Source of the DNA: Rhodocyclaceae bacterium
GTDB lineage: Bacteria; Pseudomonadota; Gammaproteobacteria; Burkholderiales; Rhodocyclaceae
NCBI GenBank assembly: GCA_020445785.1
Contig: JAGRFZ010000042.1
Span: 8,517-43,613 of the forward strand
Direction: 5' to 3'
Length of the DNA: 35,097 nt
Shown here in pieces: positions 1-35,097 of this stretch; position 1 is the first letter of the stretch; every line of letters starts with the position of its first letter. Made by a program: the position numbers and the translations under genes. The notes under the pieces were generated by a model that worked only from the letters and a program-made list of their open reading frames with translations, had not been told where the DNA came from and made no database searches.

Positions 1-989
1 TCTTCGGTGCCGGGCAGGAAGCCGATGTCTTCGCCCACCGGCACCGTCACCCGGGTCATGATGATCTCGGCGTAGCGCTTCGCGTCGAGCACCTGGGTGA
101 GGCCGGCGGCCAAGGTCAGCAGGGTCTTGCCGGTACCGGCCTGGCCCAGCAGGGTGACGAAGTCGACCTCGGGGTCCATCAGCAGGTTGAGGGCGAAATT
201 CTGTTCGCGGTTGCGCGCGGTGATGCCCCACACGCTGTTCTTCTGGTGGCTGTAGTCGATCAGCGACTCGAGCGTAAAGCTGGCGCCGCCGGCGTCGGTG
301 ACCCAGGCCTGCAGGGGCTGCTCCCCATCCTGGTAGACGAATTCATTGACCAGCATGTCGGCGGCCGCCGGCCCGCTCAGGCGGTAGTAGGTGCGACCCT
401 CTTCCTTCCACGACTCCATGCCCTTGGCATGGCTTTCCCAGAAGGCCTGGTCGAGCTCGCGGGCGCCGGTATAGAGCAGGTCGGCGTCCTCGAGCACCTT
501 GTCGTTGAAGTAGTCCTGTGCTTCGAGACCCAGCGCGCGGGCCTTGATCCGCATGTTGATGTCTTTCGAGACCAGGATGACCTGGCGCTTCGGCGTCGTT
601 TCGGACAGATGGAGGATGACGCCGAGAATCTGGTTGTCGCCGCGCCCGGTCGGTAAGCCGTCCGGGAGGCGGATGCCGATCGCCTCGGCCTGCAGAAACA
701 GCCTGCCGGTGGCCAGTCCGCGCGATGGGGCGTCGAGTTCGATGCCCTGGGCGATGCCGTGCTCGCTGGACGTGACGATCTCGTCGAGGGTGCGGGTGGC
801 CTGGCGGGCATTGCGGGCCACTTCGGACATGCCCTTCTTGTTGTCGTCGAGTTCCTCCAGGGTCATGATCGGCACGTAGATGTCGTGCTCCTCGAAACGG
901 AAGAAGCTCGTCGGGTCATGCATCAGGACATTGGTGTCGAGCACGAAGAGCTTGGTCTTCGGGGACTTCGCGGTGCGACGTGTGGCCAT
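1..989 (-). CDS. PhoH-family ATPase with N-terminal PIN domain (partial, C-terminus outside window)
   Basis: The reverse strand reads from ATG at 989 to the window edge without a stop, giving 329 codons. The N-terminal ~150 residues look like a PIN nuclease domain: KLFVLDTNVLMHDP with the first acidic residue, then an EELD segment and a later VSKDINMR segment. The second part begins a PhoH P-loop ATPase, with Walker A GQAGTGKT close to the truncated end. PIN plus PhoH proteins (PhoH2-like) are thought to be RNA-acting helicase/nucleases; the exact role of this one is not known. It lies 27 bases downstream of the peroxiredoxin gene on the same strand, so the two are probably co-transcribed. 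Family assignment is secure; the missing C-terminus cannot be judged. Confidence 0.9.
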   Translation of the reverse strand, partial: MATRRTAKSPKTKLFVLDTNVLMHDPTSFFRFEEHDIYVPIMTLEELDDNKKGMSEVARNARQATRTLDEIVTSSEHGIAQGIELDAPSRGLATGRLFLQAEAIGIRLPDGLPTGRGDNQILGVILHLSETTPKRQVILVSKDINMRIKARALGLEAQDYFNDKVLEDADLLYTGARELDQAFWESHAKGMESWKEEGRTYYRLSGPAAADMLVNEFVYQDGEQPLQAWVTDAGGASFTLESLIDYSHQKNSVWGITARNREQNFALNLLMDPEVDFVTLLGQAGTGKTLLTLAAGLTQVLDAKRYAEIIMTRVTVPVGEDIGFLPGTE

Positions 990-1016
990 CGAATGGTCTC
1001 CGTAGTCGAGCGGAAG

Positions 1017-1472
1017 TCAGCGGGAGCGAACGGCTTCGAGCACCTCGGCGGCGTGGCCCGGCACCTTGACCTTGCGCCATTCGCGTGCCACCCGTCCGTC
1101 GGCGTCGATCAGGAAGGTCGACCGCTCGATGCCGCGGACCTGGCGCCCGTACATGTTCTTCTGCTTCATCACGCCGTAGGCCTCGCACGCTGTCTCGTTC
1201 TTGTCCGAGATCAGATCGAACGGCAGTTCCTGCTTGGCCTTGAAGTTGTCATGGGATTTGAGGCCATCGCGGGATATGCCGAACACGGTGCAGCCGGCGG
1301 CCACGAAGTGCTCGTGGAGATCCCGGAAATCCTTGCTCTCGTTGGTGCAGCCCGGCGTGCTGTCCTTTGGATAGAAGTACAGTACGACCTTGCCTCCGCG
1401 GCAGGCGGACAGCGTGATCTCCAGGCCCGAGGTGGCGGGCAGCGTGAAGTCCGGTGCGCTCTCTCCGACCAT
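1017..1472 (-). CDS. bcp: Thioredoxin-dependent thiol peroxidase, Bcp/PrxQ type
   Basis: This 151-residue AhpC/TSA-fold peroxiredoxin reduces hydroperoxides in the cytosol using thioredoxin. The peroxidatic cysteine is C42 in the FYPKDSTPGCT motif, with the usual Pro and Thr before it. In E. coli Bcp a second cysteine sits five residues later; here that position is K47. Other cysteines are C24, C61 and C96, and C96 (ETACEAYG) aligns with a conserved Bcp cysteine. The enzyme is therefore either 1-Cys-like or uses another resolving partner. The start ATG at 1472 has GGAG upstream at good spacing. The total length is normal for the family. It is followed after 27 bases by the PhoH gene, a probable operon. 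Confidence 0.93.
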   Translation of the reverse strand: MVGESAPDFTLPATSGLEITLSACRGGKVVLYFYPKDSTPGCTNESKDFRDLHEHFVAAGCTVFGISRDGLKSHDNFKAKQELPFDLISDKNETACEAYGVMKQKNMYGRQVRGIERSTFLIDADGRVAREWRKVKVPGHAAEVLEAVRSR

Positions 1473-1564
1473 CTGTCGTTCTCCGAGTCGATTGCTGGAA
1501 GCGCGAGCGTACGCAAGCGTCGCGTCGCTGGCAATTCGGCTCGATGCTGTCGGCCGACGGCGAT

Positions 1565-1942
1565 TCAGGCGGGGTCGAAGATCAGCGCGGCGGCAACACT
1601 GCGTCCCTCGCCCGCCAAAATGTTGAAGGTACGGCAGGCGGAACCCAGATCCATCACCTCGAAACCGATGCGTGCCTGCATCAGCGGGCGCAGCAGGGCC
1701 GGCGCGGGGAAGCGCTGGCGGCTGCCGGTGCCGATCAGCACGATCTCGACGCCGAGCGCCGCCAGCGCCTCGAAATCCGCTTCGGTCAGCGCGTCGAATC
1801 CGCCGGTGGCCCAATCGGTGCGGACCGTGGCCGGCAGCACGACCAGATTGACCTCGTAGCGCTCCTGGTTGACTTTGACGTGATCGTGCGCGTAGGCGGT
1901 GACGGTATTGCGCTCGTCGTTCTTGTCGAGAAATAGTTTCAT
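1565..1942 (-). CDS. Mth938-like domain protein (DUF498/NDUFAF3-like)
   Basis: This small soluble protein of 125 residues has the Mth938 fold signature: an N-terminal strand region, then LVVLPATVRTDW, the central IVLIGTG turn and a C-terminal FNILAGEGRSVAAALI segment. The human relative NDUFAF3 helps assemble respiratory complex I; the bacterial role is not settled. No signal peptide or membrane segment is seen. The gene is divergent from alaA, sharing a ~117-base upstream region. A TATAAT hexamer on the reverse strand at 1992-1987 would fit as its -10 element, but I see no good -35. It is followed by bcp after 92 bases. Confidence 0.85.
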   Translation of the reverse strand: MKLFLDKNDERNTVTAYAHDHVKVNQERYEVNLVVLPATVRTDWATGGFDALTEADFEALAALGVEIVLIGTGSRQRFPAPALLRPLMQARIGFEVMDLGSACRTFNILAGEGRSVAAALIFDPA

Positions 1943-2059
1943 GCGGACGGGGGGCTCGATTGCGGGGGGGGAGGCGATTGAATACCATTATATCCTTTGT
2001 CCTTTTGCCGCCATCCCGTCCCCGGGAGAGCGGCCGGACCCCACCCGGATGGTGCTGCC

Positions 2060-3364
2060 ATGACTCGAAGAGCCGAACTTTCCATCGCCAGCAAGGCCGA
2101 CGCGAAGACGCCCGCGGCCGCAGCCGAGCGCGCGATGCCGGCAGCGCTCCACAAATCGGCCAAGCTGGCCAACGTCTGCTACGACATCCGGGGACCGGTG
2201 CTGAGCCGCGCCAAGCAGTTGGAGGACGAGGGTCACCGCATCGTCAAGCTCAACATCGGCAATCTCGCCCCGTTCGGATTCGAGGCGCCCGAAGAGATCG
2301 TCGTCGACGTCATCCACAACCTGCGCGAGGCTTCCGGTTATTCGGAGTCGAAGGGCATGTTCGCCGCACGCAAGGCGATCATGCACTACACCCAGCAGAA
2401 GAAGATCCCGGGCGTCGGCATCGAGGACATCTACATCGGCAACGGCGTCTCCGAGCTGATCGTGATGTGCATGCAGGCCCTGCTCAACAACGGCGACGAG
2501 GTGTTGATCCCGGCGCCGGACTACCCGTTGTGGACGGCGGCGGTGTCGCTGTCCGGCGGGGTGCCGCAGCACTACGTGTGCGACGAGTCGGCCGATTGGC
2601 TGCCCGATCTCGACGACATCCGCGCGCGGATCACGCCCCAAACGCGGGCGTTGGTGGTGATCAACCCCAACAACCCGACCGGCGCCCTCTACCCGGAGGA
2701 GATGCTGCTCGAACTGGTCGAGATTGCGCGGCAACACAATCTGGTGGTGTTCGCCGACGAAATTTATGACAAGACCCTGTTCGACGGCCGCAGCCACACC
2801 TCGATCGCCTCCCTCGCCGACGACGTGTTGTTCGTGACCATGAACGGCCTCTCGAAGAACTACCGGGCCTGCGGCTATCGCGCCGGCTGGATGGTGGTGT
2901 CCGGCGAAAAGCGCCATGCCCAGGACTACATCGAAGGCCTGACCATTCTCGCGTCGATGCGACTGTGTTCGAACGTGCCGGGCCAGTGGGCGATCCAGAC
3001 CGCGCTCGGCGGCTACCAGAGCATCGAGGAATTGATCGCGCCGGACGGTCGCCTGACCCGGCAGCGCGATCTCGCCTGGGAGATGCTGACGGCGATTCCC
3101 GGCGTCAGTTGCGTCAAGCCCAAGGCCGCGCTGTACCTGTTTCCGCGGCTCGATCCGGCGCGTTATCCGATCCGCGACGACCAGAAATTCATCCTCCAGC
3201 TGCTCGAAGAGGAGAAGGTGCTGGTGGTCCAGGGCAGCGGCTTCAACTGGCCCCAGCCGGATCATTTCCGGGTCGTGTTCCTGCCCCACGAGGACGACCT
3301 GCGTGACGCCATGGGGCGCATCGAACGCTTCCTCGGGCACTATCGAAAGCGCCATGCTGGCTGA
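2060..3364 (+). CDS. alaA: Alanine-synthesizing aminotransferase, AlaA type (PLP fold type I)
   Basis: This is a class I/II PLP aminotransferase of 434 residues. It is strikingly close along its length to what I know of E. coli AlaA (glutamate-pyruvate aminotransferase): the segments KSAKLANVCYDIRGP, DIYIGNGVSELIV, PAPDYPLWTAAVSLS, INPNNPTGA and FADEIYDK all match. The PLP lysine is in NGLSKNYR, K266 from this start. An internal ATG at 2135 gives a 409-residue product starting at the point where the E. coli protein starts, and may be the true start; neither has a strong ribosome-binding site. The 25 extra residues have coding-like third-position GC. It overlaps the GNAT gene by 11 bases and heads the threonine cluster. 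Confidence 0.93.
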   Translation: MTRRAELSIASKADAKTPAAAAERAMPAALHKSAKLANVCYDIRGPVLSRAKQLEDEGHRIVKLNIGNLAPFGFEAPEEIVVDVIHNLREASGYSESKGMFAARKAIMHYTQQKKIPGVGIEDIYIGNGVSELIVMCMQALLNNGDEVLIPAPDYPLWTAAVSLSGGVPQHYVCDESADWLPDLDDIRARITPQTRALVVINPNNPTGALYPEEMLLELVEIARQHNLVVFADEIYDKTLFDGRSHTSIASLADDVLFVTMNGLSKNYRACGYRAGWMVVSGEKRHAQDYIEGLTILASMRLCSNVPGQWAIQTALGGYQSIEELIAPDGRLTRQRDLAWEMLTAIPGVSCVKPKAALYLFPRLDPARYPIRDDQKFILQLLEEEKVLVVQGSGFNWPQPDHFRVVFLPHEDDLRDAMGRIERFLGHYRKRHAG

Positions 3365-3806
3365 ATTGCAGATGGTCGAGCTGACCGACCAGGCCGGACG
3401 CTTTGTCGCGCCCGGCCTTGTTTCGACGGCGGCCGAGGTGCACCGCCAGTTGCGGCCGAAACTGGTCGGCGACTACGTCGCCCGAATCGAGGCGGTGTGT
3501 GCAGGCGGGGCCCGTCTGGCGGCGGCCGTGCATGACGATCGGGTCGTCGGCCTGGCGCTGTGGCGGATCGTCGATAACACCTACGAGGGGCGTCGCCTGT
3601 ACGTGGACGACCTCGTGACCGACGAAGCCCTGCGGGGCAGGGGCGTCGGCAAGTTCCTGCTCGGCTGGCTGGCGGGCGAGGGACGGCGTACCGGCTGTGA
3701 CGTGCTGGCGCTGGATTCCGGAGTCCAGCGCGAACGCGCGCATGCCTTCTATTTCCGTGAGGGGTTCTCGATCCCCTCGTTTTCCTTCAGGAAGAAGCTC
3801 GTATGA
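3354..3806 (+). CDS. GNAT-family N-acetyltransferase
   Basis: This 150-residue protein has the GNAT acetyl-CoA binding motif A, YVDDLVTDEALRGRGVGK (R/Q-x-x-G-x-G/A form), followed by the FYFREGF motif B region. Its start overlaps the end of alaA and its stop overlaps the hom start (ATGA), so it is translationally coupled inside an amino-acid operon. The substrate is unknown. The placement suggests a small amine or amino-acid substrate, but that is only inference. I chose ATG 3354 because it gives the usual domain length; an upstream in-frame ATG at 3303 lies inside alaA. Confidence 0.88.
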   Translation: MLAELQMVELTDQAGRFVAPGLVSTAAEVHRQLRPKLVGDYVARIEAVCAGGARLAAAVHDDRVVGLALWRIVDNTYEGRRLYVDDLVTDEALRGRGVGKFLLGWLAGEGRRTGCDVLALDSGVQRERAHAFYFREGFSIPSFSFRKKLV

Positions 3807-5116
3807 AACCGATCAACGTGGGTCTGCTGGGCATCGGTACCGTCGGCGGCGGTACCTTCACTGTACTCAAGCGCAACGAGGAGGAAATCACCCGTCGCGC
3901 CGGCCGGCCGATCCGCATCACCCGTGTCGCGGATCGCGACCTCGAACTGGCGCGCCGCGTTGCCGGCGACGGGGTCGCGCTTACCGACGATGCCTTCGCC
4001 GTGGTGTCGGATCCCGACATCGACATCGTCATCGAACTGATCGGCGGCTATACCGTGGCCAAGGAACTCGTGCTCCAGGCCATCGACAACGGCAAACACG
4101 TGGTCACCGCCAACAAGGCGCTGCTCGCCGTGCATGGCACCGAGATCTTCGAGGCGGCCCAGAAGAAGGGCGTGATGGTGGCCTTCGAGGCGGCGGTCGC
4201 CGGGGGAATCCCGATCATCAAGGCGCTGCGCGAAGGCCTCTCCGCCAACCGCATCGACTGGCTCGCCGGCATCATCAACGGCACCACCAATTACATTCTG
4301 TCGGAGATGCGCGACAAGGGGCTGCCCTTTGCCGATGTGCTCAAGGAGGCTCAGGCGCTGGGCTACGCCGAGGCCGACCCGACCACGGATATCGGTGGTT
4401 TCGACGCCGCCCACAAGGCCACGCTGATGGCCTCGATCGCCTTCGGCATTCCGGTGCAGTTCGACAAGTGTCACGTCGAGGGCCTGGTCGGCCTGGAGTC
4501 GGTGGACATCCGCTACGCCGAGCGCCTGGGCTATCGCATCAAGCTGCTCGGCATCGCCCGTCGCCGCGAGCACGGCGTCGAGTTGCGGGTGCACCCGACG
4601 CTGGTGCCGGCGAAGAGCCTGATCGCCAACGTCGAGGGGCCGATGAATGCCGTGCTGGTGCACGGCGATGCCGTCGGCCCGACCCTGTATTACGGCCAGG
4701 GGGCCGGCGCCGAGCCCACCGGCAGTGCGGTGATCGCCGACCTGGTGGACGTGACGCGCTTGCATACGGCCGACCCGGAACATCGGGTGCCCCATCTGGC
4801 CTTCCAGCCCGACCAGATGGCGGATCAGCCGGTGCTGCCGATCGAAGAAGCCGAAACCGCCTGCTATCTGCGCATGCGGGTGGCCGACCAGCCCGGCGCG
4901 CTGGCCGACATCACGCGCATCCTGGCCGACAACCAGATCTCGATCGACGCCATGTTGCAGCGCGAGCCGGACGAGGGCGAGGACCAGACCGACATCATCA
5001 TCCTGACCCATCGCTCGATCGAAGGGCGCATCAACGACGCAGTGCTGAAGATCGAGCAGTTGCCGGTGGTGGTCGGAAAACTCACCCGCCTGCGTCTGGA
5101 AGACCTCGACAAGTGA
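3803..5116 (+). CDS. hom: Homoserine dehydrogenase
   Basis: This NAD(P)-dependent oxidoreductase converts aspartate semialdehyde to homoserine, the branch point to threonine and methionine. The 437 residues comprise an N-terminal Rossmann domain (GLLGIGTVGGG at residues 7-17), the conserved NKALLA segment, the catalytic homoserine dehydrogenase domain with GGIPIIKALREG, NGTTNYIL and ADPTTDIGGFDAAHK, and a C-terminal ACT domain (about 355-430) beginning YLRMRVADQPGALADIT. The ACT domain suggests feedback control by threonine, as in other proteobacterial Hom proteins. The start overlaps the previous stop. thrC follows after 47 bases containing a hairpin. Confidence 0.97.
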   Translation: MKPINVGLLGIGTVGGGTFTVLKRNEEEITRRAGRPIRITRVADRDLELARRVAGDGVALTDDAFAVVSDPDIDIVIELIGGYTVAKELVLQAIDNGKHVVTANKALLAVHGTEIFEAAQKKGVMVAFEAAVAGGIPIIKALREGLSANRIDWLAGIINGTTNYILSEMRDKGLPFADVLKEAQALGYAEADPTTDIGGFDAAHKATLMASIAFGIPVQFDKCHVEGLVGLESVDIRYAERLGYRIKLLGIARRREHGVELRVHPTLVPAKSLIANVEGPMNAVLVHGDAVGPTLYYGQGAGAEPTGSAVIADLVDVTRLHTADPEHRVPHLAFQPDQMADQPVLPIEEAETACYLRMRVADQPGALADITRILADNQISIDAMLQREPDEGEDQTDIIILTHRSIEGRINDAVLKIEQLPVVVGKLTRLRLEDLDK

Positions 5117-5123
5117 TAACCCG

Positions 5124-5145
5124 CGGATCGCCGGTCGGCGATCCG
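5124..5145 (+). other. Intercistronic hairpin between hom and thrC
   Basis: CGGATCGCC (5124-5132) and GGCGATCCG (5137-5145) form a perfect 9-bp stem with a four-base GGTC loop. No U-run follows, so it is not a classic terminator. It may protect or adjust the ratio of the two messages; this is inference. Confidence 0.55.
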
Positions 5146-5163
5146 TCCCGACGGACATTGCGC

Positions 5164-6597
5164 ATGCGTTACATCTCCACGCGCGGGCGGGCGCCCGCGC
5201 AAAGCTTCTGCGACATCCTGCTCGGCGGCCTGGCGCCCGACGGTGGGCTCTATCTGCCGGAATCCTATCCCCAGGTCGGTCGTGCCCAACTCGATGCCTG
5301 GCGCACGCTATCGTATGCCGAACTGGCGTTCGAGATCCTGTCGCGCTTCATCGACGACATCCCGCCCGACGATCTGCGCGAAATCTGCAGCCGCACCTAC
5401 ACCGCCGAAGTCTATTGCCACGCCCGCGCGGGCGACGACCCGCGGGAGATCACGCCGGTACGCTGGCTGGAGCCCGGCAGCCTCGGCCTGCTCGAACTGT
5501 CCAATGGGCCGACGCTGGCCTTCAAGGACATGGCCATGCAGTTGCTCGGCAATCTGTTCGAGTACGTGCTGGCGCGGCGGGGCGAGGCCATCAACATCCT
5601 CGGAGCGACCTCCGGTGATACCGGTTCGGCCGCCGAATACGCGATGCGCGGCAAGCACAACGTGCGGGTCTTCATGCTCTCGCCCCACGGTCGCATGAGT
5701 GCGTTCCAGCGCGCCCAGATGTACTCGCTGCAGGACGAGAACATCTTCAACATCGCGGTGCGCGGCATGTTCGACGACGCCCAGGACATCGTCAAGGCGG
5801 TCTCGAACGACCACGACTTCAAGGCGCGCCACAAGATCGGCGCGGTCAACTCGATCAACTGGGGTCGGGTCGCGGCGCAGATCGTCTATTACTTCAAGGG
5901 TTATTTCGCGGCCACCGCGTCCAGCGACGAGCGCGTCGCCTTCGCCGTGCCGTCGGGCAACTTCGGCAACATCTGCGCCGGCCACATTGCTCGCATGATG
6001 GGCCTGCCGATCGAGCGCCTGGTGCTCGCCACGAACGAGAACGACGTGCTCGACGAGTTCTTCCGCAGCGGCACCTACCGGCCACGCACGACGGCCGAGA
6101 CCCAGGCCACCTCCAGCCCGTCGATGGACATCTCGAAGGCGTCGAACTTCGAGCGTTTCGTCTTCGATCTGGTCGGCCGTGACGGCCAGGTGGTGAGCGA
6201 ATTGTGGAGCGGCGTCGAGTCGGGTGCATCCTTCGACCTGGTGGGCTCGCCGTACTGGGCCTGCATCGAGGAATACGGATTCGTTTCGGGGGCCAGTTGC
6301 CATGCCGACCGGCTGGCGACGATCCGCCACTGCTTCGACACCTGGGGTGTGGTGATCGATACCCACACCGCCGATGGGCTCAAGGTCGGGCTCGAGCACA
6401 GGCAGGCCGGCGTGCCGATGCTGGTGCTCGAGACGGCACTGCCGGCCAAGTTCGAGGACACCATCCGCGAGGCCCTGGGTCGCGTCCCCGATCGGCCCGC
6501 CGACCTCGCCGATATCGAGTCGCTGCCCCAGCGTGTCGAGGTCATGGACGCGGAGGTCGGTGCGATCCGCGCCTTCATCGAGCGGCATTGTGCCTGA
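5164..6597 (+). CDS. thrC: Threonine synthase
   Basis: This PLP enzyme converts O-phosphohomoserine to threonine. At 477 residues it matches the longer proteobacterial/yeast-type threonine synthase. The start MRYISTRGRAPAQSF is typical of the family. The PLP lysine is K121 in NGPTLAFKDMAMQLLG. The phosphate-binding loop GATSGDTGSAA follows, then PSGNFGNICAG. It is downstream of hom and ends just before a methyltransferase gene that starts 7 bases later, so alaA to the methyltransferase is likely one transcription unit. ATG 5164 has only a weak GGAC ribosome-binding site. Confidence 0.97.
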   Translation: MRYISTRGRAPAQSFCDILLGGLAPDGGLYLPESYPQVGRAQLDAWRTLSYAELAFEILSRFIDDIPPDDLREICSRTYTAEVYCHARAGDDPREITPVRWLEPGSLGLLELSNGPTLAFKDMAMQLLGNLFEYVLARRGEAINILGATSGDTGSAAEYAMRGKHNVRVFMLSPHGRMSAFQRAQMYSLQDENIFNIAVRGMFDDAQDIVKAVSNDHDFKARHKIGAVNSINWGRVAAQIVYYFKGYFAATASSDERVAFAVPSGNFGNICAGHIARMMGLPIERLVLATNENDVLDEFFRSGTYRPRTTAETQATSSPSMDISKASNFERFVFDLVGRDGQVVSELWSGVESGASFDLVGSPYWACIEEYGFVSGASCHADRLATIRHCFDTWGVVIDTHTADGLKVGLEHRQAGVPMLVLETALPAKFEDTIREALGRVPDRPADLADIESLPQRVEVMDAEVGAIRAFIERHCA

Positions 6598-6603
6598 ACA
6601 TCG

Positions 6604-7218
6604 ATGAGCCTGGAGATGTGGAACCAGCGCTTTGCCGACGCCGGCGAGGCCTTCGTCTTCGGCGAGCGGCCGAATCACTTCCTGGTCGCCGAAGCGGCTC
6701 GCCTGCCGTCTGGCGCACGGGTGCTGTCGGTGGCCGACGGCGAGGGCCGAAACAGTGTCTGGCTCGCCCGCCAGGGGCATCGCGTGCATGCGGTGGAGTT
6801 CTCGCCGGCGGCGCTGAGCAAGGCGGCGGCTTTCGCCGAGCGCCTGGGCGTCACGGTCGAGTTCGAACGGGCCGACGTGCTCGAATGGGCGTGGCCCGTG
6901 GCGGACTACGATGCCGTCGTCGCGATCTTCATCCAGTTCGCGACGCCCGCCGAACGCCCGCGCCTGTTCGACCGCCTGCGCACTGCGGTCAAGCCCGGTG
7001 GGTTGCTGATGTTGCACGGCTACACGCCGAAACAAGTCGAATACGGCACCGGCGGACCACCCGATGCGGCGCACATGTACACCGAGGTGATGCTCCGCCA
7101 AGCCTTTGCCGACATGGAGATCCTGTGCCTGCGGTGCTATGAGCAGGAGATCCACGAGGGAAGCGGGCACCATGGCCGCTCGGCGCTGATCGATCTGGTG
7201 GCGCGTCGAACCGACTGA
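6604..7218 (+). CDS. Class I SAM-dependent methyltransferase (TehB-like)
   Basis: This is a 204-residue Rossmann-type methyltransferase. SAM-binding motif I is VLSVADGEGRNSVWLA, followed by an acidic residue at the end of strand 2 (VHAVEFS), motif II around YDAVVAIFIQF and a KPGGLLMLHGYTP motif III. It resembles TehB-like methyltransferases, but the substrate cannot be read from the sequence. The start is 7 bases after thrC and the gene probably rides on the threonine operon. It ends convergently with the nadC-side genes; the 89 bases in between show nothing I can name. Confidence 0.85.
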   Translation: MSLEMWNQRFADAGEAFVFGERPNHFLVAEAARLPSGARVLSVADGEGRNSVWLARQGHRVHAVEFSPAALSKAAAFAERLGVTVEFERADVLEWAWPVADYDAVVAIFIQFATPAERPRLFDRLRTAVKPGGLLMLHGYTPKQVEYGTGGPPDAAHMYTEVMLRQAFADMEILCLRCYEQEIHEGSGHHGRSALIDLVARRTD

Positions 7219-7307
7219 TGTGATGCGCTTGTCGGCCGAGGCGGGCGCCGAAGCAGGCCGGGGGATGGCTCGTGCCGCCGTCCTCTCGGCCAGCGGGCGC
7301 CGCGCGC

Positions 7308-7445
7308 CTACAGGTAGAGCACGGCCGGAAAGACGGTCAATGCCACGACGTAGACCAGCCACTCGAGGCGGCGGCGTTCGAGAAAGCCGGTGAAATGCAG
7401 CACCAGGATGACGACGGCCAGAATGTAGTACAGGGTGAACAGCAT
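7308..7445 (-). CDS. Small hydrophobic membrane protein, unknown
   Basis: This 45-residue open frame starts at ATG 7445 with GGGAG upstream and lies 43 bases after the nadC stop on the same strand. The product has two predicted membrane stretches (LYYILAVVILVLHFTGFL and LVYVVALTVFPAVLYL) separated by the charged ERRRLEW turn. I do not recognise a family. The ribosome-binding site, two tidy hydrophobic segments and operon position support a real gene, but its small size leaves doubt. Confidence 0.55.
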   Translation of the reverse strand: MLFTLYYILAVVILVLHFTGFLERRRLEWLVYVVALTVFPAVLYL

Positions 7446-7488
7446 TCTCAGACTCCCGGTCGCAGTGTTCGGCGCTGACGCATCGTCT

Positions 7489-8337
7489 TCATTCCTCGAT
7501 GTGGCGCAGCGACAGGTCGATGGCCTGCACGTTCTTGGTGAGGCCGCCGATCGAGATGCGGTCGACACCGGTCTCGGCGATTTCCCGCACCGACGCCAGG
7601 CTGACGCTACCCGACGCCTCGAGTTCCGCCCGCCCGGCATTGATCCGCACGGCCTCGCGCATGTCATCGAGACCCATGTTGTCGAGCAGGACCATGCGGG
7701 CGCCGGCATCCAGGGCCTCGCGCAACTGGGAGATCGATTCGACCTCGATCTCGATGAACGCGTTGCCGCTGGCGATCCGGCGGGCGATTTCCAGCACTTG
7801 GCGAACGCCACCCGCCGAGATGATGTGGTTCTCCTTGATCAGGATGCCGTCGTAGAGCCCGATGCGGTGGTTGACGCCGCCGCCGACCTGGACCGCGTAC
7901 TTCTGCGCGAGCCGCAGCCCCGGCAAGGTCTTGCGCGTATCGACGATGTCGGCGCCGGTGCCGGCCACGGCGTCGACGTAGCGGCGGGTCAGGCTCGCCG
8001 TCGCCGACAGCAGTTGCAGGAAGTTCAGGCCCGTGCGCTCCGCGGTGAGCAGGTTGCGGGCCGAGGCAATGATGTCGCAGATGGCCTGGCCGGCCTCAAG
8101 ACGGTCGCCATCGACGGCGTGCCAGGTGATCAGGGCATTGGGCTGCAGCGCGGCGAAGGCTGCGTCGAACCACGCGCTGCCGCACAGAATGGCGGATTCC
8201 CGGGTGATCACCCGCCCACGCGCCTGGACCGCATCGGGAATCAGGTGCGCCGTGAGATCACCGGAGCCGACGTCCTCGGCCAGTGCCGCGGCCACGTTGC
8301 GCTGAATTTCGACCCGCAACTGCTCGCCGATGATCAT
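7489..8337 (-). CDS. nadC: Nicotinate-nucleotide diphosphorylase (carboxylating), quinolinate phosphoribosyltransferase
   Basis: NadC makes nicotinate mononucleotide from quinolinate and PRPP in de novo NAD synthesis. The 282 residues show the family landmarks: EDVGSGDLT near the N-terminus, AERTGLNFLQLLSA, VDTRKTLPGLR, KYAVQVGGGVNHRIGLYDGILIKENH, EIEVES, VLLDNM and the C-terminal SIGGLTKN. Length is normal. ATG 8337 follows GGGGAG at good spacing. nadA and nadB are not beside it. It is divergent from the Ada/AlkA gene, with a 145-base gap in which I see no clear operator. Confidence 0.97.
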   Translation of the reverse strand: MIIGEQLRVEIQRNVAAALAEDVGSGDLTAHLIPDAVQARGRVITRESAILCGSAWFDAAFAALQPNALITWHAVDGDRLEAGQAICDIIASARNLLTAERTGLNFLQLLSATASLTRRYVDAVAGTGADIVDTRKTLPGLRLAQKYAVQVGGGVNHRIGLYDGILIKENHIISAGGVRQVLEIARRIASGNAFIEIEVESISQLREALDAGARMVLLDNMGLDDMREAVRINAGRAELEASGSVSLASVREIAETGVDRISIGGLTKNVQAIDLSLRHIEE

Positions 8338-8482
8338 CGAGCTCCCCTGGAATTCTAGGCACTGATTCTATCACCGTGTGTCACTCCATCTGCATGGCTG
8401 GCTGCGTTCGGACCGCCGTGCTGTGGAATTGTGTGTCCGCTTTCGGCCAGCGTCTGGCTCGCCCCGGCGCGATAATCGGTTC

Positions 8483-9943
8483 ATGAATCTGCCCGCTTCG
8501 GACATCTGCTACCAGGCCCTGCTGAGCCGCGACCTGCGTTTCGATGGTCGCTTCTTCGTCGGCGTACGCAGCACCGGCATCTACTGTCGCCCGATCTGCC
8601 GTGTGCGCACGCCGAAGCGCGAGAATTGCAGCTTTTTCGTCAGTGCGGAAGCGGCCGAGCAGGCCGGTTTCCGACCCTGCCTGCGCTGCCGACCGGAACA
8701 TGCGCCGGGCCGGGCGCCGATCGACGCCGGCGCCCATCTCGCCAGGGCCGCGGCCGAGTGGATCGAACGTGGGCTGGCGGCGGACCTGCCGATGCGCACG
8801 CTGGCCGACCGTATCGGCGTCGGCGAACGCCATCTGCGGCGACTGTTCGCCCAGGAATTCGGCGTTACGCCAGTGGCCTACCGCAACAGCCGCCGCCTGC
8901 AGTTGGCCCGCCGCCTGCTGTCCGAATCGGCGATGCCGGTGGGCGAGGTCGCGCTGGCGGCCGGCTTCGGCAGCCTGCGGACCTTCAATCGTCGCTTCCT
9001 GCAGGCCTATCGGCAGGCGCCGAGCGAGTTGCGCAGGATGCGGCTCCGCGGCGGCAGCCATGGCGAGGCGGAGTTCCGGCTCGCCTATCGCCCGCCGCTC
9101 GACTGGCCCTCGCTGGCCGGTTTTCTCCGGCGGCGCGCGATCCCCGGCGTGGAGCGGGTCGACGACGCAGATGGCACAGCCGTCTATCGGCGGATTCTGC
9201 GCTTGCCGGCATCGACGGGTGGCGTCGGCTGGGTCTCGGTGCGCCCCGATTCGGCTGCGGCGGCCCTGCGGGTGCGCATGGACGAGGCGCTGCTGCCGAT
9301 GGTCGCGGAGGTCCTCGCCCGCCTTCGGCGCCTGTTCGACCTGGCCTGCGATCCCCTGGAGGTGGCCGAGACGCTCGGCGATCTGGCCCGAGAGCGGCCC
9401 GGCCTGCGGGTGCCGGGTGCGGTCGATGGATTCGAGATCGGGGTGCGCGCGATCTTGGGGCAACAAGTCAGCGTGGCCGCCGCGCGGACCCTGGCTGCGC
9501 GCTTTGCCGACCGCTTCGGGCTGCCGGTCGAGACGCCATGGCACGGGCTCGACCGTGCGTTTCCGGCAGCGGCCGCCGTCGCCGCGCTGGACCCCGAGGC
9601 ATTCGAGGGCCTCGGTGTCATGCCGGCCCGGGTTCGCGCGGTGCTGGCGCTGGCGCGGGCACTCGACGCCGGCACGATCGACCTCGACGGGCTCGGGCCG
9701 CTGACCCAGACCCGGACACGGCTGGTGGCGCTGCCCGGCATCGGGCCATGGACTGCCGACTACATCCTGATGCGGGCGGCGTCGTGGCCGGATGCGCTGC
9801 CGGAAGGCGATGTCGGCGTGCATCGGGCCCTCGGCGAAGACTCGCGGGCGATCGTCCGCCAACGCATGGAAGCGTGGCGGCCGTGGCGCGCCTACGCCGT
9901 GCTGCACCTGTGGATGCGACTGGAGAACCGGGATGAACGATGA
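8483..9943 (+). CDS. Ada (AdaA)-AlkA fusion: methylation-sensing regulator and 3-methyladenine DNA glycosylase
   Basis: This 486-residue fusion has three parts. Residues ~1-75 are an Ada zinc/methyl-acceptor domain with four cysteines C35, C39, C66 and C69 (YCRPICR...PCLRCRP); in Ada the first of these accepts methyl groups from DNA phosphotriesters. Residues ~85-185 are an AraC-type helix-turn-helix. Residues ~195-486 are AlkA N-terminal plus HhH-GPD glycosylase domains, with the hairpin LPGIGPWTADYI and catalytic Asp D443 in PEGDVGVHRAL. The same architecture is known in other bacteria as the alkylation-response AlkA/DNA-3-methyladenine glycosylase 2. ATG 8483 begins MNLPASDICYQ, the normal Ada-type start. 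It overlaps the ogt-type gene by 11 bases. Confidence 0.93.
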   Translation: MNLPASDICYQALLSRDLRFDGRFFVGVRSTGIYCRPICRVRTPKRENCSFFVSAEAAEQAGFRPCLRCRPEHAPGRAPIDAGAHLARAAAEWIERGLAADLPMRTLADRIGVGERHLRRLFAQEFGVTPVAYRNSRRLQLARRLLSESAMPVGEVALAAGFGSLRTFNRRFLQAYRQAPSELRRMRLRGGSHGEAEFRLAYRPPLDWPSLAGFLRRRAIPGVERVDDADGTAVYRRILRLPASTGGVGWVSVRPDSAAAALRVRMDEALLPMVAEVLARLRRLFDLACDPLEVAETLGDLARERPGLRVPGAVDGFEIGVRAILGQQVSVAAARTLAARFADRFGLPVETPWHGLDRAFPAAAAVAALDPEAFEGLGVMPARVRAVLALARALDAGTIDLDGLGPLTQTRTRLVALPGIGPWTADYILMRAASWPDALPEGDVGVHRALGEDSRAIVRQRMEAWRPWRAYAVLHLWMRLENRDER

Positions 9944-10403
9944 ACGGTGGCAAGTGGCGGCGCGCTCGCCGCTCGGCGGCTTGGTGGCGTCCCTCGACCG
10001 CCATGGGCGCATCGTCGGCCTCGTATTCGACGATGGCCGCGCTGCGCCCGGCGCGCTGCCCACCGATGTTTCCGTACAAAGGCTGGTCGATCGCTGGTTC
10101 GCGCACGGCGAGGCCACGCCCGATGCGATCGCCTGGCCGGGTGCAACCCGGTTTCGTCAGCAGATCTGGCAGGCCGTGATGGCGATCGGTCGCGGTCGGG
10201 TGTGCAGCTACGGCGCGCTGGCCGTGGCGGTGGGGCGCCCGGGCGCTGCGCGGGCCGTCGGTCGCGCACTGGCCTGCAACCCCATCCTGTTGCTGGTGCC
10301 CTGTCACCGGGTGCTCGGCGGCGACGGCGCATTGCGCGGGTATGCCGGCGGCCTGGCCCGCAAGCGTCGGCTGCTGGCCCTCGAAGGCGTCCTGCCTGGA
10401 TGA
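9933..10403 (+). CDS. ogt: Methylated-DNA--[protein]-cysteine S-methyltransferase
   Basis: This suicide DNA-repair protein removes methyl groups from O6-methylguanine. The 156 residues carry the active-site motif LLVPCHRVLGGDGALRGYAGG, containing the acceptor cysteine, and the helix-turn-helix/arginine-finger region VCSYGALAVAVGRPGAARAVG. It overlaps the Ada/AlkA fusion, so the three activities of the adaptive response (phosphotriester sensing, base excision and O6 repair) are coupled here as two genes. The symbol ogt is used for the stand-alone type; adaB would be an equal choice. Confidence 0.93.
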   Translation: MNDERWQVAARSPLGGLVASLDRHGRIVGLVFDDGRAAPGALPTDVSVQRLVDRWFAHGEATPDAIAWPGATRFRQQIWQAVMAIGRGRVCSYGALAVAVGRPGAARAVGRALACNPILLLVPCHRVLGGDGALRGYAGGLARKRRLLALEGVLPG

Positions 10404-11299
10404 CCGCTCGGCGCGATCTGGCCGATCTCGTGCTGCTGGCGGCGGTCTGGGGCGCCTCCTTCCTACTGATGCGCCTGGCATCGCCGGCCTTCGGGGCGTT
10501 CGCGTTGATCGAGCTGCGGGTCGGCATCGCCGCGCTGGTGTTGCTGCCGGTGCTGGCTTGGCAAGGAGGACTGGCCGTCGCGCGGGAACGCAGCGCGGCA
10601 TTGGCCTTTGTCGGATTCACCAACTCGGCCTTGCCCTTCACCCTGTATGCCTGGGCGTTGACGACCCTGCCGGCCGGCTTCGCCGCGGTCGCCAACGCCA
10701 GCTCGCCGCTGTGGGCCGCGCTGGTGGCATTTCTGTGGCTGCGCGATCGTCTGTCGGCGGCGGCGGTCGCCGGCTTGGTATTGGGATTCGCCGGCGTCGC
10801 CGTGTTGTCGTGGGACAAGGCTTCGTTCGACGCCGGCGGCGCCGGCTGGCCGGTGCTGGCCTGCATCGGTGCGACCTTGTCCTACGGCGTTGCCGCCAAT
10901 TTCACCAAGCGCCACCTGTCCGCGGTTGCCCCGCTCGCCGTGGCGACCGCCAGCCAGTTCTTCGCCGCCGTGATGCTGCTGCCGTTCGCGCTCGCGACAT
11001 GGCCGCCACGGCTGCCCGGGACGGCTGTCTGGTTGGCGGTCGTGGCCCTGGCCGTGGTGTGCACCGGCTTCGCCTATTTTCTGTACTTCCGCCTGATTGC
11101 CCGCATCGGGCCGGCACGGGCGATTTCGGTCACTTTCCTGGTGCCGCTGTTCGGCATGCTGTGGGGCGCCTGGCTGGGTGGTGAGCGAATTACCTGGCAG
11201 ATGCTGTGGGGTTGCGCGATCATCCTGCTGGGGACGGCCCTGGCCAACGGCCTGATCGGGGCCCGTGGCCGGCGTTCGGTGGAAACTCGACGGCGATGA
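10400..11299 (+). CDS. EamA/DMT-superfamily transporter
   Basis: This is a 299-residue integral membrane protein with about ten hydrophobic segments and two EamA repeats. The first repeat begins [19 protein letters not shown] and the second begins near [19 protein letters not shown]. The family exports metabolites such as amino acids; no substrate can be assigned. The start overlaps the ogt stop (ATGA), so it belongs to the same operon, although a link to alkylation repair is not obvious. Confidence 0.88.
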
Positions 11300-11338
11300 G
11301 GGCGTCCCATCCATTGTTTGCCAACCCCGGAGGACACC

Positions 11339-11564
11339 ATGGAAGCGCCCATTCACACCATGTCCAACCTGTTCGCCCAACTCGGACTGCCGAACGACGA
11401 GGCATCGATCGCCCGCTTCATCGAGACCCATCGACCGCTGGCGGAAGACGTACGCTTGTCCGAGGCCCCGTTCTGGTCGCAGGCTCAGGCCACGTTCCTG
11501 CGCGAGGAGATCCAGGAAGACGCCGATTGGGCACCGATCATCGACGAACTCAACGCCGAACTCC

Positions 11565-11572
<8 letters not shown>
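11339..11572 (+). CDS. DUF2789 family protein
   Basis: This small soluble protein of 77 residues has the DUF2789 pattern: [13 protein letters not shown], then [25 protein letters not shown] and a C-terminal [12 protein letters not shown]. The start ATG 11339 follows a strong GGAGGA. Its stop overlaps the fumC start by 8 bases, so translation is likely coupled. The function of the family is unknown as far as I know. Confidence 0.85.
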
Positions 11573-12964
<1,392 letters not shown>

Positions 12965-12965
<1 letters not shown>

Positions 12966-12993
12966 ACGCCTGCCCGAGGATGGGGCAGGCGTT
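12965..12993. terminator. Hairpin between convergent fumC and tlpA-like genes
   Basis: AACGCCTGCCC (12965-12975) and GGGCAGGCGTT (12983-12993) make a perfect 11-bp stem with a seven-base loop, starting at the last base of the fumC stop. No long U-run follows on either strand, so termination efficiency is uncertain, but the position between convergent genes suggests a bidirectional terminator. Confidence 0.7.
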
Positions 12994-13009
12994 CGTGCCG
13001 GTCGGATGC

Positions 13010-13486
13010 TCAGGGCGCCGCCGAGACCGCGGACAGCCACGCTTCCGTCTGCTGCAGATCGACGACGCCGCTGTGGGCCCGCGACGTGTGATCGGCAGCG
13101 TGAAAGTAGGTGCGTGGCAGCTCGCCGAACCAGTCGGGGTCGATCCGGAACCGAAGGCGCTCGAGATAGTCGTGGGCGAAGGCCCAACCGGGGGGGCCGT
13201 CCATCGCCATGGCCTGCCACAGCCGCTCGACGTCACCGTGCGCTTCGGGCGGGTCGGCTGCGACGAAGACCACCGGCACCGTCGGGTAGCGGCGGGCCAA
13301 GGCCTGCAGCCGGGGCAGTTCCTCCCGGCACGGTGCGCAGTGGATCGACCACAGCGCGAGAATGAACGGCCGTCCGTCGAGCTGCCGGCGGATGCCGGCC
13401 AGCGACGCTTCATCGAAGGGCCGGGGCGGGGCGGCGAACGCGGCGGCTGACGCCGACAGCAGAACGGCAACGAGCAGCCGCTTCAT
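13010..13486 (-). CDS. TlpA-like exported thioredoxin-fold protein
   Basis: This 158-residue protein has a signal peptide (positively charged MKR, hydrophobic core, cleavage probably after AFA at residue 18) and a thioredoxin fold with redox motif C50-A-P-C53 in WSIHCAPCREELP. It should act in the periplasm as a disulfide reductant or isomerase, like TlpA/ResA. Its start overlaps the stop of the BNR protein (ATGA), making it the last gene of the receptor operon. A likely job is to keep cysteines of the CECC-containing partner or of the DUF2946-like protein reduced; that is inference. Confidence 0.88.
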   Translation of the reverse strand: MKRLLVAVLLSASAAAFAAPPRPFDEASLAGIRRQLDGRPFILALWSIHCAPCREELPRLQALARRYPTVPVVFVAADPPEAHGDVERLWQAMAMDGPPGWAFAHDYLERLRFRIDPDWFGELPRTYFHAADHTSRAHSGVVDLQQTEAWLSAVSAAP

Positions 13487-14655
13487 GGCAGGCGCCAGGT
13501 GCCGAGCGGGAATTCCCGCCCGTGCCAGAAGACGTGGAAGCGGCCGGCTTCGACCAGGACGAAGGGTTGGCCCGAGGCGCCGGTGGTCCTCGCCAGGCTG
13601 TGTGCCTCTCCCCAGTTGTCGCCGCCGTCCTGCGAGCGCAGCGTCCTCAGCTCGGTGGCCTGCCCGTCGAAGCGCTTCCAGGCCAGCACCACCACGTCGT
13701 CGCGGACGGCGAGATCGGCGTGGGCGGCGCGCGCATCCGGCAGCCGCATCACCGCCTCCATGCCGTCGGCGCCGAGACGTCCGTAATAGGCGCCTTCGCG
13801 GCCTGGCGCGCCGGTGAACCAGACCGCGTGGAGACGGCCTGCCCGGTCCTCGACCATCGACGGGCCGTGGTGGGGGCAGGCATCCAGCGCCCACTCGTCC
13901 CGGGTCGCCCGCCGCACCGGCCGGTCGCGGCCGTCGAGGCCGATCGTCGCAGTCGCGTGGTCGCGAACGTTGGGGTCGAAGACGTGCCGCCACAGCGCCT
14001 GAACGTTGCCGTCGCGCGTCGGCGCCAGGGCGATGCGGCAGCACTCGCAGCTGTGGGCCGCGAGTGCCCGCTCGGGTTCGAAACTGCCTCCGCCGTCCCG
14101 CGACACCGCGTAGTAGATCGCTGCCCCCCGATACTCCTCGCCCTTGGCCCTGGCCGCCACCAGGTCGCGCTTGTCGATCCAGCTCACCACCAGTTCGCCG
14201 CCACGGGCGACCGTGATCGCGTCGAAGCGATGGGTGATCGCTTGCCGGTCCCGGTGTACCGTGCGCGGTGGCGAAAAAGCGGCGCCCGGCGTGGTAGCGC
14301 TGGCGATGCGGATTTCGCCGGTGTAGGGCTTGGCCAAGGGCCGGGTCCAGCTCACGTGCAGGCGCCCGGACGGGTCGAACACCAGCTTCGGCCGATTGTC
14401 GCCGCTGGCCGCGATCGGCTCCGGCTCGGCGTTGACCTTGCCCGCTGGATGCCACGTGCGGCCATGGTCGTCGGAGGCCGAGAGCCGGACGTGTTCGCCG
14501 TCGGAATGGACGGCCCACAGCCGGCCGTTGGCGTCGAAGGCCGCCGAGGCACCCAGGGCCGGCCGCTGGCCATGACCGGCGTGGGGCGGCTGTCCGCTCG
14601 CGTGGGTGCCGATCAGCAGCGCGAGCGCCATGGTGAAGAGCCTGCGGATCACCAT
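13483..14655 (-). CDS. Exported BNR/Asp-box beta-propeller protein with CECC and CPHHGP motifs
   Basis: This 390-residue protein has a signal peptide (MVIRRLFTMALALLIGTHASG) and a sialidase-like propeller with at least three Asp-boxes (SASDDHGRTW, SRDGGGSF, SQDGGDNW). It would usually be called an exo-alpha-sialidase, but I see no catalytic sialidase constellation that I can assign. Instead it has C203-E-C205-C206-R and C260-P-H-H-G-P motifs, and an N-terminal HAGHG, suggesting metal or cofactor binding. It overlaps the TonB receptor gene by 7 bases and the tlpA-like gene by 4, so it belongs to an uptake operon. It is more likely a periplasmic metal-handling partner of the receptor than a sugar hydrolase. 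Function unproven. Confidence 0.8.
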   Translation of the reverse strand: MVIRRLFTMALALLIGTHASGQPPHAGHGQRPALGASAAFDANGRLWAVHSDGEHVRLSASDDHGRTWHPAGKVNAEPEPIAASGDNRPKLVFDPSGRLHVSWTRPLAKPYTGEIRIASATTPGAAFSPPRTVHRDRQAITHRFDAITVARGGELVVSWIDKRDLVAARAKGEEYRGAAIYYAVSRDGGGSFEPERALAAHSCECCRIALAPTRDGNVQALWRHVFDPNVRDHATATIGLDGRDRPVRRATRDEWALDACPHHGPSMVEDRAGRLHAVWFTGAPGREGAYYGRLGADGMEAVMRLPDARAAHADLAVRDDVVVLAWKRFDGQATELRTLRSQDGGDNWGEAHSLARTTGASGQPFVLVEAGRFHVFWHGREFPLGTWRLP

Positions 14656-16823
14656 GTCGCCTCCGCGCCGGCGACCAGGGTCCGCGGCAGGCCGGGCGAA
14701 TAGACCGGCGTCGACGATGAGATCTGGGCACTGTCGGCGTAGCGATGGTCACCCAGGTTGGTGATGTTGGCGAACAGCCTCAGCCCGGCGCTTGCTGCCC
14801 ATTCCGCGCGCAGATGGAACAGGTCGTGGCCGCCGTAGCGCGTGGTGTTGGCCTGGTCCATCCAATAGCTGCCGACATGCACCCACTCGAGTTGGAGGCG
14901 GGTGCCTGCAGTCGGCGACCAGCCGAGCCGGGTGTTGCCGAGGAAGCGGGGGGCCGCTTCGATCTCGTTGCCGCTGAAATCGGCCGTGCCCGGAACCACC
15001 CAGTCGCCGTATTCGTGGCGCGCCCACGACAGCGCGGTATCGATGCGCCACGCACCGCCAAGTGGCAGGCCGGCGGCGAGTTCGATGCCGCGGTGGGTCG
15101 TGCGTCCGGCATTGACCACGGTGGTGGCGTTGGTGGCGGTATCCCGATAGCTGAGGATGTCGTCGCGCTTGGTGAGCTGGTAGATCACCGCGTCGTAGTC
15201 GAGCGCGCCGACGCGGCCGCGCAGCCCGGCTTCGATCTGGTCGGCCTTGACCGGCTCGAGCGTCAGCGCGGATGCGGCCGATCCCTGGGCCGCTTCGGCA
15301 CTCGACCCCGCCGATGGGCGGAACAGCTGGCTCTCGGAAGGCGCCCGGAAGCCATGGGTCCAGGCCAGATGCAGGCTGCTGGCCTCGGTCAGCGCGAAGC
15401 TCAGGCCCAGTTTCGGGCTGACGTGGTCGAAGTCGACCTCGCCGTCGGCCGTCTGGCCATAGTAGCGGGTACTCGGATTGCCATTGGTGGTCGTCGTCAC
15501 CGCCACGGCCTCCGGGGCGAAGGCGTTGTCGAAGTCGTAGCGCAAGTGGTCGTAGCGCAAGCCGGCGCTCACGCGCAGGCGTTCGGTCGGCGAGAACTCG
15601 GCATGGACATAAGGTGAGATGCCGGTGAAGCTGACCTCATAGTCATAGGCCACGCCGCCGACGCTGTAGTCGAGGAATTCGCGCGACGCACCGGAGCCTT
15701 CGGTCACCAGGTTCAGCCGCCGTTCGAGGCGACTGCCGGGGCTGTGGTCGAGGTCCACACCGATGATCAGCCGCGTTCGCATCGGCGTCAGATCGCGGCG
15801 CCACTTCGCCAGCAGCCCGATCGAGCGGTTTTCGGTGGTGTATACGGTGGGGTCGAAGGCCAGGCGGAAGGTCGCCAGCAGGTCCATGCTGTCGTCGCGG
15901 TAGTACGGGGTCAGCGAGTAGAGATCGGCACCGTCCTCATGCTCGATGGCGCTCGAAAGGCGCAACGCGTTGACCTTGCGGAAGGCGATCTGCTTGTAGT
16001 TGCGGGTCGGGTCGTGGTCGAAATCGTCGCGGATCAGCGGCGAACCGGCGCCGGTCTGCTGGTCGATGCTCGAATAGGCCAGCACCGTCTTGGCGACCGT
16101 GCTGTCGTCCGTCGCATGGTCCCAGCGCAGCGTGGCGCTGTGGCGGTCGTAGTCGGTGCCGTCGCGCCAGCCGTCGGTGTGGGTGAGGTTCGCGTCGGCC
16201 CGCCAGCCGCCGGCGTCGTAGCCCGCGCCGCCGCCGGCCAGCAGCCGCCACCAACCGTGGCCGCCGGCCTCGGCGGACAGCGACAGCTCGGGGGTGAGCG
16301 GTGGCGTGCGGGTGAGCACGTTGATGATGCCGCCGATCGCGTCGGAGCCGTACAGGGCGGTACCCGGGCCCCGGGTGACCTCGATGCCGCCGGACTGTGG
16401 CAGGTTGACCTCGTAGAGGGCGTTGTGGTTGAAGAAGCCGGTGGAGCGGGTCGGTACGCCGTCCTCGAGGAAGAGATAGACCGGCGCGGTGGTAAATGGC
16501 TGGCGGATCGCCGTGGTGTGCCCCTCGCCGTTGGTGACGGCGACCGCCGCGCCGGGCACCTGGCCGACGATTTCGCTGGGGTGGGTGGGCCGCACCAGGC
16601 GTACGGCCTCCTCGCCGACGACGCCGACCGCAGCCGCCGTCTCCGCGAGCGGCTGCTGTTCGCGGGTGCCGGTGACCGATACGGCCGGCAGGGTCAGCGC
16701 CGGGGCATCGGCGCAGGCGGCCGGGGTGGGCAGCCAAAGCAAGCCGAAGGGTAGCGCGGTCAGTGCGGCGAGCGGCTTGCGCCGCGCAGGCGCACGACGG
16801 CGCCCGGTGATTTCGGGTTTCAT
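14649..16823 (-). CDS. TonB-dependent outer-membrane receptor (probable metal or metallophore uptake)
   Basis: This 724-residue protein has a long signal region ending near AACADAP, a TonB-box-like LPAVSVTGT segment, a plug domain (about 55-165: EIVGQVPGAAVAV, IRQPFTTAPVYLFLEDGVPTR, GIEVTRGPGTALYGSDAIGGIINV) and a ~550-residue beta-barrel ending in the aromatic residue of AEATW. Substrate is not readable from the sequence; the neighbouring DUF2946-like leader gene suggests copper. ATG 16823 is preceded by AGGAGAAAAGAAC, a strong ribosome-binding site, which in turn lies just after a 12-13 bp hairpin. The stop overlaps the downstream BNR gene. Confidence 0.93.
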   Translation of the reverse strand: MKPEITGRRRAPARRKPLAALTALPFGLLWLPTPAACADAPALTLPAVSVTGTREQQPLAETAAAVGVVGEEAVRLVRPTHPSEIVGQVPGAAVAVTNGEGHTTAIRQPFTTAPVYLFLEDGVPTRSTGFFNHNALYEVNLPQSGGIEVTRGPGTALYGSDAIGGIINVLTRTPPLTPELSLSAEAGGHGWWRLLAGGGAGYDAGGWRADANLTHTDGWRDGTDYDRHSATLRWDHATDDSTVAKTVLAYSSIDQQTGAGSPLIRDDFDHDPTRNYKQIAFRKVNALRLSSAIEHEDGADLYSLTPYYRDDSMDLLATFRLAFDPTVYTTENRSIGLLAKWRRDLTPMRTRLIIGVDLDHSPGSRLERRLNLVTEGSGASREFLDYSVGGVAYDYEVSFTGISPYVHAEFSPTERLRVSAGLRYDHLRYDFDNAFAPEAVAVTTTTNGNPSTRYYGQTADGEVDFDHVSPKLGLSFALTEASSLHLAWTHGFRAPSESQLFRPSAGSSAEAAQGSAASALTLEPVKADQIEAGLRGRVGALDYDAVIYQLTKRDDILSYRDTATNATTVVNAGRTTHRGIELAAGLPLGGAWRIDTALSWARHEYGDWVVPGTADFSGNEIEAAPRFLGNTRLGWSPTAGTRLQLEWVHVGSYWMDQANTTRYGGHDLFHLRAEWAASAGLRLFANITNLGDHRYADSAQISSSTPVYSPGLPRTLVAGAEATW

Positions 16824-16849
16824 GTTCTTTTCTCCTGAGCGGATCGATC

Positions 16850-16877
16850 GCGCGCTCGGTCGGGCGACCGAGCGCGC
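16850..16877 (-). promoter_or_regulatory. Very stable hairpin just upstream of the TonB receptor ribosome-binding site
   Basis: GCGCGCTCGGTCG (16850-16862) and CGACCGAGCGCGC (16865-16877) are perfect inverted copies, a 12-bp stem with a four-base loop in practice. On the reverse-strand RNA it ends about 13 bases before the AGGAG of the receptor gene. There is no U-run. It could act as an attenuator element or an mRNA stabiliser between the leader gene and the receptor. Confidence 0.65.
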
Positions 16878-16885
16878 GCAATAGG

Positions 16886-16914
16886 GACGCGGGCGGGCAT
16901 TGCCCGCGGGCGTC
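16886..16914 (-). promoter_or_regulatory. Second hairpin in the leader between the DUF2946-like gene and the TonB receptor
   Basis: GACGC (16886-16890) pairs with GCGTC (16910-16914), and inside it GCGGGC (16893-16898) pairs with GCCCGC (16902-16907), separated by a symmetric two-base internal loop. It begins 12 bases after the stop of the leader gene. Together with the hairpin at 16850-16877 it fills most of the 102-base gap. Confidence 0.6.
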
Positions 16915-16925
16915 TAGCGGTCGCG

Positions 16926-17300
16926 TCAGGAGAGCGGCGGTGGGCCGCGGGGGGCGCTGGGCGAGTATTCGGCGGGCGGCGCGCGCGCCTCTGCCCCGTG
17001 GGCCGCCCGTGCCAGCCGACGGTTGCGGTCGGCAGTGAAATCGAACGACGCGCCACAGCCGTCGCACGGCACTGCGGCGCAGATGCAGCCGAGGTCGCAG
17101 CACTCGTGGGCGAGCTCGCCGGCGGGGGCGTCCGGTGCAAGGCTCGATATCGAGACCAGGCCCTGCGATGTGCAGACGACCTGACCGTCGACGCCCATGC
17201 CGGCCATCGACGCGGTACTGGCGAGATGCAGCAGGAGTGCCAGCACGCCCAGGACATTCAGGGTCACGCGTCGACGGAGGGTGGGTTGGCGAGGATTCAC
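16926..17300 (-). CDS. Short Cys-rich exported protein, DUF2946-like (possible copper-sensing leader gene)
   Basis: The frame gives 124 residues from GTG 17300, which follows GGAG at eight bases. It has an RRR-start signal-type helix (VTLNVLGVLALLLHLASTASMA), then a conserved-looking VVCTSQGLVSI segment and a cysteine cluster ECCDLGCICAAVPCDGC with a nearby His, then a Pro-rich tail. The CT-x-x-G plus later Cys cluster pattern is that of DUF2946. In Bordetella pertussis a DUF2946 protein (CruR) is encoded just upstream of a TonB receptor and controls it after transcription in response to copper; by analogy this gene may be a regulatory upstream reading frame. The family call is from memory of the pattern; no search was run. 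A weak promoter-like pair lies at 17348-17320. Confidence 0.68.
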   Translation of the reverse strand: MNPRQPTLRRRVTLNVLGVLALLLHLASTASMAGMGVDGQVVCTSQGLVSISSLAPDAPAGELAHECCDLGCICAAVPCDGCGASFDFTADRNRRLARAAHGAEARAPPAEYSPSAPRGPPPLS

Positions 17301-17319
17301 GGCATCGGCTCCGGCGCGG

Positions 17320-17348
17320 AATGTATCACCCCGCACCCGAAGTGGGAA
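17320..17348 (-). promoter_or_regulatory. Candidate promoter of the DUF2946/TonB operon
   Basis: On the reverse strand TTCCCA (17348-17343) and TACATT (17325-17320, with a TGA just before it) are 17 bases apart. Each matches four of six consensus bases. The start would be very close to GTG 17300, leaving only a short leader. Weak evidence. Confidence 0.3.
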
Positions 17349-17383
17349 GACATCCCATGGCGACGACCGCAGGGCAGGGCCGA

Positions 17384-20300
17384 TCAGGCCTCCACCGGAG
17401 CGGCGGCACGGCCCGCTTGGCGGCCCAATACGCGCTTGAGGCTTTCCAGCAGCGACAGCAGCGCCGGCACGAAAAAGAGCACCAGCACAGCCGAGAAGCC
17501 GAGGCCGAAGGCGATCGACGCCGCCATCGGAATCAGGAACTGGGCCTGCAACGAAGTCTCGAAGAGCAGCGGTGTGAGGCCGCCGATCGTGGTCAGCGAA
17601 GTCAGCAGCACCGCCCGCAAGCGGGCGCAGGACGCACCGACCAGCGCTTCCTCGCGTGCCATGCCCTTCTTCTGCAGGGTCTGGAACATCGTCACCAGAA
17701 TGATCGAATTGTTGACCACGATCCCCGACAGGCCGAACAGACCGAACATGGACAGGATGGTGAGCTTGAGCCCCAGCAGCCAGTGGCCGAAGATGGCACC
17801 GGCGAGACCCAGCGGGATCGCCGCCATCACCACCAGCGGCCAGCTCCACGAGGCAAACGACCATACCAGGATGAAGTAGATCAGGGTCAGGCCGACGAAC
17901 AGGCCGCGGCCCATGTCGGCCATCGTCTCGCGCTGGTCGCTGGCGCGCCCCTCGAAGCTGAAGGCGACGCCGTGTCTTGCGGCCAGCGCCGGCAAGGTCT
18001 CGCGGGCCAGTTCGGCGCGGATGATGTCCGCGGAACTGCGTCGGCTGTCGATCTCCCCCGAAACCTCGACCGCGAGCCGGCCGTCGGCGTGGCGCAGGGC
18101 TTCGAAGCCGCGCCGGGACTCGAAGGAGGCGACGCTGGCGAGCGGCGCGAACTCGCCGCTCGCCAGGCGGATGGCGATGCGGTCGAAGACATCGAGGCGG
18201 GTGCGTTCGTCGCGTGGCAACAGCACCCGCACTTCGAGTTCGTCGCGTCCGACCTGCACCAGTTGGGCGAGGCTGCCATCGAAGGCTGCCCGCAATTGGC
18301 GGCCCAGGCTTTCGGTGGTCAGGCCGAGCGCTTCCCCGGCCGGACTCAGTCGATAGATCAGTTGTTCGCGGCCGAAGGGCATGTCGTCTTCGGTGTCGCT
18401 GACGCCGGGAATGCTCTTCATGGTCTCGGCCAGCTCCAGTGCGGCGGCCTTGAGGGCGTCGGCATCGTCGCCGCTCAGCCGCACATTGAGGTCGCGACCC
18501 GGCGGCCCGGCGCGTCGGGCAGTGAAGGTCAACAGTTCGAGGCCGGCCGCCGGTGCCACCTTCTCGCGCCAGACCTGGAGAAAGCGATCGTTGCGCACGC
18601 TGCGACTATCGGGCGGCGACAGTTCGATCATCATCGACGCGAGCTGGTCGCCGCGGGCGCTGCCGCCGGCGCCGGTGCCGACCGTCGAACCCAGCCAGGA
18701 CACTGCGGTGTGCACCAGATCGCCGCCGAGTTCGCGCTCGGTCTCGGCCAGCGCGTGCTCCAGGCGGCGCAGGAAGGCCTCGGTGTCGTGCCGTGGCGTG
18801 CCGGCGACGAAGGTGGCGTTGGCATAGATGGTCTGACCTTCGGGTGCCGGGAAGAATTCGAAGCCGATGCGTCCGCCGGCAAGCAGGCCCACCGCCAGCA
18901 CCATCAGCGCCAGGGTGATGGCGACGGTGGTGCCGCGCCAGGCCAGCGCCAAGCGCATCAGGCGCTGGAAGTAGTGGTCGCGGAAACGCGCGAAGCCGTC
19001 TTCGAGTCGCCGGCGCAGGCGCGAGGTCTTGGCGGCGGCTTCGCCGCGCAAGGCGCTCTTGAGATGCGAGGGCAGGATCAGAAAGCTCTCGAGCAGCGAC
19101 GCCAGGATCACCATCACCATGACGAACGGGATGTCGCCGAGGATGTTGCCGATGACGCCGCCGACCATGATCAGCGGTACGAAGGCCGCCACCGTGGTCA
19201 GCGAGGCTGCGATCACCGGCGCCAACATGCGGCGGGCGCCGCCCAGAGCTGCGGCTTCCGGTGGTTCGCCCATGCCGCGGTGGGTGTCGGCGTCCTCGCT
19301 GACGACGATCGCGTCGTCGACGATGATGCCGAGCGCCATGATCAATGCGAACAGGCTGATCATGTTGATCGATCCGCCGAAGATCAGCATCAGGCCGAGG
19401 GTGCCGAGGAAGGCGGTCGGAATGCCGACCATGACCCAGAAGGCGACCCGCGCGGGCAGGAAGAGGTAGAGCACCAGCACCACCAGCAGCAGGCCGCCGA
19501 GGCCGTTCTTGATCAGCAATTCGATGCGGTCGCGGATCAGTTGCCACTGGGCGTCGAACACTTCCAGCGTGATCGACGGCGGCAGCGTGGGGCGGGTGTG
19601 CGCGAGCCAGCGGTCGAGCGCTTCGGCCGCGCGCAGCGAATGGCCGCTCTCGGCACGTTGCAGCTTCATCTCGACCACCGCGTCGCCGCCTTCGCTGAGG
19701 GTCAGCGCGCCGGGCCGCGGCTCGCGGCGGATCTCGGCGATGTCGCCGAGCCGGATCAGGCCGGAGGGCTCGCTCGACACCGGCAGTTCCGCGAACGAGG
19801 CGGCGTCGCGGCGTTGTTCGAGGCCGCGCAATTCGCGGGCACCGTCGCGCTCGCCGGCGATGCCGGCCGGAACGTCGCGGGCGATCTGGGCCACCCGTTC
19901 GCTGATTTCGACCAGCGACAGACCCAGGGTCTGCAGGGCCGCCGACGGAATCTCGATGGCGATGCGCTGCTCAGGCAGGCCGGTGATGTCGATGCGGTCG
20001 ATGCCGCCGGCCAGCAGTTCGCTCTCGAAGCGCCGGACCCAGGGACGAAGCTGCTCGACGTCACCGCCGCGCACCAGCAGGCGTGCGATCGGCTCGTAAC
20101 GGGTGATCCGGCTGATCTGGGGGGTTTCGGCATCCCGCGGGAGATTGCGGAACTCGTCCACCCGCTGGCGTACCTGGTCGAGCGCCAGCAAGGGATCCGT
20201 GCCTTCCTCGAGTTCGAGCGTAATGCTGGCGATTCCCTGGGCCGAGGTCGAACTCATCCGCTTGAGGCCGTCCACGTTCTTCAGGCGCTCTTCCAGGGGA

Positions 20301-20509
20301 TCGATGATGCCGACCTCGACGTCTTCCGCCGAAGCGCCGCTCCACACGACCCGCACGCTGACGATGTCCAGTTCGAAGGTCGGAAAGAATTGCACGTTCA
20401 TTCGGCTGACGCCGACCAGGCCGGCGAAAACGGCCAACAGCATCAACACGTTCGCGGCAACCCGGTGGCGCAGCAGCGCCGCCAGGATTCCTTGTTTGCC
20501 GGCGCTCAT
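17384..20509 (-). CDS. RND efflux transporter permease (AcrB/HAE1-like)
   Basis: This is a 1041-residue inner-membrane proton-driven pump. It shows the N-terminal membrane helix (VAANVLMLLAVFAGLVGV), the porter-domain start RMNVQFFPTFELDIVSV, the central helix bundle with the proton-relay motif LGIIVDDAIVV, the second half starting GRIGFEFFPAPEGQTIY, and a final bundle with LFGLSGIVVNNSIIL. Length is normal for a three-component pump. Its start overlaps the stop of the membrane-fusion protein gene (ATGA). No outer-membrane channel gene is present in this window. Substrates cannot be read; it is not of the heavy-metal CusA/CzcA type as far as I can judge. Confidence 0.93.
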   Translation of the reverse strand: MSAGKQGILAALLRHRVAANVLMLLAVFAGLVGVSRMNVQFFPTFELDIVSVRVVWSGASAEDVEVGIIDPLEERLKNVDGLKRMSSTSAQGIASITLELEEGTDPLLALDQVRQRVDEFRNLPRDAETPQISRITRYEPIARLLVRGGDVEQLRPWVRRFESELLAGGIDRIDITGLPEQRIAIEIPSAALQTLGLSLVEISERVAQIARDVPAGIAGERDGARELRGLEQRRDAASFAELPVSSEPSGLIRLGDIAEIRREPRPGALTLSEGGDAVVEMKLQRAESGHSLRAAEALDRWLAHTRPTLPPSITLEVFDAQWQLIRDRIELLIKNGLGGLLLVVLVLYLFLPARVAFWVMVGIPTAFLGTLGLMLIFGGSINMISLFALIMALGIIVDDAIVVSEDADTHRGMGEPPEAAALGGARRMLAPVIAASLTTVAAFVPLIMVGGVIGNILGDIPFVMVMVILASLLESFLILPSHLKSALRGEAAAKTSRLRRRLEDGFARFRDHYFQRLMRLALAWRGTTVAITLALMVLAVGLLAGGRIGFEFFPAPEGQTIYANATFVAGTPRHDTEAFLRRLEHALAETERELGGDLVHTAVSWLGSTVGTGAGGSARGDQLASMMIELSPPDSRSVRNDRFLQVWREKVAPAAGLELLTFTARRAGPPGRDLNVRLSGDDADALKAAALELAETMKSIPGVSDTEDDMPFGREQLIYRLSPAGEALGLTTESLGRQLRAAFDGSLAQLVQVGRDELEVRVLLPRDERTRLDVFDRIAIRLASGEFAPLASVASFESRRGFEALRHADGRLAVEVSGEIDSRRSSADIIRAELARETLPALAARHGVAFSFEGRASDQRETMADMGRGLFVGLTLIYFILVWSFASWSWPLVVMAAIPLGLAGAIFGHWLLGLKLTILSMFGLFGLSGIVVNNSIILVTMFQTLQKKGMAREEALVGASCARLRAVLLTSLTTIGGLTPLLFETSLQAQFLIPMAASIAFGLGFSAVLVLFFVPALLSLLESLKRVLGRQAGRAAAPVEA

Positions 20510-21687
20510 CGCGCCAGGGGCTCGACGGCGAGGCCGTCGATGGCGTTGGGCAAGTGGGTGACCATGACCTCGCTGCCGGCGACGAGGTCCGGTGCGCGCA
20601 GCAGCACCCGGACCTGATCGCCGTCGCGGCGCTCGCCGACGCGCGTCACCGCCACCGAGGCGAGTCGGCCCTGTTCGACCCGGTAGATGCGATTGCCGCC
20701 GTGCAGCGCCGAGTAGGGCAATTCGAAGACTTCGTTGGCGTACGGTCGCTGCAGTCGTGCCGCGAGGAAGGCGCCGATCGGTACGTCGCTGCCGTCCTCG
20801 AGCCGCAGCAGCACGTCGACGCCCCGGGCGTCCGCCTCGCCGCCGATGCGCTCCAGCGTGGCGGCGAGCCGGCGGTCGCCGTATTCGGCCGCGGCGGCGA
20901 GCGGCTCGCCGGCGGCCAGCGCCCGCCGCAACTCGGCGGCGTAATCGACCGGCACCCGGGCGCGCAGGAACAAGCCGTCGGCCGCATAGACCGACATCAG
21001 CACCTGACCCGGCTGGACCTGGTCGCCGGCGGCGACCGCGACTGCCGTGGCGCGTCCGGCGAAGGGCGCGCGGATCTCGCCACGCGCGGCGTCCCGTTCC
21101 GCCTCCGTCAGGGTCGCCTGCAACTGCGCGAGCCGCGCCGGGTGCTCGGCCAGCGATTGTTCGCGCTGGGTCACCGCAAGGCGGGTCCGCGCCAGGGCCT
21201 CCCGGGCTTGATCGAGGGCGCTCTCGGCGCCCAGGCGGGCGTTCTTGAGCTGCGAAAGGCGCGCGACGCTGGCTTTGGCCAACTCGCTCAGGCGGCGTTC
21301 CTGATCGATGGCTTCGCGGTCGTGGCGATGGCGGATTCGTTCGCGCTCGATCTCGGCCCGGGCGCGCTCGACCCTGGGCCGCAGATCACCGGGGTCGAGG
21401 CGCGCCAGCAGCTGTCCGGCAGCGACGGCCTGACCGTCCCGCACCGCGACCTCGAGCATGCGCCCGGCCACCGGCGCCGCAGCGCGCAGCCGGTCGGGTG
21501 CCTCGATACGGCCATAGACGACGAGCGTGGGCCGCACGTCGCCCGGTGCCACGCGCCGCGTCTCGACGCGCCAGACACGCTCGCGCGCCTCGACCGGGGG
21601 CGCCGCGGGACGGCTGGCCTTGAGGGCGAGAAAACCGGCGGCGGCAGCGGCAATGACGACGATCGGAAGCAGGCGACGCAGCAACAT
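20506..21687 (-). CDS. RND efflux periplasmic adaptor (membrane-fusion protein)
   Basis: This 393-residue adaptor begins MLLRRLLPIVVIAAAAAG, an N-terminal membrane anchor or signal. It then has the barrel-sandwich half (VAGRMLEVAVRDGQAVAAGQLLARLDPGDL), a long coiled coil (about 105-200, RARAEIERERIRHRHD onward), the second lipoyl half (GEIRAPFAGRATAVAVAAGDQVQPGQ) and a beta-barrel and membrane-proximal domain. It joins the pump below to an outer-membrane channel encoded elsewhere. ATG 21687 was chosen because the hydrophobic anchor starts there; an open frame upstream is antisense to dodecin and not coding. An AT-rich inverted repeat lies 35 bases upstream. Confidence 0.92.
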   Translation of the reverse strand: MLLRRLLPIVVIAAAAAGFLALKASRPAAPPVEARERVWRVETRRVAPGDVRPTLVVYGRIEAPDRLRAAAPVAGRMLEVAVRDGQAVAAGQLLARLDPGDLRPRVERARAEIERERIRHRHDREAIDQERRLSELAKASVARLSQLKNARLGAESALDQAREALARTRLAVTQREQSLAEHPARLAQLQATLTEAERDAARGEIRAPFAGRATAVAVAAGDQVQPGQVLMSVYAADGLFLRARVPVDYAAELRRALAAGEPLAAAAEYGDRRLAATLERIGGEADARGVDVLLRLEDGSDVPIGAFLAARLQRPYANEVFELPYSALHGGNRIYRVEQGRLASVAVTRVGERRDGDQVRVLLRAPDLVAGSEVMVTHLPNAIDGLAVEPLAR

Positions 21688-21721
21688 TCGCGATGGGGGT
21701 CGGGGCTGGGTGGTGTTCAAT

Positions 21722-21741
21722 ATATCAGAAAATACTAATAT
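21722..21741. promoter_or_regulatory. AT-rich inverted repeat upstream of the RND operon
   Basis: ATATCAG (21722-21728) and CTAATAT (21735-21741) are inverted with one mismatch around a six-base AAAATA spacer. The 25-base AT-rich stretch is exceptional in this GC-rich window and lies 35-54 bases before the adaptor start. It contains a reverse-strand TATATT that could be the -10. It is a plausible operator/promoter; the regulator is not encoded nearby. Confidence 0.45.
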
Positions 21742-21764
21742 TTGTGTTGCGTCGGCCGGGTCGT

Positions 21765-21974
21765 TCAGTCGCCCAGACGGAAGCCGATCTTGAGCTTGAC
21801 CTGATGGTGGGCGATCTGCCCATCGACGATGTGGCCGCGCGATTCGACCACCTCGAACCAGTCCATGTGGCGCAGCGTCTTGCTGGCTTCCGCCACCGCA
21901 TTGCGGATGGCTTCGTCCTGGCTGTTCGGCGAAGTGCCGACGATCTCGACCAGCTTGTAGGTGTGCGCGCTCAT
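21765..21974 (-). CDS. Dodecin
   Basis: Dodecin is a small flavin-storage protein that assembles as a hollow dodecamer. The 69-residue sequence has the family pattern: YKLVEIVGTS at the N-terminus, the helix SQDEAIRNAVAEASKTL, the flavin-stacking tryptophan W39 in MDWFEVVESRGHI, and the final strand HHQVKLKIGFRL. ATG 21974 follows GGAGA at six bases. An in-frame ATG four codons earlier is less likely. It is divergent from the cupin gene, with 93 bases between them. Confidence 0.93.
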   Translation of the reverse strand: MSAHTYKLVEIVGTSPNSQDEAIRNAVAEASKTLRHMDWFEVVESRGHIVDGQIAHHQVKLKIGFRLGD

Positions 21975-22067
21975 GGCAGTCTCCACGTGAAGGGACTCCC
22001 ATTAGACGCAAGTGCCTCGATTCGTGCAATCTGGCGGCAACCAGGCACGGGAGCGAGTCGTCAGGCT

Positions 22068-22415
22068 ATGAAAGCGCGCAGGGGCAATCTTTTCGAACCG
22101 CTGCCCGCCGTGATCGCCGAAGAGGCGGTGGAGCGGCTTTGGGGGCGGGCCGGGGTACGCGTCGAGCGCATCGTATCGCGCGGCCACGCGTCGGCGGACG
22201 GCTTCTGGTACGACCAGGCCGAGGACGAGTGGGTGTGTCTGCTCGAAGGCAGGGCGACGTTGGCCTTCGAGGACGCCCCGCCGCTGACCCTGGCGCGCGG
22301 TGACTGGCTGCTGATACCGGCTCGCGTGCGGCATCGCGTGCTCGCCACCAGCGATCCGGCCGTGTGGCTCGCGCTCTTCGTCGACGTGGACGAGGCCGCC
22401 GATGGACAAGCCTGA
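22068..22415 (+). CDS. Cupin-domain protein
   Basis: This 115-residue single-domain cupin has the first motif around GFWYDQAEDEWVCLLEGRATLAFE and the second around LARGDWLLIPARVRHRV. The histidines of a typical metal site are only partly present (H at the end of motif 2), so metal binding is uncertain. Its end overlaps the YitT-like gene by 14 bases, pointing to co-expression. Substrate or ligand unknown. ATG 22068 has only a weak ribosome-binding site. Confidence 0.82.
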   Translation: MKARRGNLFEPLPAVIAEEAVERLWGRAGVRVERIVSRGHASADGFWYDQAEDEWVCLLEGRATLAFEDAPPLTLARGDWLLIPARVRHRVLATSDPAVWLALFVDVDEAADGQA

Positions 22416-23013
22416 AGCGCCTCCGCGCCACAGTCGGTTCGAGGATGCGGTGGCGATCGGCATCGGTTGCCTGATGGTGTCGCTGGGATTGACCCTGTTT
22501 CGGGGGGCCGGCGTGCTCAGCGGCGGCACCGCGGGTATTGCCTTTCTCGGCGTCTATGCGGCCGGCTGGCCGCTGGGCGTGACCTTCTTCGTCCTCAATC
22601 TGCCCTTCTACCTGTTGGCCTGGCGGGGCATGGGTCGGGCCTTCACGGCCAAGACCTTCGTCGCCGTGGCGACGGTATCGGCACTGGCCGAGTGGATGCC
22701 GGGCTGGATCACGGTGGGCAGCATCGCGCCGCCGTTCGCGGCCATTGCCGGAGGCCTGTTGCTCGGCAACGGCCTGCTGATCCTGATCCGCCACCGTGCC
22801 AGTCTCGGCGGAATCGGCGTGCTGGCGGTGGTCCTGCAGGAACGCCGCGGCTGGCGTGCCGGGCACGTCCAGCTCGCCGCCGATGCGTTGATCTTCGCGC
22901 TGGCACTGGCGGTGGTTCCGGCTGGCGCAGTCGCCCTTTCGATGATCGGTTCGGCGGCGCTGAACATGGTGATATCGATGAACCACCGGGACGGCCGCTA
23001 CATGGGTTTCTGA
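22402..23013 (+). CDS. YitT-family (DUF161) membrane protein
   Basis: This 203-residue protein has about five membrane segments: IGIGCLMVSLGLTLFRGAG, then the conserved LSGGTAGIAFLG loop typical of YitT proteins, WPLGVTFFVLNLPFYLLAW, IAGGLLLGNGLLILI and ALIFALALAVVPAGAVALSM. Unlike Bacillus YitT proteins it lacks the C-terminal soluble DUF2179 domain, which is the usual short proteobacterial form. Role unknown, possibly transport. Confidence 0.85.
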   Translation: MDKPEAPPRHSRFEDAVAIGIGCLMVSLGLTLFRGAGVLSGGTAGIAFLGVYAAGWPLGVTFFVLNLPFYLLAWRGMGRAFTAKTFVAVATVSALAEWMPGWITVGSIAPPFAAIAGGLLLGNGLLILIRHRASLGGIGVLAVVLQERRGWRAGHVQLAADALIFALALAVVPAGAVALSMIGSAALNMVISMNHRDGRYMGF

Positions 23014-23091
23014 GCCGCCGTCGGGTCGTGGACCACGGCCCCGTCCGGCGCTCGCGCGAGGGTGACGGTGACAGGCCACAGCCGTTCCCGG

Positions 23092-23117
23092 CTTGAAATT
23101 CTGCGATCCGGCCATAG
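23092..23117 (+). promoter_or_regulatory. Candidate sigma-32 heat-shock promoter of ibpA
   Basis: CTTGAAA (23092-23098) is a perfect sigma-32 -35 element. Eleven bases later a GGCCATAG segment (23110-23117) partly matches the CCCCATNT -10 element. The predicted start near 23124 would begin the transcript exactly where the ROSE-like leader structure starts. Confidence 0.65.
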
Positions 23118-23125
23118 ATCTGACA

Positions 23126-23188
23126 GCGGGTGCTCGATGGAGGCCCGCCAAACAACCGTATCGCTTGAATCTGGAGGATATGAAGATG
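23126..23188 (+). ncRNA. ROSE-like RNA thermometer in the ibpA leader
   Basis: The hairpin next to the gene pairs 23157-23162 and 23164-23166 with 23174-23182, leaving G23163 as a single bulge, and buries the GGAGGA ribosome-binding site. It uses the UCGCU anti-Shine-Dalgarno motif (23161-23165), which fits the U(U/C)GCU signature of ROSE elements. An upstream stem pairs GCGGG (23126-23130) with CCCGC (23144-23148). Start codon 23186 lies just outside. ROSE elements are known upstream of small heat-shock genes; the structure here was derived by hand. Confidence 0.72.
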
Positions 23189-23641
23189 AGAACCTACGAT
23201 CTGACCCCGCTGTATCGTTCCGCCATCGGCTTCGACCGTTTCGCCCAACTGGTGGACAGCGCCCTGCGCAGCGACGCGCAACCGAGCTACCCGCCCTACA
23301 ACATCGAACTGGTCGAGGACGACAAATACCGCATTTCGATGGCGGTGGCCGGTTTCGAACGCGACGAACTCGACATCGAGAGCGAGCGCGACACGCTCAA
23401 GGTGGTCGGTCGCAAGCGCAAGGACGCGGAAGCGCGCAAGTACTTGCACCGCGGTATCGCGGCCCGGGATTTCGAGCACCGCTTCCAACTCGCCGACCAC
23501 GTCAAGGTGGTGGGGGCATCGCTCGAGAACGGCCTGCTCAACATCGAGCTGGTGCGAGAAGTGCCCGAGGCGATGAAGCCCCGTCGCATCGAGATCGGTG
23601 CGTCACACGGTGTCGATCTGCTCGATCGCGAAGCGGCCTGA
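23186..23641 (+). CDS. ibpA: Small heat-shock protein, IbpA type (Hsp20)
   Basis: This ATP-independent holdase binds unfolding proteins and forms large oligomers. The 151-residue product starts MRTYDLTPLYRSAIGFDRF, almost the E. coli IbpA start (MRNFDLSPLYRSAIGFDRL), which decides in favour of ATG 23186 over the ATG two codons earlier that is too close to GGAGG. The alpha-crystallin domain follows (PPYNIELVEDDKYRISMAVAGF to GLLNIELVREVPE), then the C-terminal KPRRIEI segment with the I-x-I anchor motif. It is monocistronic, with a sigma-32-like promoter, an RNA thermometer and a terminator. Confidence 0.96.
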   Translation: MRTYDLTPLYRSAIGFDRFAQLVDSALRSDAQPSYPPYNIELVEDDKYRISMAVAGFERDELDIESERDTLKVVGRKRKDAEARKYLHRGIAARDFEHRFQLADHVKVVGASLENGLLNIELVREVPEAMKPRRIEIGASHGVDLLDREAA

Positions 23642-23682
23642 AACCCATCCTTTGGGCCCCGCCGAGGGGCCCCACGACACGG

Positions 23683-23707
23683 AGCCGGACGCCTCGTCCG
23701 GCTTTTT
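23683..23707 (+). terminator. Rho-independent terminator of ibpA
   Basis: AGCCGGACG (23683-23691) and CGTCCGGCT (23695-23703) form a perfect 9-bp stem with a three-base loop, followed by TTTTT to 23707. A second GC hairpin (GGGCCCC/GGGGCCC) lies just before it at about 23654-23672. Confidence 0.9.
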
Positions 23708-23859
23708 CGTCGACCGTCCGCGGTGCCGGTCATCCCCCCTCAACGGCCGCCCGTAGGCGGTCGTCGCCGCGCGTCACGTCAATCCCGTCGCCCGTCTCGA
23801 CCCGATTTCGGGCTTGATCCCGGGGCGCTACCTTGTTCATGCGAACCCATAGGACAGAC

Positions 23860-24462
23860 ATGAACAAAGCGACGCGAAACCATTGCCGCGGATTCACCCT
23901 GGTCGAGATGTTGATGACCATGGCGATGGTCGCCATCCTCGCCGCGATCGGTGTTCCGAGCCTGCGCGGCTTCATCGTTTCCAACCGCCTGTCGTCGTAT
24001 GCCAACGATGTCCTGGCGGCGGTGAGCCTGGCTCGTGCCGAGTCGGTGCGGCGGGGCCGTCGCGCGGTGTTTTGCCCGGTCGCGGTGGATGCGGCCGGTA
24101 CGCCCGACGTGTCGGCCTGCATCGATCCCGGCGATGCCACCTGGCCTGGCTGGATGGTCTTCGTCGACGTCAACGCCAACGGCGCGCCGGATGCCGGCGA
24201 TACGGTCGTCCGGGCCGACGTCTTCGGTGGCGGCGACTCGGTCGTGCTGGCCAGCGAAAGCCTGCGCCAGGCCGCCAGCCGCGTGGTATTCCGCCCGAGC
24301 GGGATTGCCCGCACCGCGGCCGGCGCCATCCAACAGTTCAACTTGCGCGTGTGCGAGGCGGGCGTGACCTTGGCCGAGAACGCGCGCGACATCTCGATGG
24401 TGTCGGGCAGTCGCATCAGTGTCCAGCGCACCTCGAGCGAAAACTGCAGCGCACCGGCATAG
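23860..24462 (+). CDS. Minor pseudopilin, GspH/FimT family
   Basis: This type IV pilus minor pilin has 200 residues with a type III signal: the short leader MNKATRNHCRG is cut by prepilin peptidase before FTLVEMLMTMAMVAILAAIG, with Glu at mature position 5. The FimT/GspH globular domain follows (SNRLSSYANDVLAAVSLARAESVRRG, VFFV-like strand and C-terminal cysteine pair). ATG 23860 has AGGA five bases upstream; an in-frame ATG at 23833 is less likely. It is the first gene of the minor pilin operon; the P. aeruginosa counterparts are fimT and fimU, which cannot be told apart here. Confidence 0.9.
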   Translation: MNKATRNHCRGFTLVEMLMTMAMVAILAAIGVPSLRGFIVSNRLSSYANDVLAAVSLARAESVRRGRRAVFCPVAVDAAGTPDVSACIDPGDATWPGWMVFVDVNANGAPDAGDTVVRADVFGGGDSVVLASESLRQAASRVVFRPSGIARTAAGAIQQFNLRVCEAGVTLAENARDISMVSGSRISVQRTSSENCSAPA

Positions 24463-24465
24463 CCC

Positions 24466-24951
24466 ATGAAAACGATGATGACGACAATGTCCGCAAGCAC
24501 GCCGTGGCGGCAGCGAGGTACCAGTCTGATCGAAGTGCTGGTGGCGGTGCTCGTGCTCGCGGTCGGCCTGCTCGGCGTGGCCGGCATGCAGGTTTCGGCG
24601 CTGCGCAACAATCAGGCGGCCTACGAGCGCAGCGTGGCGACTTTTCTCGCCAGCTCGATCGCGGAGCGCATGGCGGCCAATCGCAATGCGGCGATCGACG
24701 GTGACTACAACACCGCGATCGCGGCTGCATGCCCGACGCCGGGCGGCGGCTCGCTGGCCAACGAGGACCTGACCGCCTGGATCAATGACATCCGGAGTCC
24801 GAGCATGCTCGGCAACACGGCCTGCGGCGGTGTCAATTGCGCGCTCGTGGCGGGCGTCACGGTGTGCCAGATCGCCCTCGAGTGGAAGGATTCCCGCACC
24901 GCGGTCACGGGTACCGACACCCATCGGCTGGTGCTGGAGGTGGAGCCATGA
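24466..24951 (+). CDS. pilV: Type IV pilus minor pilin PilV
   Basis: This 161-residue prepilin has the cleavage site RQRG before TSLIEVLVAVLVLAVGLLGVAGMQ and Glu at mature position 5. The SALRNNQAAYERSVATFLASSIAERMAANR stretch is typical of PilV. With PilW, PilX and PilE it primes pilus assembly at the tip. It starts 3 bases after the preceding stop; internal ATGs up to 24487 are possible starts. Its stop overlaps the pilW start. Confidence 0.92.
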   Translation: MKTMMTTMSASTPWRQRGTSLIEVLVAVLVLAVGLLGVAGMQVSALRNNQAAYERSVATFLASSIAERMAANRNAAIDGDYNTAIAAACPTPGGGSLANEDLTAWINDIRSPSMLGNTACGGVNCALVAGVTVCQIALEWKDSRTAVTGTDTHRLVLEVEP

Positions 24952-25955
24952 AGCGAATCGACTGCCGCCGGCAGATGGTGGGTCTTTCCCTGGTAGAACT
25001 GCTGGTCGGGATGACCCTGGGGCTGATCGTGATGGCCGGTGTGGCATCGGTGTTCACGTCGACCGGCACGACCAATCGGACCAACGAGAACCTGGCGCGG
25101 CTGCAGGAGTCGGCACGGATGGCGTTCAGCATGGTGTCGCGCGACGTGCGCGATGCGGGGCTCAACGACTGCGGACGCATCACCCAGATCATGAACGTGC
25201 TTACCAACGCGGTGGCGCTGCCGTGGGCGAACTGGGTCGGCGGCATCCAGGGCTACGAGGGCGGCACCCTGGTGCCGGGTCTGGTTAGCGGCGCCGGCGC
25301 CGACCAGCGGGTCATCGGCGAAGATGCGGTTCGCATCATGAAGGGGGACACGACGACCACGGTATCGGTGGTCGGCCACAATCCCGGCGCGACCCGCTTC
25401 ACGCTCACGGACACGACCCTGTTCTCGCCGGGCGATGTCCTCGTGGCGTGCGATTTTCTGCAGGCCACGATCTTCCAGGCAGTGGCCATCAACGACGGTC
25501 CGAAGACCCTGACCCATGCGCTCGGCGGTGCCGCCCCCGGCAATTGCTGCACCGGTCTCGGATTCGCCGCCGTCCCCGCGCCGCCGGCCGGGCGCAATTA
25601 TCAATACCTGCCGACCTCGGCGGTGATGCGCTTCGATTCCGTGGTCTGGTACGTCGGCAACAACGGCCGCCCCGATTCCGGTGGGCGCTCGCTCTACCGC
25701 CAGGTTCTGCGAGGCAACGCCCTGGTCGCCGAGGAGGTGCTGGAGGGCGTCAGCGGCATGCAACTGCAATATCTGGTCGACGGCGCCAACACCTACGTCG
25801 ATGCGGCGGCCGTCGCCGACTGGAGCACCGTGCTCGCGGTGCGGGTCAATCTGACGATCGACGGGGTCAATCGCGATCTCGCTGCCGACGGTTCCATGGA
25901 ACGGGTGCGCCGCAACTTTACCAACGTCGTCGTGCTGCGCAACCGGGTGTCGTGA
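24948..25955 (+). CDS. pilW: Type IV pilus minor pilin PilW
   Basis: This 335-residue prepilin has a class III leader ending QMVG, then LSLVELLVGMTLGLIVMAGV with Glu5. The following RLQESARMAFSMVSRDVRDAGLNDCG is the PilW landmark, and a C-terminal region covers GMQLQYLVDG and DLAADGSMERVRRNFTNVVVLRNR. ATG 24948 overlaps the pilV stop by four bases. Acts with PilX and PilY1 at the pilus tip. Confidence 0.92.
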   Translation: MKRIDCRRQMVGLSLVELLVGMTLGLIVMAGVASVFTSTGTTNRTNENLARLQESARMAFSMVSRDVRDAGLNDCGRITQIMNVLTNAVALPWANWVGGIQGYEGGTLVPGLVSGAGADQRVIGEDAVRIMKGDTTTTVSVVGHNPGATRFTLTDTTLFSPGDVLVACDFLQATIFQAVAINDGPKTLTHALGGAAPGNCCTGLGFAAVPAPPAGRNYQYLPTSAVMRFDSVVWYVGNNGRPDSGGRSLYRQVLRGNALVAEEVLEGVSGMQLQYLVDGANTYVDAAAVADWSTVLAVRVNLTIDGVNRDLAADGSMERVRRNFTNVVVLRNRVS

Positions 25956-26476
25956 TGAAGGCTGCCCAAATGAATTCGTCCAGGCAAGGTGGTACGGCGC
26001 TGATCGTGGCGCTGGTGATGCTGGTGGCACTGATGCTGCTGGGAATCTCGGGAATCAAGGGCACCAGCCTGCAGATGCGCATGGGCGCCGGCCTCTACGA
26101 CCGAGAAATCGCGTTCCGCGCCGCCGAAAAAGGCTTGCGTGCGGCAGGCGTGGTGGTGGCGCCGATGCCGCCCTTCGTCGATGCCACCCTCGATGGCTTG
26201 TACACCACGCCGGTGCCGACCACCAACGCGAACTACGTCGAACGTTGGGAGAATCCGGCCACGTTCTGGATGAACGCACCGGCCATCGCGGCCGGGCCGC
26301 GCCAGATCACGCCGCAGTACATCGCCGAAGACATGGGCGAGTGGCCCGAACCGGAGTGTGCCGGCAGTTTCCCGCGCGATCCGCTGTGCTACTCGGCCCG
26401 GTACCGAATCACCGCGCGGAGCTCGGCGCCCGACGACAATGCGTCCGTGGTGCTCCAATCGACATTCAGGCCCTGA
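25955..26476 (+). CDS. pilX: Type IV pilus minor pilin PilX
   Basis: This 173-residue protein has the leader SSRQGG before TALIVALVMLVALMLLGISG. Mature position 5 is Val rather than Glu, a pattern also seen in GspK/PilX-type tip pilins. The PilX_N signature GTSLQMRMGAGLYDREIAFRAAEKGLR follows. It starts on the base where pilW stops; GTG 25952 is an alternative start. Cysteines near the C-terminus (ECAG, DPLCY) may form a disulfide. Confidence 0.9.
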   Translation: MKAAQMNSSRQGGTALIVALVMLVALMLLGISGIKGTSLQMRMGAGLYDREIAFRAAEKGLRAAGVVVAPMPPFVDATLDGLYTTPVPTTNANYVERWENPATFWMNAPAIAAGPRQITPQYIAEDMGEWPEPECAGSFPRDPLCYSARYRITARSSAPDDNASVVLQSTFRP

Positions 26477-26492
26477 ATCCAGGGGGGACGTC

Positions 26493-29400
26493 ATGACCAA
26501 GAAACATACCGACCATTCCCGAAAATTGCGGCAGGCGCCGAGGCGACTCGCCGTGGCGGTCGCCCTTGCGGTCTCGGCCATTTCGCCGCCCGGCCTGGCG
26601 AGCGTGGACATCGCGAGTTCGCCCTTGCTGACCTCGTCGGCCGTGGCGCCGAACATCATGTTCCTGCTCGACGATTCCGGGTCGATGCACTGGGAGTTCA
26701 TGCCGGACAGCGTGCCCGGGGCCACCGCCTACGTGTTCCCGCGGCCGCGGGACAACATGGCGGAGACCGGCAGCAACGGCGCGACGATCTACGGCGCCAA
26801 CGACTACAACAACGACGTACCGAACTACGAGAACGACAACACGCGCAACCTGCGGATGCGTTCGCCGCAGAACAACCTCGTCTATTACAACCCGGCAATC
26901 CAGTACCGACCCTGGCGGACTTTCAGCGCCGCGGCGGCCAACGGCGGCAGCGCCGTCGCCGTGGCGGGTGATGCCGAAGGAAACGTCGATCCGCACAACG
27001 CACCCTACAACCCGTTCGCGCCGAATCGCGGTGCCCTGGACCTCGATCCGACGGATCCGGATGGCGTGCGCCTGTATGCCGACTGGCGGTCGTCGTCCGG
27101 AGGCTCGTGCCTGGGCGAGGAAAATTGCTACATCTGGCCCATCACGTTCTACATCTACAAGGGCGCGGGCGACCGCGACGTGGCCGCGAGCTACGTGCGC
27201 TACCAGGTGCGGAACAACACCGGCTATCGCTGGGATCTCAATGGCGGATCCGAGGAGCAGGTGACCGAGTTCAGCTGGATCGACAACAACGGCAAGGCCT
27301 TCACGCGCACGGTCGATGCCGAGATCCAGAATTTCGCCAATTGGTTCAGCTATTCGCGGTCGCGCCTGCTGGCCGCCCGCGGCGGTGCCAGCCTGGCGTT
27401 CTCGAACCTCGGCGACAATTATCGCGTCGGCTTCACGACCATCAACCGCAAGGGTCAGGATGCCTACACCCACGACATCGATACGACGGTGGACTTCTCC
27501 GGTGCGGCCCGCGAAGCGTGGTTCGGCAAGCTGCTCGGGGTCGATGTCTCGACTTTCGGTACACCGCTGCGCTCCGCGCTGAAATGGGCCGGCGATTACT
27601 ACTCGAGCACCATCGACGGCAACAAATGGCTGCCCGCCGACGAGGCCGCCTGTCGACGCAGCTTCACGATCCTGACCACCGACGGCTACTGGAACGGCCC
27701 CGACCCCGGCGTCGGCAATGCCGACAATGCCGATGGACCGACCCACACCAACCATCTGGAGGTCGGCGAAACGGGCGGCTACAGCGCCGGGCCGCCGTAT
27801 GCCGACGGCTTCTCCAACACCCTGGCCGACGTCGCCATGCACTACTGGAAGAACGACCTGGACGGGGCGGACAACAAGGTCAAGCCGACACCGGACGACC
27901 CGAACGCCTTCTGGCAGCACATGAACACCTTCACGCTGTCGATCGGCCTGCGGGGCACGCTCGACCCGAATCAACCCCTGGCCGACGACTTCAGTGGCTG
28001 GCCCGACCCGTTCTCGGGCGACCAGAACCGCAAGATCGACGATCTCTGGCATGCGGCGGTGAACGGCCGGGGCCAGTTCGTGGCCGCGCGCGATCCGGTC
28101 GAGTTCGCCGACGGCCTGGCTGCCGCCCTCAAGGCGATCTCCGACGTGGCGGGCAGTGCCTCCAGCCTGTCCGGCAACACCACGTCCTTGAGTACCGAGT
28201 CGATGGTGTTCCAGGCTCGCTACGTCGCCGGCATCTGGTCGGGCGATCTGCGCGCCTGGACGCTCGACGCCGCTTCCGGTGAAGTCAACGTCGGCGCCGA
28301 TCCGGCCAACCCTGTACCCGAATGGTCCGCCAACGAGAAGCTCAGTGCAGTGTCTGCGGACAACCGCAACATCTGGACGTCCCTGGCCGGTGCGCCCACC
28401 GAGTTCACGTCGGGAAATGCCGCGGTGGTCAACGCGATCGGCAATGGCGCAACCGCGGCCCTGGTGGATTATCTGCGGGGCGACAAGAGCGGCGAAGGCG
28501 CGGGGGTGACCGATTTCCGCCAGCGCGAGGACGGCGTGCTCGGTGACATCGTCAATTCGACGCCGGCCTACGTCGCAAAACCGCTCAACCGCCTGTGGGA
28601 GCGCACGACGATTGCCGGCGCGGGCAAGTACCAGGACTTTCGCAATGGCCAGGCGAATCGGCCGCCGGTGGTCTATGTCGGCGCCAACGACGGCATGCTG
28701 CACGCGTTCGACGCCCACGCCGAGGCGCAGGGGGGCGGCGAGGAATTGTTCGCCTATGTGCCGTCCGCGGTCCTCGGCAAGCTCGGGGCCTTGTCCAAGC
28801 AGGACTACGCCCACGAGTTCTACGTCGATGGCGACGTCGTGGTCGAGGATATCTACAGCGGCAACCAGTGGCGCAGCCTGTTGGTGGCTTCGCTGGGTCG
28901 CGGCGGCCGCATGTTGTTCGCGCTCGACGTCACCAGTCCGGGCGCCGGCCTCGGCAGCGCCAACGTGATGTGGGAGACCAGCGGCGCAGAGGTCCCCGAG
29001 ATGGGCAACGTGCTGTCCGCGCCGGTGATTGCGCCGATGAACAACGGCAAGTGGGGCGTGATCGTCGGCAACGGCTTCAACGGCAGCGACGACAAGGCCC
29101 ACCTGATCATTCTGGATGCCGAGACCGGCGCCGAATTGGCCGTGCTCGCCACCGACAACATCACCTCCAACGGCCTCAGCGGCGTCGGTGGCTGGGACGA
29201 CGACGGCGACGGCGACGTGGATGTGCTCTATGGCGGCGACATCAACGGGCGGTTGTGGAAGTTCGATGTCTCGGCCACCGATCCGGGTTCATGGATCACG
29301 GCCAACGGCGGCAGCCCGATCTTCGCGGCCGTGCGCGGCGGCAAGAAGCAGCCGATCACCGCACCGCCGCTGGTCGGCCGGCATCCCGAGACCGGCGAGC

Positions 29401-30155
29401 TGTGGGTGTTCTTCGGTACCGGCCGGTTCATTTCCGGCGCCGACCGCAGCGACACCTCGGTGCAGACCTGGTACGGCATTCGCGACAAGATCGTGGATGC
29501 GGTCCAGGGGGTGCCCGGCCGCAGCGACCTCGTCGAGCGGATCATCAAGGAGCAGGGCACCTACGTGTCGTCCGACAACGGCAATACGACCAGCTATACG
29601 GCGGTGCCGGACGGCAACGTCGCGCCCGCCGGGTCGACCGTGGTCGGCCACTATCGCCTGATCAGCGATCCGCTGGATGCGCCGGGTTCGGGCTCCGACG
29701 AGATCGTCGATGCCGCCGGCAACTATCTCAAGCACGGCTGGCATCTCGACCTGCTTCCGCCCGGCTCGGGCGGTACCGGCGAACGCATGCTGGTGCGCAA
29801 CACCATGCTCAAGAACGTGTTGCTGGGCGAAACCCTGACACCGAACATTTCGCCGTGCGGCGAACTCGGAGACGGCTGGCTGATGGCCATCAACCCCTGG
29901 TTCGGCGGCCGACCGGTGAATGAGTTCTTCGACATCGACGGCGACGGCGAAGTGGACGAGCACGACCGCATCAACGACGAGACGGTCACCGGTTGGAAAC
30001 ACGGCAACGGTGGCATGCCCTACGTCCAACGCTGCAACGAAGGGCTTTGCGTGACCTCGGGGTCGACCGACGGGGATTCGCCGCCGGAGACGGTCAATGC
30101 CAAGGACGACACCGTGCGTGGCCGTCTGTCCTGGCGCGAACTTCTGGAGGACTGA
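26493..30155 (+). CDS. pilY1: PilY1: pilus tip adhesin and assembly factor
   Basis: This large exported protein has 1220 residues. After a signal peptide (about 1-37, PRRLAVAVALAVSAI) comes a von Willebrand A-like part with MIDAS residues D60-x-S62-x-S64 (FLLDDSGSM). The C-terminal ~550 residues form the PilY1 beta-propeller: PPVVYVGANDGMLHAFDAH, then a Ca-binding loop rich in Asp (D902 to D910) before VDVLYGGDINGRLWKFD. A second EF-hand-like loop is at D1147-I-D1149-G-D1151. PilY1 caps the minor pilin complex and controls extension, adhesion and surface sensing. ATG 26493 lies 16 bases after pilX. Confidence 0.95.
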   Translation: MTKKHTDHSRKLRQAPRRLAVAVALAVSAISPPGLASVDIASSPLLTSSAVAPNIMFLLDDSGSMHWEFMPDSVPGATAYVFPRPRDNMAETGSNGATIYGANDYNNDVPNYENDNTRNLRMRSPQNNLVYYNPAIQYRPWRTFSAAAANGGSAVAVAGDAEGNVDPHNAPYNPFAPNRGALDLDPTDPDGVRLYADWRSSSGGSCLGEENCYIWPITFYIYKGAGDRDVAASYVRYQVRNNTGYRWDLNGGSEEQVTEFSWIDNNGKAFTRTVDAEIQNFANWFSYSRSRLLAARGGASLAFSNLGDNYRVGFTTINRKGQDAYTHDIDTTVDFSGAAREAWFGKLLGVDVSTFGTPLRSALKWAGDYYSSTIDGNKWLPADEAACRRSFTILTTDGYWNGPDPGVGNADNADGPTHTNHLEVGETGGYSAGPPYADGFSNTLADVAMHYWKNDLDGADNKVKPTPDDPNAFWQHMNTFTLSIGLRGTLDPNQPLADDFSGWPDPFSGDQNRKIDDLWHAAVNGRGQFVAARDPVEFADGLAAALKAISDVAGSASSLSGNTTSLSTESMVFQARYVAGIWSGDLRAWTLDAASGEVNVGADPANPVPEWSANEKLSAVSADNRNIWTSLAGAPTEFTSGNAAVVNAIGNGATAALVDYLRGDKSGEGAGVTDFRQREDGVLGDIVNSTPAYVAKPLNRLWERTTIAGAGKYQDFRNGQANRPPVVYVGANDGMLHAFDAHAEAQGGGEELFAYVPSAVLGKLGALSKQDYAHEFYVDGDVVVEDIYSGNQWRSLLVASLGRGGRMLFALDVTSPGAGLGSANVMWETSGAEVPEMGNVLSAPVIAPMNNGKWGVIVGNGFNGSDDKAHLIILDAETGAELAVLATDNITSNGLSGVGGWDDDGDGDVDVLYGGDINGRLWKFDVSATDPGSWITANGGSPIFAAVRGGKKQPITAPPLVGRHPETGELWVFFGTGRFISGADRSDTSVQTWYGIRDKIVDAVQGVPGRSDLVERIIKEQGTYVSSDNGNTTSYTAVPDGNVAPAGSTVVGHYRLISDPLDAPGSGSDEIVDAAGNYLKHGWHLDLLPPGSGGTGERMLVRNTMLKNVLLGETLTPNISPCGELGDGWLMAINPWFGGRPVNEFFDIDGDGEVDEHDRINDETVTGWKHGNGGMPYVQRCNEGLCVTSGSTDGDSPPETVNAKDDTVRGRLSWRELLED

Positions 30156-30156
30156 G

Positions 30157-30501
30157 ATGAAACTACGGTCAATGGCGCGAATCGCGCTGCTGGCGACGAC
30201 GGCGGCCCTGGCGGCGCCGCTCGTGGCCGACGACGAAATGCCGCCGCTGCCGCTGTACATGCTCGAGCAGCGTGGCACGCTGACCCGCATCGACGTCGCG
30301 CGGCGGATGGTCTGGATCGATCGCAAGCCCTACAAGGTCACCGATGAGACCCACGCCTATATCGGCGCACGCCGGCTCGACGATCTGCGGAAGCTGCCGC
30401 GAGGAGGCAGCGTCGCATACATGCCCGGCACCGGCGGCGCGCTGACCTCGCTGTGGGCGGAGCAGGCGGCACCCGAGTCCCCCGGGAGACGGCGCAAATG
30501 A
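30157..30501 (+). CDS. PilY2-like small exported pilus protein
   Basis: This 114-residue protein has a signal peptide (MKLRSMARIALLATTAALAAPLVA) and a small beta-type domain: RGTLTRIDVARRMVWIDRKPYKVTDETHAYIG, then LPRGGSVAYMPG. Position between pilY1 and pilE and length (P. aeruginosa PilY2 is about 115 residues) match PilY2, whose role in pilus assembly is poorly understood. The start is one base after the pilY1 stop and its stop overlaps pilE. The assignment rests on synteny, size and a fold-like pattern. Confidence 0.78.
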   Translation: MKLRSMARIALLATTAALAAPLVADDEMPPLPLYMLEQRGTLTRIDVARRMVWIDRKPYKVTDETHAYIGARRLDDLRKLPRGGSVAYMPGTGGALTSLWAEQAAPESPGRRRK

Positions 30502-30944
30502 TCGGGCATGTGTCAGCGCGAGCGCGCGGATTTTCGTTGATCGAGTTGCTCATCGTGGTCGGCATCGTCTCGATCCTGACCGCAATCGCCTATCCGTCGT
30601 ACACGTCGCACGTGGCGAAGACGAAACGCGGCAAGGCCGAAGGGTGTCTGCTCGAATACGCGCAGTTTCTGGAGCGCAACTACACCCTCGCCCTGCGCTA
30701 CGACCAGGACAGCAACAACGCCAACGTCGCGCTGCCGGCGCTGGAGTGCAGCAACGAGCTCAACGGCTTCTTCGCGTTCTCGGCGCCGACCCTCAACGCC
30801 ACCGCCTACACCTTGTCGGCTGCGCCGACGAAGGTCCAAACCGACGCGGACGTCGCTTGCGGCTGCACCATGACCTTGACGCAGCAAGGGGTGAAAGGCG
30901 TCGATGGCGCGTGCGGCAAGCCGGCCAAGGCGTGCTGGAAATAG
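30498..30944 (+). CDS. pilE: Type IV pilus minor pilin PilE
   Basis: This 148-residue prepilin has leader MIGHVSARARG before FSLIELLIVVGIVSILTAIAYPSY with Glu5, the strongest prepilin motif in the operon. The AEGCLLEYAQFLERNYTL helix and C-terminal paired cysteines (VACGCTMTL, GACGKPAKACWK) fit the PilE minor pilin. It closes the operon in the same order as in P. aeruginosa. ATG 30498 overlaps the previous stop. It is convergent with the lyase gene across a 24-base GC-repetitive gap (GCGCGC-TC-GCGCGC) that could form a short hairpin. Confidence 0.92.
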   Translation: MIGHVSARARGFSLIELLIVVGIVSILTAIAYPSYTSHVAKTKRGKAEGCLLEYAQFLERNYTLALRYDQDSNNANVALPALECSNELNGFFAFSAPTLNATAYTLSAAPTKVQTDADVACGCTMTLTQQGVKGVDGACGKPAKACWK

Positions 30945-30968
30945 CCGCGCGCTCGCGCGCGCCGTCGC

Positions 30969-31979
30969 TCAGCGCGCGAACAGCTCGTCGATGGCGCCGG
31001 TGGTCGGTACGCCGGTCGCCCGGGCGCGCTGCAGCAGGGTCCAGTAGTAGCGGTAGGACGCGCGGTCGTGCAGCTTGCCGGCGTGCTGGATCGGCCCCCA
31101 GTCGGCATCGATGGCGGCGAGGATGATCTCTGCGGCCTCGCTCACCTCGGCGAAATCGGGCCGCATCGCCTCGAGGATCGGCTCGATCTGATTGGGGTGG
31201 ATGCTCCACATCCGCAGGAAGGCGAATTCGTCGCGCGCGCGCGCCGCATCCTGGCGAATGAGCGCCGTGTCCCTCAGTTCGGTGGTGACGTTGTGCGACG
31301 GCACGACACCGTTGGCCAGTGCGGCGGCGGCGATTTCGCACTTGGCCCGGCGTACCAGCGGGTGGTCGAATTGTCCCGGGCTTCTCATGGCGGAGCCGCC
31401 GATCGCGCCGCCGTGGGCGCTGACGAAATCCATCAGGCCGAAGTCCAGCGATTCGACGCCGTCGATGGCGGCGATCTCCCAGACCTCACGCAGCGCGCCA
31501 TGGGTTTCGATCAAGACGTGCACCGGTATCGGCTGCGCGATCCCGGCGTGATGTTCGATTTCGCGCAGTGCCGCCAACTGGGTTCGGACGTCGCCGGCCG
31601 AGCACGGTTTGGGCAGCGTGACGAAGGGCAGGCGGGTGCCGGCCCGCGGGATGAGGATCTCGAGGTCGGCACGCCAGTGCGGATGGGTGACGTCGTGGAT
31701 GCGCACCCCGACACGGCCGTGGCGATTGGCACCGCTCATCACGATGTCGGCGCACATTTCCACATGCTGGCGCTCGGCGCCGGCCGCCGCGCCGTCCTCG
31801 CAATCGCAGGTGACGTCGAATACCGGTCCCATCTCGGCCTGCAGCGCCAGCGCCTTGCCGATCAGCTTTTCCGAGCCGGCGTAATGATCGACGGCGGGCA
31901 GCGACGGAAGCGCCTGTTCGCCGGCGAACAGGATCTGCGAGGGGTGAACGCTTGCCTGGTCTCGAGGGCTCATCGACAT
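30969..31979 (-). CDS. HpcH/HpaI (CitE-like) CoA-ester lyase family protein
   Basis: This TIM-barrel family protein of 336 residues has CitE-type landmarks: a CDCEDGAAAGAE loop, an Arg-containing GVRIHDVTHPHW segment, the acidic LIETHGALREV strand, FGLMDFVSAHGG with a probable metal-binding Asp, and SIHPNQIEPI. Family members cleave or form malyl-, citramalyl- or citryl-CoA. Here there is no citrate-lyase partner (no CitD/CitF), so malyl- or citramalyl-CoA type substrates are more likely. It lies downstream of mdh and near sdh, pointing to a TCA/glyoxylate side reaction. The start is uncertain: ATG 31979, 31973 and 32006 are all possible, none with a clear ribosome-binding site; 32006 falls in the loop of the mdh terminator hairpin. 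Confidence 0.82.
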   Translation of the reverse strand: MSMSPRDQASVHPSQILFAGEQALPSLPAVDHYAGSEKLIGKALALQAEMGPVFDVTCDCEDGAAAGAERQHVEMCADIVMSGANRHGRVGVRIHDVTHPHWRADLEILIPRAGTRLPFVTLPKPCSAGDVRTQLAALREIEHHAGIAQPIPVHVLIETHGALREVWEIAAIDGVESLDFGLMDFVSAHGGAIGGSAMRSPGQFDHPLVRRAKCEIAAAALANGVVPSHNVTTELRDTALIRQDAARARDEFAFLRMWSIHPNQIEPILEAMRPDFAEVSEAAEIILAAIDADWGPIQHAGKLHDRASYRYYWTLLQRARATGVPTTGAIDELFAR

Positions 31980-31985
31980 CACTGC

Positions 31986-32021
31986 AAAGAAAAAGGGCCG
32001 CGGCATTGTACCGCGACCCTT
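31986..32021 (-). terminator. Rho-independent terminator of mdh
   Basis: On the reverse-strand RNA, AAGGGUCGCGG (32021-32011) pairs with CCGCGGCCCUU (32003-31993), one G-U pair included, with a seven-base loop, followed by a U-rich tail (UUUUUCUUU) to 31986. It begins 25 bases after the mdh stop and runs into the start region of the lyase gene. Confidence 0.88.
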
Positions 32022-32046
32022 GCTGGCCGGTGCCGGACGACGCTGC

Positions 32047-33036
32047 TTATTTCAGCATGTCGGCCACTGCGGCGCGCTCGTCCTCGAGCTCGGCCAGGGT
32101 CTTGTTGATCTTCTCCTGGGAGTAGTCGTCGACGTCGAGGCCCTGAATGATCGAGAACTCACCGTTCTTGCATTCGCACGGGAAGCCGAAGACGACGCCT
32201 TCCGGAATGCCGTAGGAACCGTCGGACGGCACGCCCATGGTGACCCAGTCGTCCGAGCCCAGCGCCCAGTCGTGCATGTGATCGATCGCAGCGTTGGCGG
32301 CCGATGCGGCGGATGACAGGCCGCGTGCCTCGATGATCGCGGCGCCGCGCTTGCCGACGGTCGGCAGGAACACGTCGTTGTTCCAGGCGTGGTCGTTCAC
32401 CAAGGCCTTGACCGAGTCGCCGTTGGACTCGCAGAAACGGTAGTCGGCGTACATGCTCGGGGAATGGTTGCCCCACACCACCATCTTGCGGAAGCTCGAC
32501 ACCGGGCGGCCGGTCTTGGCGGAGAGTTGCGACAGCGCACGGTTGTGGTCGAGGCGCAGCATGCCGTGGTAGTTGTTCGGGTTGGTGCGGCCGACCTTTC
32601 GCGCCGCAGCGGCGGCGATGTAGGCATTGGTGTTGCACGGATTGCCGACCACCAGCACGCGCACGTTTTCATTGGCGTTTTCGGCGATGGCCTTGCCCTG
32701 GACCGTGAAGATCGCGCCGTTGGCGGTGAGCAGGTCGGCACGCTCCATGCCGGGGCCGCGCGGGCGGGCGCCCACCAGCAGGCAGAAATCGGCATCCTTG
32801 AAAGCAACGTTGGGATCGTCGGTCGCGAGCATCCCCGCGAGCAGCGGGAAGGCGCAGTCCTCGAGTTCCATCATCACGCCCTTGACCGCCTTCTGGGCCT
32901 GGGGCAGGTCGAGCAGTTGCAGAATGACCGGCTGATCCTGGCCCAGCATCTCGCCGCTGGCGATCCGGAAAAGCAGGCTGTATCCGATCTGGCCGGCGGC
33001 GCCGGTGACTGCGACACGAACGGGTGCTTTGCTCAT
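32047..33036 (-). CDS. mdh: Malate dehydrogenase
   Basis: This TCA-cycle enzyme oxidises malate to oxaloacetate with NAD. The 329 residues show the Rossmann motif [18 protein letters not shown], the substrate Arg loop [36 protein letters not shown], and the catalytic His in [13 protein letters not shown]. It belongs to the longer, cytosolic-type MDH group seen in betaproteobacteria. ATG 33036 ([12 protein letters not shown]) is preceded by GAGGGAG at a good distance; the in-frame ATG six codons earlier is not used. The gene is divergent from gntR and has its own promoter and terminator. Confidence 0.97.
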
Positions 33037-33154
33037 GAAATGACTCCCTCTCACGTTGTAAGCCGAAGCGGCATATGTCTTGGTTCAATGGCGTTCTGGC
33101 GCGGCCGCGGTGGAACCCCTCGGGCACTCGGCGGGCCACGCGTGCGGCGGGAGC

Positions 33155-33183
33155 ATCCTAGTGGGGCGGCAATGAATTGTCAA
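33155..33183 (-). promoter_or_regulatory. Sigma-70 promoter of mdh
   Basis: On the reverse strand TTGACA (33183-33178), a perfect -35, and TAGGAT (33160-33155), four of six for the -10, are 17 bases apart. The predicted start near 33148 leaves a ~110-base leader. The -35 lies inside the inverted repeat at 33172-33188. Confidence 0.72.
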
Positions 33184-33188
33184 TTCAT
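33172..33188. promoter_or_regulatory. Perfect inverted repeat over the mdh -35 (probable operator)
   Basis: ATGAATTG-T-CAATTCAT is a perfect 8-bp inverted repeat around one base. It covers the mdh -35 and, on the other strand, a TTGTCA that could be the -35 of gntR. Confidence 0.6.
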
Positions 33189-33205
33189 GTATGTTGTCTT
33201 ATATA
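33177..33205 (+). promoter_or_regulatory. Candidate gntR promoter, back-to-back with the mdh promoter
   Basis: TTGTCA (33177-33182) and TATATA (33200-33205) are 17 bases apart; an alternative -10, TATAAG, is at 33202-33207. The -35 is shared base for base with the mdh -35 on the other strand. A start near 33212 would be inside the second inverted repeat, suggesting autorepression. Confidence 0.45.
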
Positions 33206-33216
33206 AGATATAAGAC
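33196..33216. promoter_or_regulatory. Inverted repeat upstream of gntR (probable GntR operator)
   Basis: GTCTTATAT-N3-ATATAAGAC is a perfect 9-bp inverted repeat. Inside it TCTTATATAAGA (33197-33208) is itself a perfect palindrome. The GT...AC ends and AT-rich centre fit GntR-type sites. The region lies 42 bases before the gntR start. Confidence 0.65.
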
Positions 33217-33257
33217 TAATGTAGACCTTTTTGAATTTTTGTGATGGAATGCGCGCC

Positions 33258-33986
33258 ATGGCCCAAGAGTCCCCGACCTTCAGCCCACTATACCGCCAGA
33301 TCAAGAGCCTGATTCTACAGGCCCTCGAGGCGGGCGAATGGCGCCCGGGGCAGGCCATTCCCAGCGAACAGGAACTGGCGGTACGCTTCAGCGTCAGCCA
33401 GGGGACGGTGCGCAAGGCGATCGACGAGATGGCCGCCGAGAACCTGCTGGTGCGCAAGCAGGGCAAGGGCACCTTCGTCGCTTCCCATAGCGATCCGCGC
33501 GCGATGTTCCGCTTCCTCCGGCTGGTGCCCGACGACGACTCGATTCCTCATCGCGAAAGTATCCCCCTGGAATGCTGGCGTGCCAAGGCCGGTCACGAGG
33601 CTTCGAGGATACTCGCAATCGAGCCGGGTGCGCCGATCATGATCGTGAGGCGCATGCTGAAGTTCGCGACCACGCCGGTGGTGGTGGACGAGATCTACCT
33701 GCCCGGCGAGATATTCCAGGGTCTGACCCTGGAAGTGTTGCAGAGCTGGCGCAGTTCGCTGTACAGCCTGTTCGAGTCGCGCTTCGGGCTGCGCATGATC
33801 CGGGCCGATGAAAAGATCCGTGCGGTGGCTGCCGACAAGGCGACCGCCGACATCCTCCAGGTCGAGGACGGTACCCCGCTGCTGTCGGTGGAACGTGTCA
33901 CCTACACCTATGGCGACCGGCCGGTGGAATGGCGGCGCGGGCTTTACCTGACCGAGGCTCACTACTATCACAACGAATTGAATTGA
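33258..33986 (+). CDS. GntR-family transcriptional regulator, HutC subfamily (UTRA domain)
   Basis: This is a 242-residue regulator. Residues ~8-75 are the winged helix (PLYRQIKSLILQALEAGEW, then IPSEQELAVRFSVSQGTVRKAIDEMA and LLVRKQGKGTFVA), the standard GntR DNA-binding unit. Residues ~95-235 are a UTRA ligand-binding domain (FLRLVPDDDSIPHRESIPLEC to the final YGDRPVEWRRGLYLTEAHYY). The effector is unknown; the position between mdh and sdhCDA suggests a TCA-cycle metabolite. ATG 33258 (MAQESPTFS) is preferred over ATG 33249; a TTG at 33231 is also in frame. sdhC starts 91 bases later. Confidence 0.88.
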   Translation: MAQESPTFSPLYRQIKSLILQALEAGEWRPGQAIPSEQELAVRFSVSQGTVRKAIDEMAAENLLVRKQGKGTFVASHSDPRAMFRFLRLVPDDDSIPHRESIPLECWRAKAGHEASRILAIEPGAPIMIVRRMLKFATTPVVVDEIYLPGEIFQGLTLEVLQSWRSSLYSLFESRFGLRMIRADEKIRAVAADKATADILQVEDGTPLLSVERVTYTYGDRPVEWRRGLYLTEAHYYHNELN

Positions 33987-34007
33987 TCGCCCGATACGGG
34001 TTTACCA

Positions 34008-34020
34008 GAAGTTATACTTC
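34008..34020 (+). promoter_or_regulatory. Possible sdh promoter -10 with small inverted repeat
   Basis: The gap between gntR and sdhC contains TATACT (34013-34018), a good -10, inside GAAGT-TAT-ACTTC (34008-34020), a 5-bp inverted repeat. No convincing -35 is seen. sdh may have its own promoter or be read from gntR. Confidence 0.35.
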
Positions 34021-34077
34021 GATCTTTTGTGGGAGTGCGGCGTCCCGACCGGGTCCGCCGATTTAGAGGGGAATCAA

Positions 34078-34467
34078 ATGTCAGACGTGAGTGTGAGAAA
34101 ACAGCGTCCGAAGTTCCTGACGCTGAACGAGATCCGGCTGCCACTGCCGGGGATCGTTTCGATTCTGCACAGGATCAGCGGCGCCGGCCTGTTCCTGATG
34201 CTGCCCTTCCTGTTGATGCTGTTCGGTAAGAGCCTCGGCTCGCAGGAATCGTTCGCGGCCTATAAGGAGATCGTTTCGAATCCCCTGGCCAAGATTCTGC
34301 TGTTCGGCTTGCTGTGGGCCTATCTGCACCATTTCTGTGCGGGTATTCGCTTCCTGCTGCTCGACATGCACAAGGGGCTGGAACTCGAGGCGGCCCGCAA
34401 GTCGTCCCGCATCGTCCTCATCGTCAGCCTCGTGCTGACCCTGGTCGTGGGAGTGAAACTATGGTAA
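34078..34467 (+). CDS. sdhC: Succinate dehydrogenase cytochrome b556 subunit
   Basis: This membrane-anchor subunit of complex II has 129 residues and three membrane helices. The family signature is RPKFLTLNEIRLPLPGIVSILHRISGAGLFLMLPF, with a ubiquinone-site Ser/Arg pair (HRISG), and the heme-ligand helix LLWAYLHHFCAGIRFLLLD. ATG 34078 was chosen because MSDVSVRKQRP fits the family start and AGAGGGGAAT precedes it. Its stop overlaps sdhD by 7 bases. Confidence 0.95.
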   Translation: MSDVSVRKQRPKFLTLNEIRLPLPGIVSILHRISGAGLFLMLPFLLMLFGKSLGSQESFAAYKEIVSNPLAKILLFGLLWAYLHHFCAGIRFLLLDMHKGLELEAARKSSRIVLIVSLVLTLVVGVKLW

Positions 34468-34808
34468 GGCGAATCGTCGTCGGCGCACACTATGGCTTCC
34501 GCGACTGGCTGGGTCAGCGGGTCACGGCCGTCGTGATGGCGCTCTACACCTTGTTCTTCGCGCTCAATGCGCTGATGCTTCCGGAAATGAGCTATGACGC
34601 CTGGCGCGGCATGTTCAGCGGCGGCTTCATGCGTTTCTTCACCTTCCTCTTCTTCCTGGCGCTGTTCTACCACGCCTGGGTTGGCGTGCGTGACATCTAC
34701 ATGGATTACATCAAGCCGGTCGGGATTCGTCTCGCCCTGCATGTGATCACCCTGTTCCTGCTCATCGGCTATGCCGGCTGGGCCGCCCAGATCCTGTGGA
34801 GGTTGTAA
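34461..34808 (+). CDS. sdhD: Succinate dehydrogenase membrane anchor subunit
   Basis: This is the second membrane anchor of complex II, 115 residues with three helices. It begins MVRRIVVGAHYGFRDWLGQR, the normal SdhD start, and contains the heme-ligand His in ALFYHAWVGVRDIYMDYIKP, matching the E. coli HAW(I/V)G pattern. It overlaps sdhC, and its stop touches the sdhA start. Confidence 0.95.
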   Translation: MVRRIVVGAHYGFRDWLGQRVTAVVMALYTLFFALNALMLPEMSYDAWRGMFSGGFMRFFTFLFFLALFYHAWVGVRDIYMDYIKPVGIRLALHVITLFLLIGYAGWAAQILWRL

Positions 34809-35097
34809 GTGAAAGTCGCCAAGCGTACCTTTGACGCCGTCATCGTCGGCGCCGGCGGTGCCGGTCTGCGGGCCGCACTGCAACTGTCCGAGGCGGGGCT
34901 CAAGACCGCCGTCCTGACCAAGGTCTTCCCGACCCGATCCCATACCGTCGCCGCCCAGGGCGGCGTTGCCGCGTCCCTCGGCAATTCCACCGAGGACAAC
35001 TGGCACTGGCACATGTACGACACCGTCAAAGGGTCGGACTGGCTGGGCGACCGGGATGCGATCGAGTTCATGTGTCGCAAGGCCAACGAGGTGGTGG
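34809..35097 (+). CDS. sdhA: Succinate dehydrogenase flavoprotein subunit (partial, cut by window end)
   Basis: The frame starts at GTG 34809 directly after the sdhD stop and is open to the window end, giving 96 codons. It has the FAD-binding Rossmann motif [18 protein letters not shown] and the covalent flavin site [16 protein letters not shown] with its histidine, plus [19 protein letters not shown]. This is clearly the N-terminus of the succinate dehydrogenase flavoprotein. Confidence 0.95.

Follow-up and report, generated by a model that had tools for sequence, protein, structure and literature searches.

A putative copper-acquisition operon of a Rhodocyclaceae bacterium that combines a CruR-type leader with an Asp-box propeller and a TlpA-like thioredoxin

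How copper is taken up across the outer membrane of Gram-negative bacteria and transferred onward is poorly known. In the portions of the literature available to us, one of the closest described systems is the CruR-CrtA(BfrG)-PepSY_TM(CrpH) operon of Bordetella pertussis (PMC9426467, PMC12914433, PMC13038864), whose leader peptide CruR carries a CXXC motif about 45 residues before a RAPP motif that lies three residues from its end (PMC9426467). Peptides with RAPP or RGPP upstream of TonB-related genes have already been described as well, according to the accessible part of PMC12992588. In the CutF-CutO system of Rhodobacter capsulatus, an exported nascent copper sensor with a CxxxC motif and a Pro-rich end acts through a stem-loop that shields the Shine-Dalgarno (SD) sequence and switches on a multicopper oxidase with copper, as far as the available part of its description goes (PMC9973294). 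SecM (of the SecM-SecA system) and the RAPP arrest peptides serve protein-localization genes rather than metal genes (available sections of PMC10987492 and PMC10951233), and SecM and at least one other of these peptides free a masked SD; for SecM it is established, and for another arrest peptide there is support, that the stalled ribosome opens the stem masking the SD (PMC10987492).

Our analysis of a 35,097-nucleotide stretch of DNA (the window) from a Rhodocyclaceae bacterium, whose draft genome comprises 4.58 Mb in 231 contigs, revealed a block of four genes on the minus strand. These encode a Cys-rich, CruR/DUF2946-like leader of 124 aa with a GTG start (16926-17300), a TonB-dependent receptor of 724 aa (14649-16823), an Asp-box propeller of 390 aa (13483-14655), and a TlpA-like thioredoxin of 158 aa (13010-13486), and the original prediction had placed all four correctly. 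The receptor and propeller genes overlap by 7 nt and the propeller and thioredoxin genes by 4 nt, and 102 nt lie between the leader stop and the receptor ATG. The leader, which is linked to copper through its relatives, is the first gene of this putative copper-related operon, and the block is flanked by an RND efflux permease gene, which has the same orientation, and by a class II fumarase gene of opposite orientation. A promoter scan of 12600-17600 returned no sites, against a mean of 0.2 in shuffled sequences. The N-terminus of the leader is hydrophobic, and export of the proteins was predicted by eye only. The RND efflux permease gene (17384-20509) ends 84 nt upstream of the leader; by inspection, a similar RND-permease-like ORF also lies directly upstream in one related locus (L168).

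The block shares with the CruR operon a DUF2946-type leader with a Cys motif and a RAPP-type motif three residues from its end, followed by a TonB-dependent receptor gene. It differs in having a propeller and a TlpA-like protein where the B. pertussis operon has PepSY_TM, a 102-nt gap with SD pairing where CruR has 162 nt and Rho, and two arrest-type motifs together with a CxxxC motif. The words propeller and sialidase are absent from the main text, so far as available, of PMC9426467, PMC12914433, PMC9973294, PMC12992588, PMC13038864, PMC6769254, and PMC12617631, as is BNR wherever it was sought. Among the open-licence papers found on CruR/DUF2946, TlpA, BNR/sialidase, PCuAC, and copper, none appeared to be about such a system; supplementary tables may list the set as an unlabelled neighbour. 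The propeller-TlpA module is apparently undescribed as a copper system. The locus is best read as a probable CruR-type operon for copper acquisition, in which the periplasmic pair is new and the way the leader acts may be new as well.

That the leader is related to DUF2946 is seen through its congeners and relatives. The window leader itself had no Pfam or NCBIfam match, DUF2946 (PF11162) included, at E values up to 10, and the PF11162 profile found nothing in the source genome (0/1). Leaders from the same genus at loci L107 and L108 (79% and 54% identical to that of the window) aligned with almost the whole of PF11162, scoring 15.2 and 21.2 bits, respectively (cut-off, 23.7). The cut-off is exceeded by the leaders of L182, L155, L213, and L225 (52-76 bits) and by those of L188, L180, and L129 (31-73 bits), among which CC-type leaders (the second of L188, two of L180, and that of L129) pass at 31-34 bits. 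The predicted DUF2946-like character is supported through these relatives; the window leader on its own fails the PF11162 search. With a purpose-built profile, a DUF2946-like leader was found upstream of the receptor in 25/63 testable named loci (those with at least 1.5 kb of upstream DNA), L167 and L168 having entered this count by motif, with two matches elsewhere in the same loci; the 22 leaders from which the profile was built, chosen by motif, match it by construction because they were picked from these same loci. Leaders of this type were found in 0/20 class-level loci, some of which have little upstream DNA. RAPP-type ORFs were also sought in these 20 loci, and the three that were obtained all looked spurious. 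Collectively, the sequence relationships support the view that a CruR/DUF2946-type leader heads the gene set.

The leader contains a Cys cluster, CCDLGCICAAVPCDGC (residues 67-82; 17055-17102, minus strand), and two arrest-type motifs on the same strand, RAPP (residues 106-109; 16974-16985) and RGPP (residues 118-121 of 124; 16938-16949), both of which also occur in L107 and L108. RAPP begins 12 residues before RGPP, and the C-terminus reads RGPP-P-L-S-stop, with RGPP three residues from the end. Exactly 45 residues lie between C72 and RGPP, but the Cys pair at this position is CxxxC (C68-DLG-C72) and not CxxC; the CXXC motif of the leader, at 79-82, is separated from RGPP by 35 residues. The arrest-type motifs and the pairing of the end codons with the receptor SD are additions to what the original prediction had said of the leader.

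The last codons of the leader and its stop form an anti-SD segment, TCTCCTGA (16926-16933, minus strand), whose reverse complement is the receptor SD, TCAGGAGA (16831-16838, minus strand). In the predicted fold of 16780-17000, the end codons of the leader (CTC TCC TGA) pair with the receptor SD around two inner hairpins, and a GC-rich hairpin of 13 bp in the leader-receptor gap (16849-16878, minus strand) lies inside this SD/anti-SD stem. The fold energy was -115.2, against a shuffle mean of -96.0 (z, -3.95; 0/200 shuffles as low). L107 and L108 retain the 8-nt pairing unaltered, although the L108 spacer differs much; as all three congeners have identical pairing, the genus shows no compensatory change. 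Other leaders with different sequences show the same SD pairing, namely CCTGAAAACGT in L148, TCTTCCTGAC in L166, and CTCCTGAAG in L153, and in an Aromatoleum leader CCACTCCT pairs at the start of a PCuAC gene.

This pairing was evaluated over 43 leader/next-gene pairs, comprising leaders of at least 40 bits, the window, and its two congeners, after removal of duplicates and of leaders for which no receptor or PCuAC gene was recognised. A script picked the start codons, and those of L126, L149, and L208 are probably wrong. Compared with control windows of the same leader, SD pairing fell in the best tenth in 12/15 loci with a gap below 130 nt (a limit chosen after viewing the pairing results), 11/15 loci with a gap of 130-215 nt, and 1/4 loci with a longer gap, in counts that omit 9/43 pairs with a weak SD core and include related loci, so that the loci are not independent. 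The short-gap loci that failed were L149, L126, and L178. With lineage-swapped tails and one value per cluster, the Fisher p value was 0.00099 for the 11 short-gap clusters and 0.0011 for all 19 clusters; the longer-gap bins were not significant (p, 0.21 and 0.28), and the window leader alone gave a p value of 0.098.

The known arrest state has RAP in the P-site and Pro in the A-site, according to the available part of PMC10951233. Counted from the codon that would occupy the P-site in the expected arrest, the pairing segment of the window leader spans +10 to +17 nt. A stalled ribosome should, by its footprint, cover most of such a segment. By analogy, the complementarity between the end codons and the SD suggests a SecM-like switch: a RAGP/RAPP-type motif is common to this leader and to SecM and the RAPP peptides, whereas the arrest here is predicted and the downstream genes point to metal rather than protein localization. 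Regulation may be closer to that of SecM or CutF, with masking of the SD, than to the Rho-dependent termination of CruR. Some members of the DUF2946/CruR family may accordingly control translation initiation directly, besides Rho termination.

The propeller protein belongs to the Asp-box (BNR) class by its Asp-box repeats on a beta-propeller, with BNR_2 and BNR matches (2.9e-6 and 3.5e-6) both under the curated Pfam cut-offs and a predicted structure of high confidence (pLDDT, 92.4). Its two Cys/His motifs, CECC at 203-206 and CPHHGP at 260-265, had been singled out in the original prediction and proved to be real: C203, C205, C206, C260, and H276 are present in 80/80 aligned propellers, the one from the window included, a Cys invariance far beyond chance, and H262 and H263 in 77/80 (one partial sequence of 81 was dropped; A1 used 50 sequences). 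The propeller thereby gains a testable candidate metal site in its invariant CxCC and conserved CPHHGP. The thioredoxin can be placed in the TlpA/ResA-like class by a thioredoxin-like domain with a CAPC active site, its matches to AhpC-TSA (3.9e-5; 24.0 bits versus 26) and to the TlpA model (28.2 versus 230) being under the curated cut-offs. The residues W46, C50, C53, D116, W119, G121, E122, and P124 are kept in 53/53 of the TlpA-like proteins.

The three genes behind the leader are conserved together, a point on which the original prediction is supported. Relatives of the propeller (E up to 0.001) were found in 31/369 class-level, 82/297 family-level, and 66/399 order-level genomes sampled, three samples that overlap; within the genus, the propeller occurs in 3/5 other genomes sampled and is absent from 2/5. 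The nearest relatives are from Rhodocyclaceae MAGs. Among named genomes, 491 propeller relatives were identified (over all samples, some genomes occur twice, in named and in unnamed form), and in the best 80 loci of these 491 a receptor lies upstream in 73, a TlpA-like gene downstream in 64, and both in 57, loci cut by contig ends being scored as misses. These 80 loci come from Rhodocyclaceae, Aromatoleum, Dechloromonas, Oxalobacteraceae, Lysobacteraceae, Steroidobacter, and also Opitutae, and in the fetched neighbourhoods the receptor, propeller, and TlpA genes follow one another with small overlaps across many genera. Outside the genus, window-type receptors are about 43-62% identical, and much less similar receptor types also precede the propeller; judging from these sequences, the receptor component is exchangeable between loci. 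Propeller and TlpA would form a widespread periplasmic pair, a candidate for the so far missing handler that serves receptors of several kinds.

Fusion proteins and neighbouring genes provide the context for copper. In Steroidobacter gossypii (L242:5974-7569), the propeller is fused to a TlpA-like domain that Pfam missed and that a pairwise comparison aligned with the window thioredoxin (P0004) at 32% identity over 125 residues (E, 2e-23). In two Opitutae (L226:5890-7860 and L241:6001-7971), propeller, CusF, and SCO1 are joined in one polypeptide (CusF, 35 bits; SCO1/SenC, 86-87 bits), and SCO1 was seen only in these two fusions. A PCuAC gene sits between the leader and a window-type receptor in Aromatoleum and relatives; by a purpose-built profile with four seeds taken from these same loci, PCuAC is part of the operon in 11/63 testable named loci, and Pfam confirmed it in L194 and L182. 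The suggestion that the operon is a copper system is well sustained by this context, namely the DUF2946 leaders of relatives, PCuAC, and the CusF-SCO1 and TlpA fusions, but leaders accompany only part of the loci (25/63 named; 0/20 class-level). By context, the copper assignment is strong.

A copper-acquisition operon with a CruR-type nascent-chain sensor, in which the propeller and the TlpA-like protein handle the metal, is in our judgment the probable explanation. The receptor would import copper, probably as a chelate, with TonB energy, and the periplasmic propeller would take the copper or strip its carrier at the putative invariant Cys/His site. In Bradyrhizobium, the periplasmic thioredoxin TlpA reduces the copper chaperone ScoI before metallation. 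The dedicated TlpA-like protein may likewise keep the propeller cysteines reduced, although its presumed client here is the propeller. The leader would act as the copper sensor: under copper scarcity, the ribosome would arrest at RGPP and cover the last codons of the leader, which then could not pair with the receptor SD, and the operon would be translated; copper bound to the nascent Cys cluster would relieve the arrest, the ribosome would leave, the stem would close, and uptake would stop. A more far-reaching version, which we regard as a tentative possibility short of probable, is that of an undescribed copper-acquisition module in which the propeller unloads imported chelates at CxCC/CPHHGP with its own TlpA reductant behind exchangeable receptors, and in which the leader directly controls translation through its end-codon anti-SD; the RAPP-x8-RGPP pair of the genus would then be a two-stage arrest.

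The leader might instead work in the classical CruR mode, with copper relieving the arrest and Rho terminating transcription between leader and receptor, so that the SD pairing would be incidental. Rho-dependent termination is reported for CruR in the available part of PMC9426467, and most long-gap receptor loci lack clear SD pairing; against this, SD pairing is enriched among short-gap loci of unlike sequence, and the gap in the window is short. We consider this mode rather unlikely as the full account, and it could coexist with SD masking. An opposite polarity as in CutF, with copper strengthening the arrest and inducing the operon to serve copper tolerance or the supply of a cuproenzyme, would agree with the CxxxC motif that the window leader has in common with CutF and with the stem-loop by which CutF shields the SD (PMC9973294, as available). 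The Pro-rich end and the putative role as an exported nascent copper sensor are further likenesses to CutF. CutF, however, controls a multicopper oxidase, and the downstream genes here look uptake-type: the TonB-dependent receptor points to uptake, so the operon should be on at low copper, and the leader is related to DUF2946/CruR. This polarity is improbable.

The receptor is a clear TonB-dependent receptor in Pfam (barrel, 4.2e-44; plug, 3.5e-11), with YncD (1.3e-27) and a PQQ transporter (3.4e-27) as its best PDB matches and YncD/PqqU as the nearest solved structures, and no chain named CrtA is among its 31 PDB matches. An organic cofactor such as PQQ could accordingly be imported by a YncD/PqqU-like receptor and bound by the propeller, the more so as YncE, a propeller of E. 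coli, also appears in the list of fold matches and yncE is presumably encoded beside yncD in that species. We take YncE, however, to be a propeller of a different family without these Cys/His motifs. The receptor shares only its broad type with YncD(PqqU) and was rejected as a PqqU equivalog (NCBIfam NF041535), far under the cut-off (110.6 bits versus 1200); at other loci this propeller and TlpA stand behind receptors of quite another type, and the associations with PCuAC, CusF-SCO1, and DUF2946 also speak against a cofactor, which makes this reading very improbable. The 50 fold matches listed for the propeller include lectins, CylK, and glycan-active enzymes. The Asp-box protein might be a sialidase-like enzyme or lectin in a block that imports glycans; we give this almost no credence, as the invariant CxCC, the conserved CPHHGP, the dedicated thioredoxin, and the CusF-SCO1 fusion misfit a glycosidase. 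No copper protein is among the fold matches listed, which carries no weight either way.

Against the copper reading, the receptor was rejected as an OprC-type copper receptor (NCBIfam TIGR01778) at 26.4 bits against a cut-off of 472.45, and its best solved relatives, YncD and a PQQ transporter, count in the same direction. From residue 39 on, the receptor contains 3 Met and 21 His but no Cys; among window-type receptors, H81, H102, and H133 in the plug and H407 are kept in 36/37 and H603 in 37/37. At two loci, the receptor is replaced before the propeller gene, by a Phenol_MetA_deg outer-membrane protein (L048:425-1492) and by an ORF related to it (L050:7171-8298). By inspection, several loci have TonB-, ExbB-, and ExbD-like genes ahead of the receptor, and in L180 (743-3397) a leader is followed by TonB-, ExbB-, and ExbD-like genes and then by receptor, propeller, and TlpA, with a second CC-type leader (7580-7999) just after the block, ahead of a receptor-like fragment. 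Two DUF2946-type leaders occur in L188 (1822-2217 and 3265-3681), the second directly before the receptor, and two leaders are likewise present in L178 (1942-2370 and 3388-3810), the second being a weak profile match; serial copper control is possible at these two loci.
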